DNA of 64,000 nt, taken from an uncultured Alphaproteobacteria bacterium. GTDB lineage: Bacteria; Pseudomonadota; Alphaproteobacteria; HIMB59; GCA-002718135. Both the position numbers and the translations under genes were made by a program. The stretch spans positions 1 to 64,000 of the forward strand of contig CACNND010000006.1 in NCBI GenBank assembly GCA_902621725.1, in the 5' to 3' direction. The first letter of the stretch is position 1, and every line of letters starts with the position of its first letter. The notes under the pieces are model-generated. The model did no database searches. It was not told where the DNA came from and saw only the letters and a list, made by a program, of their open reading frames with translations. Positions 1 to 64,000 of this stretch are shown here, one piece after another.

Positions 1-1
1 G

Positions 2-985
2 ATAGAAATATCAAGAATTATTGACGAAGATAATAATAGTATATTTAATCTTGTATATTTTTCTTTATTAAAATTTCCAAAAATTATGAATGAAATTTTC
101 CCATTTATAATAATTATTGGGACGTCTTTTTTACTAAGAAATTTAATAAATAATAATGAATTGATACCTATGAGAAATATTGGATATTCTATACTAAATA
201 TCTTTTTTCCTATTGCATTAGCAGTTTTTTTATTTGGCATTTTTTTATTAATAATAATAAACCCAATTTCAACTATATTTGAAAAAAAATATAACAATTT
301 ATTATCTGAAAACGATATCGACCTGTACTCTATAAAAATTTATGAAAATAAATTATGGATTAAAAATAAAATTAATGAAAAATCATCAAGTTTTATAATA
401 GTAGAAAACTTTGATTTTAAAAAAATGGAAACAAATAATATTAAAATTTTAATTATTGATGAAAATCAAAAACGTTTCATAATAGCAAAAAATGGTTCAA
501 TAAAGAACAATACTATTAATTTATCTAATTTGATTTTATATAACATTACAAACAACACTTATAGAAATTATAACAATTATAATTTTAAAATTAATTTTAA
601 CAAAGATAATATTATTGATTCAATAACGAATTATAAGCTAGTTCCGTTTTATAATTATATTTCTCATATAAAAACTTTAGAAAAATTTAATTTACATTCG
701 CCTGAAGTAAGTTTATTTTATATTTCTGAGATATTAAAACCTTTTTTTTTAATAATGCTTGCATTCGTAGTTTTAGGATTTTCAGGTAAATTTAAAAGAA
801 ATGAAAGTTTTTTTAAAATTCTATTTATTTCTATTTTGATAGGTTTTTTAATATTTTTATTAAGAGAAATAGTAACAAAACTGACAATCTCATTATCTAT
901 TAACTTTGTAATTTCTTATTCAATAATTTTTTTAATACCTTTTATTATAGGCTTATATCAAATAATTAATATAGAAAATGATTAA
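2..985 (+). CDS. lptG: LptG, LPS export ABC permease (5' end outside window)
   Basis: Inner-membrane permease of the LptB2FG complex, which extracts lipopolysaccharide and feeds it to the periplasmic Lpt bridge. The frame is open from base 2, and the first internal ATG is at 86, so the gene begins left of the window; about 327 codons are visible against about 360 usual. The visible part has membrane segments, a central hydrophilic periplasmic region, and C-terminal membrane helices typical of the YjgP/YjgQ family. It sits directly before lptD, the usual alphaproteobacterial order lptF-lptG-lptD, and overlaps it by 8 nt. The choice of LptG over LptF rests mainly on that position. Confidence 0.85.
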   Translation: MEISRIIDEDNNSIFNLVYFSLLKFPKIMNEIFPFIIIIGTSFLLRNLINNNELIPMRNIGYSILNIFFPIALAVFLFGIFLLIIINPISTIFEKKYNNLLSENDIDLYSIKIYENKLWIKNKINEKSSSFIIVENFDFKKMETNNIKILIIDENQKRFIIAKNGSIKNNTINLSNLILYNITNNTYRNYNNYNFKINFNKDNIIDSITNYKLVPFYNYISHIKTLEKFNLHSPEVSLFYISEILKPFFLIMLAFVVLGFSGKFKRNESFFKILFISILIGFLIFLLREIVTKLTISLSINFVISYSIIFLIPFIIGLYQIINIEND

Positions 986-3263
986 TTTAAGAAAAAAAAT
1001 TTATTTTTTTATATTAGTTTTAACTGCAATATTTTTATTAGTACCAAACTATAATGATGCTAAAGAAATTTTAATTTTTGCTGATAATATAACATATGAT
1101 GAGGATGAAAATATTATTGCTAGAGGTAATGCAAAAATTTTTCAAGATAATCAATTAATTTTATCAGATTTAATTATTTATGAAAAAGAAACTGAGAAAT
1201 TAATTCTTCCTTCAAAATTTATTTTAAAAGATGACAAACAAAATTACTACGAAGGCGATAATGGATTCTTTGAAAATAATTTAAATTATGGAGAAATAAA
1301 TAATATAAAAATAAAGCTTAATGATGGTTCAAGAATAATTGGTGTTAAAGGTAAAAGGGATAAAGACATTGATATAATAAGTAAAGGTGTTTATTCACCA
1401 TGCAAATCTAGAATTAGAATTGCAAATTTTATATGTCCTGTTTGGCAGTTAGAAGGTGAAAAAATCTTACATGATAATAAAAATTTATTTTTATATCAAA
1501 AACATTCAAAAATGCGCGTATTGAACACTCCTGTTTTCTATATACCTTATATTGTTACCCCATCCCCATTAAGGAAAAATCGTAAATCTGGTTTTTTATC
1601 ACCACAAATTTCTTTGAATTTTTTTGATACAAAGACATCACAATTAACATCATTTCCTTATTATTTTAATATATCGCAAGATAAAGAATTAACTTTTACA
1701 CCAATGATTAACTATGGAGGTGGTGTTGACTCATCACAACGTTTTGAGTTTGATTATAATCAAATAATCTCAGGTGGAAATTTTTCAAGTGATTTAACTT
1801 TTGATTCAAATTTTGAACAACAAAATAATGAAAATTGGTTTTCTGACGCAAGTTTAATAACAAATTTTAATAAAAATTTAAATGATAAATACAGATTAAA
1901 TTTTGACTCTGCCATAGAAACTAAAAAGAATTATATTCAGATAACTAGACCAAATGATGAATTGAGTTATACAAATTCACTAAGTACAAGTATTACATTA
2001 GAAGGGTTTAATTTAAATAAAATAGATGACTATATGCAATTAAATAGTAATTTTTATCAAATTAATCAGAAAAATGAAGATAGTAAAAAAATACCAGTTA
2101 TCTTACCTTCATTAAAATACTATACAGGAAATACTAAATATAATGATTTTGATAATAATGGTATTATAGAAAGTTATAATATTTTTAGAGAAATTAACAC
2201 TGATACACTTTCAAAAAAACAACAAAAAATATCTTATACTCACAGAATTAGTAGAGATTTTATTAGGTATAAGTCAAAAATTATTTTAGAATCAGAAATT
2301 TATAATCAAATTTATAATACAGAAAAAAAACTAATTCACGATGATCAATATCACACTGGTAGCTACTATAGACTTTTTCCAATTTTTGGTATTTCTATGG
2401 AAACACCATTTAAATTAAATAATAATTTATATAATTTTACTTACAAACCACGAACACAAATAATTTTAGCTTCTGGTAGCTCAAATTCAAATAAAATTTC
2501 AAATGAAGACTCATCAATAAATAATTTTTCCATAAGTAATTTATCATCGTTGAATAGATTCTCAGGGAGTGATAAATTAGATAATTCAAAAAGGATAAAT
2601 TATGGATTTAATATTTATAATGAAAAATTATCAGTAAATCTTTCACAGGTTTATGAATTTACAAATAACAGTAATTTTCATATTGAACAAGGAAACAACG
2701 AGAAATTAAGTGATTTGCTAGGTTCAGTTGAGTATAATGAAGTAGATAAAAATGAAAATATTCAATATAATTATTTTGAAAAAATCTCTTATAATTTTAG
2801 ATATGATGTAAATGAAGAATATCTGAAAGAACAAAACTTTAAAATAAACTATCCAACATTTATTGGAAATTTAGAATTATCTTATTTAGATCAAAACAGT
2901 AAAATCAATGATTCAATACAGAAAGATACAGAAACTTTAAATTATAATTTTCATAGTAAAAAAATTGGAAGTTTCTCCAAGATAAATTTTAGCGGTTTAT
3001 ATAACTTAAAAAAAGAAATAAATACAGAGTATAATATTGGTTATAATTATTTTGATGAATGCTTTGGTATTAATATAGACTTTACAAGAAAATCATACAA
3101 AGAAGATAATTTAAAACCACAAGATATATTAACATTAATGTTTTCTTTTAAGAATATTGGAAGTTATAAATCAACTAACCTCGCAGTCTCTGAAACAGAT
3201 AAGCAAGATATTGAATGGGAAAGTGGAGATATAAATAATGAAATTTTTGCAGAATATGATTAA
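978..3263 (+). CDS. lptD: LptD, outer-membrane LPS assembly protein
   Basis: Outer-membrane beta-barrel that inserts LPS into the outer leaflet together with LptE. A hydrophobic signal segment covers residues 8-23. An OstA/LptA-like beta-jellyroll follows at about 30-130, with the conserved motif ICPVWQ near residue 152 and the stretch NTPVFYIPYI after it. The rest is a long beta-barrel rich in N, S and aromatic residues, ending near a CFGINIDF strand like the family CWGLE motif. 761 aa is normal. The start overlaps lptG in ATGATTAA. Only three cysteines are present (C142, C153, C695), while E. coli LptD uses four. Confidence 0.93.
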   Translation: MINLRKKIYFFILVLTAIFLLVPNYNDAKEILIFADNITYDEDENIIARGNAKIFQDNQLILSDLIIYEKETEKLILPSKFILKDDKQNYYEGDNGFFENNLNYGEINNIKIKLNDGSRIIGVKGKRDKDIDIISKGVYSPCKSRIRIANFICPVWQLEGEKILHDNKNLFLYQKHSKMRVLNTPVFYIPYIVTPSPLRKNRKSGFLSPQISLNFFDTKTSQLTSFPYYFNISQDKELTFTPMINYGGGVDSSQRFEFDYNQIISGGNFSSDLTFDSNFEQQNNENWFSDASLITNFNKNLNDKYRLNFDSAIETKKNYIQITRPNDELSYTNSLSTSITLEGFNLNKIDDYMQLNSNFYQINQKNEDSKKIPVILPSLKYYTGNTKYNDFDNNGIIESYNIFREINTDTLSKKQQKISYTHRISRDFIRYKSKIILESEIYNQIYNTEKKLIHDDQYHTGSYYRLFPIFGISMETPFKLNNNLYNFTYKPRTQIILASGSSNSNKISNEDSSINNFSISNLSSLNRFSGSDKLDNSKRINYGFNIYNEKLSVNLSQVYEFTNNSNFHIEQGNNEKLSDLLGSVEYNEVDKNENIQYNYFEKISYNFRYDVNEEYLKEQNFKINYPTFIGNLELSYLDQNSKINDSIQKDTETLNYNFHSKKIGSFSKINFSGLYNLKKEINTEYNIGYNYFDECFGINIDFTRKSYKEDNLKPQDILTLMFSFKNIGSYKSTNLAVSETDKQDIEWESGDINNEIFAEYD

Positions 3264-4341
3264 AAATAGATTTAAAATAACAATCTATCTATATTTACTA
3301 ATAACATTCACTTTTCCAATATTTGCATTTGAAAATACAATTTTATTTAAAATTAATAATATTTCATTCACCCAACTGGATGTGGAAGAAAGAAAAAAAT
3401 ACTTAAACTTTGTTGGTAATAATTATAATCTTAAAGATGAATTTATCTTAGATGAACTTTCTTCAACAATACTATTTTATGAATTTTTTAAAAATAATAG
3501 TAGTGATTATAATGATATTGAGTTGCAATCTGAGAAAATATTTGAAGATGTAAGTAAAAAAAATAGTGATTTTTTAAATAAAAATAAAATAAGTAAAGAG
3601 AGTATTTTAAAAAATATTACATATGATCTGGCTAGGAAATTTGTTGTTGAGGAATTATTCGAAAGAAAAAGAAACAGTTTCAACATTTCAAAAAATGCAA
3701 ATAGTATTTATAATTTTAATATCAAATATCTGAACATAACTATTGAAGAAATTTCTAAATTGGAAAATAATTTTAAAGAAATAAATTTTAAGAATTTAAA
3801 TGAACTAATATTAATATTGAAAAATGAAAACATTACTTATTTTTTAAAAGAAAAAAAAGTTAATGATATTTCTAATATAGATAATAAAATAAAAAATAAT
3901 ATTAATAATAAAAATTATTTTTTTAAATTAACTGAAAATAATCTAATCACTTTTATAGAAATAGAAAAAAATTTTATCACGTATGAGGGTTTATATACTG
4001 AAATATATAGCATCGAGACTAATAAAAAAATAAATAATAACCTTGTCAAATGTAATAATATTAAGGAGTTAAGTGTTGAATATAACGTGATATCAAAAGT
4101 TTATGAATTTACAAAATTAAATCAACGGATTAAAAATAAACTTATTGAAGTTGACGATTTTATTTTATTTGAGAATGAAGGTAAAATTACATATGTTATT
4201 CTTTGCAATATTCAATATGATAAAGAAATTTTTACAAATATTAATATCAATAATAATGTAATTGATATTGTAGAAGAAATAGAAAATGATTTTATAAAAA
4301 AATATTCTAATGAATACAAATTAACTTTTTATAATGAATAA
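3256..4341 (+). CDS. surA: SurA-position periplasmic chaperone, divergent
   Basis: Probably the periplasmic chaperone/peptidyl-prolyl isomerase that escorts outer-membrane proteins. A signal peptide (hydrophobic core, then IFAFEN) is followed by about 130 residues resembling the SurA N-terminal helical domain. The remaining 200 residues are lysine/asparagine-rich and I cannot recognise a parvulin active site. The identification leans on position: surA lies between lptD and pdxA in many Alphaproteobacteria. An ATG at 3238 is also in frame, but 3256 gives the same ATGATTAA overlap seen at lptG-lptD, so I prefer it (361 aa). It overlaps pdxA by 8 nt. Confidence 0.6.
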   Translation: MIKNRFKITIYLYLLITFTFPIFAFENTILFKINNISFTQLDVEERKKYLNFVGNNYNLKDEFILDELSSTILFYEFFKNNSSDYNDIELQSEKIFEDVSKKNSDFLNKNKISKESILKNITYDLARKFVVEELFERKRNSFNISKNANSIYNFNIKYLNITIEEISKLENNFKEINFKNLNELILILKNENITYFLKEKKVNDISNIDNKIKNNINNKNYFFKLTENNLITFIEIEKNFITYEGLYTEIYSIETNKKINNNLVKCNNIKELSVEYNVISKVYEFTKLNQRIKNKLIEVDDFILFENEGKITYVILCNIQYDKEIFTNININNNVIDIVEEIENDFIKKYSNEYKLTFYNE

Positions 4342-5317
4342 AATAATAGCAATATCAATAGGAGATATAAATGGTATTGGTATAGAATTATTATTAAATC
4401 TTTATTTTAAAAAAAAAATTAATAATTTTATATTATTTACTAATTCAGCTATATTTTTAAAATATTTAAAGAAAAAAAAATTAAGGTTGAAAATTAATAT
4501 TGTAAATAAAAATGATCGATTGAATTTCAATAAAAATAAATTCAATATTTATACTTATAAATGTAAATCAAATGAGGAGAATACATATAATTCAATAAAA
4601 TTATCATATAAGGAATGTTAGTTAAATAACTTCCAAGGTTTAATAACATTGCCAATAAGAAAAGATATACTAATTAAAAAAATTGATAAAAATTTTACTG
4701 GTCATACTGAATTATTTGCAAAGTTAAGTAATAAAAAATTTACTAATATGATATTAGTTAATAAAAAATTAATAGTAGTTACTTTAACAACCCATATAGA
4801 ATTAAATAAAATCTCAAAAACTATTTCAAAAAAGAATTTTATTTATGACAAAATATATAACTTAAACAAAACTCTTGAAATTGATTTTAATATAAAAAAA
4901 CCTAAAATATTAGTATCCGGAATTAATCCACACGCAGGAGAAAACGGTTATATTGGAAAAGAAGAAATTAAAACTATAAAACCTCAATTAAAAATATTAA
5001 AAAAAAATAATTGTAATGTCTTTGGACCTAACTCTGGTGATACAATGTTAACTAAAAAAAATACAGACTATTTTGATTGCTTTGTATTTATGTATCATGA
5101 TCAAGCATTAATTCCTTTTAAATATATAAGTAATTTTTCAGGCGTAAATTACACAGGTAATATTGATATTATTAGAGTTTCTCCAGATCATGGAACTGCT
5201 TATGATCTAGTAGGTACAGGTTCATTTTCAAATAGATCATTAATTAATTGTTTTAGATTAATAAAAAATATTAATAAAAATAGAAACATAAATGGTTATT
5301 CCAAAAAAATCACTTAG
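4334..5317 (+). pseudogene. pdxA: 4-hydroxythreonine-4-phosphate dehydrogenase PdxA, interrupted by one in-frame TAG
   Basis: PdxA oxidises 4-phosphohydroxy-L-threonine in pyridoxal phosphate synthesis. The reading frame starts at 4334, stops at TAG 4619-4621, and continues in the same frame without further stops to 5317; total length (about 327 codons) equals the normal family length. The metal-ligand histidines are intact after the stop: FTGHTE, LTTHIE and MYHDQALIPFK. Conserved SGINPHAGENG and SPDHGTAYDLVGTG are also intact. The interruption is therefore one codon in a variable helix, not decay. It may be a recent nonsense mutation, a sequencing or assembly error, or readthrough. A TTG at 4649 could only start a truncated product. 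Confidence 0.8.
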
Positions 5318-6020
5318 TCAAAATTTTCTAATTGATAAAAATATAAGTAAAAAAATAATAAAACTTTTAAATATAAAAAATGAGAATATTGTTGAAATAG
5401 GTCCTGGAATGGGAGCATTAACCGATTTAATTATTAATGAAAAACCAAAAGAATTAATATTGATTGAAAAAGACACAAAATTATTTTTAGAACTAAATAA
5501 AAGATATAAAAAATTTAAAAATATTAAATTAGTAAACAAAGATTGTTTAAAAGTTGATTACAATAAATATAAAGATATTAATATAATTTCAAATTTACCA
5601 TACAATATAAGTACTAAAATTATTTTAAAATTTTTAAAATCAAAATACAAAATTAAAAATATGATTTTTATGGTTCAAAAAGAAGTAGCCATTAAATTTG
5701 ATTATAATATTGATAAAATAAATAAGTATAAATTTATAAATAAACTAACATCAAATTATTCAAGACTTTTTGATGTATCCCCAAATGTATTTTTTCCAAA
5801 ACCCAAAGTTGAATCTACTGTTGTAAATTTTAGTTTAAAAAAAACAAGAGATATTAATTGGAATAAGTTCAATGAGTTTTCAAATAATTTATTTATTAAT
5901 AAAAGAAAAAAAATAAAAAATAAAATATCCAAAAAATCTTACATACCAGAATATTTATATGAAAAAAGAATTGATGAAATTAATTTTGAAGAATTACTAA
6001 CTATTTATAATTCTTTTTAA
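5292..6020 (+). CDS. rsmA: 16S rRNA dimethyladenosine transferase KsgA/RsmA
   Basis: SAM-dependent methyltransferase that dimethylates two adjacent adenines at the 3' end of 16S rRNA during late 30S assembly. The N-terminus PKKSLSQNFLID is the family signature. Motif I VEIGPGMG lies at about residues 34-41 and catalytic motif IV NLPYNIS at 101-107. FFPKPKVESTVVNF follows. The small C-terminal domain is present; 242 aa is slightly short. The ATG lies 26 nt inside the end of pdxA, so the two are probably translationally coupled. The 3' end overlaps convergent gmk by 24 nt. Confidence 0.95.
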   Translation: MVIPKKSLSQNFLIDKNISKKIIKLLNIKNENIVEIGPGMGALTDLIINEKPKELILIEKDTKLFLELNKRYKKFKNIKLVNKDCLKVDYNKYKDINIISNLPYNISTKIILKFLKSKYKIKNMIFMVQKEVAIKFDYNIDKINKYKFINKLTSNYSRLFDVSPNVFFPKPKVESTVVNFSLKKTRDINWNKFNEFSNNLFINKRKKIKNKISKKSYIPEYLYEKRIDEINFEELLTIYNSF

Positions 6021-6626
6021 TTTTTTGTTTAAATGCTTTTCTAAATGATCAAATAAATGTTCATATTCTAATATATTTTTTATTTGATTAATTGTCGTAT
6101 GTATTTTGTCATTGATAAGAACGTATTTATATTCTTTATAATGTTTCATTTCATCAATTGCATATGATAATCTTAAACTTATATCACTTTTATTATCCCT
6201 TCCTCTTTTAATTAATCTATTTTTTAATTCTTTTTTTGAAGGAGGTAGAATAAAAAAATCTATAATATTTTTTTTATTATAATATTTTCTAATTTTTCTA
6301 GCACCCTTCCAATCAATATCAAACAATAGTAATTTGTTGTTTTTATTTGCGAGTTTTATATTATTAAAAGGTGATCCATAATAATTATTAAAATTTTTAG
6401 CAGTTTCAATAAAAAAATTTTTATTTTTTAATTTTAAGAATTTTTTTTCAGTAATAAAAAAATAATCTTTTCCTTCAATTTCATTCAATCTTCTATTTCT
6501 AGATGTATAAGATACAGACAAAGATATATTTTTTATTTTTTTGATTAGTAATTTACACAAAGTAGTTTTGCCGGCACCAGAGGGAGAAGAAATAATTATT
6601 AATTTAGTTTGATTTTCTGTATTCAT
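5997..6626 (-). CDS. gmk: Guanylate kinase
   Basis: Phosphorylates GMP to GDP with ATP. The P-loop SSPSGAGKT spans residues 13-21, followed by the GMP-binding region (SYTSRNRRLNEIEGKDYFF) and the segment YGSPFNN. 209 aa matches the family. It is the last gene of the minus-strand run fabD-fabG-acpP-fabF-mltG-gmk and overlaps mltG by 23 nt. The mltG-gmk neighbourhood after fabF is common in Alphaproteobacteria. The 3' end runs into convergent ksgA with no terminator visible. Confidence 0.95.
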   Translation of the reverse strand: MNTENQTKLIIISSPSGAGKTTLCKLLIKKIKNISLSVSYTSRNRRLNEIEGKDYFFITEKKFLKLKNKNFFIETAKNFNNYYGSPFNNIKLANKNNKLLLFDIDWKGARKIRKYYNKKNIIDFFILPPSKKELKNRLIKRGRDNKSDISLRLSYAIDEMKHYKEYKYVLINDKIHTTINQIKNILEYEHLFDHLEKHLNKKLKRIINS

Positions 6627-7578
6627 TTAATTTATGTTTGTGTTCTTCAAAAGTTTTAGAAAATATATGTCTTTTATATGTATTATTAAAAAAATAAAAT
6701 AAAAAATCAGACTTATAATTTTCAAAAATTATATCAATAGTTTTTTTCCCTACATATGAAATTGGGGATGGTGGAAGAGATTTAATTAAATAAGTATTAT
6801 GAGAATGATTGAATTTTAAATCTTTTAAATTTAATTTTCTTTCTAAATTGTATTCACCATTAGTAATTGCAAATATAACTGTTGCATCTATTTGTAATCT
6901 CATTTTTTTATTTAATCTATTAAATATAACTGAAGAAATTAATTTTTTATCAAGATTGTCTAAGCCTTCTTTTTCAATTAATGAACCAATAATAAATAAA
7001 TCATTAATATTATATTTATCAAAAAAAGTGTTTTTTTTGTTCTTATTTATATAATTAACCTTGTATTGTTTTAAATTTGTATAAAATTCATTAAACTTTA
7101 TTCCTTTATTAAAATAATACGTATCTGCTAAAATTTCATTATAATCTATTTCTTTTACATCATTAAAATGTTTTTTTAATTCTAAATTGAGTTGTTTTTT
7201 TGACCAACCTTCAATAATAATTATTTTATTAATTATGTTACTAGGTTTAGTAACAATTTGTAATAATCCAAGGAAATTTGTTTTTTTGTCTATATAAAAT
7301 TCACCGTAGTGAATATTTGTATTATAAACAAAAAGATATAATTTAGAAAAAAAATTAAATATTATTTTATTTGAAATATTATTATTTCTTAAATTATCAT
7401 CTATAAAATTTTCTATATTTTGACCTTTTATTATCGTAATAATTTTTTCTTTATTATCCAACTTTATCTCTTTGTTTATTATGAAATAACAATAACAAAA
7501 AAATATCAAAGTAGCTGAAATTAAAAAAAAACTAAATAGTTTTAAATAATAATGCAGTATTTGTTCCTCCAAACCCAA
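6604..7578 (-). CDS. mltG: Endolytic murein transglycosylase MltG (YceG)
   Basis: Inner-membrane lytic transglycosylase that cuts nascent glycan strands and is thought to set their length. One N-terminal transmembrane helix (about residues 14-33) is followed by the YceG domain. The catalytic-glutamate region is GSLIEKEG (about 198-205), followed by VIFNRLNKKMRLQIDATVIF, the usual NRL...LQ.D.TV pattern. About 324 aa is normal. The start is uncertain: the longest frame opens with TTG 47 nt inside fabF and no better ATG precedes the membrane helix. It overlaps gmk. Confidence 0.9.
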   Translation of the reverse strand: MGLEEQILHYYLKLFSFFLISATLIFFCYCYFIINKEIKLDNKEKIITIIKGQNIENFIDDNLRNNNISNKIIFNFFSKLYLFVYNTNIHYGEFYIDKKTNFLGLLQIVTKPSNIINKIIIIEGWSKKQLNLELKKHFNDVKEIDYNEILADTYYFNKGIKFNEFYTNLKQYKVNYINKNKKNTFFDKYNINDLFIIGSLIEKEGLDNLDKKLISSVIFNRLNKKMRLQIDATVIFAITNGEYNLERKLNLKDLKFNHSHNTYLIKSLPPSPISYVGKKTIDIIFENYKSDFLFYFFNNTYKRHIFSKTFEEHKHKLNEYRKSN

Positions 7579-8782
7579 AAGAATTGCTTAATGCAATTTT
7601 TATTTTTTTATCAATAGAAACTTTAGGAACTAAGTTGAAACCAAAACTGTCAATAGGGTTTTCAAGATTTAAAGTAGCGGGTATACTTCCATTATTTAGA
7701 GCCATTAATGAAAAGATTGCTTCAACACTTCCAGCAGCACCGAGAAGATGTCCTATAGATGATTTAGTCGAGCTTATAATTGTATTATTTTCAAAAAGTT
7801 TTGAAATTGCATTTAATTCTATTGCATCACCTTTAACAGTAGAAGTTCCATGTGCATTAATGTAATCGACATCACTAACAGATATATCAGCCATTTTTAG
7901 TGCCTCTTTCATAGCTCTATAGCCACCATCTCCATCTTCAGATGGCGATGTAATATGATATGCATCACCAGACATTCCATAGCCAATAATTTCTCCATAA
8001 ATTTTGGCACCTCTTTTTTTTGCAAATTCAAATTCTTCTAAAACTACAAGTCCTGCACCCTCTCCCATTACAAAACCATCTCTATCTTCGTCCCATGGTC
8101 TTGAGGCTGTATGGGGTTGATCATTGAAATTCGTACTCAAACTTTTAGCTGAACAAAAACCCGCTAAACCTAGTTTGCATACAGCTGCTTCTGAACCACC
8201 CGCAATCATAACATCTGATGCTCCTCTTTTTATCATTTCACTAGCATCACCAATTGAATGTGCTCCAGTTGCACAAGCAGTAACAACAGAATGATTAGGA
8301 CCCTTAAGTCCATATTTTATAGAAATTTGCCCTGATAAAAGATTTACTAGTGATGAGGGAATAAAAAAAGGTGAAAGTTTTCTTGGTCCCTTTTCATTTA
8401 CTGTAATTGATCCATTGTAAATGGTTTCTAATCCTCCAATACCTGATCCAACTGACACTCCTACTCTTAGCTTTTGTTCATCTGATATATTATCTAAACC
8501 AGCATCTTCATATGCCATTTTTGCTGCAGCTAATCCATATTGTATAAACCTATCATTTCTCTTAACATCTTTTGGAGTTATATATTCCAGGAGATCTAAA
8601 AAATGTTCATCATCTTTATTATCAGATATATATCCTGCTATTTTACATGGCAGATCATTAACATCTAAATGTGTAACTTTTCTTATGCCAGATTTTCCAT
8701 TAATTAAATTATTCCAGGTTAGTTCTTTATTTTTTCCAAGAGTTGTGAGTAAACCAATCCCAGTGACAACAACTCTTTTCAT
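7532..8782 (-). CDS. fabF: 3-oxoacyl-ACP synthase II (FabF)
   Basis: Condensing enzyme that elongates acyl-ACP with malonyl-ACP in type II fatty acid synthesis. The Cys-His-His triad is visible: C170 in VVTACATGAHS, H311 in NAHGTSTV, and H345 in KSSIGHLLGAAG with K340. The glycine-rich C-terminal FGFGGTN is present. 416 aa is the family length. It lies 19 nt after acpP, whose product is its substrate carrier, in the fabD-fabG-acpP-fabF cluster. The end overlaps the mltG reading frame. Confidence 0.97.
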   Translation of the reverse strand: MKRVVVTGIGLLTTLGKNKELTWNNLINGKSGIRKVTHLDVNDLPCKIAGYISDNKDDEHFLDLLEYITPKDVKRNDRFIQYGLAAAKMAYEDAGLDNISDEQKLRVGVSVGSGIGGLETIYNGSITVNEKGPRKLSPFFIPSSLVNLLSGQISIKYGLKGPNHSVVTACATGAHSIGDASEMIKRGASDVMIAGGSEAAVCKLGLAGFCSAKSLSTNFNDQPHTASRPWDEDRDGFVMGEGAGLVVLEEFEFAKKRGAKIYGEIIGYGMSGDAYHITSPSEDGDGGYRAMKEALKMADISVSDVDYINAHGTSTVKGDAIELNAISKLFENNTIISSTKSSIGHLLGAAGSVEAIFSLMALNNGSIPATLNLENPIDSFGFNLVPKVSIDKKIKIALSNSFGFGGTNTALLFKTI

Positions 8783-8801
8783 TCCTTAAAATATAAAAAA
8801 A

Positions 8802-9035
8802 TTATTTTTTACTTTCTATATAGTCAATTGCGTTTTGAACTGTTTGTATAGTTTCAGCAGCATCATCAGGTATTTCAATTGAAAATTTCTCTTCAAAAGC
8901 CATTACTAATTCAACAGTATCAAGACTGTCTGCGCCTAAATCATCAATAAATTTTGCTTCTGGAACAACTTTTGATTCATCTATTCCTAAATGATCAACT
9001 ACTATTTTTTTAACTTCGTCTTGAATATTGCTCAT
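8802..9035 (-). CDS. acpP: Acyl carrier protein
   Basis: Carries growing acyl chains on a 4'-phosphopantetheine arm. The attachment serine is S37 in the DSL motif ([16 protein letters not shown]). The protein is small (77 aa) and acidic, as is normal. GGAG lies 6 nt before the ATG, a better ribosome-binding site than most genes here have, fitting high expression. A promoter with a consensus -35 lies just upstream, between fabG and acpP, so this gene may be transcribed more strongly than the genes before it. Confidence 0.98.
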
Positions 9036-9055
9036 AATTTTCTCCTTATTGCACT

Positions 9056-9083
9056 TTTAAAATATATATTCGATATATGTCAA
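9056..9083 (-). promoter_or_regulatory. Putative acpP promoter
   Basis: On the minus strand TTGACA (9083-9078, perfect -35) is followed after 16 nt by TTTAAA (9061-9056, 4 of 6 -10 matches). Transcription would begin near 9049, about 14 nt before the acpP ATG. It lies in the 52-nt gap between fabG and acpP, so acpP and fabF could be expressed independently of fabD-fabG. AT-richness makes -10 matches cheap, but the exact -35 hexamer is less likely by chance. Confidence 0.5.
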
Positions 9084-9087
9084 CCAA

Positions 9088-9819
9088 TTAAAACATTATC
9101 ATTCCACCATTAACATTAAAATTTTGACCAGTTATGTAATTTGAGTCTTCAGAGGATAAAAAATAGACTAAATTAGCTATATCACTTGGGTGACCAAATT
9201 TATTCATTGGTATTTTATTTAATATTTCATTTTTTTGAATTTCATTTAGCATATCTGTCATGGATGTTTTTATAAATCCGGGAGAGACAATATTAACGTT
9301 AATATTTCTTTTTGCAACCTCATGGGCGATAGATTTATATAAACCAATTAATCCTGATTTAGATGCAACATAATTAGATTGGCCTGGATTACCTGAAGTA
9401 GCAACAACAGATGAAATACCAATAATTTTTCCATATTTTTTTGAAATCATATTTGGTAGTAATGATTTTATTATTATAAAATTTGAGTCTAAATTAGTTT
9501 GAATAACGCTTTTCCATTGCTCAGTTTTCATTCTTAAAATTAAATTGTCTTTAGTAATTCCAGCATTATTCACAATAACGGATATATCATTATGTTCTGA
9601 GGAAATTTCTTTCATTCTATCTCTTAGCATTTCCTCGTTACTTATATCTATTTGATAATAATAATTTTTATCTCCAAATTTATTATGTAATTTTTTCTTT
9701 TTTTCATCTGAAGAAGCGACTAAAACTAATTTATAATTATTATTATAAAATTTTTCACATATTGCCGATCCAATACCGCCTGATGCACCAGTTATGAATA
9801 CTTTTTTATTATCGGTCAT
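9088..9819 (-). CDS. fabG: 3-oxoacyl-ACP reductase FabG
   Basis: NADPH-dependent short-chain dehydrogenase that reduces 3-oxoacyl-ACP. It has the Rossmann glycine motif TGASGGIG (residues 10-17), NNAG at 84-87, and catalytic S136/S137, Y150 and K154 (YVASK). 243 aa and the C-terminal YITGQNFNVNGGM are typical. It lies 4 nt after fabD and upstream of acpP. Context separates it from the many other SDR enzymes. Confidence 0.96.
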   Translation of the reverse strand: MTDNKKVFITGASGGIGSAICEKFYNNNYKLVLVASSDEKKKKLHNKFGDKNYYYQIDISNEEMLRDRMKEISSEHNDISVIVNNAGITKDNLILRMKTEQWKSVIQTNLDSNFIIIKSLLPNMISKKYGKIIGISSVVATSGNPGQSNYVASKSGLIGLYKSIAHEVAKRNINVNIVSPGFIKTSMTDMLNEIQKNEILNKIPMNKFGHPSDIANLVYFLSSEDSNYITGQNFNVNGGMIMF

Positions 9820-9823
9820 TTTA

Positions 9824-10735
9824 TTATTTTAAATCTGACACACTTGAATAAGATTGAATTTCAATATTATTTGTGATTCTTTTAATTAGACTACTCAAAA
9901 CTTTTCCAGGTCCTATTTCTATTATTCTACCTACTCCTTTTTCATCAAGTTTCCTAATACTTTTAGTCCACATAACTTTATTAGCCATTTGTTTTTTTAA
10001 AGCTAAAATTATATTTGAATTATCAGAGCTTATTTCAGCATTGAAATTTGAAATGATTTCAATATTATTTTCTATAAAATTTAATTTATCAATTTCTTTA
10101 GATAATTGTTCTTGGGCATCATTCATTAAACTACTATGAAAAGCAGCGGAAACATTTAGTTTTACAAATTTTTTTATATTATTTTTTAAAAAAATTTTTT
10201 CTGAGGCTAAAATATTATTTATTGATCCAGAAATCACAACTTGCAATGGGGAATTATCATTTGCAATTTCAACATTCAATTTATAATCTTTAATAATTTT
10301 GTTAATATATTCTGAGTCATTTCCAATCAAAGCAGCCATTCCAGATATATTTGGCTCAACAGCATTATCCATAAGCTCACCTCTTTTTTTTAAAATCAGA
10401 CTTACTTGCTCTAAATTTAATTTTCTACTACATGCTAAAGCTGTATATTCCCCTAGAGAATGTCCTAACATATATTTTATTGAATTAAGATCTAACTTTT
10501 GCTCATCTATTAAAGTGTTAAAAATTAACATTGAAGATGTAAATATTGAAATTTGTGTATATTTGGTCCTATTGAGCATGTTATCTTGATTTTCAAAAAT
10601 AATTTTTTTTAAATCAAGTTTAACAAAATCTTCTATTTCCTCAAAAGTTTTTTTAGCAATTTGAAAATTGTCATAAAAATCCTTTGACATTTCTTTAATT
10701 TGGCTACCTTGGCCAGGGAATACAACTGCTGTCAT
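9824..10735 (-). CDS. fabD: Malonyl-CoA:ACP transacylase FabD
   Basis: Transfers malonyl from CoA to ACP for fatty acid synthesis. It has FPGQGSQ at residues 6-12, the nucleophile S93 in GHSLGEY, and the catalytic H200 in AAFHSSLM. 303 aa is normal. It is the first gene of the minus-strand fab run and is divergent from rpsF with 84 nt between them. FabH, PlsX and RpmF, often linked to fab genes elsewhere, are not in this window. Confidence 0.96.
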   Translation of the reverse strand: MTAVVFPGQGSQIKEMSKDFYDNFQIAKKTFEEIEDFVKLDLKKIIFENQDNMLNRTKYTQISIFTSSMLIFNTLIDEQKLDLNSIKYMLGHSLGEYTALACSRKLNLEQVSLILKKRGELMDNAVEPNISGMAALIGNDSEYINKIIKDYKLNVEIANDNSPLQVVISGSINNILASEKIFLKNNIKKFVKLNVSAAFHSSLMNDAQEQLSKEIDKLNFIENNIEIISNFNAEISSDNSNIILALKKQMANKVMWTKSIRKLDEKGVGRIIEIGPGKVLSSLIKRITNNIEIQSYSSVSDLK

Positions 10736-10819
10736 TAATACTTGATTTATTTTAAATTGATTATATATGCAAGCTCAACTTCTCTTATATTGTTAGTATA
10801 AGAATAACCGTGGAGTAAT

Positions 10820-11146
10820 ATGAATAATTTTGAAGTTGTGCTTTTATTTAACCCAGAATTAAGCAATCAAATTCTAAAAGACGAATTAGAAAAATTTAAG
10901 AATCAAATCACTAATAACTCTGGAAAAATAATAAATACTGAAGATTGGGGATTAAGAGATTTAACTTATAATATTAAAAAATTTAAAAAGGCATTTTATT
11001 CATTTCTTCAGCTTGAAATGAATGGAATTAATATTGATACAATTAAAAGAGATCTCAATCAAAATGATAGGTTATTAAGATACCTATTTATAAAAGTTGA
11101 TAAACATCAAGAATTACCAACAAAATTAAATTATGAAAAAAAATAA
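10820..11146 (+). CDS. rpsF: 30S ribosomal protein S6
   Basis: Small-subunit protein that binds the platform with S18. The sequence begins [12 protein letters not shown], has the central [12 protein letters not shown] segment and ends [18 protein letters not shown], all typical of S6. 108 aa. GGAG lies 5 nt before the ATG. It is the first gene of a plus-strand run through cvpA, divergent from fabD. The end overlaps rpsR by 14 nt. Confidence 0.96.
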
Positions 11147-11408
11147 GAAAAGAACTTATAATAAAGAAGATAGCTCGAATTCACCTTTTGAGAATAAAAA
11201 GAAGTTTTGTCCATTTAGTCAAAAAAATTCACCTAGCATTGATTATAAAGATTTAAAATTATTATCTCGTTACATAAGTGAAAAAGGGAAAATAGTGCCA
11301 AGCAGAATTACGGGCGTTTCAAAAAAGAAACAGAAAGAATTAGCAAAAGCAATAAAAAGAGCTAGATTTCTCTCTTTAATGTCTTACACAAGTAAATTTT
11401 ACACATAA
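11133..11408 (+). CDS. rpsR: 30S ribosomal protein S18
   Basis: Binds S6 and 16S rRNA in the platform. The conserved core is recognisable: [18 protein letters not shown], then [20 protein letters not shown] and [10 protein letters not shown]. 91 aa with a basic N-terminal extension. The start codon lies 14 nt inside rpsF and the stop shares one base with rplI (TAATG), so the three ribosomal genes are likely translated as one coupled unit. Confidence 0.96.
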
Positions 11409-11851
11409 TGGAAATTATTCTAACAACAAATATAAAAAAATTAGGTAAAATTGGAGACCTAGTTAACGTAAAAGATGGTTATGCACGAAATTATCTTATT
11501 CCTAACAAAATGGCATTAAGAAAAAATAAAAAAAACTTAGAGCACTATGAAAAAATTAAAAATGAAATTGCAGAAAAAGAAAATAAAAAACTTGATGAAG
11601 CAAAAAAACTAGCTAATGAATTAAAAAAAATCAGTATTGTATTTAACAAAGAAGCTGATGAAAAAGATCAATTGTACGGATCAATTTCGAAAAAGGAAAT
11701 TATTGAATATCTACAAAATCATAATATAAAATTAAAATCTGATGATATAATTATTAAAGATCAGATAAGAACTATTGGTGAATATGAGATTGATATAAAT
11801 CCTTATATTGATGTTACAGAAAAAATAAAAATAGTAGTCAAAAAAAATTAA
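11408..11851 (+). CDS. rplI: 50S ribosomal protein L9
   Basis: Two-domain large-subunit protein near the L1 stalk. The N-terminal domain has the signature VKDGYARNYLIPNKMA (about residues 21-36), a lysine/glutamate-rich connecting helix follows, and the C-terminal domain has LYGSISKKEI and IGEYEIDI. 147 aa. In many Alphaproteobacteria a DUF2232 membrane gene lies between rpsR and rplI; here the two overlap by one base and it is absent. Confidence 0.95.
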   Translation: MEIILTTNIKKLGKIGDLVNVKDGYARNYLIPNKMALRKNKKNLEHYEKIKNEIAEKENKKLDEAKKLANELKKISIVFNKEADEKDQLYGSISKKEIIEYLQNHNIKLKSDDIIIKDQIRTIGEYEIDINPYIDVTEKIKIVVKKN

Positions 11852-11888
11852 ATTATTCACATAATTAATAAATTATTAACTGTTTATT

Positions 11889-11916
11889 TTGCAAAGTTAT
11901 TGTCTAGTTTTATATT
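11889..11916 (+). promoter_or_regulatory. Possible dnaB promoter
   Basis: In the 82-nt gap after rplI, TTGCAA (11889-11894) and TATATT (11911-11916) are separated by 16 nt, with 4 of 6 and 5 of 6 consensus matches. Transcription would start about 11 nt before the dnaB ATG. This would give dnaB-alr and the following genes a second promoter. Support is modest in DNA this AT-rich. Confidence 0.35.
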
Positions 11917-11933
11917 TGCTTTAGTTTGTTACA

Positions 11934-13442
11934 ATGTCAATAGAGTTAATAAATTCAAATAATAAAAGCGAAAAAAAATTTAATGAAGAAAATTTAATAA
12001 ATTTTGATGCTGAAATTGCATTAATTGGTTGTATATTATGGGATAATAGAAATTATGAGAAAATATCAAGTTATATTTTAGAAGAACACTTTGTTGATAC
12101 AAATAATAAAGAAATTTTCAGAACAATTAAAAGTTTGCTAGATAAGAATATTTTAGTATCACCAATTACATTACAGAATTACTTAAAAGATGAAAATAAT
12201 AAAATTAATAAAGTTGAATATCTAAATAAAATTAAAGATAGCACTCCATCTACTCAAAACACTGAAAATTATGCAAAATTAATATACGACTTACATCTAA
12301 AAAGAAATTTAATTGGTATTGCTCATAATATTGTCCAAGAAACTTCTTCTAATAGCTCAGATATGACGGGAATTGATTTGATAGAAGATGCTGAAAATGA
12401 CTTATACTTACTTTCTCAATCTGGAGATGCAGAAAGAAAATTTGTTGAATTCGATACTGCTTTACAAAGTGCAATAGATATAATTAGTGAAGCTTACAAA
12501 AGGGATGGGAAAATTTCTGGTGTACCAACAGGTTTTAAAGATCTAGATTTAAAACTTGGAGGACTTCATAAATCTGACTTAATTATTATTGCTGGCAGAC
12601 CCTCAATGGGTAAAACAGCATTAGGAACAAATATTGCTTTTAATTGTGCATCAAAATTTAAAGAGGAATTTGACACTAATAAAAATGTTAAATTAATAGA
12701 TGGGGGTAAAGTAGCTTTTTTTTCATTAGAAATGTCAGCAGAGCAATTAGCAACTAGAATACTTGCTGAGCAAACTAAAATCTCAGGAGATAAAATGAGA
12801 AAAGCTGAGTTAAATAAAAATGACTTTAATAAAATTGCTAAAACTTCCGCAAACTTAGAAAATCTGAATTTAATTATTGATGACAATCCTATTCTTACCA
12901 TCCCTATTCTAAGAGCAAGAGCTAGAAGATTAAAAAGACTGCACAATATCAATTTAATTATCATTGATTACCTCCAACTTATGAATGGATCTTCAAAAAA
13001 TAGAAATGATGGGCGTGTTCAAGAAATATCAGAAATTACAAGAGGTTTAAAATCAGTTGCAAAGGAGTTAAATATTCCTATTATTGCATTATCACAGCTA
13101 TCAAGACAAGTAGAGCAAAGAGAAGACAAAAGACCTCAATTATCTGATTTAAGAGAAAGTGGTACTATAGAACAAGATGCAGATGTAGTAATGTTCATTT
13201 TTAGAGAAAGTTATTATTTAGAAAGAATGGAACCGATCAAAAAACCTGAAGAAGATGAAATTAAATTTTCAGAGAGAACAAGCAGATGGCAACAACTAAC
13301 GGAAGAAACTTATAATAAAGCAGAAATAATTATTGCTAAACAAAGACATGGACCAATTGGGACAATAAAAATGCATTTTGATGCTAATTTTACAAAATTC
13401 AGTGACTTAACAACTAAAGATTATGATAATATTATTGAGTGA
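11934..13442 (+). CDS. dnaB: Replicative DNA helicase DnaB
   Basis: Hexameric 5'-3' helicase of the replication fork. The N-terminal helical domain starts near NFDAEIALIGCILWDN (about residues 23-38). The RecA-like domain has Walker A GRPSMGKT at 221-228, Walker B IIIDYLQLM, ALSQLSRQVEQREDKRP and DLRESGTIEQDADVVMFI. The C-terminal KQRHGPIGT is the arginine-finger region. 502 aa is normal and I see no intein. It overlaps alr by 4 nt (GTGA). Confidence 0.97.
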   Translation: MSIELINSNNKSEKKFNEENLINFDAEIALIGCILWDNRNYEKISSYILEEHFVDTNNKEIFRTIKSLLDKNILVSPITLQNYLKDENNKINKVEYLNKIKDSTPSTQNTENYAKLIYDLHLKRNLIGIAHNIVQETSSNSSDMTGIDLIEDAENDLYLLSQSGDAERKFVEFDTALQSAIDIISEAYKRDGKISGVPTGFKDLDLKLGGLHKSDLIIIAGRPSMGKTALGTNIAFNCASKFKEEFDTNKNVKLIDGGKVAFFSLEMSAEQLATRILAEQTKISGDKMRKAELNKNDFNKIAKTSANLENLNLIIDDNPILTIPILRARARRLKRLHNINLIIIDYLQLMNGSSKNRNDGRVQEISEITRGLKSVAKELNIPIIALSQLSRQVEQREDKRPQLSDLRESGTIEQDADVVMFIFRESYYLERMEPIKKPEEDEIKFSERTSRWQQLTEETYNKAEIIIAKQRHGPIGTIKMHFDANFTKFSDLTTKDYDNIIE

Positions 13443-14491
13443 TTAAAAATACAGGTATTCTTAATATAAATACAAAAAACTTATTATATAATTATAATTT
13501 TTTTAAAAGATTAAAAGATAATTTAATTATTGCACCAACAATTAAAGCTAATGCTTATGGATTAGGTGATAAATCAATTTTTAGATTGCTTAAAAATAAT
13601 GGTTGTAAACACTTTTTTGTAGCAACATTATTAGAAGGAGTAAAATTAGAAAATAAAAATAAAAAAATTAAAATATATATATTAAATGGAATTCAGAATT
13701 ATAAATTAAGTATATTTACCAAATCGAACTTGGTACCTGTTATTAATAGTTTAGATGAATATAAAAGAGTAAAAGACTCAAATTTAAATTTTGCTTTACA
13801 TATTGATACTGGTATAAATAGAACAGGAATTCCATTAGAAGATTTAAAATATTTAGATTTTAAAAGAAAAAATATCAAATTGGTAATTAGTCATTTGTCA
13901 AGCTCGGATGAATACAAATTAAAATATAATTTAAAACAAAAAGAAATTTTTAATAATTATATAAATAAATTTAATAAAAATATTATATTTAGTTTGTCCA
14001 ATTCTCATGGAGCAATAATAAATAAATCATTTTTATATGATATGATAAGGCCAGGAATAGGAATATATGGATGTTTTGAGAATAAACAATTAGAAAAAAA
14101 ATTAAAAAATGTAGTCAACTTTAAAGGAAAAATAATTCAAATTAAAGATATACCAAAAAATCAGTATGTTGGTTACAATCGTACCTTCAAAACAAAATCT
14201 AAGGTAAAAGTTGCAATAATTGGTCTAGGCTATGCAGATGGTATACCAAGATCATTGAGTAATAAAGGTTTTGTGTATTATAAAAAAGACAAATATAAAA
14301 TTATTGGCAGGATTTCAATGGATTCATTTACAATAAATATATCGAAATGTAGTCACAATTTAAAAATAGGAATGTATGTAGATATTATAAATAATGAATA
14401 CAAGGTAGATCAATTTGCAAGTATTTGTAAAACAATATCATACGAGATTTTAACATCTATTGGCAATAGAGTTTATAGAAAATATGAATAA
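13439..14491 (+). CDS. alr: Alanine racemase
   Basis: PLP enzyme that makes D-alanine for peptidoglycan. The PLP lysine is K36 in TIKANAYG, and the second catalytic region GLGYADGIPR is intact, as are HIDTGINRTGI, MIRPGIGIYG and GRISMD. 350 aa. The GTG start overlaps the dnaB stop (GTGA). dnaB-alr adjacency is common in Alphaproteobacteria, where radA, cvpA and purF usually follow; radA and purF are not here. Confidence 0.93.
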   Translation: MIKNTGILNINTKNLLYNYNFFKRLKDNLIIAPTIKANAYGLGDKSIFRLLKNNGCKHFFVATLLEGVKLENKNKKIKIYILNGIQNYKLSIFTKSNLVPVINSLDEYKRVKDSNLNFALHIDTGINRTGIPLEDLKYLDFKRKNIKLVISHLSSSDEYKLKYNLKQKEIFNNYINKFNKNIIFSLSNSHGAIINKSFLYDMIRPGIGIYGCFENKQLEKKLKNVVNFKGKIIQIKDIPKNQYVGYNRTFKTKSKVKVAIIGLGYADGIPRSLSNKGFVYYKKDKYKIIGRISMDSFTINISKCSHNLKIGMYVDIINNEYKVDQFASICKTISYEILTSIGNRVYRKYE

Positions 14492-16835
14492 AAAAATAAA
14501 AATATTTTTATCTATTTTTTTTATCCTATCTCTAATTTTAGCTAGTTTCTATATTAGAGATTTTAGAATTGATGCTTCTTCTGATAGTTTGGTATCACAA
14601 AATGATGAAGATTTTAAATACTTTTCTTATTATCAGGATCTATTTCCTACCAAAAGTAGTGTTGTAATAGCTATAAAAAGCAATGATAAAATAGATAGGT
14701 TGTTATTAACTGAGATAGAAAAGATAAGCAAAAAATTATCTGCGTTACCAGAGGTGTATTCTGTATTTAATATTAATAAAGCTCCTATTCTTCTATTAAA
14801 TAAAACTAATCTTTTAGATTTAGCAAACGATAATTATGAAACTATAATAGATACAAATTTAGAAATCAAAGATGTTTTAAATGAGTTTGCAAAGAGTCCT
14901 ATCTATAGTGATCAAATTATTAATAAGAATAAAAATATAACTTCTATTGTAATTTTCCTTAAAGAAAACAATAAAGCACTTGATCTTAAAGAAAACAAAA
15001 ATTTATATCTATCTCAAGGAAAATATTACAATATAAAAACTGAAATAGACAAAGAAAGAAACGAATTAATCAAAAAAATAAGAAATATTATAGTTAATAG
15101 TAATCAAAATTTTAAATACTACTTAGGTGGGGTTGAAATGATATCTAGTGATGTTATTTCTTATGTAAAAAATGATATTTTAACATTCAGTTTAATTGTT
15201 CTTTTAATTATAATATTAATTCTTTTTATAATTTTTAGAAGAGTCAAATGGGTATTTGCTATTTTATTAACGTCAATTAGTGCAGTTTACTTGTCAATAG
15301 GTTTAGCTGGTTTTATTAATTTTGAAATTACAGCAGTCTCAGCAAACTTCTTATCTTTAATGTTTGTTTTATCTATTTCTATGAATGTTCATATAATGAA
15401 TAATTATTTACAAAGAGATATACAAATAATTGAAAATTTTCGTATGATGTTTTGGCCTTGTTTTTATACTTTTCTCACTACAATTGTTGCTTTTGTGTCA
15501 CTAGTAATATCAGACATCAAGCCTGTAATTGATTTTGGAATTATAATGATAATAGCATTATTAATAGTTTTAATTTCATCATTTGTAATCTTACCTCTAA
15601 TTGTTTCTTTCTTTTCAAAAGAGGAAAAAAACTATTCTTTAAATTTAAGTTTTTTAAAATCATTTTATCCTTTTGCATATAAGAATAGTACATATATTTT
15701 TGGATTAAACATTTTAATTTTTTTTATATCTCTATATGGAATTACAAACCTTAATGTTGAAAACTCATTTGTAAAATATTTTAAAAAAAATACAGAAATT
15801 TATAAAGGAATGTATCTTATAGATAATGAATTAGGAGGAACCACACCATTAGACATTGTTCTAAAATTTAATAATGATGATAAAATATTAGATACTTCAA
15901 TAAATGTTGAGGAAGAAGACGACTTAGAAATAGAAGATGATTTTTTATCTGGTGATCTGTTTGAAAATGAAAATAATATTTGGTTTACAAATGAAAAAAT
16001 TGAAACAATTAAATCTGTTCATCAATACCTAGAAAGTAGAAAAGAAATTGGAAAAGTTACTTCAATTTATTCTCTTATAGAAACTGCAAATCAAATAAAC
16101 AAAAGTGATTTATCAATGTTTGAATTATCAGTATTATATAATGAAATACCAATTGACTATAAAACTGATTTAATTGATCCTTATCTAAATATTGAAAAAA
16201 ATATGATAAAAATTTCTTCAAGAGTAAAAGATTCAAAAGATATTAAAAGAAATGATCTTATTAATGATATTAATTCTTATTTATTTAATGAATTCGATAA
16301 CTTAGAAGAATTTAAAGTTAACGGCTTACTAGTATTATATAATAACATGTTAAAATCTTTATTTAGCTCACAAATAAAATCCTTGGGTTTTGTAATTTTA
16401 GCTATTTTTTTAATGTTTTTAATATTATTTAGATCAATAAAATTAAGTATAATTGGAATAATTCCAAATATTTTAGCATCAACTTTTATTCTTGGTTTAA
16501 TTGGATTACTCAAAATACCACTTGATATAATGACAATTACAATTGCAGCAATATCTATTGGTATAGCCGTTGATAACACAATACATTATATCTATCGATA
16601 CAAAGAAAATCTGAAAATAGGCGAAAATCATAATGAAATTATTGAAAAAACACATTTAACTGTAGGAAATGCAGTTTTAATCACATCTATTGCAATAACT
16701 GCAGGTTTCCTTACTCTTTGTCTATCGAACTTTATTCCTACAGTTTATTTTGGGCTGTTTACTAGTTTAGCAATGATATTTGCTATGATAGGTGTGCTAA
16801 TTACTTTACCATCAATATTGAAATATCAGAAATGA
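14484..16835 (+). CDS. RND/MMPL-family membrane exporter (sterol-sensing-like)
   Basis: Probably a lipid or hydrophobic-compound exporter of the MMPL/HpnN-like RND branch; the substrate is unknown. It has two repeated halves, each a first helix, a periplasmic loop and a cluster of about five helices; the second repeat contains ITIAAISIGIAVDNTIHYIYRYK, the usual RND helix-4 pattern with an acidic residue. About 783 aa. The start at 14484 gives an ATGAATAA overlap with alr and places the first helix correctly; a TTG 24 nt upstream is also open. The second loop holds an acidic insertion (EEEDDLEIEDD). It occupies the place where radA is usual. Confidence 0.75.
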   Translation: MNKKIKIFLSIFFILSLILASFYIRDFRIDASSDSLVSQNDEDFKYFSYYQDLFPTKSSVVIAIKSNDKIDRLLLTEIEKISKKLSALPEVYSVFNINKAPILLLNKTNLLDLANDNYETIIDTNLEIKDVLNEFAKSPIYSDQIINKNKNITSIVIFLKENNKALDLKENKNLYLSQGKYYNIKTEIDKERNELIKKIRNIIVNSNQNFKYYLGGVEMISSDVISYVKNDILTFSLIVLLIIILILFIIFRRVKWVFAILLTSISAVYLSIGLAGFINFEITAVSANFLSLMFVLSISMNVHIMNNYLQRDIQIIENFRMMFWPCFYTFLTTIVAFVSLVISDIKPVIDFGIIMIIALLIVLISSFVILPLIVSFFSKEEKNYSLNLSFLKSFYPFAYKNSTYIFGLNILIFFISLYGITNLNVENSFVKYFKKNTEIYKGMYLIDNELGGTTPLDIVLKFNNDDKILDTSINVEEEDDLEIEDDFLSGDLFENENNIWFTNEKIETIKSVHQYLESRKEIGKVTSIYSLIETANQINKSDLSMFELSVLYNEIPIDYKTDLIDPYLNIEKNMIKISSRVKDSKDIKRNDLINDINSYLFNEFDNLEEFKVNGLLVLYNNMLKSLFSSQIKSLGFVILAIFLMFLILFRSIKLSIIGIIPNILASTFILGLIGLLKIPLDIMTITIAAISIGIAVDNTIHYIYRYKENLKIGENHNEIIEKTHLTVGNAVLITSIAITAGFLTLCLSNFIPTVYFGLFTSLAMIFAMIGVLITLPSILKYQK

Positions 16836-17377
16836 CTTTTTTAAACTTTGAATTAATATTTTTCGATTATGTAATAATAATTTTAACTGCATTAATTGTT
16901 ATTTTTAGTTTCTGGAAAGGATTTATTAATTCTATATTGGGTTTGTTAACATGGGTTGGCTCTGTATTTGTAACCATATATAGTTATCAATATCTTTCAG
17001 ATTTTTTAAGTAAACAACTTTTAAATATTAATTTTTTACAAAGATTTGAACAATTTGTAAGTGTTGTAAGTATAATTATTTCAATACCAATAATTTTTTT
17101 AATTAGTTTATTCATATTAAAAAAAATAAGAAAATTTTTAAATAGTGACTTAGATAAACAAATTTTAGGAGTAATATTAGATAAATTTTTTGGAACTTTA
17201 TATGGCATTATATTTTCGTATATAATTTACAGTAGTATGTTATATTTAACTTATAATAATGATTTAGAGATATTGAAAAATTTTCATTTATTTTTTGTAG
17301 AAAATTCGAGTATTCTTAATTATATTTCTGAATATAATAATAATATTATTGAAAATTATACAAATACTGATCAATAA
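16832..17377 (+). CDS. cvpA: CvpA-family membrane protein
   Basis: Inner-membrane protein of the colicin V production family, whose bacterial role is tied to envelope homeostasis. Four hydrophobic helices are visible. The first contains FDYVIIILTALIVIFSFWKG and is followed by GLLTWVGSVF, which matches the family. 181 aa. It overlaps the preceding gene by 4 nt (ATGA). In related bacteria cvpA is followed by purF; here it is followed after 3 nt by the convergent end of der. Confidence 0.8.
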   Translation: MTFLNFELIFFDYVIIILTALIVIFSFWKGFINSILGLLTWVGSVFVTIYSYQYLSDFLSKQLLNINFLQRFEQFVSVVSIIISIPIIFLISLFILKKIRKFLNSDLDKQILGVILDKFFGTLYGIIFSYIIYSSMLYLTYNNDLEILKNFHLFFVENSSILNYISEYNNNIIENYTNTDQ

Positions 17378-17380
17378 TAA

Positions 17381-18670
17381 CTAATCATAAGGATTCTTGG
17401 ATTTAGAAAATAAAATTTTTAAATTTCTACTTTTAATTTTAAAGAAATTATAAAAATTGTTAAGTAAATATCTTTTATAAGAATTAGATATTTCTTTAGA
17501 AAAGTTTGAAAAAATTTTTATTGTTAAAGGATTTTTTGAAACTTGAGTACCATATTTAAATTTAACTTCTTTTCCATTTATTCTTGGGTGAGAATTATTT
17601 TCAACAACATAATTTAACCATTTGTTAATTTGTGAAGTTGATATATTTTTATCTAATTCTAAAATTAATTCATGAATTTTGTTTTTGATAAATAAAATAT
17701 CTCTTTTATTAAAATTTGAAATAGGAATTATTATAATATTTTTTGATTGTGAAAATTCATCGTTAATATCCTTTATTAATTCATTAATTATATTCTTTTT
17801 ATTTTTTTTAATTAAATCAATTTTATTAATTAAGAGTATTAGAATATTAGATTTTTGATATATTAAATTAAATATTTTTTTAGACTGATTATCAAACCCT
17901 TGTTGGATATCAATAAGAAAAAGATTTAAATCTATTTGATTAATTATGGATAAAGTTTTTTTTGTTACGTAGAAATCAAGACTATTTTTATCAATTTTAT
18001 TTTTCTTTATTAATCCAGCAGTATCTTTAATTAAGTATTTATTGTCTTTAAACACATACGAAGAAGAAACAATGTCAGTTGTAGTTTTTGGTTTATTACT
18101 TACTATAGATCTCTCAAAACCTACCAATTTATTTAAAAGTGTACTTTTTCCAACATTTGTTTTACCAAATAATCCTAAAGAAAAATCATATTGTTTTATA
18201 TTATTTTCATTAACATCATATTTTAATAAAAAATTTAAAAAGTTTCCAATACCTAAATTATGCGAACAAGATATGAAAAAAACATTTTTAATACCAAAAT
18301 TATTAATATTTTTGTCTTGTTTAAAATTATCATCTTTATTTATAATTATTACTATTTCTTTGTTAAATTTTCTTAATTCGTTAATTAATTCTTTATCTAC
18401 AAAGAAACTTTCATTTTTATAGTCAATTACATAAACAAAAATATCTATCTTACTAATTATTTTAATAACACTTTTAATTACTAATTTTTTTTTGTTAATT
18501 ATTCCAGGTGTATCATAAACATCAATATTTCTATTTGATTTTAGTGATCCAACATGCCAATCTCTTGTAGTTCCTACTGTATTATGAATAATATTATTAT
18601 TATTATCTGTCAGTATATTATAGAGTGAAGTTTTGCCTACATTTGGCATACCTAAAATTAATATATTCAT
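17381..18670 (-). CDS. der: Ribosome-assembly GTPase Der (EngA)
   Basis: Tandem-GTPase factor for 50S assembly. The first G domain has GMPNVGKTS (residues 7-15) and DTPGI; the second has GKTNVGKSTLLN and DTAGL; a C-terminal KH-like domain includes HPRINGKEVKFKYGTQ. 429 aa is at the short end. Both P-loops are complete, so both domains are probably active. It follows the BamB-like gene by 1 nt, matching the common TPR-bamB-der order. Confidence 0.95.
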   Translation of the reverse strand: MNILILGMPNVGKTSLYNILTDNNNNIIHNTVGTTRDWHVGSLKSNRNIDVYDTPGIINKKKLVIKSVIKIISKIDIFVYVIDYKNESFFVDKELINELRKFNKEIVIIINKDDNFKQDKNINNFGIKNVFFISCSHNLGIGNFLNFLLKYDVNENNIKQYDFSLGLFGKTNVGKSTLLNKLVGFERSIVSNKPKTTTDIVSSSYVFKDNKYLIKDTAGLIKKNKIDKNSLDFYVTKKTLSIINQIDLNLFLIDIQQGFDNQSKKIFNLIYQKSNILILLINKIDLIKKNKKNIINELIKDINDEFSQSKNIIIIPISNFNKRDILFIKNKIHELILELDKNISTSQINKWLNYVVENNSHPRINGKEVKFKYGTQVSKNPLTIKIFSNFSKEISNSYKRYLLNNFYNFFKIKSRNLKILFSKSKNPYD

Positions 18671-18671
18671 A

Positions 18672-19916
18672 TTAATAAATGCTAGTAATACCTTTTTCAG
18701 TACTTATAAAAATTTTATTTTGATAACTATAAATTTTATTAATTTTTTTATGTTTAAGATTAACTTTTTCTTCAATAGATAAGTTTTTATCAAATATAAT
18801 AACTTCACCATTATCAGTAAATAAATGCAATTTTTCATTAATTATTAAAGCATTAATTAATACTGATTTATCTTTTAAAATTTTACTAATATCAATTTTT
18901 GAAAAAAGATTTCCATTATCAATATTATAAATCTCGATAAATTTTTTATTCTTTGATATTAATGCATTATTTATTAAAATTTCAGAAGTTGAATTATTAA
19001 TTTTATAATTGGTTAATATAAATTTATTCGTATTTATATCGTAAGTATGAAAAATATTACCATTATCTAAATAAACTAAGAAATTTTTATAAATGTGTAT
19101 TTGATCTTTGAGATTATTTATGGTTGTATTAAGTTCAATTTCATCAAAATTAATATCATGTTGTTCAAATAAAAAAGTATCTAATGAATTAAATTCACTA
19201 TTAGAAAGAATAAAAAAAAGTATATTGTAATAATTTAATATTTTACCGCCTGAAGATTGAATTATTTTTTCTGAGTCAAATATTTTTTCAAAAATATTAT
19301 TTCCTGTTGAAGCTTCTAAAAAAATAATTCTATTTGAATATAAAACAATAAGATATTCATTAAAAATTTTTATTGGGGTATTGAGTATCTCATTATTATA
19401 AAATTTCCATACTACTTCACCTAATTTATTTATTTTTACGACTTCACCTGATTTATATGCAACAACAAAATCATTATTATACAAAGAAAAAGATACGGGC
19501 TCTTGTTTTTCTTGATCTGAATGAATAAGAAATCTATCGATTAACTTTCCTGTATTTATATCAAATCTTAATAGTTCACCTTTTAAATTTAGTGAATAAA
19601 TGCTATTTTCATAATAAATAAGATTAATTGGAATATTAAAATTATATTTATTTTCATAATTATTAATCTTTAAGTCTTTTATATCCTTATCTAAAAAATT
19701 ATAACTTGATGATTGATATGTATAAATATCTATTTTGTTATCTTCATAAACATCTGAAATACTAAGATCAAATATTTCTTCTTTTTCAAATTTTGAATTA
19801 CTATTTTCAATAACTTCAATATTTTTATCTTTCAAAGAAGTAATAGAATCTTGACATGAATAAAAAAAAATTAGAGATAAAAAAAATGATATTTTAATTA
19901 TAAAGCTGTAACTCAT
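18672..19916 (-). CDS. bamB: BamB-like beta-propeller outer-membrane lipoprotein
   Basis: Probable subunit of the BAM complex that folds outer-membrane proteins. The signal peptide ends in a lipobox-like FYSC with lipidation cysteine C21. The body consists of repeated PQQ-like beta-propeller blades such as NLKGELLRFDINTGKLIDRF and KSGEVVKINKLGEVVWKF. 414 aa. The assignment to BamB rather than another PQQ-repeat protein rests on the lipobox, the length, and its place between a YfgM-like gene and der. It overlaps the upstream gene by 23 nt. Confidence 0.8.
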   Translation of the reverse strand: MSYSFIIKISFFLSLIFFYSCQDSITSLKDKNIEVIENSNSKFEKEEIFDLSISDVYEDNKIDIYTYQSSSYNFLDKDIKDLKINNYENKYNFNIPINLIYYENSIYSLNLKGELLRFDINTGKLIDRFLIHSDQEKQEPVSFSLYNNDFVVAYKSGEVVKINKLGEVVWKFYNNEILNTPIKIFNEYLIVLYSNRIIFLEASTGNNIFEKIFDSEKIIQSSGGKILNYYNILFFILSNSEFNSLDTFLFEQHDINFDEIELNTTINNLKDQIHIYKNFLVYLDNGNIFHTYDINTNKFILTNYKINNSTSEILINNALISKNKKFIEIYNIDNGNLFSKIDISKILKDKSVLINALIINEKLHLFTDNGEVIIFDKNLSIEEKVNLKHKKINKIYSYQNKIFISTEKGITSIY

Positions 19917-20559
19917 GAATCTTTTTCACTCTTTCTTTTACAGAGGCAGAAACCAAGCTTGAATTAAATATTTCATTATATTTATCCATTGCTTTTGAAT
20001 TATTTTTATATTCTAATTGATTTAAATCAATTTCTGTAACGATTATTAAATATTCTAATTCTTTTTTAATAGAAAAATAACCATCCATTTCATCGTTAAT
20101 ATATTTTATATAATTTAATATATCATTTATATAATAATTTGTACTTTCTTCATACGATGCATTTATCATAGTATATGAGGCATTCGCTGCTATAGAAGAT
20201 TTATAAATAGTGTCTAAGTTTGATGAAGAAAGTAATTCTTTATATAATTTATTTGAATAATTAAAATTTTTCATTTCATTATTTTTTTGAATTAACTTTA
20301 ACTTTGATAATATTGAATAAATGTTATTATCATTAATTAATTTTTCTAGATCAATTAAGTTATCTTGATTATTATTTATAATTTCAAAAAAACTAATACT
20401 AGTTTTTTTAATTTTTTGAATTTTAAAATAATTATTAATTTGGAAGCCAATAAATGAAATTAATGCAATTAACAAAACAACTATAATTACTTTGTAGTTT
20501 GTAAAAATGATATTTTGTAAATTTTTAAATAAATTATTACTTTTATTTTCTGCAATCAT
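19894..20559 (-). CDS. YfgM/TPR-like single-span membrane protein
   Basis: One N-terminal transmembrane helix (about residues 24-46, VIIVVLLIALISFIGFQI) is followed by a helical periplasmic region with tetratricopeptide-like character. This fits the YfgM family, which links periplasmic chaperones to the Sec translocon in E. coli and precedes bamB-der in many proteobacteria. 221 aa. Sequence motifs are weak; the call leans on topology and context. The gene lies 1 nt after the redoxin gene. Confidence 0.65.
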   Translation of the reverse strand: MIAENKSNNLFKNLQNIIFTNYKVIIVVLLIALISFIGFQINNYFKIQKIKKTSISFFEIINNNQDNLIDLEKLINDNNIYSILSKLKLIQKNNEMKNFNYSNKLYKELLSSSNLDTIYKSSIAANASYTMINASYEESTNYYINDILNYIKYINDEMDGYFSIKKELEYLIIVTEIDLNQLEYKNNSKAMDKYNEIFNSSLVSASVKERVKKIHELQLYN

Positions 20560-20560
20560 A

Positions 20561-21112
20561 TTATTTCCATTTTATAGAACAACCAATACTGTTTATTTGA
20601 TTTAAAGGTCCAACACCTTCGTTTTTTATTTTTATCATTGCATTATAGAGCTCTCTTTCAATATTAGAATTTTGACTTTGATTCATTACACCTGAGTCTA
20701 TTCTACCTCTATATTTTAATTTAAGATTTTTATCAAAACCAAAAAAATCTGGAGTACAAACAGCATTGTAAGTTTTTGCTATTTCTTGTGTTTCATCGTA
20801 AAGATACGGAAAATTAAATTTATATTTTTTTGAGAATATCTTCATATTATCAAATGAATCTTCAGGATAATTTATTACATCATTAGACATGATAGCTATT
20901 GTATTTATCGAATGCTCTAATAACTCATCTGCATCTTTTTTTAGTCTACTTGCTATTGCTTTAACATATGGGCAATGATTACATATGAAGACTACTACTG
21001 TTCCATTTTGCCCTTTTGCATTATCTAATGAAACCATCTCATCATTAATATTTTTAAGATTAAATGATGGAGCTAATATATCTAAATTATCATTTGGAGC
21101 ATTTACAGGCAT
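20561..21112 (-). CDS. Thioredoxin-like (redoxin) protein
   Basis: AhpC/TSA- or PRX-like redoxin with thioredoxin fold. The N-terminal APSFNLKNINDEMVSLDNAKG matches redoxin beta strands, and the active site is VVFICNHCPYVKA with a CxxC pair (about residues 44-47). It carries no signal peptide and is probably cytoplasmic. 183 aa. The C-terminal SIGCSIKWK is typical of this family. The physiological substrate is unknown. It is divergent from the DUF2794 gene with 24 nt between them and heads the TPR-bamB-der run. Confidence 0.8.
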   Translation of the reverse strand: MPVNAPNDNLDILAPSFNLKNINDEMVSLDNAKGQNGTVVVFICNHCPYVKAIASRLKKDADELLEHSINTIAIMSNDVINYPEDSFDNMKIFSKKYKFNFPYLYDETQEIAKTYNAVCTPDFFGFDKNLKLKYRGRIDSGVMNQSQNSNIERELYNAMIKIKNEGVGPLNQINSIGCSIKWK

Positions 21113-21136
21113 AATTTTTTATTATATTCTTAATTT

Positions 21137-21466
21137 ATGGGCTTACTAACATCTAGTGCTTCAACTAACAATCACAATCTCTACTTTTCCAAAAATGAAT
21201 TAGCTAAAATCTTAAATCTTTATTCTAAGGGAGTTTCTAGTGGAGAATGGAAAGATTATGCAATTGATTTTAATAAAAATAATGCTTTTTTTTATATATT
21301 TAAACATAGTTTAGCAGCTCCAGAATGCACACTTAATAAATCCTTGGAGGTAAAAAAAAGAAAAATTTTTTATAATTTAAAATCTAAAAATCAAAATAAG
21401 AAATATGAAAATTTAGATCAGTTATTATCTTCATTAAATAGAAAAATATTTAAAATTTTAGATTAA
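21137..21466 (+). CDS. DUF2794 family protein
   Basis: Small protein of unknown function almost restricted to Alphaproteobacteria. The family pattern is visible: YFSKNELAKILNLYSKGVSSGEW followed by DYAIDF. 109 aa with no signal peptide. It stands alone on the plus strand between two minus-strand runs. The family assignment comes from remembered sequence pattern, not a search. Confidence 0.65.
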   Translation: MGLLTSSASTNNHNLYFSKNELAKILNLYSKGVSSGEWKDYAIDFNKNNAFFYIFKHSLAAPECTLNKSLEVKKRKIFYNLKSKNQNKKYENLDQLLSSLNRKIFKILD

Positions 21467-21500
21467 TTTTTTTCTGACTCAATTTAAAAATTGTTTAATT

Positions 21501-21743
21501 TTATTTATAAAAATTATCAAAATAATTCTGTCTATCATTTTTTTTCATACCAACAGTATCATCCATAAATTTATTTCTATCTTTTCTTGTTTTAAAAACC
21601 CAAATACATACAGTATCTTTGCTATGATAGATGGCTTTTAACTCATCATCTATTTTACAAATTTCTTCTGGTATTTCAGTTTTAATACAAATCACTGATT
21701 TATTCCCATTCAATGGTTCCAGGAGGTTTTGAAGTAAAGTCAT
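21501..21743 (-). CDS. Small hypothetical protein downstream of guaA
   Basis: I do not recognise a family. The frame is 80 aa from an ATG 44 nt inside guaA; a GTG shortly after the guaA stop (opening VICIKTEIPEE) would give about 63 aa. The sequence is mixed and charged (KDTVCIWVFKTRKDRNKFMDDTVGMKKND), unlike the low-complexity shadows common in this DNA, and it fills the only open space between guaA and DUF2794. No good ribosome-binding site is visible, so translation would depend on coupling to guaA. Confidence 0.45.
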   Translation of the reverse strand: MTLLQNLLEPLNGNKSVICIKTEIPEEICKIDDELKAIYHSKDTVCIWVFKTRKDRNKFMDDTVGMKKNDRQNYFDNFYK

Positions 21744-23253
21744 ATAATACTCTATTAATGCCTTTTACTTTATTAATTATGCGAGATGATATTTCTTTAA
21801 GCTGATTATTTGTAAACATATAAAAATCAGCTGTCATTCCATCCACTGAAGTAATAGCTCTAAGTGAAACCGAGTAATTGTATGTTCTTTCATCTCCCAT
21901 AACACCAACTGATTTTACTGGTAACAAGACTACAAAAGCTTGCCAAATTTTATTATAAAGTTTTTTCTCTTTTAAATACTGAATAAAAATATGATCTGCT
22001 TCCTGAAGAATTAAGATCTTTTTTTTATCAATTACTCCGGGTATTCGAATTGCTAAACCTGGTCCTGGGAAAGGATGTCTTAAAAGTAAATGTTTATCTA
22101 TTTTTAATTGCTTTCCAACATTTCTTACCTCATCTTTAAATAATTCTCTTAAAGGTTCCACAATTTTAAGTTTCATTTTTTTTGGCAAGCCCCCAACATT
22201 ATGATGACTTTTTATTTTAGCTGTTGGACCTCCAAAAAATGGAATACTTTCTATAATATCAGGATAAAGAGTCCCCTGCCCTAAATAATCTACATTTGAT
22301 ATTTTTTTAGCTGCTTTATTAAAAACTTCTATAAATGTTTTGCCAATTATTTTTCTTTTTTTCTCAGGATCAGAAACATTTATTAAATTTTTTAAAAAAA
22401 TATTAGAAGCATTGATTTTAATAAAGTTTTTGCCAAATTTTTTGGAAAATATTTTTGACACTTCATTGGCTTCATTTTTTCTTAAAAGACCGTGATCAAC
22501 AAAAATACAATAAAGATTCTTGTTAACTGCTTTGCTTAATAAATATGCAGTAACTGTGGAATCTACACCTCCAGATAAACCACAAATTATTTTTTTATTC
22601 TTAATATCATTTTTTAATTCTGATACTTTATTTTCAATAAATTTTTGAATTTTGAATTTATTTTTTATATTTACAATATTGAAAACAAAATTATTAATTA
22701 TTTTTGAACCAAAATCTGTATGATAGACCTCAGGATGAAATTGAAGGCAATAAATTTTATTTTTATAATTTTCAATAGATGAAATAATTTTATTGTTTGA
22801 TAAAGATGTTATTGAAAAAAGTCTTGGTATTTTATTAATATTATCTCCATGAGACATCCATACTTTGATTTTTTGTTTTTTAATTCCTTTAAATAATAAT
22901 GATTTTTTCTTAATATTTATAATAGTGTGACCATACTCCCTATGTGTTGAGCGTTTTACTATGCCTTTCAAATTTTTTGTTACTAATTGCATACCATAAC
23001 AGATTGCTAAAACTGGTTTTTTTGTTTTTAGAATTTCTCTATTTAATTTAGGAGCATTTTTATCCAACACTGATCTAGGTCCTCCAGATAATATAAATGC
23101 TGATGGCTTGATTTCATTTAAAATTTTTTTTGTAACTTTATTAAATGGATAGACAAGACAGAAGACTTCTAACTCTCTGATTCTTCTTGCAATTAATTGC
23201 GTATATTGTGAACCATAATCTACAATTAAGATAGTTTCTATTTTACTATTCAT
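21700..23253 (-). CDS. guaA: GMP synthase (glutamine-hydrolysing)
   Basis: Converts XMP to GMP using glutamine. The class I amidotransferase domain has nucleophile C85 (ICYGMQL) and H173/E175 (QFHPEVYH). The ATP pyrophosphatase domain has the P-loop SGGVDSTV. The C-terminal dimerisation domain ends RVLYDFTSKPPGTIEWE, the usual terminus. 517 aa. It overlaps rlmE by 8 nt at its start. With purB elsewhere in the window it supplies the last steps from IMP to GMP and AMP. Confidence 0.97.
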   Translation of the reverse strand: MNSKIETILIVDYGSQYTQLIARRIRELEVFCLVYPFNKVTKKILNEIKPSAFILSGGPRSVLDKNAPKLNREILKTKKPVLAICYGMQLVTKNLKGIVKRSTHREYGHTIINIKKKSLLFKGIKKQKIKVWMSHGDNINKIPRLFSITSLSNNKIISSIENYKNKIYCLQFHPEVYHTDFGSKIINNFVFNIVNIKNKFKIQKFIENKVSELKNDIKNKKIICGLSGGVDSTVTAYLLSKAVNKNLYCIFVDHGLLRKNEANEVSKIFSKKFGKNFIKINASNIFLKNLINVSDPEKKRKIIGKTFIEVFNKAAKKISNVDYLGQGTLYPDIIESIPFFGGPTAKIKSHHNVGGLPKKMKLKIVEPLRELFKDEVRNVGKQLKIDKHLLLRHPFPGPGLAIRIPGVIDKKKILILQEADHIFIQYLKEKKLYNKIWQAFVVLLPVKSVGVMGDERTYNYSVSLRAITSVDGMTADFYMFTNNQLKEISSRIINKVKGINRVLYDFTSKPPGTIEWE

Positions 23254-23842
23254 CTAATTTAAATCCTCTTGATATTATAAATATTTCACTTGATTCTTGT
23301 CTTGATGATTTTGGCTTAAAATACTCAACTTTATCAAAAATTCTTTTTAGCGTTTTAATAATTTCCCTTTCTTCTTCTCCCTTCCAGATTTTGAATATAA
23401 ATGATCCTTTATTTTTTAATATTATTTCTAATCTATCTATAATATCATATATTAATTGACTTATCCTCAAATGATCTGTTGATTGATGCCCAGTAGTATT
23501 AGGAGCTACATCAGATAAAACTAAATCAAATTTTCTTTTTAGAATAGAAAAATCATATTTTAAAAAATCTTCTCTATAAAAAGTTATATTTTGATTGTTT
23601 ATTTTCATATCTAATAAATCAAAACAGGTTACGTTAGATTTTGTATTGTAATTTAAAATAACTTGTGTCCAACCACCTGGTGAAGAACCCAGTTCTAATA
23701 TTTCTCTAGAATTTACAATTATTTTATATTTTTGTTCAATCTCTTCTAGTTTAAATGCTGCTCGATTTACATACCCTAATAGTTTAGCTTTCTTTACAAA
23801 CCGATCATTTTTTTGTCTATTAATCCAGTTTTTTGATTTCAT
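23246..23842 (-). CDS. rlmE: 23S rRNA 2'-O-methyltransferase RlmE (FtsJ/RrmJ)
   Basis: Methylates the 2'-OH of a U in the A-loop of 23S rRNA. The SAM motif LELGSSPGGWTQV spans residues 49-61. The catalytic K-D-K-E set is visible: K31 in RAAFKLEEI, D111 in SDVAPN, K151 in FKIWKGEE, and a glutamate near 183-186 in RQESSE. 198 aa. It is divergent from the RND efflux adaptor gene and is followed by guaA. Confidence 0.94.
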   Translation of the reverse strand: MKSKNWINRQKNDRFVKKAKLLGYVNRAAFKLEEIEQKYKIIVNSREILELGSSPGGWTQVILNYNTKSNVTCFDLLDMKINNQNITFYREDFLKYDFSILKRKFDLVLSDVAPNTTGHQSTDHLRISQLIYDIIDRLEIILKNKGSFIFKIWKGEEEREIIKTLKRIFDKVEYFKPKSSRQESSEIFIISRGFKLDE

Positions 23843-23912
23843 AAAAGATAATAAAAGCTAACAAAAAATTGTTTTTTAGTAACTTTAATATATATGACTT
23901 GTACGATATAAA

Positions 23913-25154
23913 ATGAAAAGATCAATATTTATAGCTTTTATAATACTTGCCGCTGTTGTTGGCTGGATTGGTTCTGGTCAATTTTCAAACAATGTTATTG
24001 CACAAAACGATGATACAGAAACAAGTACTGAAACAGAAATTTCATATTCTCAAGAATTAGAAAATAATGATGAAGAGGAATTTACATTTTCTGTTGAAAC
24101 AAAAGTATTCACTTCCAGTCTGATTGATCAATCTATTGAGTTGCAAGGCCAAACAATTCATAATAAAAAAATAGATGTTAAATCTGAAACTTCTGGCAAC
24201 ATAAATAATATTGAATTTGCACGAGGAGATAAAGTATCACAAAATGCTGATATGATTACAATCTCACTAGAGGATAGAAACGAAAAACTTTCAAGTGCAA
24301 AAAAAGATTTAGAAAGACTTAATAAAGAATTAATTTTAAATGAAAAAAACAGAGATAATCTACTCAGACAAAATGTTGAGAGAATTGAATTGTATGAAAT
24401 TGAATATGCATCTGCAAAACAACTTATTGATAAAGGTTTAAGTTCAAAATCAAAATTAAGTTTAGCATCTTTTAATCTTGCCAATGCGCAAGCGGATAGA
24501 GAAGATATTAAAATAAAATTTGAATCTACCTTAGCAAACCTTGAAGCTCAAATTTCAAATGTAAAATCAATTTTAAAGAACATAAAACTAGATATAGAAA
24601 AAACTACTATCAAGGCACCATTTGATGGAATTATTTCAGAAAAGATGGTTGAGGAAACTGAATTTATCTCAATTGGTACTCCCCTATTTACTATAATTGA
24701 TTTAGACCCTATCAAGATTGAAGGTTATTTATCTGAATTTGATGTAAATAAAGTGAGTGTTGGTACTAAAGCTTTAATTGAAGATAGTAATGGTATTAAA
24801 AAAAATGGAATAATATCTTTTATTTCTCCATCAGCCGAAACTAGTACTAGAACATTCGAAATTACGATTGAAGCTGATAACAAAGATCTCTCTTATAAAA
24901 GTGGAATAACAACTAAAATTATTATCAAAGGATCAGAACTTAAAGCTCACAAAATACCACCTTCTATACTAACTTTATTAGACGATGGGACCGTAGGTGT
25001 TAAAGCTGTAGATAATGATAATAAGGTTACATTCTATCCAACTAAAACAATTAAGGATACAATAGACGGCATGTGGGTTTCTGGATTACCCGAGAAAGTA
25101 AATTTAATTGTAAGTGGTCAAGAATATATAAGTATTGGTGAAACAATAAACTAA
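23913..25154 (+). CDS. RND efflux periplasmic adaptor (membrane-fusion protein)
   Basis: Links an inner-membrane RND pump to an outer-membrane channel. It has an N-terminal signal/anchor helix (residues 3-20) and an acidic linker. A barrel-sandwich half (GQTIHNKKIDVKSETSGNI), a coiled-coil hairpin (about 120-220) and the returning lipoyl half (TTIKAPFDGIISEKMVEE) follow in order. 413 aa. The permease follows after 5 nt, so the two form one unit. No outer-membrane TolC-like gene is next to them. The substrate cannot be told from sequence. Confidence 0.9.
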   Translation: MKRSIFIAFIILAAVVGWIGSGQFSNNVIAQNDDTETSTETEISYSQELENNDEEEFTFSVETKVFTSSLIDQSIELQGQTIHNKKIDVKSETSGNINNIEFARGDKVSQNADMITISLEDRNEKLSSAKKDLERLNKELILNEKNRDNLLRQNVERIELYEIEYASAKQLIDKGLSSKSKLSLASFNLANAQADREDIKIKFESTLANLEAQISNVKSILKNIKLDIEKTTIKAPFDGIISEKMVEETEFISIGTPLFTIIDLDPIKIEGYLSEFDVNKVSVGTKALIEDSNGIKKNGIISFISPSAETSTRTFEITIEADNKDLSYKSGITTKIIIKGSELKAHKIPPSILTLLDDGTVGVKAVDNDNKVTFYPTKTIKDTIDGMWVSGLPEKVNLIVSGQEYISIGETIN

Positions 25155-25159
25155 TCTAA

Positions 25160-28100
25160 ATGAAAATAAATATTATAGACTATGCAATTAGCCATTCCCG
25201 AGTTTTCATGGGAATACTTATTTTTATAATTTTTTCAGGCGCATCTACTTATATCACAATGCCTAAAGAATCATCTCCTGATGTAAGTATACCAATAGTT
25301 TATATTTCATTAAGTCAAAATGGTATTTCTGCACAAGACTCTGAAAGGCTTTTAGTTAAACCAATTGAAGACGAAGTTAAAACTGTTGAAGGAGTAAGAG
25401 AAGTAAGATCAACAGCTTATTCAGGCGGAGGCAATGTTTTATTAGAATTTGATGCTGGTTTTGACTCTGATCAGGCTATGGTTGATATTAGGGATAAAGT
25501 TGATAGAGCCAAGGGCGATCTACCTAGTGAAGCAGATGAACCAACAGTTAACGAAGTAAATATAAGTACGTTTCCTATCCTTTCTATTTCTTTAAGTGGA
25601 GATGTGCCTAATAGAACACTTCAAGATTTAGCTGATATTTTGCAAGATGATATAGAAACAATTCCTAGTGTTTTAGAAGCTAAAATAGGCGGTAAAAGAA
25701 ATGAACAAGTTGACATACTAATTAATCCAACTGCAGTTGATAGCTATGGTATCAATCTTGAGAGTCTTATTAATATTGTTAGAGAAAATAATAAAATGGT
25801 ATCTGCTGGTGGTCAAGACACTGGTGACGGAAGTTTTGATATTAAAGTTCCAGGTTTATACGAAACTATTGAAGATGTATTAAATACTCCTGTTAAAACT
25901 AACGGAGATTCAGTTATTACTTTCAGGGATATTGCTGAAGTTAAAAGAACATTTGAAGATAGGCAATCTTATGCAAATGTAAATGGATCTAATTCAATAA
26001 CTATTGATGTTTCTAAAAGAATTGGTGAAAATATTATTAATACTATTGAAGAAGTAAAAAGAATAACTGCAATTACTGCTAAAAGTTTTCCTGAAAATGT
26101 TGAAATTTCTTTTGGCAATGATCAATCAAAAGGAATTAAAACTATGTTAAATAGTCTGCAAAACAATGTCATAGCAGCTATAATCCTTGTTTTAATTATT
26201 ATTTTAGGAGCATTAGGAGTTAGGTCTGGTTTATTAGTTGGTGTATCTATTCCAGGATCGTTCTTATCAGGTTTATTAGCTCTTTCTGTAATGGGTTTTA
26301 CTATTAATATAGTTGTATTATTTGCTCTAATTTTATCTGTAGGACTATTAGTCGATGGAGCAATTGTTGTTGTTGAATATGCAGATAGAAAAATGAAAGA
26401 AGGACTTGGTGTAAAAGATGCTTTCGCAAATGCATCAAAAAAAATGTCACTACCAATTATATCATCGACTGCAACTACCCTAGCAGCCTTTCTACCTTTA
26501 ATATTCTGGCCTGGGATAGCTGGTGAATTTATGAAATATTTACCAATAACACTTATATGTGTTCTTATTTCTTCTTTGTTTATGGCACTACTGTTTGTCC
26601 CAGTTTTAGGATCTATTTTAAATACTGTTTCAAGAATACTTCTCCAATTTATTGTACCATTACTAATATCATTAATTTTTTACAATCTATTATCTTATGG
26701 ATTTGGATTATTAAATCTTGAAAGATTTAGTTTATTTATAACAATTGGAAAATATTTATTGAGCTTCGCTTTATTTATATTTGTATTTATAAGAATTATA
26801 CCAAGAGTTTATAAAATTTCAGAAAATGTAAATTCTACAGATAAATTAGTTTCTAAAAATGCAAAAATCTTATCTTCAGAATCAAATGAACCTGTTTTAA
26901 ACGTAACTGGTTTTGTTGGATTTTATGCAAAAGTATTAAACTTCTTATTATTTCATCCTTTAAAGGTGATGATTAGTGCTTTAGTGATATTAGTTGCTGT
27001 AAACTACACCTATACTAAAGTTGGAGAAGGTGTAGAATTTTTCCCAGATGTTGAACCAGATCTTGCAAAAATCGTAGTCTTTGCAAGAGGTAATCTCTCA
27101 GTTGAAGAAAAAAAAGATTATGTATCAAGAGTTGAGAATATTATTTTAAAGCTTCAATCGGAAAGACAAGAATTTAAAAATATTTATTCATTAAGTGGAA
27201 ATGTAAGTGAACAATCAGAGGCATCAGAAGACTTTATTGGATCAATAAGTTTGGAATATACAGATTGGGATAAAAGAAGAAAATCAAAAGTAATTCTTGC
27301 AGAAATTTTGGAAGCCACAAAAAGCATCAATGGGATTAAAGTAGAATCAAGAGAACAACAAGGTGGTCCTGGTGAAGGTAAACCAATTAACATTAAATTA
27401 ACCAGTGAAAATAAGCAACTTTTAATAGCTGAAGGAATTAAGCTTAAAAAATTCATGGATAGTTATCCTAAGTTAATGAATGTAGAAGATAATTTACCAG
27501 CACCTGGGATAGAATGGGAAATTAATGTAGATAGAAAACAAGCTTCTAAGTTTGGAGCTAACATTACATCAATTGGTAATGTAATTAAACTTGCAACAAA
27601 CGGTCTTAAACTTGGTGAATATAGACCTGATGATAGTAATGAAAGTATACCACTTTATCTTCGTTATCCAAACGAAGGAAGAACATTGGATAGAATTGAT
27701 AACTTAAGAGTAACTACTTCAAATGGTTTAGTTCCAATATCCAATTTTGTAGAAATTGTTCCAAATAGCAGAACAGGAAATATAATTAGAGTAGATTCAA
27801 AAAATGCTATAAATATTCAGGCAGATGTAGAGCCTGGAACTTATCCTGACGGAAAAGTAAAAGAACTTGAGTACGTATTAGGAATTTCAGATACTGCTCC
27901 GTCTTGGAGAGGAAGAACTTTAGATTTACCTCGTTATGAATTAGATAACAAAGTAAGGGCTGAACTTATTGGAGAAAATGAAGATCAAAAAGAAGCTCAA
28001 GAATTTTTAACAGGAGCTTTTGGTGTAGCTTTATTTTTAATGCTAATGATACTTCTATTGCAGTTTAATAGTTTTTATAGTGCATTCTTAATTCTTTTTG

Positions 28101-28555
28101 CAGTAGTAATGTCCACAGCTGGTGTTTTTATAGGTCTAATGGTAACAGCACAGCCATTTGGTATTGTTATGTCAGGAGTTGGAGTAATTGCTCTTGCTGG
28201 AATAGTTGTAAATAATAATATTATATTGATTGATACATTTGATTTTTTAAAGACTAAAACATCTAGTATCAGAGAAGCCATTATCAAAACAGGGGCACAG
28301 AGACTGAGACCAGTTTTACTTACAACAACTACAACAGTACTAGGATTATTACCAATGGTTACAATGACAAATGTTGACTTCATATCTAGAGAAATAACCA
28401 GAGGTTCGCCAGATACCCAGTGGTGGGTTCAATTATCAACGGCTATAGTATTTGGACTACTTTTTGCGACATTTCTCACATTAGTTGTAACACCATCAGC
28501 ATTAATGTTTAGAGAAAACATTAAGAATTGGTATAAGAATAAAATTTCTAGTTAA
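25160..28555 (+). CDS. RND efflux permease (AcrB/HAE family)
   Basis: Proton-driven inner-membrane pump. The first helix is followed by MPKESSPDVSIP; the helix-4 segment GLLVDGAIVVVEYADRKM carries the expected acidic pair region; VGVIALAGIVVNNNIILIDTFD is the second-repeat counterpart, with asparagines where many pumps differ. At 1131 aa it is about 90 residues longer than AcrB. The excess is at about residues 495-605, where two extra hydrophobic segments and a polar stretch lie between the first helix bundle and the second half. It is coupled to the adaptor upstream. Confidence 0.9.
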   Translation: MKINIIDYAISHSRVFMGILIFIIFSGASTYITMPKESSPDVSIPIVYISLSQNGISAQDSERLLVKPIEDEVKTVEGVREVRSTAYSGGGNVLLEFDAGFDSDQAMVDIRDKVDRAKGDLPSEADEPTVNEVNISTFPILSISLSGDVPNRTLQDLADILQDDIETIPSVLEAKIGGKRNEQVDILINPTAVDSYGINLESLINIVRENNKMVSAGGQDTGDGSFDIKVPGLYETIEDVLNTPVKTNGDSVITFRDIAEVKRTFEDRQSYANVNGSNSITIDVSKRIGENIINTIEEVKRITAITAKSFPENVEISFGNDQSKGIKTMLNSLQNNVIAAIILVLIIILGALGVRSGLLVGVSIPGSFLSGLLALSVMGFTINIVVLFALILSVGLLVDGAIVVVEYADRKMKEGLGVKDAFANASKKMSLPIISSTATTLAAFLPLIFWPGIAGEFMKYLPITLICVLISSLFMALLFVPVLGSILNTVSRILLQFIVPLLISLIFYNLLSYGFGLLNLERFSLFITIGKYLLSFALFIFVFIRIIPRVYKISENVNSTDKLVSKNAKILSSESNEPVLNVTGFVGFYAKVLNFLLFHPLKVMISALVILVAVNYTYTKVGEGVEFFPDVEPDLAKIVVFARGNLSVEEKKDYVSRVENIILKLQSERQEFKNIYSLSGNVSEQSEASEDFIGSISLEYTDWDKRRKSKVILAEILEATKSINGIKVESREQQGGPGEGKPINIKLTSENKQLLIAEGIKLKKFMDSYPKLMNVEDNLPAPGIEWEINVDRKQASKFGANITSIGNVIKLATNGLKLGEYRPDDSNESIPLYLRYPNEGRTLDRIDNLRVTTSNGLVPISNFVEIVPNSRTGNIIRVDSKNAINIQADVEPGTYPDGKVKELEYVLGISDTAPSWRGRTLDLPRYELDNKVRAELIGENEDQKEAQEFLTGAFGVALFLMLMILLLQFNSFYSAFLILFAVVMSTAGVFIGLMVTAQPFGIVMSGVGVIALAGIVVNNNIILIDTFDFLKTKTSSIREAIIKTGAQRLRPVLLTTTTTVLGLLPMVTMTNVDFISREITRGSPDTQWWVQLSTAIVFGLLFATFLTLVVTPSALMFRENIKNWYKNKISS

Positions 28556-28580
28556 ATTTTTTCTAATAAACATTAAATTT

Positions 28581-29132
28581 ATGACTATTAAATCTATTAC
28601 TGTCTATTGCTCATCTTCAGATAAATTAAGTAATAAATATTATCAAGATGCAGAAGAAATTAGCAAATTAATATCATCATTTAAAATAAATATTGTCTAC
28701 GGTGGGGCAAAAGTTGGTATTATGGGAGTGGTTGCTAAGACAGCAAAAAAATATAAAAATATAGTTACGGGAGTTATTCCAAATTTTTTATCTGAGAGAG
28801 AAATAATTTTTGAAAATATAGATGAATTAAAAATAGTGGATAATATGTCTGAAAGAAAAAAGTTACTATTTGAGTTAGGTGATGCATATTTAGCATTACC
28901 AGGAGGAACAGGTACTTTAGAAGAAATAGTAGAAGTTGTATCTTGGAAAGTAATGGGGATTCATAATAAGCCAATAATATTTTTTAATAAAAATAATTTC
29001 TGGGATAATCTATTTCAGCAATTTAAATTTTTTGAAGATGAAAATTTTTCAAATAAAAATTTACAAAACAGTTTTCACATTATAGATACGGTTGATCAAT
29101 TAAAAAATATATTAATTAAATGGCAAAAATAA
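28581..29132 (+). CDS. LOG-family phosphoribohydrolase (TIGR00730-type)
   Basis: Lysine-decarboxylase-fold enzyme; family members cleave cytokinin riboside 5'-monophosphates or other nucleotide monophosphates. The two signatures are present: [13 protein letters not shown] (about residues 40-52) and [11 protein letters not shown] (about 107-117). 183 aa. The 3' end overlaps icd by 13 nt. In bacteria outside plant association the true substrate is usually unproven; nucleotide salvage is a reasonable guess. Confidence 0.85.
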
Positions 29133-30328
29133 AAGTTAAAAACCCTGTAGTTGAAATGGATGGGGATGAAATGACCAGAATCATCTGGGAGTACATCAAA
29201 GAACAATTAATTTTGCCCTATATTGATATAGATATCAAATATTTTGATCTTGGAGTGATTAAAAGAGATGAGACAAATGATCAAATCACAATAGATGCTG
29301 CCGAGGCGGTGAAAAAATATGGTGTAGGAATAAAATGTGCAACAATTACTCCTGATGAAAATCGAGTAGAGGAATTCAAATTAAAACAAATGTGGCGTTC
29401 TCCCAATGGAACAATAAGAAATATACTGGGAGGAACAATATTTAGACAGCCAATTATATGCAAAAATGTTCCAAGAATAATTACAAACTGGAATCATCCA
29501 ATTGTAGTTGCTAGACATGCCTTTGGTGATCAATATAGAGCGACTGACACATTAATTAATAAACCAGGAACTCTTAAAATGGTTTTTGAACCTAAAGATG
29601 GATCTGAAGGATTTACAAAAGATGTATATGAATTTGAAAAACCTGGTGTGGCCCTATCAATGTATAATTTAGATAATTCAATTAAAGACTTTGCTAGAGC
29701 TTGTTTTAATTATGGACTTAACCTTGGTTGGCCAGTTTACCTTTCTACTAAAAATACTATTTTAAAAGTCTACGATGGAAGATTTAAAGATTTATTTCAG
29801 GATGTATTTGATACTGAATTTAAAAATAAGTTTAAAGAAAAAGACATAGTTTATGAGCATAGATTAATCGATGATATGGTGGCCTCAGCTTTAAAATGGG
29901 AAGGTAATTTTATTTGGGCTTGTAAAAATTATGATGGAGATGTTCAATCAGATTCTGTTGCTCAAGGATTTGGATCACTAGGTTTAATGACAAGTGTGTT
30001 AATGACCCCAGATGGTAAAACAGTAGAAGCTGAAGCAGCACATGGAACTGTTACAAGACATTATAGAAATCATCAGAAAGGTATAGAAACTTCAACTAAT
30101 CCTATTGCATCAATCTTTGCTTGGACAAGAGGTTTAAGTTTTAGAGGAGAATTTGATGGTAATAATGAATTAATAAATTTTGCAAAAAAATTAGAAGAAA
30201 CGTGTATCAAAACTGTAGAAAGTGGTGAAATGACAAAAGATCTAGCAATATTAATTAACAAAGATCAGAAATGGTTAAACACTCAAGATTTTTTAAGCGC
30301 AATAAAAAACAATTTTCAAATTAACTAA
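29120..30328 (+). CDS. icd: NADP-dependent isocitrate dehydrogenase
   Basis: Oxidatively decarboxylates isocitrate to 2-oxoglutarate in the TCA cycle. It belongs to the eukaryote-like homodimeric type: [16 protein letters not shown] at the N-terminus, [19 protein letters not shown] (substrate-binding serine), and [12 protein letters not shown] near the cofactor site. 402 aa. It starts 13 nt inside the LOG gene and ends in an 8-nt convergent overlap with alaS. Confidence 0.96.
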
Positions 30329-32993
30329 CAGAATTTAATTTATCTTCTACGTATTTTATACTTTCATTAATTTGACTAACATCTGATCCTCCTCCTTGAG
30401 CAAGATCTTTTCTACCACCCCCACCCTTGCCACCTAGAATAATCGAAATTTCTCTTATTTCTTTTGAAGCATCAAAAAGGTCTGTAATATCTTCAGTAAC
30501 TCCTAGCACTATAGATAGTTTGTTATTATTATTTGAAATTATTAACGAAACACTATTTTTGTTATATTGTTTTTTTTGCTCATCAATAAATGTTTTCAAA
30601 GATTTATTAGGGTAGTCTTCAGCAATCAAGTATATGAAATTTAATTCTTTGATTTTTTTTACAACAATATTATCAATATTTTTTGATATAGACATATTTT
30701 GTTTTAATTTTTCGTGTATCTGAATTAATTCTTTAATTAACAAACCTTTGTCTTCAGATTGATTTTTAAAATTATAATCAGCATTAATCTTTTTAATTTT
30801 ATTCTTTAAATCTTCAATTTGATTATCTTGGTTTTTATTTTTTTCTAATAAATTTCTTTCTATTTCTCTAATATATTTATCCACTGCAACATTAGATACA
30901 GCCTCTATTCTTCTTATTCCAGACGCAACACTAGATTGATTAGTTATTTTAAATTTACTTATTTCCCCTAATTTAACTACATGAGTTCCTCCGCATAATT
31001 CTTTTGAAAAGAATGATTCATTTTCTTGACCCATTGTTACTACTCTTACTTCATCGCTATATTTTTCTCCAAACAATGCCATCGCACCTTCTTCAATAGC
31101 TTTTTTTTGATCCACAATTTTAATTTCAACAATTCCATTTTTTTGAATTTGATCATTTACAATTTCTTCAATATTCATGAGTTGATCTTTTTCAATTGGA
31201 TTATTGTGACTAAAATCAAATCTAAGTTTTTCTGAATTTACAAGTGAGCCCTTCTGCGTGACATGCTTGCCCAATATTTTTCTAAGAGCAGCATGTAATA
31301 AATGAGTTGAAGAATGATTATATTTAATAAAATCTCTATTCAATGTATTAATTCTTGCTTTAATAGTATCTTCAATTTCGCATTCACCACTAATTACTTT
31401 ACCTTTGTGAAGAAAATAGTTTCCAAATATTTTTGTAGTATTCATAACTTCAAACTTAAAGCTATCATTTTCAAAAAAACCATGATCTCCCACCTGACCA
31501 CCACTTTCTCCATAAAAAGGTGTTTGATTTAATATTATAATTGCTTCTTGATCTTTTTTAATTTTATCTACTGACTTACTTTCTGATATGATTGAAATTA
31601 TTTTACAATCAGCTTCCATATCAGAATATCCTAAAAATTCTGTTGGATCTATTTTAGAAGTTATTTCAAACCAAATGCCTTCATCCTCGATGTCTCCTGT
31701 ACCTTTCCAACTTTGTCTTGCTCTTTCCTTTTGATCTAACATTTTTTGTTCAAATGTTTTTATATCGACTTCAATATTTTTACTTTTCAAATAATCTTGT
31801 GTTAAATCTAAGGGAAATCCATAGGTGTCGTATAATTTAAATGCTACTTCTCCATTAAATATATTTGTTGAGTTAGAAATTTCCTCATCTAAAATTTTAA
31901 TTCCCTTTTCAACAGTTTCCTTGAATTTAGTTTCTTCATTCATTAATGTATTAGTGATCAGATCTTTTGCTCTATCTAATTCAGGATATGAATTTTTAAT
32001 TCCATCTAAAAAAATAGGAAATAGCTTATGAAATACAGGCTCTTTATTACCTAAAGAATGAGCGTGACGCATTCCCCTTCTCATTATTCTTCGTAAGACA
32101 TATCCTCTACCTTCATTTGAAGGCATTACTCCATCGGCAATTAAAAAAGAGGAGGATTTTAAGTGATCTGCAATTACTCTGTGACTAGGATTTGTTATTG
32201 AACTTTCATCACCACATAGTTTTGTTGATTCATTTATAATTGGTTGAAATAAATCTGTTGAATAATTATCATTAGAACCATCTAGAAGAGCTGTCATTCT
32301 CTCTAATCCCATTCCAGTATCAATGGAGGGTTTTGGTAGATTTATTCTCTCAGATTTAGATATTTGCTCATATTGCATAAATACTAAATTCCATATTTCT
32401 ATAAATCTATCACCATCTTCGTTTGGAGAACCTGGAGGGCCTCCTTCGTATTTATCACCGTGATCATAAAATATTTCAGAACATGGACCGCAAGGACCAG
32501 TTTCACCCATTGACCAAAAATTATCCGAAGTACTTATTTTAATAATTTTATTTTCAGACAATCCAGCTATTTTTTTCCATAAATCAAAAGCTTCCTGATC
32601 ATCAGAATAAACAGTTACTAATAGTCTATCTTTATTTATTGCGTATTCTTTAGTAATTAGATTCCATGCTAGTTCTATTGCCAACTCTTTAAAATAATCT
32701 CCAAAAGAGAAATTTCCTAACATTTCAAAAAAAGTATGGTGTCTTGTGGTGTATCCTACATTTTCTAAATCATTGTGCTTTCCGCCTGCTCTTACACATT
32801 TCTGAGCAGTAGTTGCTCTATTATATTCTCTTATTTCTTTACCTGTAAAAATATTTTTAAATTGTACCATTCCAGAGTTAGCAAACATTAGAGTAGGATC
32901 ATTATCTGGCACTAAAGAGCTAGAATGAATAACCTCATGTCCATTTTTTTTAAAATAATTGAGAAATGTTGACCTAATCTGATTTGAATTCAT
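30321..32993 (-). CDS. alaS: Alanyl-tRNA synthetase
   Basis: Charges tRNA-Ala. The class II core begins [16 protein letters not shown]; motif 2/3 segments ([23 protein letters not shown]) are present. The editing domain has the zinc-ligand motif [11 protein letters not shown] and the CGGTHV site. The C-terminal C-Ala domain ends in the glycine-rich [16 protein letters not shown]. 890 aa, full length. It lies downstream of recA on the same strand with a terminator hairpin between them. Confidence 0.97.
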
Positions 32994-33031
32994 GAAAAGG
33001 TATTATAACTTGAAAACTCTATTGTCTAAAT

Positions 33032-33059
33032 AAAAAAGCGCCTATTTTGAAATAGGCGC
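33032..33059 (-). terminator. Rho-independent terminator of recA
   Basis: A perfect 10-bp inverted repeat (GCGCCTATTT at 33038-33047 and AAATAGGCGC at 33050-33059) is followed on the minus strand by six Ts (33037-33032). It begins about 20 nt after the recA stop. Its GC-rich base stands out strongly in this AT-rich DNA. It is the only textbook terminator I could find in the window. Confidence 0.88.
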
Positions 33060-33078
33060 CAAACAAAAATAATATTTA

Positions 33079-34191
33079 CTATTCTTTTATTTCTTCAGCT
33101 TCTTTAGCTTCTTTTTCTTTTTCTTTATTCTCTACTTTTCCTTCCATCATAGCTTTTTCAACTATTCCAGCATTTTGTAGAATTTGATTTTCAATTTCTT
33201 TAGCTATAGTTGGATTGTCGTTAAGAAAGTTTTTAACGTTTTCTCTACCTTGTCCTATTTTAGTATTTTTGTAAGCAAACCATGATCCAGATTTATCAAT
33301 AATTTCTGCTTTGACACCTAAATCAACTAATTCACCTAATTTAGATATACCCTCTCCGTACATTATATCAAATTCAACAACTTTGAATGGAGGTGCAACT
33401 TTATTTTTAACTATTTTTACTCTAGTTTGATTTCCAATGATTTCATCTTTATCTTTAATTGCCCCAATTCTTCTAATATCCATTCTTACAGAAGAATAAA
33501 ACTTTAAAGCATTACCACCTGTAGTTGTCTCAGGACTACCAAACATAACGCCAATTTTCATTCTAAGTTGATTTATGAATACAACTAGAGTGTTTGATTG
33601 AGCGATAGAGCTTGTGAGTTTTCTTAAAGCCTGACTCATCAATCTAGCTTGTAAACCAGGTAATGAATCTCCCATATCGCCTTCTAGTTCAGCTCTTGGG
33701 ACAAGTGCCGCAACTGAATCAATAATTAGCACATCAATACCTCCAGATTTAATTAAAGAATCAGCAATTTCTAGACCTTGCTCTCCTGTATCAGGCTGAG
33801 AGATTAATAATTCTTCTAAATTTACACCTAATTTCTTTGCATAGGCTGGATCTAGAGCATGCTCTGCATCTATAAATGCACAATTACCACCTTGTTTTTG
33901 TGACTCTGCAACAATATGAGTGGCTAAAGTGGTTTTACCAGAGCTCTCTGGTCCATAAATTTCAATAATTCTCCCTTTTGGAACTCCGCCAATACCGAGA
34001 GCTATATCAAGCCCTAATGAACCAGTAGGTATTGCTTCAATATCTACGTTAGTTTTAGAGCCCAATTTCATTATTGAGCCTTTTCCATAATTTTTCTCTA
34101 TTAGGCTTACTGCGGCTTCTAAAGATTTACTTCTGTTTTCTTTATCCATTGAATTTTCGTTATTTACTACTTTTAATTTAGTTTGAGACAT
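33079..34191 (-). CDS. recA: Recombinase RecA
   Basis: Strand-exchange protein and SOS co-protease. Walker [10 protein letters not shown] lies at about residues 80-88, [15 protein letters not shown] follows, and the L2/monomer region ([22 protein letters not shown]) is intact. 370 aa with an acidic/lysine-rich C-terminal tail. GGAG lies 7 nt before the ATG. The upstream region contains a GTTC-N7-GTTC element, and a strong hairpin terminator follows the gene, so recA appears to be a single-gene unit. Confidence 0.98.
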
Positions 34192-34405
34192 TATATTTCT
34201 CCATTAATTTCCTATGTTTTTATTAAGATTCTTGCAAATCATGATTAGTTGTACACGTTTTGTTCTTTTTTTAAAAGTTCTATTTTTGTTCTTATTTTAA
34301 AAATCATTTAAAATATTGAAATATAATATTTTTTTTATTTTAAATATATTTTAATATTACTTGAATAAATCAAAGTATTTGATAAATCACCGGATTTTAA
34401 AAATT
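34192..34405. other. recA-dksA divergent intergenic region
   Basis: The longest gene-free stretch in the window (214 nt). Besides the GTTC-N7-GTTC element it holds the recA ribosome-binding site (34198-34202) and a TATAAT at 34322-34327 that could serve dksA, though no convincing -35 is spaced correctly. An in-frame TTG at 34361 would extend DksA by 15 residues, but the ATG at 34406 is preferred. I see no other gene here. Confidence 0.6.
34277..34291. promoter_or_regulatory. Putative LexA (SOS) box upstream of recA
   Basis: GTTCTATTTTTGTTC fits GTTC-N7-GTTC, the direct-repeat operator known for alphaproteobacterial LexA, exactly. It lies 86-100 nt upstream of the recA ATG, inside the 214-nt intergenic region shared with dksA. 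A further GTTC occurs at 34262-34265, 11 nt before the first half-site. No lexA gene is in the window. The position before recA makes chance unlikely. Confidence 0.7.
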
Positions 34406-34813
34406 ATGACTAAAATTAATAAGAATTATAAGCCAACCCAAAAAGAAAAATTTATGAACTCTAAAATGAAAGAGTATTTTAGACAAAAGCTCATAAATTG
34501 GAAAAAGGAACTTTTAAAAGAATCATCTCAAACACTTAATAATCTTCAAAATGAAAATGAAGCTAAACCCGACATAACCGATAGAGCTTCTGAAGAAATA
34601 GATAGGTCATTTGAACTTAGAACTAGAGATAGGGAAAGAAAGCTAATCAATAAAATTGATGCTGCTCTTCAAAGAATCGAGGATGGATCTTATGGATATT
34701 GTGATGAAACAGGAGATCCAATTAGTTTAAAAAGATTAGAAGCAAGACCGGTTGCAACATTGAGTTTAGAAGCTCAAGAAATGCATGAAAAAGCAGAAAA
34801 AAGAATAAGCTAA
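34406..34813 (+). CDS. dksA: DksA, RNA polymerase secondary-channel regulator
   Basis: Binds RNA polymerase and works with ppGpp in stringent control. The coiled-coil region (FRQKLINWKKELLKESS) leads into DRASEEIDRSFELRTRDRE, followed by the globular end GSYGYCDETGDPISLKRLEARP. Only one cysteine of the classical C4 zinc finger is left, as in other alphaproteobacterial DksA proteins, so it probably folds without zinc. About 135 aa from the ATG at 34406. It is divergent from recA and followed by a DUF3553 gene. Confidence 0.92.
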   Translation: MTKINKNYKPTQKEKFMNSKMKEYFRQKLINWKKELLKESSQTLNNLQNENEAKPDITDRASEEIDRSFELRTRDRERKLINKIDAALQRIEDGSYGYCDETGDPISLKRLEARPVATLSLEAQEMHEKAEKRIS

Positions 34814-34823
34814 TTTTATCTAA

Positions 34824-35021
34824 ATGTCAGATCTTTATACAGGTGATCTTACACCGGGTACTTATGTCATAAATGTCAACAAAGATAAGGAATGGGGAAT
34901 TGGTCAGGTTCAATCATGTATCAACAATATTGTTACAATAAATTTTGAAAATGTTGGAAAAAAAACTATTAACCCCAAAGAAGTTAAATTAAAAATAATT
35001 AATATAAATGCAACTAATTGA
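34824..35021 (+). CDS. DUF3553 small protein
   Basis: 65-aa protein made almost wholly of a DUF3553 (Tudor/SH3-like) domain: PGTYVINV then EWGIGQVQS and VTINFENVGKKTI. The same domain occurs at the C-terminus of some UvrD-like helicases, so nucleic-acid or protein binding is plausible, but the stand-alone form has no known role. It lies 10 nt after dksA and overlaps moaA by 14 nt. Confidence 0.75.
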   Translation: MSDLYTGDLTPGTYVINVNKDKEWGIGQVQSCINNIVTINFENVGKKTINPKEVKLKIININATN

Positions 35022-36000
35022 TCAATATTTAAGAAAAGTAAATTATCTAAGAGTATCTGTTACAGATAGATGCGATCTAAGATGTGTTTATTGTATGAAA
35101 GAAAAAATGCAATTTCTCCCACGAAAAGACATACTCACTTTAGAAGAAATTGAAAGATTATGTGACAACTTTATAGAACTCGGAGTTGAAAAAATTAGAT
35201 TAACTGGGGGTGAGCCTTTAGTAAGAAATGATATTATAAAATTAATTGAAAAACTTAATACCAAAAAAGAAAAAACAAATCTAAAGGAAATAACACTGAC
35301 AACAAATGGTACATTATTAAAAAAATATGCAAAACAACTTAAGCTAAATGGTGTTAATAGGATTAATGTTTCTCTAGATACAATTAATCCTGAAAAATAT
35401 AATAAAATAACAAGATTTGGAAATATTGAAAAAGTTTTTGATGGAATTAATGAAGCACTTGATAACAACATAAAAATTAAAATTAATACTGTAGTAATTA
35501 AAGATTTTAATGAAAATGAAATTGAAGAATTAATAAATTGGACTAGTAATAAAAAAATTGATCTTACATTTATCGAAGTAATGCCAATGGAAGAAACAGA
35601 TATATCAAGAGAATATCAGTTTATCTCATTATCTGATACTTTTTCAAAACTAGACAAAATATATAAATTTTCTAAAATTGATTATAGTACTGGAGGTCCA
35701 GCAAGATTTTATACTAGTGATTTAGTTTCTAATAAAATTGGGTTTATAAGTCCTTTAACAAATAATTTTTGTGCCTCTTGCAATAGAGTAAGAATATCGA
35801 GCACTGGTAAACTTTTCATGTGCCTTGGTCAAAATGACTTTGTTGATTTTAGAGATATAATGAGAAAAGATTATAGTGATGATTATATAAAAGAAAAAAT
35901 AAAGTTTGCTCTTAACATAAAACCAAAACAACATAATTTTATGATTGGAGAAAAGATTAATAAGTATATGAAAAGACACATGAACGTAACAGGTGGATAA
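35008..36000 (+). CDS. moaA: GTP 3',8-cyclase MoaA
   Basis: Radical-SAM enzyme for the first step of molybdenum cofactor synthesis. The N-terminal cluster motif is C22-x3-C26-x2-C29, the SAM motif is LTGGEPLVR, and the C-terminal cluster is FCASCNRVR plus the cysteine in LFMCLGQ. The C-terminal GG needed for GTP positioning is present. 330 aa. No other moa, mog or moe gene is in the window. It overlaps DUF3553 (14 nt) and nadK (1 nt, TAATG). Confidence 0.95.
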   Translation: MQLIDQYLRKVNYLRVSVTDRCDLRCVYCMKEKMQFLPRKDILTLEEIERLCDNFIELGVEKIRLTGGEPLVRNDIIKLIEKLNTKKEKTNLKEITLTTNGTLLKKYAKQLKLNGVNRINVSLDTINPEKYNKITRFGNIEKVFDGINEALDNNIKIKINTVVIKDFNENEIEELINWTSNKKIDLTFIEVMPMEETDISREYQFISLSDTFSKLDKIYKFSKIDYSTGGPARFYTSDLVSNKIGFISPLTNNFCASCNRVRISSTGKLFMCLGQNDFVDFRDIMRKDYSDDYIKEKIKFALNIKPKQHNFMIGEKINKYMKRHMNVTGG

Positions 36001-36758
36001 TGAAATTTCATTTTTTATCATCAAACAATCCTGAAGCAAAAAATACAGAAAAAAAACTAACGGAATTATTTGGACAAAATTCTGTTGAAGACGCTGACTA
36101 CATTATTCCAATTGGAGGTGATGGATTACTATTAAAATCACTTCATAATTTTAATAAACTTAACAAACCATTTTTTGGAATAAACTTTGGTTCAATTGGT
36201 TTTTTAATGAATAATCTTAGTAATGAAAATTTAAATGATATGATTACCAATGCTAAAAAATCAACTTTTAAACCATTAAAAATGACTGCAAAAAGTATTA
36301 ATAATGAAATTTTTGAAGCATATGCTTATAATGAAGTTTCTCTTATGAGACAGACTCATTTGGCATCAAAAATTAAAATTAAAATAAATAATAAAGTAAA
36401 AATGGAAGAATTGATATGTGATGGCGTTTTGTTATCTACATCAGCTGGAAGTACAGCTTATAATCTATCCGCACATGGTAGTATTCTACCTTTAGACTCA
36501 AATATACTTGCATTAACTCCAATCAGCGCCTTTAGACCAAGGAGATGGAGAGGTGCTCTGTTATCTGAAATTAGTAAAATTGATTTTGAAGTGTTAAATA
36601 ATGATGAACGTTCATCTAGCGTTACGGCAGACAATGTTGAATTTAGAGATATTAGTAGAGTTAATATTGTTTCTTCAGATGAAAATAAATGCACTGTATT
36701 GTTCGATAGTAAACACTCTATTGAAGATAAAATTTTGAATGAACAATTTAATTTTTAA
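36000..36758 (+). CDS. nadK: NAD kinase
   Basis: Phosphorylates NAD to NADP. It has the GGDG motif (IIPIGGDGLLLKSL, about residues 36-49), the FFGINFGSIGFLMN segment, and the conserved STSAGSTAYNLSAHG near the middle. 252 aa, typical of the short alphaproteobacterial form. The first base is shared with the moaA stop (TAATG). The end lies 2 nt from the convergent VOC gene. Confidence 0.94.
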   Translation: MKFHFLSSNNPEAKNTEKKLTELFGQNSVEDADYIIPIGGDGLLLKSLHNFNKLNKPFFGINFGSIGFLMNNLSNENLNDMITNAKKSTFKPLKMTAKSINNEIFEAYAYNEVSLMRQTHLASKIKIKINNKVKMEELICDGVLLSTSAGSTAYNLSAHGSILPLDSNILALTPISAFRPRRWRGALLSEISKIDFEVLNNDERSSSVTADNVEFRDISRVNIVSSDENKCTVLFDSKHSIEDKILNEQFNF

Positions 36759-36760
36759 GA

Positions 36761-37135
36761 TCAAATTTTTTTAAAAATACAAATCTTGTTGCCATCTAAA
36801 TCCCTTAAATATGCATAATAATCTTTACCATGCCTTGGCCCAGGCATTCCTTCATCTTCTGCTCCAAGACTAATTCCAATTCTATAAAATTCATTAACAG
36901 TTTTTTTAGAATTAGCTTTAAAAGTAATCATTGTACCATTTCCTATGGTTGCTTTTTTTTTGTTATGAGGTCTAATTAAGTATAATTCTATTTTGTTAGG
37001 AGTTTCTTTTTTGGCATAACCATAATAACGATTATGGGATAAAACTTTTTTAATTTTTAGAGGTTTTAAAATTTTACTATAAAATGCAGATGATTTTTTT
37101 AAATTATTTGTTCCAATAGTAATAAATGCAAACAT
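36761..37135 (-). CDS. VOC-superfamily (glyoxalase/bleomycin-resistance fold) protein
   Basis: 124-aa metal-binding-fold protein with two beta-alpha-beta-beta-beta modules. It opens FITIGTNNLKKSSAFYSKIL and ends YFAYLRDLDGNKICIF-like (DYYAYLRDLDGNKICIF), the standard VOC start and end. The substrate is unknown; similar small proteins are annotated glyoxalase or dioxygenase relatives. It sits between nadK and a tRNA gene with no informative partner. Confidence 0.8.
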   Translation of the reverse strand: MFAFITIGTNNLKKSSAFYSKILKPLKIKKVLSHNRYYGYAKKETPNKIELYLIRPHNKKKATIGNGTMITFKANSKKTVNEFYRIGISLGAEDEGMPGPRHGKDYYAYLRDLDGNKICIFKKI

Positions 37136-37146
37136 AATTTAGAGAT

Positions 37147-37231
37147 TGGTAGCCTCGGCCGGACTTGAACCGGCACTCCCAAAAGGGCAAGGATTTTAAG
37201 TCCTTTGTGTCTACCATTCCACCACGAGGCC
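37147..37231 (-). tRNA. tRNA-Leu (anticodon UAA), CCA encoded
   Basis: The minus-strand sequence starts GGCCTCG and ends CGAGGCT followed by A and CCA, forming the acceptor stem with a G-U first pair. The D region GTGGTGGAATGGTAGACAC is typical of tRNA-Leu. The anticodon arm AAGGA-CTTAAAA-TCCTT places TAA at positions 34-36. A long variable arm and the T arm GCCGG-TTCAAGT-CCGGC follow. 85 nt. It reads UUA, expected to be the dominant leucine codon here. No integrase or attachment-site duplication is visible nearby. Confidence 0.96.
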
Positions 37232-37247
37232 TAGTTTTGGACTAATA

Positions 37248-37994
37248 TCAAACTATAGAACTTTTTCCACCATTTAATTCAATCATCTTAGTTATATCAT
37301 CAACTATTGGTTGTATAGATTTCATATCCCATGATGAAACAACTATGTTAACACCACCTGTTTTAGCTGCAAGATTAAAATATGGGTAACTACCGATTGA
37401 TGCATTTGTATAATTATTTTGAATATTTTTTAAATTTTTTGCAATTTTACTTTCGTATAAATTGGTATTAATTGTTGTAACAAGTTTTGGGTTACCTTTT
37501 TTAATTTTTTTCACTAATTCCTCAAACATAACTTGCATTATTTCTGGCACACCGGGTAAAACATAAATATTTTTTACAATAAATCCTGGTGCAGCAGTCA
37601 TTGGATTTAAAATAAGCTCTGAACCAAATGGCATTTTGGCCATTCTTTGCCTACTTTCATTAAATTCACCTTTTGGATAATAATTTTCAAGAATATCAAA
37701 AGCCATTTTATTTGTTTCATATTGTAAATTAAAGGCTTCAGATATACTTTCTGAAGTTATATCATCATGAGTTGGTCCAATTCCTCCAGTAGTAAAAACA
37801 TAAGAATATTTTGAGCTATATTTTAAAACATTTTCTATTATTGTTTTTTTATCATCCTGAATAACAATAACTTCTTCTAACTTAATACCAGCTTCTAATA
37901 ATTTTTTTGCAATATAATTTGAGTTTGTATCTTGAGTTCTTCCAGAAAGTATTTCATCACCAATAACAATAACTCCTGCAGTAAAAGAACTCAT
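37248..37994 (-). CDS. CinA N-terminal-type molybdopterin-binding domain protein
   Basis: A stand-alone COG1058 (MoCF-biosynthesis fold) protein: GVIVIGDEILSGRTQDTNS at the N-terminus, FTTGGIGPTHDD (about residues 68-79) and LPGVPEIM. Full CinA has a C-terminal PncC-like deamidase domain, which is absent at 248 aa. Family members include ADP-ribose pyrophosphatases; the exact reaction here is unknown. It is divergent from map with 57 nt between them and precedes tRNA-Leu. Confidence 0.85.
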   Translation of the reverse strand: MSSFTAGVIVIGDEILSGRTQDTNSNYIAKKLLEAGIKLEEVIVIQDDKKTIIENVLKYSSKYSYVFTTGGIGPTHDDITSESISEAFNLQYETNKMAFDILENYYPKGEFNESRQRMAKMPFGSELILNPMTAAPGFIVKNIYVLPGVPEIMQVMFEELVKKIKKGNPKLVTTINTNLYESKIAKNLKNIQNNYTNASIGSYPYFNLAAKTGGVNIVVSSWDMKSIQPIVDDITKMIELNGGKSSIV

Positions 37995-38051
37995 ATGATT
38001 AATTGATATTTTCTATATATTATTTATTAATCGTAAGTAATTATTTTTTAA

Positions 38052-38846
38052 ATGAGAAACAACAATATCCCAATACATACGAAAAAAGATTTTGAGGGCA
38101 TGAGGGAGGCTGGTTCTTTAGCTGCTGATGTTCTAGATTCTTTAAGTGAAAAGATTGTTCCAGGAATAAGTACTCAAGAAATAAATGACATATGTCATGA
38201 TCAAATTATTCAAAACAAAGCAATACCAGCTCCTTTAAATTATAAAGGTTTCCCAAAATCAGTTTGTACATCTGTAAATCATGTTGTATGTCATGGAATT
38301 CCTTCTGAAAGAAAAATTCTATCTGATGGCGATATAGTAAATGTAGATGTAACAGTCATTCTAAATGGTTGGCATGGTGATAGCTCCAGAATGTTTGTTG
38401 CAGGCAAGACAAATAAAAAAAATTATGAATTTTTAAAAATAACTTATGAATCTTTATTAATTGGTATTAGTGAAGCTAAACCTGGTAAGCATATTGGTGA
38501 TATTGGAAATAAAATTCAGAAACTTGCTGAAGGAAAAGGTTATTCTGTAGTAAGAGATTTTTGTGGTCATGGAATTGGAAAAGAATTTCATACTCCACCT
38601 AGTGTTTTACACTTTGGAGAACCAGGTGAGGGACCAATGTTAGAGCCTGGAATGTTTTTAACAATTGAACCAATGATTAATTTAGGTGGGTGGCAAACAA
38701 AAATACTAAATGATGGATGGACAGCTGTAACAAAAGATAAATCTTTATCTGCTCAATTCGAGCATACAATTGGAATAACAGAAGAAGGAAATGAAATATT
38801 TACATTATCTAAAAATAATACATCTTTTCCAATAAAGGATGTATAA
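38052..38846 (+). CDS. map: Methionine aminopeptidase, type I
   Basis: Removes the initiator methionine from nascent proteins. The five metal ligands are visible: the two aspartates in VNVDVTV and GDSSRMF, H in CGHGIGKEFH, E in TIEPMI, and E in QFEHTIGIT. HHVVCHGIP-type substrate loop (NHVVCHGIP) is also present. 264 aa, no zinc-finger extension, hence type Ia. purB follows 9 nt later. Confidence 0.97.
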   Translation: MRNNNIPIHTKKDFEGMREAGSLAADVLDSLSEKIVPGISTQEINDICHDQIIQNKAIPAPLNYKGFPKSVCTSVNHVVCHGIPSERKILSDGDIVNVDVTVILNGWHGDSSRMFVAGKTNKKNYEFLKITYESLLIGISEAKPGKHIGDIGNKIQKLAEGKGYSVVRDFCGHGIGKEFHTPPSVLHFGEPGEGPMLEPGMFLTIEPMINLGGWQTKILNDGWTAVTKDKSLSAQFEHTIGITEEGNEIFTLSKNNTSFPIKDV

Positions 38847-38855
38847 GTAAATTAA

Positions 38856-40148
38856 ATGATACCTAGATATAATAGACCTAAGATTGAAAAAATTTGGTCA
38901 TTAGAAAATAAATTTACAATTTGGACAGAGATTGAGTGTTTGATTGCAGAAAAACAAGCAATGCTCGGCGTGATTCCAAAAAAAGCTTCAAAAGAAATAA
39001 GAAATAAAGCAAAATTTAATGTTAAAGAAATAGAAAAAATTGAAAAAGAAACAAAACATGATGTTGTTGCTTATATTAATAATGTAAGCAAATATATTGG
39101 CGACTCATCAAAGTATTTTCATTTTGGTGTAACATCCAGTGATATTATTGATACTTCATTTTCAGTACAACTTAAGCAAACCTCAGAAATAATAAGAAAA
39201 AGTTTAGTAGAGTGTATTAAAAGTTTAAAAATTAAATCTAGAAAATATAAAGACACATTAATGATTGGAAGAAGTCATGGGATACATGCTGAACCAATTA
39301 CTTTTGGATTAAAATTATCTTCCTTTTATTTTGAGTTTAAAAGAAATTTAGAAAGATTTGATCAGGCAATCAACGAAATATCTGTTTGTGCCATTTCTGG
39401 ACCTGTTGGAACCTTTAATTCTATAGACCCGCGAGTACAAGATTATGTAGCAAAAAAACTTAAACTGAATTCTGAAGATGTATCTACTCAAGTAATTCCA
39501 AGAGACAGGCATGCGTATTTTTTCTCAGTACTAGGAATTTTAGCATCTTCTATTGAGAGATTTGCTGTAGAAATTCGAAATCTTCAAAAAACAGAGGTAT
39601 TAGAAGTTGAAGAAAGCTTTTCTTCTAAGCAAAAAGGTTCTTCCGCAATGCCTCACAAACGCAATCCGGTATTGAGTGAAAACTTAACAGGTATTTCACG
39701 ATATATTAGAAGTGGTGTAATGCCTTCACTAGAAAATATTGTACTTTGGCATGAGAGAGATATTAGTCATTCTAGTGTTGAAAGAATTATGACTCCAGAT
39801 ATTACAATTGCAACTGATTTTGCACTAAATCGTTTAAATGGAATTATAAAGAATTTAAAAGTCTATCCAAAAAATATGTTGAAAAATTTGAATATGCTTG
39901 GAGGGTTACATAGAACTCACAATATTATGTTAAAATTAATTGAAAAAGGACTGAAAAGACAACAAGCTTATAAAATTGTTCAAGAAAGTGCTATGGAATC
40001 ATGGAATAATAATAAGAATTTTTCACAAGTTTTTCAAAAAAATAAAGAATTAAATAAAATATTAAATTTAAAAGAAATCGTGAAAATCATTAGAAATGAT
40101 AATGATCTAAAGAAAATAGATTGGATTTTTAAAAATAAAATTAAATAG
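38856..40148 (+). CDS. purB: Adenylosuccinate lyase
   Basis: Cleaves SAICAR in IMP synthesis and adenylosuccinate in AMP synthesis. The fumarase-superfamily signature GSSAMPHKRNP is intact, as are HFGVTSSDIIDT and GRSHGIHAEP with the catalytic histidine. 430 aa. In many Alphaproteobacteria purC-purS-purQ-purL lie between purB or its region and bolA-grxD; here bolA follows after 37 nt, so that block is missing at this place. Confidence 0.96.
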   Translation: MIPRYNRPKIEKIWSLENKFTIWTEIECLIAEKQAMLGVIPKKASKEIRNKAKFNVKEIEKIEKETKHDVVAYINNVSKYIGDSSKYFHFGVTSSDIIDTSFSVQLKQTSEIIRKSLVECIKSLKIKSRKYKDTLMIGRSHGIHAEPITFGLKLSSFYFEFKRNLERFDQAINEISVCAISGPVGTFNSIDPRVQDYVAKKLKLNSEDVSTQVIPRDRHAYFFSVLGILASSIERFAVEIRNLQKTEVLEVEESFSSKQKGSSAMPHKRNPVLSENLTGISRYIRSGVMPSLENIVLWHERDISHSSVERIMTPDITIATDFALNRLNGIIKNLKVYPKNMLKNLNMLGGLHRTHNIMLKLIEKGLKRQQAYKIVQESAMESWNNNKNFSQVFQKNKELNKILNLKEIVKIIRNDNDLKKIDWIFKNKIK

Positions 40149-40185
40149 TCTTTATTTTTACTAATATCTGAACTATTTTATAGTT

Positions 40186-40416
40186 ATGCCAATGACTGTT
40201 GAACAAATTAAGCAATTTATTAAAGAAGCTATACCAGATGCAACTGTTGAAATTGAAGATCTTAAAGGAGATGGTGATCATTACAGTGCTACAGTAACTT
40301 CAAAATCTTTTTCCGGAAAAACAAGAGTAGAACAACACAAGATGGTTTATGATGCTTTTAATGGTAAAATGGGTAGTGATTTGCATGCACTTAAGCTAAA
40401 AACTGTATCGGAGTAA
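40186..40416 (+). CDS. BolA-family protein
   Basis: 76-aa BolA-like protein. The family core is IPDATVEIEDLKGDGDHYSATV, then FSGKTRVEQHKMVYDAF and ending DLHALKLKT. BolA proteins pair with monothiol CGFS glutaredoxins in iron-sulphur cluster trafficking and iron sensing. The next gene, 2 nt downstream, is exactly such a glutaredoxin. Two ATGs lie close together at the start; the first is used here. Confidence 0.93.
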   Translation: MPMTVEQIKQFIKEAIPDATVEIEDLKGDGDHYSATVTSKSFSGKTRVEQHKMVYDAFNGKMGSDLHALKLKTVSE

Positions 40417-40418
40417 TA

Positions 40419-40760
40419 ATGAATAATAACGACCATATATCTCAAAATATAGAAAATGAAATTAACTCAAATGATGTAATGCTTTTCATGAAGGGTACCC
40501 CCGTATTTCCAATGTGTGGATTTTCTGCAAGAGTAGTTGAAATATTAAATAAAGTAGGTGTTAAATTTGGAAGTTTGAATGTGTTAGAGAGTGATGAAAT
40601 GAGAGAAGGTATTAAAATATATTCTAATTGGCCAACCATACCACAACTTTATGTAAAGAAAGAATTTATAGGCGGGTGTGATATCATAACTGAAATGTTT
40701 GAAAGTGGTGAATTATTAGAATTATTCAATACAAATGGAATAGAAGTAAATCCGTCCTAG
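40419..40760 (+). CDS. grxD: Monothiol glutaredoxin Grx4 type
   Basis: CGFS-type glutaredoxin that carries [2Fe-2S] clusters with BolA. The active site is FPMCGFSARVVEIL with C33, preceded by MLFMKGTP; NWPTIPQLYVKKEFIGGCDI is the glutathione-binding part. 113 aa. It is coupled to the bolA-like gene and followed after 1 nt by a transporter gene. Confidence 0.95.
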   Translation: MNNNDHISQNIENEINSNDVMLFMKGTPVFPMCGFSARVVEILNKVGVKFGSLNVLESDEMREGIKIYSNWPTIPQLYVKKEFIGGCDIITEMFESGELLELFNTNGIEVNPS

Positions 40761-40761
40761 T

Positions 40762-41661
40762 TTGTTAAATAATAAATTTTCTAAAGGTGTAATATTTTCC
40801 TGTATTGCAGCAATTTTTTGGGGGCTTCCACAACCCCTTTTCTTTAATGAATTAAATCACGTTGAGACTATTGAAGTTGTAGCTCATAGAGGTTTCTGGT
40901 CATTTATCTTTTTATTTTTATTATTAATTTTAATCTCAAACATAAGTGATATTATTGAAATATTTAAATCTAGAAAAAGAATTTATATTTTAACAATTAC
41001 AGCTTTTCTTATTGCAGGTAACTGGGCAGGTTTTATTTATTCTGTAGGACAAGAAAGAGTTCAGGATGCTTCAATGGGTTACTTTATTACTCCAATGATC
41101 AGTATAGTTCTTGGTTATTTTTTTTTAAATGAGAAAATAACTAAGCCTAAATTTGCATCTGTATGTCTTATGTTTTCAGGTATATTATTCTTATTTATTA
41201 ATTTAAATCAATTTCCATTCCTAATAATTTGGATTGGAACCTCATGGGCAATATATGGATTATTAAGAAAACAAGTTAATGTTAATCCTTCAATTGGTTT
41301 ACTATATGAGACTTTCATAATATCTTTAATATCTATCCCATACTTAGTTTATTTATTTTGGCAAAATGAAAATAGTATCTTTAGTATTGATTTGAAGACA
41401 TCATTGTTTTTAATTCTTACGGGAGCTGTAACGATTTTTCCATTATTTTTTTTTAATTTGGGTTTAAAATTTATTCAATTAGGTCTTGCTGGAGTTTTAT
41501 TTTACTTAGCACCAACATTTCATTTTATAACTTCAGTATTTATTCTTAATGAAGAAATTTTACAAATTAAGTTAATATCGTTTATAATTATTTGGATAGG
41601 AATAATAATTTTTATTTATGATAGTTATAAAAAAGAAATTATCTTGAATAATACTCAATAA
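40762..41661 (+). CDS. EamA/RarD-type drug-metabolite transporter
   Basis: About ten hydrophobic helices across 299 aa, starting [23 protein letters not shown] and containing VAHRGFWSF and the segment [17 protein letters not shown], which match the RarD subgroup of the DMT superfamily. The substrate is unknown. The start is a TTG, one base after the grxD stop; no ATG is available before the first helix. The 3' end overlaps rpsD by 23 nt on the opposite strand. Confidence 0.85.
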
Positions 41662-42259
41662 CTAAATTAGGTTCCATAGTTACAGGATAAGGAACATCAT
41701 GAATTAGAGGTGCTCTTAAAAAACGACCTTTCAGCTCTTTTACATCAACTTCTAAGTATTCTGGAATTTCTCTTTCTTGAGAACTCACTGATTCTACGAT
41801 TAAGTTAATTTCTTTACTTTTATCTTTTATTGAAATTTCATCCCCATCACTTACGCTAAATGATGGAATATTTACCCTTTTTCCATTTACCTTTACATGA
41901 CCATGGTTGACTAATTGTCTTGCAGCAAAAATTGTTGGAACAAATTTCATTCTATATACAGTGGCATCAAGTCTTCTCTCTAAAAGTTCAATTAATATTT
42001 GACTGGTGTCTCCTTTTGTATTTGAAGCTTTTTTGAAAATATTTCTAAATTGCCTCTCAGTGAGATCTCCATAATAAAATTTAAGCTTTTGTTTTGCAAA
42101 AAGTTGATTTCCATAGTCAGAAAGTTTTTTTCTTTGGCCTTGAACACCGTGTTGACCGGGTTTTGAATTTCTTCTATTAAATGGACTTTTTGGCCTACCC
42201 CATAAATTAACACCCAATCTTCTATCAATCTTGTATTTAGTATTATGTCTTTTAGTCAT
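41639..42259 (-). CDS. rpsD: 30S ribosomal protein S4
   Basis: 16S rRNA-binding assembly initiator. It starts [21 protein letters not shown], has [17 protein letters not shown], the S4 RNA-binding domain ([33 protein letters not shown]), and ends NLVIEYYSR. 206 aa. It stands alone on the minus strand, with its own promoter very close to the ATG and no Shine-Dalgarno match, so it may be made from a nearly leaderless message. Confidence 0.97.
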
Positions 42260-42271
42260 TATTTAAATGGG

Positions 42272-42299
42272 TATATAGTGATTTACAAAGTTATGTCAA
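42272..42299 (-). promoter_or_regulatory. Putative rpsD promoter with very short leader
   Basis: On the minus strand TTGACA (42299-42294, perfect -35) and TATATA (42277-42272, 4 of 6 matches for -10) are 16 nt apart. Transcription would begin near 42265, about 6 nt before the rpsD ATG at 42259. The bases before the ATG (CCCATTTAAATA) hold no ribosome-binding site. Confidence 0.5.
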
Positions 42300-42322
42300 A
42301 TTGAATATACTCAATTTTTGGC

Positions 42323-43033
42323 TCATTTATTTAGTTTTTTAGTAATTCCCCATAAAGTTCTTAATTCTTTATTCTTAAGAGGAATTTTAGTAAAAATACT
42401 ATAGATATTATTTTTCATACTTTCTTTTTTTTCCTTTGGTGTAAAAAAATTCTTATTATCGAGATTTTTGAATAAATAATCCAAGAATTTAGATAGTTGA
42501 TATTTACTAATATTATCTTTTTCAATGATATTTGAATTAGTAACTTTTAAATTATTCAATTCAAATAATTTGTGACATAATATAGCTACTGCATGAGAAA
42601 GGTTTAATGAATTACTTTTACTACTTGTTTCTATAGTAAATAAGATATCAGACAATCTTAAATCTTCATTTGAAAGTCCTGAATTTTCAGGGCCAAAAAG
42701 TATTGCTGTTTTTTTATTAACAATAATTTTACTTTTAATCAATTTCAAATCATTAGTATAATTTTTTTCCAAATATCTTTTTCTATTTGTAGTAGCTACA
42801 ATATAAGAAAAATTAGATAATGCAGTTTCTAGATCATTAAATACTTTAATATTCTTTATAATTTTGTTTGCTTTTTTTGCTGCATTTATTGATTTATTAT
42901 TTAACCAATTATCTTTAGGTGAAACTACTATTAAATCTTTTAGACCAAAATTGTGCATTACACGAGCAACCATTCCAATGTTTTCAGGAAGTTGAGGTCT
43001 AACTAAAATTATACTTGGATTTTTTGCGGTCAA
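42323..43033 (-). CDS. trmJ: TrmJ-like tRNA/rRNA 2'-O-methyltransferase (SpoU/TrmH knot)
   Basis: SPOUT methyltransferase, most likely modifying position 32 of tRNAs. Motif 1 IILVRPQLPENIGMVARVMHNFGL, motif 2 ILFGPENSGLSNEDL and motif 3 NLSHAVAILCHKLFEL are all present, matching the TrmJ subgroup. 236 aa. The start overlaps the cimA end by 4 nt. TrmJ as opposed to another SpoU paralogue is likely but not certain. Confidence 0.85.
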   Translation of the reverse strand: MTAKNPSIILVRPQLPENIGMVARVMHNFGLKDLIVVSPKDNWLNNKSINAAKKANKIIKNIKVFNDLETALSNFSYIVATTNRKRYLEKNYTNDLKLIKSKIIVNKKTAILFGPENSGLSNEDLRLSDILFTIETSSKSNSLNLSHAVAILCHKLFELNNLKVTNSNIIEKDNISKYQLSKFLDYLFKNLDNKNFFTPKEKKESMKNNIYSIFTKIPLKNKELRTLWGITKKLNK

Positions 43034-44616
43034 TTTTTATTCTTTAAATCATTAAATAACTTAAAAGTAATACTATCAAAAATAGCACTGTAAGATGCAT
43101 CAATAATATTTGGAGATACACCAATAGTTGTCCAGTGTGTATTGGTGGAGTCAGATGATTCAATTAAAACTCTTGTGATAGCGCCAGTGCCTTTTTCTGA
43201 TGAAAGAATCATAACTTTGTAATCAGTTAACTTTAAATCTTTGAGACCAGGATAATAATCAATAAGGGCTTTTCTTAATGCGCTATCAATAGCATTTACT
43301 GGACCATTTCCAGTACCCACTGTCATCATATTTGAATCTTTTACTTTTAAAAATACTGTAGCTTCTGCTTCAGTTACAATTTCACCTTTTGCATTCCATC
43401 TTCTTTCATCTGTGACTCTAAATTTTTCTAAGTTATAAAAATCCTCAAAGTGATTAAGTTGACGCCTAACTAATAATTCAAAACTAGCTAAAGCAGTATC
43501 AAATGAATATCCCTCTGATTCTTTTTCCTTTATAATCTCTAAAATATTGTTGATTTCATTTTTAGGCAGGTCAATATTAATCTTATTTAATTGATTTAAT
43601 ATATTAGATCTTCCTGCCTGATTAGAAATTACGACGTTTCTAGAATTACCAACTATTTCTGGTTCAATATGTTCATAAGTTGAAGAATTTTTTTCTATTG
43701 CTGATGCATGTAGTCCGCCTTTATGAGAGAATGCATGATCTCCAACATATGGAGCATTTTTTCTTGAAGGCATGTTTAGAATATCGTTTAATGTTCTAGA
43801 AATATGAATTAAATTTTTTAACTTTTCTTTTGAAATGTTTGTTTTATATTTTGTTTTTAAAACCAAAGATGGGATCAAGGAAATTAAATTAGTATTGCCA
43901 CATCTTTCTCCTAAACCATTAATTGTTCCCTGTATCTGTCTTGCTCCAGCGTTAATAGCTGCTAATGCATTTGCAACTGCATTGTCAGTATCATTGTGAG
44001 CATGTATACCAACATTTTGACCTGGTATAACTTTTACTACTTCTGAAACAATATTGTAAATTTCATCTGGAAGAGTTCCCCCATTTGTATCACAAAGCAC
44101 AACCCATCTTGCACCAGCGCTATACGCAGCTTTAATACAACTCAATGCAAACTCTTTATTTTCTTTAAAGCCATCAAAAAAATGTTCTGCATCAAAAATT
44201 GGCTCTTTGTTTTTATTTTTTATTGATTGAATACTATCACTGATCATTTTTAAATTTTCATCTTCAGATATTTCTAAAGCGTTTTTTACGTGAAATGATG
44301 ATGATTTACCTACAATACAAACACAACTTGCACTTGAATTGATAAGTGCATTTAATCCTGGATCGTTATCAGCACTTCTGCCAGGTCTTCTTGTCATACC
44401 AAAGGCAGTCAATTTACTTTTTGAAAATTTTGTATTTCTTGAAAAAAAATCATTATCGGTAGGATTTGCTCCTGGCCATCCACCTTCAATATAGTCTATT
44501 CCTAAATCATCAAGATGCTGGGATATATTCATTTTATCACTAACAGAAAAATTAACTCCTGTTGTTTGCTGACCATCTCTAAGTGTGGTATCGAATAAAA
44601 ATACTTTGTCTTCCAT
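43030..44616 (-). CDS. cimA: (R)-citramalate synthase
   Basis: Condenses pyruvate and acetyl-CoA to citramalate, a threonine-independent route to 2-oxobutyrate and isoleucine. The HMGL-like TIM barrel opens LFDTTLRDGQQTTGVNFSV and has IEGGWPGANPTD, a motif that separates CimA from isopropylmalate synthase. HAHNDTDNAVAN holds metal histidines and NGLGERCGN follows. The C-terminal LeuA-type allosteric domain is present (TVGTGNGPVNAIDSALRKAL). 528 aa. Feedback by isoleucine is expected from the family. Confidence 0.94.
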   Translation of the reverse strand: MEDKVFLFDTTLRDGQQTTGVNFSVSDKMNISQHLDDLGIDYIEGGWPGANPTDNDFFSRNTKFSKSKLTAFGMTRRPGRSADNDPGLNALINSSASCVCIVGKSSSFHVKNALEISEDENLKMISDSIQSIKNKNKEPIFDAEHFFDGFKENKEFALSCIKAAYSAGARWVVLCDTNGGTLPDEIYNIVSEVVKVIPGQNVGIHAHNDTDNAVANALAAINAGARQIQGTINGLGERCGNTNLISLIPSLVLKTKYKTNISKEKLKNLIHISRTLNDILNMPSRKNAPYVGDHAFSHKGGLHASAIEKNSSTYEHIEPEIVGNSRNVVISNQAGRSNILNQLNKINIDLPKNEINNILEIIKEKESEGYSFDTALASFELLVRRQLNHFEDFYNLEKFRVTDERRWNAKGEIVTEAEATVFLKVKDSNMMTVGTGNGPVNAIDSALRKALIDYYPGLKDLKLTDYKVMILSSEKGTGAITRVLIESSDSTNTHWTTIGVSPNIIDASYSAIFDSITFKLFNDLKNKN

Positions 44617-44654
44617 AATTATTAGATCGCTAATAGAGTATAAATTAAAATTTA

Positions 44655-45989
44655 CTAGATTTTTCCAAGTTTTTGCAAAATTTCGTTTCTATCAAATAAT
44701 GGAAGTAGATATTTTAATTCGGGTCCATGAGATTTTCCTGTCAAAATTAACCTCAAAGGCATAAATAAATCTTTTCCTTTAAGTCCAGTTTTTTTGTTAA
44801 TTTTTGATGTCCAATGATCCCATGTTTTTTCATCAAAAGGATCTTCAGGTAATTCATCAATTGCAGTATTAATAAATTTATCATCAATATTTAAATCTTT
44901 AGCATTATTTATTTTTGTAATTACTTCTTCCCATTCTTTAGCTTGTTTAATAAATGAAATATTATTTTTTATAAAATGCCAAAAACTCTCATTTTGAAAA
45001 TTTGATTTTATATTTTTTAACTTATGATTAATCTCATTATAATTAAATAATTTAATGGTATTTTCATTAAGGTTTCTCAAGGATTCAATTGAAAATTTTG
45101 CAGAAGATTTTGATAAGCTTTGAATTTCAAATTTTTTTACAATTTCATTTAAATCTTTAATTGGATTGATATTACTACTCGAGCCAATAAAAAGAAAATA
45201 ATTAAGTAAGGTAATATTTTCGTATCCCTCGTCTCTAAAATTTTCAATTGAAAGACTTCCAAGTCTTTTACTAAAGCCCTTACCAGTTTCATCAACTAAG
45301 AATGGATGATGAGCAAAAGATGGAATAGAAGATTCAAGAGCCTTAAAAATTTGAATATGATAAGCAGTATTGGCTATGTGATCTTCCCCTCTAATAATAT
45401 GTGTGATTTTTTCTTCAATATCATCAATGACTGAAGGTAAATGATATAACAATGTTCCATCAGCTCTAATTAAAACAGGATCACTCAAATTTTTAGCATC
45501 AAATGATACATCTCCTTTAATAATATCTTTCCAGCTAATATTTTCATGGTCTAATTTGAATCTCCAATGAGGTTGAATTCCAGATTCTATTTTTTTTTCT
45601 ATTTCTTCATTACTTAGATTTAATGATGATCTATCATAAATAGGTGGCTTTCCAGAGGATAATAAAGATTTTTTCTTTAAAGCTAGTTCCTCTTCTGTTT
45701 CAAAACATGGATAAAGTTTTTTCTTTTGTTTCAGAATTTGGATTTTCTCATTATAAATATTTTTTCTTGAGGATTGATTAAAAGAATAACTCCAATTCAA
45801 TCCGAGCCATTTAAGATCATTTTTGATACTTTTCTCAAACTCTTTAGTACTCCTATTGGCATCAGTATCATCAATTCTTAATACGAACTCACCTTGATTT
45901 TTTTTACAAAAAATCCAATTTAAAATTGCTGATCTAGCATTACCGATATGTATTTTTCCTGTAGGGCTAGGTGCGAACCTACACTTCAT
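44655..45989 (-). CDS. gltX: Glutamyl-tRNA synthetase
   Basis: Charges tRNA-Glu. The class I signature is PSPTGKIHIGNARSAILNW (HIGH region as HIGN), and the KMSKS-like loop is SKRLGS. At 444 aa it has the catalytic and helical anticodon-binding domains but is shorter than the 470-480 aa norm. Many Alphaproteobacteria carry two gltX copies with different tRNA preferences; which type this is cannot be settled here. nadE lies 1 nt upstream. Confidence 0.93.
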   Translation of the reverse strand: MKCRFAPSPTGKIHIGNARSAILNWIFCKKNQGEFVLRIDDTDANRSTKEFEKSIKNDLKWLGLNWSYSFNQSSRKNIYNEKIQILKQKKKLYPCFETEEELALKKKSLLSSGKPPIYDRSSLNLSNEEIEKKIESGIQPHWRFKLDHENISWKDIIKGDVSFDAKNLSDPVLIRADGTLLYHLPSVIDDIEEKITHIIRGEDHIANTAYHIQIFKALESSIPSFAHHPFLVDETGKGFSKRLGSLSIENFRDEGYENITLLNYFLFIGSSSNINPIKDLNEIVKKFEIQSLSKSSAKFSIESLRNLNENTIKLFNYNEINHKLKNIKSNFQNESFWHFIKNNISFIKQAKEWEEVITKINNAKDLNIDDKFINTAIDELPEDPFDEKTWDHWTSKINKKTGLKGKDLFMPLRLILTGKSHGPELKYLLPLFDRNEILQKLGKI

Positions 45990-45990
45990 A

Positions 45991-46731
45991 TTATTCTTTA
46001 GGGATTTCGCAAACGGGAATAGGCTTCATCTTATGAAGATTTGGCTTTCTAATTTCTTCGTATCTACTGTAGTATTCACTAGACTTATTTTCCATTGCTT
46101 CTTCTAATTGCTTATATGAAAGACCAAGCTGGCTTTCATCATTTCTACTATCATCCCATAAACCATCTGTCGGTGCTGCGCTAATAATATCTTTTATAAC
46201 CCCAATTTCTTTGGCTAATTCCCAAACCTCAGTTTTAGTGCAATCTGCTATTGGCGATATGTCTACGCCTCCATCACCATATTTAGTATAAAATCCAACA
46301 CCAAAATCTTCAACTTTATTTCCAGTACCAACAACTATACCATTATTACTTTGAGCTATTTGGTATAGAGTTACCATTCTCAGTCTAGATCTTGAGTTTG
46401 CAAAAGCTAACTCACTATCAAAATTTTGCATAGTATTTTCAAATGTTTTAAAAACATTATCTAGCTCAATTATTTTTGTTTCTACATTTGGGTAATTTTG
46501 TTCTAAAAATTCTAAATGTCTTAAACTTAAATCATGTTGCGTTGAATTTTGCTTAATAGGCATTGAAACAGCTATGGTTTTTAAACCAGTTTGAGCACAT
46601 AAGGTGCTAGTAAGAGCTGAGTCAACCCCTCCTGAAACTCCTATTACTAGGGTAGTTAGATTTTTATTTATTGAATAAGCGTAATCTTTAATCCAATTAG
46701 AAATGTATTCATTTTTATCTTTTGAATTCAT
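45991..46731 (-). CDS. nadE: NAD synthetase (ammonia-dependent type)
   Basis: Amidates nicotinate adenine dinucleotide to NAD. The PP-loop VIGVSGGVDSALT lies at about residues 30-42; NSRSRLRMVTLYQIAQ and GTGNKVEDFGVGFYTKYGDGGVDI are the substrate loops. 246 aa and no glutaminase domain, so free ammonia or a partner must supply nitrogen. It is in the minus-strand run before gltX. nadK is also in the window. Confidence 0.94.
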   Translation of the reverse strand: MNSKDKNEYISNWIKDYAYSINKNLTTLVIGVSGGVDSALTSTLCAQTGLKTIAVSMPIKQNSTQHDLSLRHLEFLEQNYPNVETKIIELDNVFKTFENTMQNFDSELAFANSRSRLRMVTLYQIAQSNNGIVVGTGNKVEDFGVGFYTKYGDGGVDISPIADCTKTEVWELAKEIGVIKDIISAAPTDGLWDDSRNDESQLGLSYKQLEEAMENKSSEYYSRYEEIRKPNLHKMKPIPVCEIPKE

Positions 46732-46752
46732 AAGTAATATATAAATATAAAT

Positions 46753-48126
46753 TTATAAATTTGAAGATTGCTTTGAGAGTAATTTTTCTTCTTTTAGAAA
46801 ATCTGATAATAAAAAAGCCAATTCTAGAGACTGCGAGGCATTTAGTCTCGGATCACAATATGTATGATATCTATTTTTTAGATCTTCATCAGTTATTTCT
46901 TGAAGACCTCCCATGCATTCTGTAACATCTTGACCAGTCATTTCTAAATGAACGCCGCCAGGATACGTTCCTTCACTTCTGTGAATTTGAAAAAATTGCT
47001 GAATTTCAGAAATTATATCTTTTAATGGCCTAGTTTTAAAACCAGTGTTAGATTTTATAGTATTTCCATGCATGGGGTCACAAGTCCAAACAACATTTTT
47101 GCCATCTGCATTAACTGACCTAATTATTTTTGGAAGTATTCCACTAACTTTTTCATGACCCATTCTGCATATCAGCGTTATTTTTCCAGCTTCATTATTT
47201 GGATTCAACACATCTAATATTTTTAATAGTTCTTCTGTCTCAGTGCTTGGACCAACTTTAATACCTATAGGGTTCTCAATACCTCTTAAAAATTCAATAT
47301 GTGCTCCATCCAGTTGTCGTGTTCTGTCGCCTACCCACAACATGTGAGCTGAAACATCATACCACTTACCTGAAGTACTATCTATTCTTGTTAATGCTTC
47401 CTCATATTGAAGAAGTAAAGCTTCATGACTTGTAAAGAAGTCTGTTTCATTTAATTGTCTTACACTATTTCCATTTATTCCACACGCTTCCATAAAAGAT
47501 AGGCATTCGTCAATCCTAGAAGATATCTCCCTAAATTTAGCCGCATTCTCACCTTTAACAAAATTTAGATTCCATTGATGTATTTTATTTAAATTGGCAA
47601 AACCACCTTGAGAAAAAGCTCTTAAAAGATTAAGGGTTGATGCAGACTGATTGTAGGCCTGAATTAATCTATCTGGATTAGGATCTCTGTCTTTTTGATT
47701 GAAGTCTATCCCATTAATTATATCACCTTTATAAGACTCAAGTTCTAAATCATTAATAACTTCTGTGGCAGATGATCTTGGTTTTGCAAATTGTCCGGCA
47801 ATTCTTCCTACTTTAACAATTGGACAAGAAGCACCAAACGTCAAAACAACAGCCATTTGTAAAATAACTTTAAATGTATCTCTAATATTATCTGGATGAA
47901 AATCTGCAAAACTTTCTGCACAATCTCCACCTTGTAATAAAAAAGCATTTCCGTTTGCAACTTCACCAAGTTTCTTTTTTAATAGTCTTGCCTCTCCAGC
48001 AAAAACTAAAGGTGGATATTTGGAAATTTCATTTAGAGTTTTATTTAGATGATCTTCATTCTGATAGTTTGGCATGTGAAGAGCATCTTTATTTCTCCAG
48101 CTATTTGGTGACCATTTATCGCTCAT
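46753..48126 (-). CDS. Class II (plant-type) DAHP synthase
   Basis: 3-deoxy-7-phosphoheptulonate synthase, the first step of the shikimate pathway. It opens KWSPNSWRNKDALHMPNY, typical of class II, and has LLQGGDCAESF (metal cysteine), VGRIAGQFAKPRS, GDRTRQLDGAH and WTCDPMHGNT. 457 aa, full length. It lacks any sequence likeness to E. coli AroF/G/H. It is followed by nadE and preceded by glmU on the same strand. Confidence 0.94.
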   Translation of the reverse strand: MSDKWSPNSWRNKDALHMPNYQNEDHLNKTLNEISKYPPLVFAGEARLLKKKLGEVANGNAFLLQGGDCAESFADFHPDNIRDTFKVILQMAVVLTFGASCPIVKVGRIAGQFAKPRSSATEVINDLELESYKGDIINGIDFNQKDRDPNPDRLIQAYNQSASTLNLLRAFSQGGFANLNKIHQWNLNFVKGENAAKFREISSRIDECLSFMEACGINGNSVRQLNETDFFTSHEALLLQYEEALTRIDSTSGKWYDVSAHMLWVGDRTRQLDGAHIEFLRGIENPIGIKVGPSTETEELLKILDVLNPNNEAGKITLICRMGHEKVSGILPKIIRSVNADGKNVVWTCDPMHGNTIKSNTGFKTRPLKDIISEIQQFFQIHRSEGTYPGGVHLEMTGQDVTECMGGLQEITDEDLKNRYHTYCDPRLNASQSLELAFLLSDFLKEEKLLSKQSSNL

Positions 48127-48173
48127 AATTTGAAAAGGCTCATAAACCCTAATATATCTTGAAACAAGAATTA

Positions 48174-49472
48174 TTATTTAGAGCTTTTATTTCTTAGAAT
48201 TTTTAAGGCTGATCTTTCAATAGCAAGTGAATTTTTGGGAATATTTTTACTGATAACACTACCTGCACCAATTCTAGATTTAGACTCAATTACAACTGGA
48301 GCAATGAGTGATGTGTTTGAACCTATAAATACATTATCTTTTATTATCGTTTTGTGTTTTTTATTTCCATCATAGTTACAAGTTATTGTGCCGGCACCTA
48401 TATTCACATTGTTTCCTATTTCTGAATCTCCAACATATGAAAGATGAGCAATAGAAACATTATTTCCAATTTTAGAATTTTTAATTTCAACAAAGTTACC
48501 AATTTTTGATTTTTTGCCGATTTTTGTTTTTGGCCTTAATCTAGCACTTGGACCAATATGTGAATTTTCATCAATTGTAACTTCTTCTAAGTATGAATTA
48601 CTTTTAACAATTGAACCTTTTTTTATAATTGTTTTTTCCTTTATTGTAACATTGCTTTCAATTGTGACAGTAGGTTCAATTTTGGTATCATAGCTTAAAT
48701 AACAAGTATTGGGTTTTAAAAAATTGACTCCATTATTTATAAAATTATTTACGTATTTTTTTTGCAAGATATTTTGTACAACATTAAAATCATCCAATGT
48801 ATTTATGCCCAACATTGTTTCTTTGTTGCACTCAATATAACTAATAGGAATATTTTTTTTTGAAAAAATTTTGCATATATCAGGAAGATATCTTTCTTTT
48901 TTAATTTTATTTTCTTTAATATTTTTTAAATTATCAAATAATAATTTAGTATTTGCAATTAAAATACCAGAATTACATAAATTGATTTTTTTTTGTTCGG
49001 GTTTTAAATTGATTTGCTCAATTATTTCTTCAACATAGTTATTATTTAATAATAACCTACCATAACCATGTGGTTCTGAAGTATTAAATGCAATTAATGA
49101 AGCTCTCGCTTTACTTTTTTTGAATTTACTTACTAGTTTTCTTATATCTTTAACTTCAACTAAAGGTGTATCACCAAATAAAATTAAAATATTTTTTGAT
49201 TTTACATATTTTTTAACTTGCTCGATTGCATCTGCAGTTCCTTTTTGTTTTTTTTGAACAACTAACTTAGAGGTATTTAATATTAACTTTAATTCTTCTT
49301 TATTTTTTTTATTACATACAATTAATATATTTTTACCTGATATTTTTTTTGCTATATTAAAAATATGTGAAACAATTGGTAGCCCACACAATGGATAAAC
49401 AAGCTTTGATTTACTTGCTTTAAATCTCGTACTATTGCCTGCAGCAAGTATAACAGTTGTAATATCAGACAT
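48174..49472 (-). CDS. glmU: Bifunctional GlmU (GlcN-1-P acetyltransferase / GlcNAc-1-P uridyltransferase)
   Basis: Makes UDP-GlcNAc for peptidoglycan and LPS. The N-terminal pyrophosphorylase has LAAGNSTRFKASKSKLVYPL (about residues 10-29) and GDTPLV. The C-terminal left-handed beta-helix contains hexapeptide repeats (IGPSARLRPKTKIGKKSKIGNFVEIK, then GAGTITCNYDG). 432 aa is about 20 shorter than usual, mostly at the C-terminus, but the acetyltransferase site region is kept. A ParA-like gene lies 4 nt upstream. Confidence 0.94.
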   Translation of the reverse strand: MSDITTVILAAGNSTRFKASKSKLVYPLCGLPIVSHIFNIAKKISGKNILIVCNKKNKEELKLILNTSKLVVQKKQKGTADAIEQVKKYVKSKNILILFGDTPLVEVKDIRKLVSKFKKSKARASLIAFNTSEPHGYGRLLLNNNYVEEIIEQINLKPEQKKINLCNSGILIANTKLLFDNLKNIKENKIKKERYLPDICKIFSKKNIPISYIECNKETMLGINTLDDFNVVQNILQKKYVNNFINNGVNFLKPNTCYLSYDTKIEPTVTIESNVTIKEKTIIKKGSIVKSNSYLEEVTIDENSHIGPSARLRPKTKIGKKSKIGNFVEIKNSKIGNNVSIAHLSYVGDSEIGNNVNIGAGTITCNYDGNKKHKTIIKDNVFIGSNTSLIAPVVIESKSRIGAGSVISKNIPKNSLAIERSALKILRNKSSK

Positions 49473-49476
49473 TAAG

Positions 49477-50109
49477 TTAGAAATTTCTTAAAATTTCGTT
49501 TCCAACATTAATTATTTCTTTTGAGGCGTCTGATGTAACACTTATATCAACAACCCCTCTTCCAACTGAGAATGTTTCTGCAAATAGTACTTTGCTAGAC
49601 AGTCGGGAGCGAGCAATTTTAGCGCCAGCATATCTTAAACGTAAAATCATTGCGTCAGTTAATTTTGCTCTTGGCATCACTCTATTAAGTATAATTATTG
49701 GATTTTTTCTCTCTTGTTTTGCAATTTTTAAAAAAGGCAGTGTAGCCATTAAGTCTACTGGACTTGGTTGTACTGGAACAAATACCCTATCAGAAGCTTT
49801 TACAACCTGCATTGTTTCAAAAGTTATAGATGGAGGGCTATCAATTATTATAAAATCGTATTTTCTTTTTATTGCTTTAATTTCATCTATTAAATTCCTT
49901 ATATCAAAATTTAATTGAGTTATTCCAATATCATCTTCACCATAATAAGATTTTCTAGCTTCAAGCCAATATGATAGACTTTTTTGTGCATCAGCATCTA
50001 TAACAGCCACTTTGTAACCACTATTACTCCACAAAACTGATAAATTTGCTGAAAGAGTCGATTTACCTGAACCGCCTTTTTGATTCGAAAATGCTATAAC
50101 TTTTCCCAT
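49477..50109 (-). CDS. ParA-family ATPase, no ParB partner in window
   Basis: Small deviant-Walker ATPase: FSNQKGGSGKSTLSANL (signature lysine present), VIDADAQKSLSYW (A'-like) and FIIIDSPPS (Walker B). About 210 aa, without the N-terminal extension of chromosomal ParA. No parB gene or parS-like repeat is nearby. Orphan ParA proteins position cargo or plasmids; the role here is unknown. The ATG at 50109 places the Walker motif correctly; a TTG two codons upstream is also open. Confidence 0.85.
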   Translation of the reverse strand: MGKVIAFSNQKGGSGKSTLSANLSVLWSNSGYKVAVIDADAQKSLSYWLEARKSYYGEDDIGITQLNFDIRNLIDEIKAIKRKYDFIIIDSPPSITFETMQVVKASDRVFVPVQPSPVDLMATLPFLKIAKQERKNPIIILNRVMPRAKLTDAMILRLRYAGAKIARSRLSSKVLFAETFSVGRGVVDISVTSDASKEIINVGNEILRNF

Positions 50110-50166
50110 ATACAAGTATTGATAATAACTATTTTAAAGATAGATGGAAACATTTTATAAAAAAAT

Positions 50167-51084
50167 ATGAAAAAAAATAAGTTAGATATTGCAAAAAATT
50201 TATTAAGCAGTGGAGAACTTGTAATATTTCCCACAGAAACAGTATTTGGTCTTGGAGCAGATGCAACAAATGATGAGGCTGTAAAATCTATTTTTAAAGT
50301 AAAAAAAAGACCACGAAGTAATCCAATTATCTGTCACTTTAAAAGTATTAAACAAATAGAAAAATATTTTAGTTTAAATAAATTTGAAAAAAAATTAGGT
50401 TCAAAATTCTGGCCTGGTCCTTTGACAATAATATTAAAAAAAAAGAAAAATTCTAAAATATCAAAATTAGTCTCTAACAACTCAACTTTAGTTGGCTGCA
50501 GAATTCCCGGTAATAAATTGGCTAAAAAATTAATTACTTTATTTGACCTACCTATTGCAGCCCCTAGTGCTAATCTATCAGAAAGAACTTCCGTAACCAA
50601 TATTATGGATATCGATCCTATTCTAGTAAAAAAAATATTTGTTTTAAAAGATAAACAGTCTTCTCATGGACTAGAGTCCACAGTTGTTAGAATTGATACC
50701 AATAATGAAATTGAAGTATTAAGATATGGCAGCATAACTGTTGAAGAGCTAAATAAATTTGCAAAAGTAAAAATTAAAAAAAAATCATCTATTTCTCCTG
50801 GTAATTTAAAAAAACATTACTCAACTTTAAAGCCAATAAGAATGAATGCTAAGAGAATACTAAAAAATGAAGGTTTATTAAATTTTGGCAATAATAAATT
50901 AAAGTCTAAAATAATTAATTTAAATTTAAGTAATAAAAAAAATTTAAATGAAGCAGCAAAAAATTTTTATCATTATCTTCATAAATTAGATCAAAGTAGA
51001 TGCAAAAAAATTGCTGTAGTAGAAATACCTGATAAAGGGCTTGGCAAAACTATAAATGACAGATTAAGAAGAGCAATTAAGTAA
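50167..51084 (+). CDS. Threonylcarbamoyl-AMP synthase (Sua5/YrdC type)
   Basis: Makes threonylcarbamoyl-AMP for the t6A modification at position 37 of ANN-decoding tRNAs. The YrdC domain has GELVIFPTETVFGLGADATND and the RPRSNPI and FWPGPLTIIL motifs; PIAAPSANLSERTS follows. A C-terminal Sua5-type domain (after SISPGNLKKHYSTLKP) makes it the longer Sua5 form, 305 aa. It is divergent from the ParA gene and ends immediately against convergent puuB. Confidence 0.93.
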   Translation: MKKNKLDIAKNLLSSGELVIFPTETVFGLGADATNDEAVKSIFKVKKRPRSNPIICHFKSIKQIEKYFSLNKFEKKLGSKFWPGPLTIILKKKKNSKISKLVSNNSTLVGCRIPGNKLAKKLITLFDLPIAAPSANLSERTSVTNIMDIDPILVKKIFVLKDKQSSHGLESTVVRIDTNNEIEVLRYGSITVEELNKFAKVKIKKKSSISPGNLKKHYSTLKPIRMNAKRILKNEGLLNFGNNKLKSKIINLNLSNKKNLNEAAKNFYHYLHKLDQSRCKKIAVVEIPDKGLGKTINDRLRRAIK

Positions 51085-52407
51085 TTACAATCTATTTAAA
51101 TAATCCATTAACCTATAATAAATAATGGCTGAAGAATACAATGGTCTTCTAAACATGTTGCCACCTGGAATTTTAAAATGATTAATTTGCTCAAACATAT
51201 CAAAATTATTTGATTTATTTAAAATTTTTTCAGCTACCATTTTTCCTCCCATAATACTCATAGCTAACCCATGCCCAGAGTAAGCATGAGCATAATATAA
51301 CTTTTGATTCATTATAGTTCCAAAAATAGGCAATCTATTAATCGATATTGCCAAGGTACCTCCCCAAGAAAATTCAATTTTAAATTTTTTTAATTCAGGA
51401 AAAACTTTATACATTCGTTTAGAGACAAAACTCTTTGCATCTTTTACAAAATGAGATGTAATTGTTTCAGGTCCTCCAAAAAGAAGTCTGTAGTCTTCTG
51501 AAAATCTATAATAATCAATCATAAATCTAGAATCTATTACGCCACAATTTCTTTTGATTAATTTACTTGCCAGATCTTTTCCGAGAGGTTCTGTTGCAAT
51601 AATATAATTATTTATAGGCATAAAATAATTTCTCTTTGATCCTAAAAGATTGTCAAGATAACCATTACAACCAATAATTACTTTCTTTGCTTTAATAATA
51701 TTTTTTCCAGAGTGAATTATAACTTCTTTTTGATTATCAACAATTTTATCAACTGGAGAATTTTCATATATATTTATACCATTTGCTAAACACTGTTCTG
51801 CTAAACCATATGTCAGTTTTAATGGGTTTAAATGATAAGAATCCTTTAAAAGCATTCCAGAAAAATATCTGTCACTATTAACTTCATCTCTTATTGAATT
51901 GTGGTCAAAGTATTCATAATTATTATAATTATAATTCTTCTGCATATGCTCAATTTCATCGTGAAAATATTTATAATCTTTTTTTGTGTTGCCTACATGA
52001 AGAACACCTTGTCTAAGCGCACAGTCAATTTTGTATTTTTCAATTAAATTAACTACATTTGAAACAGCATCTAATCCAACTTTCCAAAAAAATTTTGCTT
52101 TTTCAATACCAAATTTTTTTTCTAAGTAGAATTGATCTTTTCTCATTCCAATTCCTAGTTGACCGCCATTCCTACCAGAAGCACCAGATCCAACTTTATT
52201 TGCTTCCAAAATCGTTATTGATAAACCTTGATTAGATAAATTTAATGCTGAAGAAATACCTGTTAAACCACCTCCAATAATACATACATCAGTTGAAATA
52301 TTCTCATTTAATTTAATTTGATTAGGAAAATTAGGTGCTGAAAATTTATAAAAGCTCTCTTTTTCATTATCATGTTGATTAAAGGTTCTTTTTTTTGTAG
52401 TAAACAT
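51085..52407 (-). CDS. puuB: FAD-dependent amine oxidase, PuuB-like (gamma-glutamylputrescine oxidase)
   Basis: DadA/PuuB-type flavoprotein. The FAD-binding motif is VCIIGGGLTGISSALNLS (about residues 42-59), followed by LEANKVGSGASGRNGGQLG, typical of PuuB-like oxidases, and the C-terminal YYAHAYSGHGLAMSIMGGKM. 440 aa. It is divergent from the puuA-like gene with 50 nt between them, which supports oxidation of gamma-glutamyl-putrescine over other amines. A puuC or puuD partner is not in the window. Confidence 0.82.
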   Translation of the reverse strand: MFTTKKRTFNQHDNEKESFYKFSAPNFPNQIKLNENISTDVCIIGGGLTGISSALNLSNQGLSITILEANKVGSGASGRNGGQLGIGMRKDQFYLEKKFGIEKAKFFWKVGLDAVSNVVNLIEKYKIDCALRQGVLHVGNTKKDYKYFHDEIEHMQKNYNYNNYEYFDHNSIRDEVNSDRYFSGMLLKDSYHLNPLKLTYGLAEQCLANGINIYENSPVDKIVDNQKEVIIHSGKNIIKAKKVIIGCNGYLDNLLGSKRNYFMPINNYIIATEPLGKDLASKLIKRNCGVIDSRFMIDYYRFSEDYRLLFGGPETITSHFVKDAKSFVSKRMYKVFPELKKFKIEFSWGGTLAISINRLPIFGTIMNQKLYYAHAYSGHGLAMSIMGGKMVAEKILNKSNNFDMFEQINHFKIPGGNMFRRPLYSSAIIYYRLMDYLNRL

Positions 52408-52457
52408 TAACTTATCTTTAATGGTTTAATAATAATTAGTAAACAAACAGTCTCAAT

Positions 52458-53825
52458 ATGATTGAAAAATTTCAAAATTGGTTTCATGAAAACTCTATTA
52501 CTGAAGTTGAATGTTTAGTTCCAGATCTTGGAGGTATAGCAAGGGGAAAAATTTTACCAACTAATAAATTTTTAAAAGGACTTGAAGATGAAAGTCACAG
52601 ATTACCTCAGTCAACTTTTATTCAAACGATATCAGGAGATTATGCAACTGAGGACTCTGCTGGCGCTTTACCAAGAAGTGTTTACAATCCAACTGACATT
52701 GATGTAATTTTAAAACCAGATTTTGATACAATGAGAGTAGTGCCATGGTACGACGACCCTACTGCACAAATTATTTGTGATGCAATAAATCTTAATGGAG
52801 ATGATGTTATAAATTCTAGCAGGAATGCTCTAAAAAATATTCTTAAACTTTATAAAAAAGATAAATTAACTCCAATTGTCTCACCAGAGTTAGAATTTTA
52901 TTTAGTGAAACCTAATGCTGATTCAGATTATCCCCTTGAAGTGCCAGTAGGTCAATCAGGCAGACAAGAAACAGGTAAGCAAGCCTTGGGTATAGATGCT
53001 GTTAACGAATTTGATCATCTTTTTGAGGATGTATATAATTATTGTGAAGCACAAAATATTGAAATTGATACTATTAATCATGAATCTGGCTCAGCTCAGA
53101 TGGAAATTAATTTTCAGCATGGTGATCCTTTAGATTTAGCAGACCAGGTATTTTTATTTAAACGAACTCTAAGACAATCGGCTTTGAAACATAAACTTCA
53201 TGCTACATTTATGGCGAAACCTATGGAGAACCAACCTGGTAGTGCAATGCACATACATCAATCGATATATAACGAAAAAAATAAAAATATTTTTTTTAAT
53301 CAATCATCTAAAATTTCAAAAAAAATGAAAAGCTATTTAGGTGGGTTGGAAAAATATACTCCATTATTAATGCCAATATACGCTCCAAATATAAATTCGT
53401 TTAGAAGATTGTTTGCAACTTGGGGCGCTCCTAAAAATGTTAAATGGGGAATAGGTAATAGAAGTTGTGGTTTTAGAATTCCATCAATTGAGGAAAGGAA
53501 TATACGTATTGAAAATCGAATTCCTGGATCTGATACAAATCCATATCTAGTTTTTGCTGCTAATTTAGCGTCAGGATATTTAGGAATGAAAAATAATTTA
53601 AAACCAAATCCAGAAACCAAAGAAAGTGCATTTAAAGATAAAAATTCTAATCTGCCTAAAAATATGGATGAATCATTAACTCTTTTTGAAAATGATGAAG
53701 ATATAAAATCCATATTTAATGAAAAATTTGTAAGGTCGATTGCTGCGATAAGAAGAGTTGAGTATCAAGCCTATTTATCAGTAATAAGTTCTTGGGAGCG
53801 AGAATATTTATTACTTAATGTTTAA
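52458..53825 (+). CDS. puuA: Glutamine-synthetase-family gamma-glutamylpolyamine synthetase (PuuA-like)
   Basis: Ligates glutamate to putrescine or another amine with ATP. GS-type motifs are present: SPELEFYLV, ESGSAQMEINFQHGDPL, MENQPGSAMHIHQS, GNRSCGFRIPS and ENRIPGSDTNPY. The N-terminal WFHENSITEVECLVPDLGG and 455 aa fit the PuuA/GlnA3 group more than true glutamine synthetase. The neighbours (PuuB-like oxidase, putrescine transporter, agmatine enzymes) support putrescine as substrate. The 3' end overlaps potC by 11 nt. Confidence 0.87.
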   Translation: MIEKFQNWFHENSITEVECLVPDLGGIARGKILPTNKFLKGLEDESHRLPQSTFIQTISGDYATEDSAGALPRSVYNPTDIDVILKPDFDTMRVVPWYDDPTAQIICDAINLNGDDVINSSRNALKNILKLYKKDKLTPIVSPELEFYLVKPNADSDYPLEVPVGQSGRQETGKQALGIDAVNEFDHLFEDVYNYCEAQNIEIDTINHESGSAQMEINFQHGDPLDLADQVFLFKRTLRQSALKHKLHATFMAKPMENQPGSAMHIHQSIYNEKNKNIFFNQSSKISKKMKSYLGGLEKYTPLLMPIYAPNINSFRRLFATWGAPKNVKWGIGNRSCGFRIPSIEERNIRIENRIPGSDTNPYLVFAANLASGYLGMKNNLKPNPETKESAFKDKNSNLPKNMDESLTLFENDEDIKSIFNEKFVRSIAAIRRVEYQAYLSVISSWEREYLLLNV

Positions 53826-54609
53826 ATTTTTTATTAAAATAAAAATAAAATAAACCAATTATTATTAAAGCAAACATTAAAATTGCTGATAATGCGTTTA
53901 CTTCAGGACTCAGTCCTAATCTAACTTTAGAAAAAACTACAATTGGCAATGTGTTAGCTCCAGGCCCAGTAGTAAAACTAGCAACAACTAGATCATCTAA
54001 AGAAATTGTAAAAGCTAACAGCCAACCAGCAATAATAGAAGGTAAAATTATTGGTAAGGTTATCTTATAGAGTACCTTGGTATAATTATAGCCTAAATCC
54101 ATCGCAGCTTCCTCAATATTTTTGTTAAAGTCAGTTAATCTTGCTTGAATAATAATTGCGACAAATGCAATACAAAAAGTAACGTGCGATATAAAAATAG
54201 TTAATTGCCCTCTAGATGATGGAAATCCAATTACATTATTTAAGCTTATAAAAAAAAGTAACATTGAAAGACCTAAAATTAATTCTGGTAAAACCAAAGG
54301 TGTTGAAGAAAGAAAAATATAAAATGATTTAAAAGGAATTTTTCTTATTCTTACAAGTGAATATCCAATCATAACTCCTAAAATTGTAGCAAAAGTTGCA
54401 GACAAAGCTGCAATTTTCATACTAATAATAAATGCCTCAATTATTTGTTCATTATTAAATAATTCATTGTACCATCTTAAAGAAAATCCTTTCCAAACCA
54501 TTACTCTTTTATTTTCATTAAATGAGTAAAAAATTAAAACTAAAATAGGGAAATATAAAAAAAATAAACCTAAAAAAATAACTGTACTTTTGATTAAACT
54601 AGATTTCAT
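53815..54609 (-). CDS. potC: Putrescine/spermidine ABC permease, PotC/PotI type
   Basis: Second inner-membrane permease of a polyamine importer. Six helices are expected; the first starts at KSTVIFLGLFFLYFPILVLIFYSFN, and the EAA loop EEAAMDLGYNYTKVLYKITLPIILPSI is clear. The ATG at 54609 (about 264 aa) overlaps potB by 11 nt and starts just before the first helix; a longer frame reaches 54678 but lies inside potB. It is the last gene of the aguA-aguB-potF-potA-potB-potC run. Confidence 0.9.
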   Translation of the reverse strand: MKSSLIKSTVIFLGLFFLYFPILVLIFYSFNENKRVMVWKGFSLRWYNELFNNEQIIEAFIISMKIAALSATFATILGVMIGYSLVRIRKIPFKSFYIFLSSTPLVLPELILGLSMLLFFISLNNVIGFPSSRGQLTIFISHVTFCIAFVAIIIQARLTDFNKNIEEAAMDLGYNYTKVLYKITLPIILPSIIAGWLLAFTISLDDLVVASFTTGPGANTLPIVVFSKVRLGLSPEVNALSAILMFALIIIGLFYFYFNKKFKH

Positions 54610-55486
54610 TTTTTTGACTCCAGCGAGAATAAAGTATTTGAAAAATAACAATTGGTAAAACCAAAATAATAATTCCACTAAAAGCTAAAGCACTGGCACC
54701 TGGCCAGTTTCTATTAACAAAGAATTCCTCCCATAATATTTTTCCATAATACAATCTATCACTACCACCTAACATTTCAGGTATAATAAATTCTCCAACA
54801 ACAGGTATAAAAACTAATAAAGATCCAGCAACAATTCCTGGAACAGACAAAGGAAGAATAACTTTAAAAAAGGTTTTAATACGATTTAATCCTAAATCTT
54901 TTGATGCTTCAATTAAATTTAAGTCAAATTTATTTAAGTATCCATAAAGTGGTAAAATCATCAAAGGTAAATATGTGTATACAATTCCCATGATGACAGC
55001 ATATTGATTGTATAATAATTGAAGTGGTTCTGATGTTATGCCTAGGTTTAAAAGTATTACATTTAAAATTCCATTATTCTGTAAAATTATTTTCCATGCA
55101 TATACTCTTAATAAAAATGATGACCAAAATGGAATAACTACTAAAACTAATAGGATATTTCTTAATCTGATATTTGAAGTCGCAATATAAAAAGCTAATG
55201 GGAACCCAATAAGTAAACAAAAAAAAGTAGATATTAGAGCTAGTATCAAAGAGTTTACAAAAGATCCAATGTAGTAATAATCACTAAATATATAAACATA
55301 GTTTTCAAATGTAGTATTGATCTTAAATCCATTATCAAAAAGAAAAATATCTTGATAAGGAGGCATCCCCCATTCTGATACCGAAATTGATATTTTAAAA
55401 ATTATAGCTAATGGTATAAAAAAAAATAGAACAAGCCAAAAATAAGGGCTAAAAACAAAATATTTTTCAAATAATTTATTTTTCAA
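54599..55486 (-). CDS. potB: Putrescine/spermidine ABC permease, PotB/PotH type
   Basis: First inner-membrane permease of the importer. It has the first helix at FSPYFWLVLFFFIPLAIIFKISIS, the FWSSFLLRVYAWKIIL segment typical of PotB/PotH, and the EAA loop EASKDLGLNRIKTFFKVILPLSVPGIVAG. 295 aa. It begins directly at the end of potA without a gap and overlaps potC. Confidence 0.92.
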   Translation of the reverse strand: MKNKLFEKYFVFSPYFWLVLFFFIPLAIIFKISISVSEWGMPPYQDIFLFDNGFKINTTFENYVYIFSDYYYIGSFVNSLILALISTFFCLLIGFPLAFYIATSNIRLRNILLVLVVIPFWSSFLLRVYAWKIILQNNGILNVILLNLGITSEPLQLLYNQYAVIMGIVYTYLPLMILPLYGYLNKFDLNLIEASKDLGLNRIKTFFKVILPLSVPGIVAGSLLVFIPVVGEFIIPEMLGGSDRLYYGKILWEEFFVNRNWPGASALAFSGIIILVLPIVIFQILYSRWSQKNEI

Positions 55487-56554
55487 TTAATCCTCTAAAA
55501 CCTTGATTGATTCACTTTCCCAACTACAAATGACTTTCTCCCCTTTTGGGAAATTATAATTTGAGTTGGAGTTAAAATTCTGATCTAAAACTGAAATTAT
55601 CATATTTTTAATTTTAATTTCATAACGTGTAAAACTTCCCAAATATGATTTTTCTAAAATTTCTCCACTAAAGGAATTAAATGAACTTGTTTTCAAATTA
55701 TTCATTGATTGTATTTTTATTTTCTCTGGTCTTAGTAAAATATTAGTTTGTGTATTTTTTAATTCTTTGTTTAATTTAAAATTTATACCTAAATCATCAG
55801 AATAAAAATTTTCATCTTTCTTATAAATCTCAATTATATTTGCAATTCCTATAAAATTGGCAGTATAAAGACTTTTAGGATTTTCATAAATCTCTTCAGG
55901 GCTAGAGCATTCCAAAATAAGACCATTCTTCATTATTGCCATTCTATCAGATAAGGACATTGCTTCTTCCTGATCATGGGTAACAAAAACAAATGTAATT
56001 TTTAGTTTCTTTTGGAGTGTTGTTAACTCTAATTGCGTTTTTGATCTTAGTTTTTTATCTAGTGCTGCAAGAGGCTCATCTAATAATAATAACTTAGGTT
56101 TTTTTATTAAGCACCTTCCAAGGGCAACTCGTTGCTGCTCTCCTCCTGATAATTGCTTAATTCTTCTATTTAATAAATGTTCAATAGATAAAAGTTCGGC
56201 AATATTTCTTACGTTTATTTCAATTTCTTTTTGGGTAAAATTTTCTTTTATTCCAAAAGCTAAATTATTAAATACGTTTAAGTGAGGAAATAGAGCATAC
56301 GATTGAAACATATAATTTAATGGTCTTTCAAAAGGTTCAAGGTTTGTTATGTCCGTTCCGTCGAGTATTACACGTCCTGTATCTGGCTTCTCAAATCCAC
56401 CTAGTATTCTTAGTAAGGTAGTTTTGCCTGAACCCGATGATCCTAAGAGGCCAAAAAATTCAGATTTTGAAATATTTAAATTAATATTTTCTAAAACTTT
56501 GTTATCTCCAAATGATTTAGAAATATTTTCAATTACAAGAAAATTATTATCCAT
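55487..56554 (-). CDS. potA: Putrescine/spermidine ABC ATPase, PotA/PotG type
   Basis: ATP-binding subunit. Walker A GSSGSGKTT lies at about residues 37-45, signature LSGGEQQRVALGRCL and Walker B LLLLDEPLAALD follow, with a switch histidine in VTHDQEEAM. The C-terminal TOBE domain is present (ILLRPEKIKI). 355 aa. Only six bases separate its ATG from a 30-base hairpin in the intergenic region, and no ribosome-binding site is visible. Confidence 0.95.
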   Translation of the reverse strand: MDNNFLVIENISKSFGDNKVLENINLNISKSEFFGLLGSSGSGKTTLLRILGGFEKPDTGRVILDGTDITNLEPFERPLNYMFQSYALFPHLNVFNNLAFGIKENFTQKEIEINVRNIAELLSIEHLLNRRIKQLSGGEQQRVALGRCLIKKPKLLLLDEPLAALDKKLRSKTQLELTTLQKKLKITFVFVTHDQEEAMSLSDRMAIMKNGLILECSSPEEIYENPKSLYTANFIGIANIIEIYKKDENFYSDDLGINFKLNKELKNTQTNILLRPEKIKIQSMNNLKTSSFNSFSGEILEKSYLGSFTRYEIKIKNMIISVLDQNFNSNSNYNFPKGEKVICSWESESIKVLED

Positions 56555-56560
56555 CTTAAA

Positions 56561-56590
56561 TCAGCACTAATATTAATATATTAGTGCTGA
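56561..56590 (-). other. Long hairpin between potF and potA
   Basis: A perfect inverted repeat: TCAGCACTAATAT (56561-56573) pairs with its complement (56578-56590) around a 4-base loop, a 13-bp stem. It lies 15 nt after the potF stop and ends 6 nt before the potA ATG. The minus strand shows only three Ts after it, so it is a poor terminator. It could protect the potF 3' end, attenuate downstream transcription or occlude potA initiation; binding-protein genes are often set apart in this way. Confidence 0.8.
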
Positions 56591-56605
56591 AATGAAGTAT
56601 ATTTT

Positions 56606-57658
56606 TTAATTTGCTTTAAACTTATTAAAATATTTAGTTGATAATTTAGATTTTTTCGGAGAGTCTGCAGTATCAGCAAAAAGCATACTTAAAGTTGCTT
56701 CATCTGGATAAATAGCAGGATCTTCAAAAATTTCAGGATCAACTAGTTCATTGGCTGCTTTATTTGGATTTGAATACCAAACGTAATTTGTAATATCAGC
56801 AGCAACTTGAGGTCTTAAAATATAATTTATAAATTTGTGTGCATTCTCAACATTTTTTGCATCAGCTGGAATAGCCATCATATCAAACCATATTACAGTT
56901 CCTTCAGATGGAATTGAGTACCAAGCTTCTACTCCATCTGCAGCTTCATCTGCAGCTAGAAAAACATCACCTGACCAACCCATAGTTAAACAGATCTCTC
57001 CATTTGCTAAATCATCGATATATTGAGAAGAATCAAAATATCTTATGTAAGGTCGTATTTGCTGTAACATTTCAAGAGCAACCTCATAATCTTTCTCATC
57101 CTCTGTATAAGGATCTTTTCCAACGTATTTTAAAGCGATTTCCATAACCTCTGTAGGAGCATCCAACATTGCGATTCCACAATCTGCATATTTTGATGCA
57201 ATAGCTGGATCAAACAAAATGCTCCAACTTGTAATATCATTTTCATCAACTTTATCAGTATTATAGCCAATACCTGTAGTACCATACATATAATTTATCG
57301 AGTATTGACCTCCTGGATCATGTGCATCAATTTTTGCTAGTACATCGGGATCTAAATTACCAATGTTTGAAAGTTGAGCCTTATCAAGTTTTTGAAAAAC
57401 TCCAGCCTTGATTTGATTTTCTAAAAAAGAGCCTGAAGGCACCACAATATCATAACCTGAACCACCAGCTAAAAGTTTAGCTTCAAGAACCTCATTTGAA
57501 TCAAAAACGTCATAAGTTACATCAATGCCAAATTCATTTTCAAAATTTTCAATTGTATCTTCGGCAATATAGTCAGACCAATTGTAAATAAATAGTTCTT
57601 CTTTAGCCTGAGCTGAAAAAGAAATTAAAACTAATAGAGATATAAAATACTTAAGCAT
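56606..57658 (-). CDS. potF: Putrescine/spermidine-binding periplasmic protein, PotF/PotD type
   Basis: Extracellular solute-binding protein that delivers polyamine to PotABC. The signal peptide ends at FSAQA (cleavage near residue 18). The mature protein opens ELFIYNWSDYIAEDTIENFE, the hallmark of this family; LAGGSGYDIVVPSG and YMYGTTGIGYN follow. 350 aa. It carries the strongest ribosome-binding site seen in the window and is separated from potA by a stable hairpin, both suggesting higher synthesis than the other subunits. Confidence 0.94.
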   Translation of the reverse strand: MLKYFISLLVLISFSAQAKEELFIYNWSDYIAEDTIENFENEFGIDVTYDVFDSNEVLEAKLLAGGSGYDIVVPSGSFLENQIKAGVFQKLDKAQLSNIGNLDPDVLAKIDAHDPGGQYSINYMYGTTGIGYNTDKVDENDITSWSILFDPAIASKYADCGIAMLDAPTEVMEIALKYVGKDPYTEDEKDYEVALEMLQQIRPYIRYFDSSQYIDDLANGEICLTMGWSGDVFLAADEAADGVEAWYSIPSEGTVIWFDMMAIPADAKNVENAHKFINYILRPQVAADITNYVWYSNPNKAANELVDPEIFEDPAIYPDEATLSMLFADTADSPKKSKLSTKYFNKFKAN

Positions 57659-57670
57659 TATTCCCCTCCT
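57659..57670 (-). promoter_or_regulatory. Very strong Shine-Dalgarno of potF
   Basis: The minus strand reads AGGAGGGG (57670-57663) then AATA before the ATG. The AGGAGG core is 6 nt from the start codon, close to ideal. Most genes in the window have a weak or no Shine-Dalgarno match, so this one stands out and suggests heavy translation of the binding protein. Confidence 0.8.
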
Positions 57671-57698
57671 AAATAAAAATTACATTAAATAAAATAAA

Positions 57699-58556
57699 TT
57701 AAAAATCGAGAATTTTTTTATATAGATCAGGCCTTCTGTCTCTAAAGTTACCCCATAATTTTCTATATTCTCTTGAAATTAACAAATCTAAAGTCGCAGT
57801 TATTATTCCCTCATCCTTATCATTCATACGATTTATTACATTTCCAAGATGATCCAATATAAAAGAATTACCATAAAAATTTAATTCAATATCAGCTTCG
57901 ACCTCCTTCCCTATTCTATTCGAAGTTATTATAGGGATTTGATTTGCAGCAGCATGTCCTACCATTGTATTAATCCAATGATCCTTTGAATTTAATTCAG
58001 GCATGTGTGGCTCAGAGCCAATTGCTGATGGATAAAAAATTAAATCTGCACCTTTCAATGTTAATATTCTTGCACATTCAGGAAACCACTGATCCCAACA
58101 AATTGCACAACCAACTTTTGCTTGAGGAGTGTCAAAAACCATAAAACCTGTGTTGCCTTTTTCAAAATAATACTTCTCATTATATCCAGGTCCTTCTGGA
58201 ATGTGAGATTTATTATAAACTTCACTTATTTTACCGAAAGAATTAATCATAACTAGAGAGTTAAAAAACTTATTTTCCTTTTTTTGAAAAAAACTAATTG
58301 GTAATGAAATCTTTTTATCTTTACAAATATTAGATAATTTTTCGAACATTGGATTAGAAGGAAAATCAATTGCAAGATCAAAAAATTTATCATTTTTTGT
58401 TGAACAAAAATAATAATCTTGAAATAATTCTTGCAGAAGTAAAATATCAACATTTTCATTTGATGCTTTTTCAACTAAACTAATTGCTTTATTTACATTA
58501 GCGTCAAAGTCTCCTTTAATAGCCTTGAATTGTGATGTTGCTACTTTTACTTTCAT
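57699..58556 (-). CDS. aguB: N-carbamoylputrescine amidase
   Basis: Nitrilase-superfamily enzyme that converts N-carbamoylputrescine to putrescine, CO2 and ammonia. The Glu-Lys-Cys triad regions are visible: LLLQELFQDYYFC (Glu), NKSHIPEGPGYNEKYYF (Lys) and VGCAICWDQWFPE (Cys). The EGPGYNEKYYF segment is characteristic of AguB. About 285 aa from the ATG at 58556, which overlaps the aguA stop (ATGA); a longer frame reaches 58583. It feeds the potF-linked putrescine block downstream. Confidence 0.93.
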   Translation of the reverse strand: MKVKVATSQFKAIKGDFDANVNKAISLVEKASNENVDILLLQELFQDYYFCSTKNDKFFDLAIDFPSNPMFEKLSNICKDKKISLPISFFQKKENKFFNSLVMINSFGKISEVYNKSHIPEGPGYNEKYYFEKGNTGFMVFDTPQAKVGCAICWDQWFPECARILTLKGADLIFYPSAIGSEPHMPELNSKDHWINTMVGHAAANQIPIITSNRIGKEVEADIELNFYGNSFILDHLGNVINRMNDKDEGIITATLDLLISREYRKLWGNFRDRRPDLYKKILDF

Positions 58557-59536
58557 ATTTTTGGTACATTCATTGTTATACAATGAATATTTCCACCACC
58601 ATAATTTATATTTTCTGTTTCCAACATCATAATTTCTCTATTTGGGAATAACTTTTCAAAAGTTAATTTTACCTCATTATCTTCCTTAACATTGAATTTA
58701 GGTAAGATAATTTTATTTTTACTGAAATAGAAATTTATATATGAACTAATTATATTCTTATTATTAATCTTTTTTCTTGTAGGTAAAGGAACTTCAATTA
58801 AATCAAATGTCTGATTAGTATCTCTAAAAAATTTAATAAGATCAGCTTTGTTTTTTTCTAATATTTCATAATTAGGATCTAATTTGTGAGTTGTGGCAAT
58901 TAAATATTGATTTTTTCCTATCGGGCATAATAAATTATCGACATGACCATCTGTATCATCCTCCATTAGTCCATTTTCAAATAAAAAAATATAATTTAAG
59001 TTAAACAAGAGCTTTAATTCTTTAATAATATATTCACTATTATGTTTTTGTTTTCTATTTTTATTAAATATTACATTTTTAGTGCTAAATAAATTTTTTT
59101 TATCATCATAAGTTATTGCTCCTCCTTCAATAACTAAGTCAGAAATTTTTGTTGGGATATTTAAATAGTTTGAAATAAATTTTGATATTTTATTATCATT
59201 TAAATAATCTGGATACTTTCCATAACCATTAAACTCAAAGCTAATTGATTTTAATTTTTCATTTTCATTATAAAAAATTGGTGCAATATCTCGCATCCAA
59301 GAATCATCTAATTTACATTCTATAATATCTATATTTTTATGATCAGTTTTATTTTGAATTTCATTAATGTCTTCTTTATTTGACAAAACAATAACCTGCT
59401 CAGTTTTTGCTATTTCATTAATTACATTTGCAACTTCATCTCTAGCCTTATTAATAATTTTACCATAAAGATCTTTATTACATGGCCAAGCAATCAAACA
59501 ATATTGGTGTTCATGCCATTCAGGAATTAGTTTCAT
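58553..59536 (-). CDS. aguA: Agmatine deiminase
   Basis: Hydrolyses agmatine to N-carbamoylputrescine and ammonia (guanidine-modifying fold). It opens IPEWHEHQYCLIAWPCNKDLYG, has DDSWMRDIAPIF and VIEGGAITYDD, and the nucleophile C319 in YGGGNIHCITMNVP. 327 aa, slightly short. It is the first gene of the minus-strand agu-pot run and is divergent from the HD-domain gene with only 28 nt between start codons. Arginine decarboxylase, which would supply agmatine, is not in the window. Confidence 0.94.
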   Translation of the reverse strand: MKLIPEWHEHQYCLIAWPCNKDLYGKIINKARDEVANVINEIAKTEQVIVLSNKEDINEIQNKTDHKNIDIIECKLDDSWMRDIAPIFYNENEKLKSISFEFNGYGKYPDYLNDNKISKFISNYLNIPTKISDLVIEGGAITYDDKKNLFSTKNVIFNKNRKQKHNSEYIIKELKLLFNLNYIFLFENGLMEDDTDGHVDNLLCPIGKNQYLIATTHKLDPNYEILEKNKADLIKFFRDTNQTFDLIEVPLPTRKKINNKNIISSYINFYFSKNKIILPKFNVKEDNEVKLTFEKLFPNREIMMLETENINYGGGNIHCITMNVPKI

Positions 59537-59552
59537 AAAATTTAAAAATATG

Positions 59553-59558
59553 TATAAT
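59553..59558 (+). promoter_or_regulatory. Perfect TATAAT placing a leaderless start for the HD-domain gene
   Basis: TATAAT ends 6 nt before the ATG at 59565, so transcription starting at the usual +7 position would begin at that ATG and give a leaderless message. The -35 region is poor (TTTCAT near 59531). An upstream ATG at 59550 would overlap the -10 element, which argues against using it. Confidence 0.4.
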
Positions 59559-59564
59559 TATTTC

Positions 59565-60128
59565 ATGTCTAAAGATGAAGTAAAATTCACTGAAATGAAA
59601 CATGGTGATAAAGAGGATTATGAACTTCTTGCTAATTTTGAAGATAAATTCATTGAAGGTACAGCTGATAGAATAGTAAGAGTGCTAGAAAGTTTAGACA
59701 ATTCTTTAGGTGGCTATAAGGTATCTAGATTAGAACATTCTCTTCAAACTGCATCAAGGGCGTTACGTGAACAAGCTTCTGAAGAAATGGTGGTAGCTTC
59801 CTTATTGCATGATATAGGTGATGAAATTGCACCTCTTAATCATTCTGAACTTGCAGCCGCAGTATTAAAACCCTTTGTGTCTGAAAAAACAAGATGGATT
59901 GTAGAACAACACGGTTTGTTTCAAGCCTACTACTATAATCATTATTATGGAAAAGATAGAAATCTAAGAGATAAATTCAAAGGTCATGAATTCTTTAAAG
60001 ACACTATAGATTTTTGTGAAAGATGGGATCAAGCATCATTTGATCCAAATTATGATACAATTCCTTTAAAAGAATTTGTTCCAATGGTTCAAAGAATATT
60101 TAATAGAACACCTTATAGAAATTTATAA
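59565..60128 (+). CDS. HD-domain protein with complete di-metal ligand set, possible diiron oxygenase
   Basis: An HD-fold protein of 187 aa. The six ligand positions of PhnZ/MIOX-type diiron HD oxygenases are all filled: H58 (RLEHSLQ), H82-D83 (LLHDIGD), H93 (LNHSE), H116 (VEQHGLF) and D155 (ERWDQAS). LEHSLQ is also seen in PhnZ as I recall it. The gene adjoins carnitine-type catabolic genes, so an oxygenase or hydrolase acting on a quaternary or hydroxylated amine is possible. A phosphohydrolase function is the main alternative. The substrate is unknown. The ATG at 59565 is preferred over 59550. Confidence 0.75.
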   Translation: MSKDEVKFTEMKHGDKEDYELLANFEDKFIEGTADRIVRVLESLDNSLGGYKVSRLEHSLQTASRALREQASEEMVVASLLHDIGDEIAPLNHSELAAAVLKPFVSEKTRWIVEQHGLFQAYYYNHYYGKDRNLRDKFKGHEFFKDTIDFCERWDQASFDPNYDTIPLKEFVPMVQRIFNRTPYRNL

Positions 60129-60596
60129 TTATTTTTTTAGCTTATTGATTAGTGTAAGGTTACCTGGATCAAAATTATTTTTATTTTCTTGAATAAATTT
60201 ATCTATATCTTTTTGCTTTTCTAATTCTAATTCAGAAACTTTTCTAATATTTAAATCAACATACAAAGAACAAACCTCTGTTGTTGCTGCTCTGTAACCT
60301 TCAAGCTTATGAGTCATTTCTAATTTATAAATTAATCTTTTTTTATCCCTATCAAGAAATAATAAATTAATATCTACTTCATCACCCTCTTTCACTTCTT
60401 TGTCATAAGTTGTGTGTGACTCTACGGCAAAAGTAGTTTTCTTCTCTATTTTTGCAGAAGTTTCACCCATATTAAATTTTTGTAAAAGAACTTCCCATCC
60501 AGCATCAAAAAGATGAATATAAAATGCCAAATTCATATGACCATTGTAATCGGTCCATTCTTTTTTTACTCTTCCTGAATTTAAATATATCTTCAT
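60129..60596 (-). CDS. Hot-dog thioesterase, betainyl-CoA thioesterase-like (CdhC)
   Basis: 155-aa 4HBT/hot-dog-fold thioesterase. The active-site segment VKKEWTDYNGHMNLAFYIHLFD holds the family D-x-x-G-H-M-N pattern. It lies beside BKACE and carnitine dehydrogenase-like genes; in Pseudomonas the third carnitine gene encodes a betainyl-CoA thioesterase of this fold, and in other bacteria it is fused to the dehydrogenase. Here it is separate and on the opposite strand, 42 nt from the BKACE start. It ends flush against the HD-domain gene. Confidence 0.8.
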   Translation of the reverse strand: MKIYLNSGRVKKEWTDYNGHMNLAFYIHLFDAGWEVLLQKFNMGETSAKIEKKTTFAVESHTTYDKEVKEGDEVDINLLFLDRDKKRLIYKLEMTHKLEGYRAATTEVCSLYVDLNIRKVSELELEKQKDIDKFIQENKNNFDPGNLTLINKLKK

Positions 60597-60638
60597 TGTT
60601 TTTCTTTATTAATTCAAAAAATATAGTAGTTTAAAATA

Positions 60639-61529
60639 ATGAATAATGAAGTAATAATTTCGTGTGCTGTAACAGGATCTGGTGATACAGCAGGTAAACA
60701 TCCTGAATTACCTATAACGCCAAAACAAATTGCTGATGCTTCAATTGAAGCTGCCAAAGCGGGTGCAGCAATAGCTCATGTACATGTAAGAGAACCTGAT
60801 GGCAAACCTTCTAGGAATTTAAGTTATTATAAAGAAGTGGCAGATAGAATTCGCTCCTCTGAAACTGATGTAGTTTTAAATTTTACTACAGGTATGGGTG
60901 GTGATTTTGAAGTTGGAACAGGTAAAGATCCTTTAAATCCCGTGGGAGCAAATACTGATATGATCGATGCATTAAGCAGATTAGAACATGTTGAAGAGTT
61001 ATTGCCTGAAATTTGTACTTTAGACTGCGGCTCACTAAATTTTGGTGACTCAAACATGACTTTTATTCATACACCGATACAACTAAGAACTGCAGCAAAA
61101 AAAATGCAGGAGCTTGGAGTGAAACCAGAAATGGAAGCTTTTGAAATGGGTCATTTATGGTTTGCTAATCAACTTTATAAAGAAGGTTTAATTGATGGCC
61201 CTCCTTTTTATCAAATATGCCTTGGTATACCTTGGGGATCACCTGCAACAACGAGCGCAATGAAAGCTATGGCTGAAATGGTACCTTCTGAAGGTGTTTG
61301 GTCTGGGTTTGGAATAGGAAGATCACAAATGCCTATGGCTGCACAGGCAGTTATTTTGGGAGGAAATGTTCGTGTGGGACTTGAAGACAATCTTTATTTA
61401 AAAAAAGGAGTTTTTGCATCAAATACACAGTTGGTTGAAAAGGCAAGATGTATTGTTGAAGATATGGGAGCTTCTATTTTATCCCCTCAGCAAACTAGAG
61501 AGAAATTAAAACTAAAAAAACATTTTTAA
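60639..61529 (+). CDS. BKACE-family beta-keto acid cleavage enzyme, probable dehydrocarnitine cleavage (CdhB)
   Basis: Zinc enzyme that cleaves a beta-keto acid with acetyl-CoA to give acetoacetate and a CoA ester. The N-terminal [22 protein letters not shown], metal histidines in [12 protein letters not shown], the [10 protein letters not shown] strand and [11 protein letters not shown] are typical of the DUF849/Kce family. 296 aa. Next to a carnitine dehydrogenase-like gene the natural substrate is 3-dehydrocarnitine, yielding betainyl-CoA. Lysine-fermentation Kce activity is the alternative by homology only. Confidence 0.9.
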
Positions 61530-61530
61530 T

Positions 61531-62451
61531 TTGAAAAATATTGCTGTCATTGGAACTGGTGTAATTGGTACCGGCTGGATACTTAGATTTCTCGCTAATG
61601 GTATAAGAGTTAAAGCATTTGATAAAAATTCTCAGCAATTACATTTTCTAAAAGAAGAAATAACAAGAACAAACTTAATTATAAAGAAATTATATAATAC
61701 AAAAATCAATTTCAGAAATTTGGAAATCGTGGACAATATTGAGGAAGCAGTGAAGAATGCAGATTTAATTCAGGAAAATGTACCTGAACGACTATCTTTA
61801 AAAAAAGATGTTATAAAAAATATAAGTAAATATTCTCCCTCAAATTCAATAATTGCTTCAAGTTCATCTGGCTTACTTCCATCAGATTTACAATCAAAAT
61901 GTATTAATCCAAAAAGGTTAATCATAGCTCATCCATTTAACCCTGTATATATTCTCCCTTTGGTTGAAATTGTAAAAGGTAAAAAAACTACAAATTTATA
62001 TCTTAATAAAGCAAAAAAATTTTATCAAAAAATTAAAATGAAAACATTATTGGTAGAAAAAGAATTGCCAGGCTTTTTATCTGATAGATTGCAAGAAGCT
62101 TTGTGGAGAGAGGGTTTACATATTATAAATGATGGATTTGCTTCAACAAAAGATTTAGATGAAGCGATTACTTATGGTCCTGGTATGAGATGGGCTCTAA
62201 TGGGAACTTTTCTTACATTTCATCTAGCTGGAGGGGAAATGGGTATGAAACACATGTTAGATCAATTTGGACCAGCATTGAAGCTTCCATGGACTAAACT
62301 TAAATCTCCAAAACTAACAAAAAAACTTAAAGAAAAAATCATTAAAGGCACAAAAAAACAATCAAATAATCATTCTATTAAAGATTTAAGTAACATAAGA
62401 GATAATTTTTTAATAGATTTGCTAGAATTAAAGAAAAAATATAAATTATAA
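61531..62451 (+). CDS. L-carnitine dehydrogenase-like 3-hydroxyacyl-CoA dehydrogenase family enzyme
   Basis: NAD-dependent oxidation of L-carnitine to 3-dehydrocarnitine is the likely reaction. The Rossmann motif IGTGVIGTGW lies at residues 7-16, and AHPFNPVYILPLVE is the family catalytic region. The C-terminal GTFLTFHLAGGEMGMKHMLD with LKLPWTKL is what I recognise from carnitine dehydrogenases rather than beta-oxidation enzymes. 306 aa, without the C-terminal thioesterase fusion some have. The start is TTG, 1 nt after the BKACE stop. Confidence 0.86.
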   Translation: MKNIAVIGTGVIGTGWILRFLANGIRVKAFDKNSQQLHFLKEEITRTNLIIKKLYNTKINFRNLEIVDNIEEAVKNADLIQENVPERLSLKKDVIKNISKYSPSNSIIASSSSGLLPSDLQSKCINPKRLIIAHPFNPVYILPLVEIVKGKKTTNLYLNKAKKFYQKIKMKTLLVEKELPGFLSDRLQEALWREGLHIINDGFASTKDLDEAITYGPGMRWALMGTFLTFHLAGGEMGMKHMLDQFGPALKLPWTKLKSPKLTKKLKEKIIKGTKKQSNNHSIKDLSNIRDNFLIDLLELKKKYKL

Positions 62452-62453
62452 TT

Positions 62454-63461
62454 ATGACAATAATCTCAAAATATGTAGCTTTAAAAAATTATATACCTAC
62501 TGGATTACCTAAGGAGGATGATTTTGAAATAAAATCTAAAACATTAGAATTAGATGAAACAAATAATATTCATGTTCTTAATTCGTGGATATCAGTTGAT
62601 CCCTATATGAGAGCAAGAATGACAGAACGTAAAAATTATAAACCACCCTTTTTATTAGGGGAGGAAATGGAAGGTTATGCAATTGGTTCAGTCCAAAAAT
62701 CAAAAGATTCACAATTTCAAGAAGGAGATATTGTTTTCAGTAATTTTGGCATGAGAGATAACTTTATTTGCAAAAGAAGTGATTTAAAAAAAATCAAAAA
62801 TTCTGATCTTCCATTGCAAACTTATCTAGGACCTTTAGGAATGACAGGACAGACTGCATATATCGGTCTTTTTAATCACGGAAAAATACAAAAGGGACAA
62901 AGTATTCTTGTATCTTCAGCAGGTGGAAGTGTTGGCTCAACAGTTTGTCAAATTGCAAAAAATTTAGGATGTAAAGTTTATGCTAGTACAGGATCAGATG
63001 AAAAAGTTGATTGGTTAAAAAATGAATTAAATGTTGATGTAGCATTTAATTATAAAAAAATTGATAACCTTGTTCTTCACTTAAAAGAAATTTGTCCTGA
63101 AGGATTTGACTTATACTTTGATAATGTTGGAGGTGATTTTTTAGAGTCTGCAATTTTTCGAATGAAAAATTTCGGAAGAATTATTATTTGTGGAAGAATA
63201 TCTCAAATGAATTCAACTTCTGCTCCTGCAGGGCTAAAAAATATGGCTCACGTATTAGTAAAAAGATTAACAATAAAAGGTTTTTTAATTTTTGATCATG
63301 AAAAAGATAATGAGCCTTTTGAAACTGATATGCGAAATTGGCTTTCAGAAGGAAAAATAAAATTTAAAGAAACAATTTATGAAAATATAGAAAATGCTCC
63401 AAAAGCATTTATAGATCTACTGAATGGTAAAAATTTAGGTAAGATGTTAGTTAAAATTTAA
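62454..63461 (+). CDS. Zinc-less MDR oxidoreductase (CurA / leukotriene B4 dehydrogenase type)
   Basis: NADPH-dependent medium-chain reductase that typically reduces alpha,beta-unsaturated carbonyls. It has WISVDPYMRARM, the nucleotide-binding ILVSSAGGSVGSTVCQIAKNLG (about residues 151-172), DLYFDNVGGDFLE and GRIIICGRISQMN. 335 aa. It starts 2 nt after the dehydrogenase and so probably belongs to the same transcript, but no step in known carnitine catabolism needs it. It ends flush with the convergent regulator gene. Confidence 0.88.
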   Translation: MTIISKYVALKNYIPTGLPKEDDFEIKSKTLELDETNNIHVLNSWISVDPYMRARMTERKNYKPPFLLGEEMEGYAIGSVQKSKDSQFQEGDIVFSNFGMRDNFICKRSDLKKIKNSDLPLQTYLGPLGMTGQTAYIGLFNHGKIQKGQSILVSSAGGSVGSTVCQIAKNLGCKVYASTGSDEKVDWLKNELNVDVAFNYKKIDNLVLHLKEICPEGFDLYFDNVGGDFLESAIFRMKNFGRIIICGRISQMNSTSAPAGLKNMAHVLVKRLTIKGFLIFDHEKDNEPFETDMRNWLSEGKIKFKETIYENIENAPKAFIDLLNGKNLGKMLVKI

Positions 63462-64000
63462 CTAAATTGTAACATATGGTGATGTCCCTCGATATTTTAT
63501 ATCTAATTTGAGTTCTTTATCAATTGGTGGAAAAGCTCTTTGCTGACATTCTACTCTAGGGCAAATTCTACAAGAAACTCCAATTGGCATTTGTAACTTT
63601 TTATTATTTAAATCAATTCCCTCAGAATAAATAAGATCTTTAGCGTATTTCATATCACAACCTAAACCAATCGAAACAAAACTTTTAGGCATTCCATGTT
63701 TTTCAATTCCTTTCTCAAAAGCTCTTGCTATACAAAAATATACTCGTCCATCAGGCATTTTAGATATTTGAGGATGAATTTTTCCAGGATTTAAAAATGC
63801 AGTATACACATTCCACCTAGGACAAGAACCTCCATGTCTTGGTATATGAATACCAGATAAAGAAAATCGCTTGGACACATTTCCAGCAATATCTGTTTTT
63901 AAAAAATGAAATGGCACTCCTTCGTTTCCAGGTCTTTGAAGATTTGTTAATCTATGTGTAACTTGTTCAAAACTACAAGCATAATGATGCATCAAAATTT
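63462..64000 (-). CDS. ScfR/RamB-type transcriptional regulator, C-terminal part (cut by window end)
   Basis: C-terminal portion of an XRE-family regulator with IrrE/DUF955 and DUF2083 domains (short-chain fatty acid/propionyl-CoA regulators). Visible signatures are SFEQVTHRLTNLQRPG, VPFHFLKTDIAGNVSKR, CPRWNVYTAF and the cysteine motif CRICPRVECQQRAFPP. The frame stays open through the last base, so the helix-turn-helix N-terminus is outside. Relatives sense acyl-CoA levels, so it may control the adjacent acetoacetate- and acyl-CoA-producing genes; this is inference. Confidence 0.86.
   Translation of the reverse strand, partial: ILMHHYACSFEQVTHRLTNLQRPGNEGVPFHFLKTDIAGNVSKRFSLSGIHIPRHGGSCPRWNVYTAFLNPGKIHPQISKMPDGRVYFCIARAFEKGIEKHGMPKSFVSIGLGCDMKYAKDLIYSEGIDLNNKKLQMPIGVSCRICPRVECQQRAFPPIDKELKLDIKYRGTSPYVTI

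Follow-up and report, generated by a model that had tools for sequence, protein, structure and literature searches.

A family of HD-domain candidate diiron oxygenases in SAR11 and other alphaproteobacteria, and a clade of TmpA-like hydroxylases that accompanies it

HD-domain oxygenases with a known substrate are few, and an Fe(II)/2-oxoglutarate (Fe/2OG) hydroxylase encoded beside such an enzyme makes the question of its substrate concrete. This arrangement is that of PhnY/PhnZ and of TmpA/TmpB, and another HD oxygenase, MIOX, cleaves a C-C bond (PMC8177086). In the known enzymes the bond cleaved lies beside a hydroxyl-bearing carbon, with the substrate at iron 1 and O2 at iron 2, and in PhnZ and TmpB the glutamate of a YxxE motif has a role in the substrate loop (PMC8177086). 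On the hydroxylase side, BBOX holds the trimethylammonium group of its substrate in an aromatic cage, and the carboxylate by two asparagines (PMC4736438). TMLH has Asp231 as its counterpart of BBOX Asn191; this residue is proposed to hold the alpha-ammonium group of trimethyllysine, and both D231 and N334 matter for activity (PMC7764450).

An island with BBOX, carnitine dehydrogenase (CDH), BKACE and thioesterase genes has been published for Arctic SAR11 (mBio 2025, PMC12421898), and SAR11 Bhmt is a proposed glycine betaine demethylase (PMC12478193). Genes of like kinds occur near the HD gene studied here, in its own family of bacteria and in some SAR11; the section on the published island, however, names no HD gene, and the main text of that paper holds neither 'HD domain' nor 'phosphohydrolase' (PMC12421898). 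Among the open-access matches listed in a literature search, titles and opening parts of abstracts held no assignment for this HD family or for the hydroxylase/HD pair described below. Published abundances of marine phnZ range from less than 1% to about 20% of cells (PMC10574752), and the study with the high figure states that conserved residues were checked (PMC9381506). The family described here calls for care when PhnZ-like HD genes in the sea are taken as a sign of phosphonate catabolism, to the counts of which it may contribute.

The HD protein compared with PhnZ, TmpB and MIOX

By the window we mean the whole stretch of 64,000 nucleotides that was analysed, from contig CACNND010000006.1 of an uncultured alphaproteobacterium (genome G000 in our sample). 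The HD gene lies among the following features:

57699..58583, minus strand: N-carbamoylputrescine-amidase-like protein, adjoining polyamine block (TIGR03381, 372 bits, cut-off 410)
58553..59536, minus strand: agmatine-deiminase-like protein (PF04371, 279 bits; TIGR03380, 199 bits, cut-off 382)
59550..60128, plus strand: HD-domain protein, candidate diiron oxygenase, 192 amino acids
60129..60596, minus strand: 4HBT thioesterase, betainyl-CoA thioesterase candidate, convergent with the HD gene (PF13279, 68 bits)
60639..61529, plus strand: BKACE-family enzyme (PF05853, 321.6 bits)
61531..62451, plus strand: carnitine-dehydrogenase-like protein of the 3-hydroxyacyl-CoA dehydrogenase family (NF005471, 342 bits, cut-off 414)
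62454..63461, plus strand: medium-chain reductase related to curcumin reductase (NF058644, 308 bits, cut-off 440)

The initial annotation had placed the HD gene at 59565-60128. The end stands; the start moves, as 59565 is the second in-frame ATG (187 amino acids) and another lies upstream at 59550, giving 192. The reading frame is not a chance one: copies 98 to 100% identical are found in many genomes of the same genus, and full-length relatives (E < 1e-28) in 67 of the 240 alphaproteobacterial genomes sampled.

All six ligand positions of PhnZ, TmpB and MIOX are kept, as had been noticed at the outset. In the 192-residue numbering they are H63, H87, D88, H98, H121 and D160 (H58, H82, D83, H93, H116 and D155 when counted from the second ATG). 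None of them varies among 28 aligned sequences or among the 81 family rows of a second alignment, which also holds 12 canonical TmpB; in one of these TmpB, D160 is replaced by Glu. Two other features pointed out in the initial annotation were found again: the LEHSLQ segment aligns with LEHSLQ of PhnZ, and the PhnZ glutamate before LEH is missing. At this position of the YxxE motif, 71 of the 81 family rows have Tyr (52) or Phe (19), 2 have Glu and 8 another residue, whereas canonical TmpB has Glu in 12 of 12. The window protein carries L53 and Y56 where the substrate loop of canonical TmpB has Tyr and Glu (12 of 12). The same holds for two residues that we take to be part of the substrate signature, the His of HDxGH (PhnZ His62) and the Lys of AKRYL (PhnZ Lys108): the former is present in 10 of 12 TmpB and is Asp in 79 of 81 family rows, the latter is present in 12 of 12 TmpB and is Gln in 80 of 81. 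In turn, the family conserves W116 (77 of 81), F124 (81), R140 (79), F164 (81) and D165 (80), at which positions TmpB differs, and relative to PhnZ the family has D91, F124, Q125 and R140 as conserved residues of its own.

In Pfam, the HD domain (PF01966) is the sole family matched at 0.001, with 22.6 bits for a cut-off of 22. The NCBIfam models of TmpB (NF049941), Phn-HD (TIGR03276) and hydroxymethylphosphonate dioxygenase (NF052439) give 41, 40 and 30 bits for cut-offs of 300, 215 and 300, their matches spanning residues 41-94 at most. With the MIOX model (PF05153) the window protein scores 17.5 bits, below the gathering score of 25, and 24 of 73 HD relatives match at an E-value of 0.01. Judged by its residues and scores, the window protein is neither PhnZ nor TmpB, the YxxE glutamate being replaced and every curated cut-off of these enzymes being missed by far.

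The comparison of folds made use of an AlphaFold2 model built with 24 aligned sequences (pLDDT 91.5, pTM 0.86). Foldseek against the PDB returned ten matches at 0.001, all PhnZ or TmpB. Re-ranking of Foldseek's own matches by VIA-align gave Z scores of 16.6 for PhnZ, 15.7 for TmpB, 10.8 and 10.0 for MIOX and 7.8 for the next fold, and among these matches no hydrolase scored at the level of the three oxygenases. A profile of 73 family members, run against PDB sequences, matched PhnZ and TmpB alone below an E-value of 0.5, with values of 7e-13 to 7e-12. Clustering with phosphohydrolases was thus seen neither in the fold nor in the profile searches, where hydrolases appear at weak scores only. 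The predicted fold places the window protein with the HD oxygenases as a group, nearer to PhnZ, TmpB and MIOX than to the other HD proteins among the chains compared. The earlier reading of a diiron-type HD oxygenase is therefore upheld by the six ligands and by the nearest neighbours in fold and profile (PhnZ and TmpB, then MIOX by fold), and from it we infer the iron content and the O2 chemistry of the protein.

With PhnZ (PDB 4n6w, 4mln), the top structural match, the window protein shares the HD fold, the six ligands, the LEHSLQ/HDIG core and, in part of the family's loci, the pairing with an Fe/2OG hydroxylase, but it is 23 to 26% identical and lacks the YxxE glutamate. The likeness to TmpA/TmpB (PDB 6npb, 6npa) lies in the gene of a TmpA-like Fe/2OG hydroxylase that adjoins the HD gene, overlapping it in SAR11, and in the betaine context; the differences are the 41 bits, for a cut-off of 300, with the TmpB model, and a hydroxylase that stays under the TmpA cut-off and has Asp at the Asn191 position. 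MIOX (PDB 2huo, Z 10.8) is likewise a six-ligand HD oxygenase, but its sequence match to the window protein is weak.

Spread and gene neighbourhoods of the HD family

The HD family is widespread. Any match to the HD protein at 0.001 is found in 83 of the 240 genomes, 16 of which have weak matches only. In the SAR11 family the gene is present in 38 of 117 genomes. Plasmid records with a match number fifteen, and in 14 the match covers 80% or more of the query. A named scan gave a longer list, whose best 80 loci, grouped by their titles, comprise 11 from the window's group, 63 from SAR11, 5 from Chloroflexota and 1 from Rhodospirillales. In the records examined, the relatives have generic names (HD domain-containing protein, phosphohydrolase, inositol oxygenase family protein, hypothetical protein). 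A quick tree of 93 rows, which left out MIOX, PhnZ and hydrolases, assigns the window gene to a group that has 21 members and includes SAR11 (SH-aLRT 99), inside a 35-row subclade (90) that holds the tree's members linked to TmpA2, the hydroxylase clade described in the next section. Canonical TmpB lies far outside the family on long branches, and the program flags its join to the family as unsafe.

Gene calling and clustering were applied to 140 loci, in 136 of which the HD gene was called. Of the other four (L127, L129, L132 and L146), the first two were inspected manually. Where a gene had no family scan, it was named by eye. In the window, the proximity of the HD gene to thioesterase-, BKACE- and carnitine-dehydrogenase-like genes, which had drawn attention to it, is borne out by position and family scans. 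The thioesterase is similar to the C-terminal portion of carnitine 3-dehydrogenase (positions 345-480 of NF005716, with 59.6 bits where the whole model has a cut-off of 592), and the BKACE protein is a candidate 3-dehydrocarnitine cleavage enzyme, its substrate being assigned by context. The HD and carnitine genes do not form one operon, since the thioesterase gene is convergent and the HD gene starts 13 bp from the start of the divergent agmatine-deiminase-like gene. A polyamine role, suggested by the latter gene, was set aside because in two further loci of the window's family where a thioesterase adjoins the HD gene (L245, L246) other genes occupy that place, while thioesterase and BKACE stay.

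Among the 140 loci, a carnitine-type thioesterase adjoins the HD gene in 12, all of the window's group. Two more arrangements agree with a carnitine-type metabolism. In genome G163 the gene directly upstream of HD, and on its strand, is by eye a 4HBT-type thioesterase; in G410 and G355, of the window's family, HD shares a stretch of about 15 kb with genes that were named by eye as thioesterase, BKACE, ProVWX-type transporter and BBOX-like. The HD gene lies within 5 kb of a CDH match in G000, G161 and G120. Linkage to carnitine genes is in this way found in the window's family, in some SAR11 and in isolated cases. As direct adjacency is mainly confined to the window's family, and HD is convergent with the thioesterase, we rejected the carnitine neighbourhood as sole evidence for function. 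Co-occurrence with CDH, which the initial annotation had proposed to look for, is seen across genomes: 33 of the 67 HD genomes have CDH, against 16 of the 173 others (34 have HD only and 157 neither; p 7e-11, ignoring shared ancestry and uncorrected for genome size). In SAR11, CDH is found in 22 genomes, 19 with HD, and a BBOX-like gene (234-281 bits with the TmpA model) in 25, 24 with HD.

In SAR11 the HD gene is mostly part of a housekeeping run: of the 63 loci among the matches listed, 57 have a purF-like gene directly upstream of HD and 30 a gshA-like gene directly downstream. The glutathione link that the latter could suggest we read as probably belonging to this run. Among the same matches, TmpA2 is directly upstream of HD in 4 of the 63 loci, and a BHMT-like gene lies within three genes downstream in 6. 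One SAR11 locus (L236) assembles within about 14 kb a BHMT-like homocysteine-methyltransferase, HD, TmpA2, a transporter, an FAD/GcvT dehydrogenase and a HIBADH-like gene, together with an aldehyde dehydrogenase, a thioesterase, BKACE, a ProV-type ATPase (over its cut-off) and a BBOX-like gene (330 bits against 415). The BBOX-, CDH- and BHMT-like genes named here score under their curated cut-offs.

HD neighbourhoods in other alphaproteobacteria varied. Among immediate same-strand neighbours in 57 loci of the class, alcohol dehydrogenase has 4 counts, and class II aldolase, SDR, Rieske and PhyH clusters have 3 each; TmpA2 is such a neighbour in 2 of the 57 by the gene caller, a third case (G048) having been missed by it. 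No single partner thus dominates. Fe/2OG oxygenases of different subfamilies recur beside HD. Same-strand neighbours of the TmpA/BBOX type are found in L117, L151, L190, L051, L052, L053, L092 and a Pseudomonas plasmid (L173), a PhyH hydroxylase adjoins HD on the same strand in L127 (by cluster only) and in L134, L136 and L140 (by Pfam), and L164 has a DIOX_N/2OG protein beside HD. Two of these loci, L136 and L151, share an upstream LysR cluster, one having PhyH and the other the TmpA-like gene.

Eleven plasmid records were examined, six of which have annotation near HD, and TmpA2 stands beside HD in one of the six. In this plasmid, P. aeruginosa pF045_1, the genes of a TauD-family protein (TmpA2), HD, a choline-binding protein, choline dehydrogenase and aldehyde dehydrogenase follow each other in a row. 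The other five show a sterol desaturase; a class II aldolase; nothing annotated adjoining; a GntR regulator; and porin-like and reductase genes.

The TmpA2 clade and its association with the HD gene

TmpA2 adjoins the HD gene in SAR11, in other alphaproteobacteria and on one Pseudomonas plasmid. The TmpA/BBOX-like set comprised 51 sequences (43 of 62 scan places, plus copies on other loci), from which L212a (cut) and L177 (a short TauD) were dropped. In the 49-row maximum-likelihood tree, the 8 same-strand HD neighbours all belong to a single clade of 12 rows (95/84), which lies within a wider clade of 15 rows (100/99). The 12-row clade also holds copies from the window genome (G000, contig 50), its sister genome G161, G030 and the SAR11 genome G207, none of which adjoins HD. 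The BBOX-like genes near HD in L146 and L192 fall outside it. Canonical TmpA genes group apart, and a TmpB-type HD gene stands beside them in 12 of the 12 alphaproteobacterial loci fetched (15 places being over the cut-off); in SAR11, 2 of 5 canonical TmpA have such a gene beside them. Canonical TmpA was considered as direct HD partner in three SAR11 genomes (G311, G330, G353), but each of them carries a TmpB-like gene separate from HD, and the idea was dropped for this reason.

Against the TmpA model (cut-off 400), seven TmpA2 copies obtain 314-348 bits and the G048 copy 357. The BBOX model gives the seven 250-268 bits, and that of trimethyllysine dioxygenase (TIGR02410) far fewer than TmpA, 168-197, for a cut-off of 268 that none of them reaches. 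The active-site alignment was anchored on a BBOX alignment. At the BBOX Asn191 position, Asp is found in 15 of 15 wider-clade rows versus 1 of 34 others, and this lone row (L221) passes the trimethyllysine dioxygenase cut-off. The positions that we take to form the aromatic cage are aromatic in 14 of the 15 rows, L200 having Ala and Met at two of them. At the second substrate-binding Asn (BBOX Asn292, whose position we assume to be that of TMLH N334), 14 of the 15 rows have Ser and 1 (L190) has Asn. BBOX-like rows often have Ser at this position too, so that of the two residues the Asp alone is informative. From these residues, the TmpA2 substrate is expected to have a trimethylammonium end and perhaps a second cation, and to be unlike gamma-butyrobetaine or trimethylaminoethylphosphonate. 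The HD protein, devoid of the TmpB signature, fits a non-phosphonate substrate as well.

In the neighbourhood of the TmpA2 copy of the window's own genus (L186), the genes appear by eye to be of sugar type.

The distribution of the two genes was compared in 117 SAR11-family genomes, TmpA2-type being defined by a score band of 323-352 bits, with clade placement by tree for fetched copies only. HD is present in 38 and TmpA2-type in 32, all of which have both; 6 have HD without TmpA2 and 79 neither (p 5e-23, ignoring shared ancestry). Counted by genus, 6 have both, 1 HD only, none TmpA2 only and 7 neither (p 0.002). Of the 32 pairs, 16 adjoin, 10 lie 56-909 kb apart on one contig and 6 are on different contigs. 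In the 240-genome sample, wider-clade TmpA2 was placed on the tree for 10 genomes, 9 with HD, the exception being G030, of the window's order. Seen from the HD side, the tree rows include a wider-clade TmpA2 for 9 of the 67 HD genomes and none for the other 58. HD also co-occurs with canonical TmpA (10 of 15 genomes, p 0.001), so that part of the HD links reflects shared lifestyle or genome size. Within the window's family, where TmpA2-type hits have 307-344 bits, no significant link was found: of the 46 genomes with TmpA2-type, 40 have HD, and of the 14 others, 10 do (p 0.17). The test is weak, as each of the two genes is nearly universal there and the genomes are incomplete. TmpA2-type occurs without HD in six genomes of the window's genus (G363, G368, G372, G397, G404, G409), three of them 90-92% complete.

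Taken together, these data suggest that TmpA2 is a new clade of TmpA/BBOX-like Fe/2OG hydroxylases and the partner of HD, a stronger lead than the carnitine genes. They also suggest that TmpA2 and HD are an undescribed enzyme pair for the breakdown of N-methylated nutrients in abundant ocean bacteria.

Possible reactions

The reading that we favour, and hold to be somewhat probable, is that the HD protein belongs to an uncharacterised family of HD diiron-type oxygenases, distinct from PhnZ, TmpB and MIOX, and acts after TmpA2 in a two-enzyme pair that serves quaternary-amine catabolism. A quaternary ammonium role had been proposed from the neighbouring carnitine genes, which alone argue for it weakly; the partner hydroxylase and the recurrent betaine-type contexts support it. 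That the substrate is a quaternary amine, and that the two enzymes act in sequence, we infer. The Fe(II)/2-oxoglutarate hydroxylase (TmpA2 in SAR11 and in the window's lineage) would hydroxylate an N-trimethylated substrate, the HD enzyme would use O2 to cleave the C-C bond beside the new hydroxyl, leaving a carboxylate, and the pair would feed quaternary-amine catabolism towards glycine betaine. Several results count against this reading: the link of HD with TmpA2 lacks significance in the window's family, some genomes have one of the two genes without the other, the SAR11 HD gene mostly follows purF, and TmpA2 adjoins HD in few loci of the class and in one of the six annotated plasmids. The lower scores of TmpA2 with the trimethyllysine dioxygenase than with the TmpA model, its Ser at the second Asn and the sugar-type surroundings of the own-genus copy count against it as well.

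A more specific version, which is tentative and which we hold unlikely as it stands, takes trimethyllysine as the substrate. TmpA2 would make 3-hydroxy-N6-trimethyllysine, and HD would cut C2-C3 in an O2-dependent reaction. Scission next to the hydroxylated C3 would give gamma-butyrobetaine and, by our reasoning, a glyoxylate imine, hence glyoxylate and ammonia. BBOX would convert gamma-butyrobetaine to carnitine, which the CDH, BKACE and thioesterase of the window would turn into glycine betaine. If true, this route bypasses the aldolase and aldehyde dehydrogenase of the eukaryotic one, adds a C-C-cleaving reaction, lets methylated lysine enter the marine betaine pool and gives SAR11 and related ocean bacteria a pathway from trimethyllysine to glycine betaine. 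A betaine-aldehyde-type dehydrogenase lies near TmpA2 in SAR11 contigs (L092), however, so that the classical route through aldolase and aldehyde is conceivable too.

Other readings share part of the same evidence. The HD protein may be a diiron oxygenase for a substrate other than a quaternary amine, such as a hydroxy acid or a polyol, which few lineages recruited to betaine catabolism. We hold this to be a serious possibility, if a rather unlikely one: the 58 HD genomes of the class without wider-clade TmpA2 among the rows examined, the recurrence of SDR, Rieske, class II aldolase and alcohol dehydrogenase neighbours, no rarer than TmpA2, and the sugar-type genes around the own-genus TmpA2 are in its favour, but betaine-type neighbours recur in separate lineages, the HD/TmpA2 association is strong in SAR11, and the window protein falls in the 35-row subclade with the tree's TmpA2-linked members. 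A housekeeping function, as a metal-dependent phosphohydrolase of the HD superfamily with incidental neighbours, would agree with PF01966 as the sole Pfam family, with the purF-HD order in most of the SAR11 matches listed and with the varied neighbourhoods elsewhere. We consider it very unlikely, given the fully conserved dinuclear ligand set (81 of 81), fold and profile searches that favour PhnZ, TmpB and MIOX with hydrolases weak, and the co-occurrence of HD with an oxygenase in SAR11.

Quite unlikely too, in our view, is a divergent TmpB, for which TmpA2 would hydroxylate trimethylaminoethylphosphonate or a near phosphonate, and HD would cleave the C-P bond to give glycine betaine and phosphate. 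The logic of the TmpA2/HD pair is that of TmpA/TmpB (PMC8177086), the seven TmpA2 copies scanned score best with the TmpA model, HD does so with the TmpB and Phn-HD models, and the neighbours handle betaines. Moreover, the SAR11 genomes G311, G330 and G353 have HD and canonical TmpA without TmpA2, and two of them place TmpA some 5 kb away from HD, without an adjoining TmpB. Each of these genomes carries its separate TmpB-like gene, however, and canonical TmpA adjoins a TmpB-type gene in every alphaproteobacterial locus fetched. The active sites also speak against a phosphonate: BBOX/TmpA Asn191 is Asp in TmpA2, and HD is without YxxE, HDxGH and the Lys of AKRYL.

TmpB-like genes and phnZ counts

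TmpB-like proteins are encoded by 18/117 genomes of the SAR11 family, at 139 to 160 bits against a model cut-off of 300, whereas canonical TmpA scores above its cut-off in 5/117, so that many TmpB-like genes occur without a recognised TmpA. Published estimates of marine phnZ abundance conflict, ranging from <1% to ~20% of cells (PMC10574752, section 6.1). PhnZ-like HD genes of SAR11, for example the family of the window's HD-domain protein, could add to this disagreement.

Neighbours of HD and TmpA2

The block adjoining the HD gene in the window is the following:

52458-59536, polyamine block

It comprises agmatine deiminase-like, N-carbamoylputrescine amidase-like and glutamine-synthetase-family genes, together with polyamine-transporter-like genes (named by eye). 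L245 and L246, two loci of the window's family, have GNAT- and MFS-like genes in this position instead.

On the Pseudomonas aeruginosa plasmid pF045_1 (L173), the run consists of LysR (opposite strand), TmpA2 (a clade of TmpA/BBOX-like Fe/2OG hydroxylases), HD, a choline-binding protein, choline dehydrogenase and aldehyde dehydrogenase. At L111, L149, L156 and L174 (a Sphingobium plasmid), HD is immediately preceded on the same strand by a class II aldolase/adducin gene, a possible alternative partner. A Rieske-type cluster (c83, named by eye) repeatedly adjoins HD (L134, L141, L125).

Close to TmpA2, L092, L236 and other SAR11 contigs carry a 2-hydroxy-3-oxopropionate-reductase-like gene. An enzyme of this type would fit glyoxylate disposal, although the L092 copy, at 173 bits for a cut-off of 397, falls far short.

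Loci with two HD copies

Contig 11 of genome G403 contains two HD copies of equal score, 98% identical to the query, in opposite orientation and 18 kb apart, possibly an assembly repeat. L141 carries a tandem pair of HD copies.
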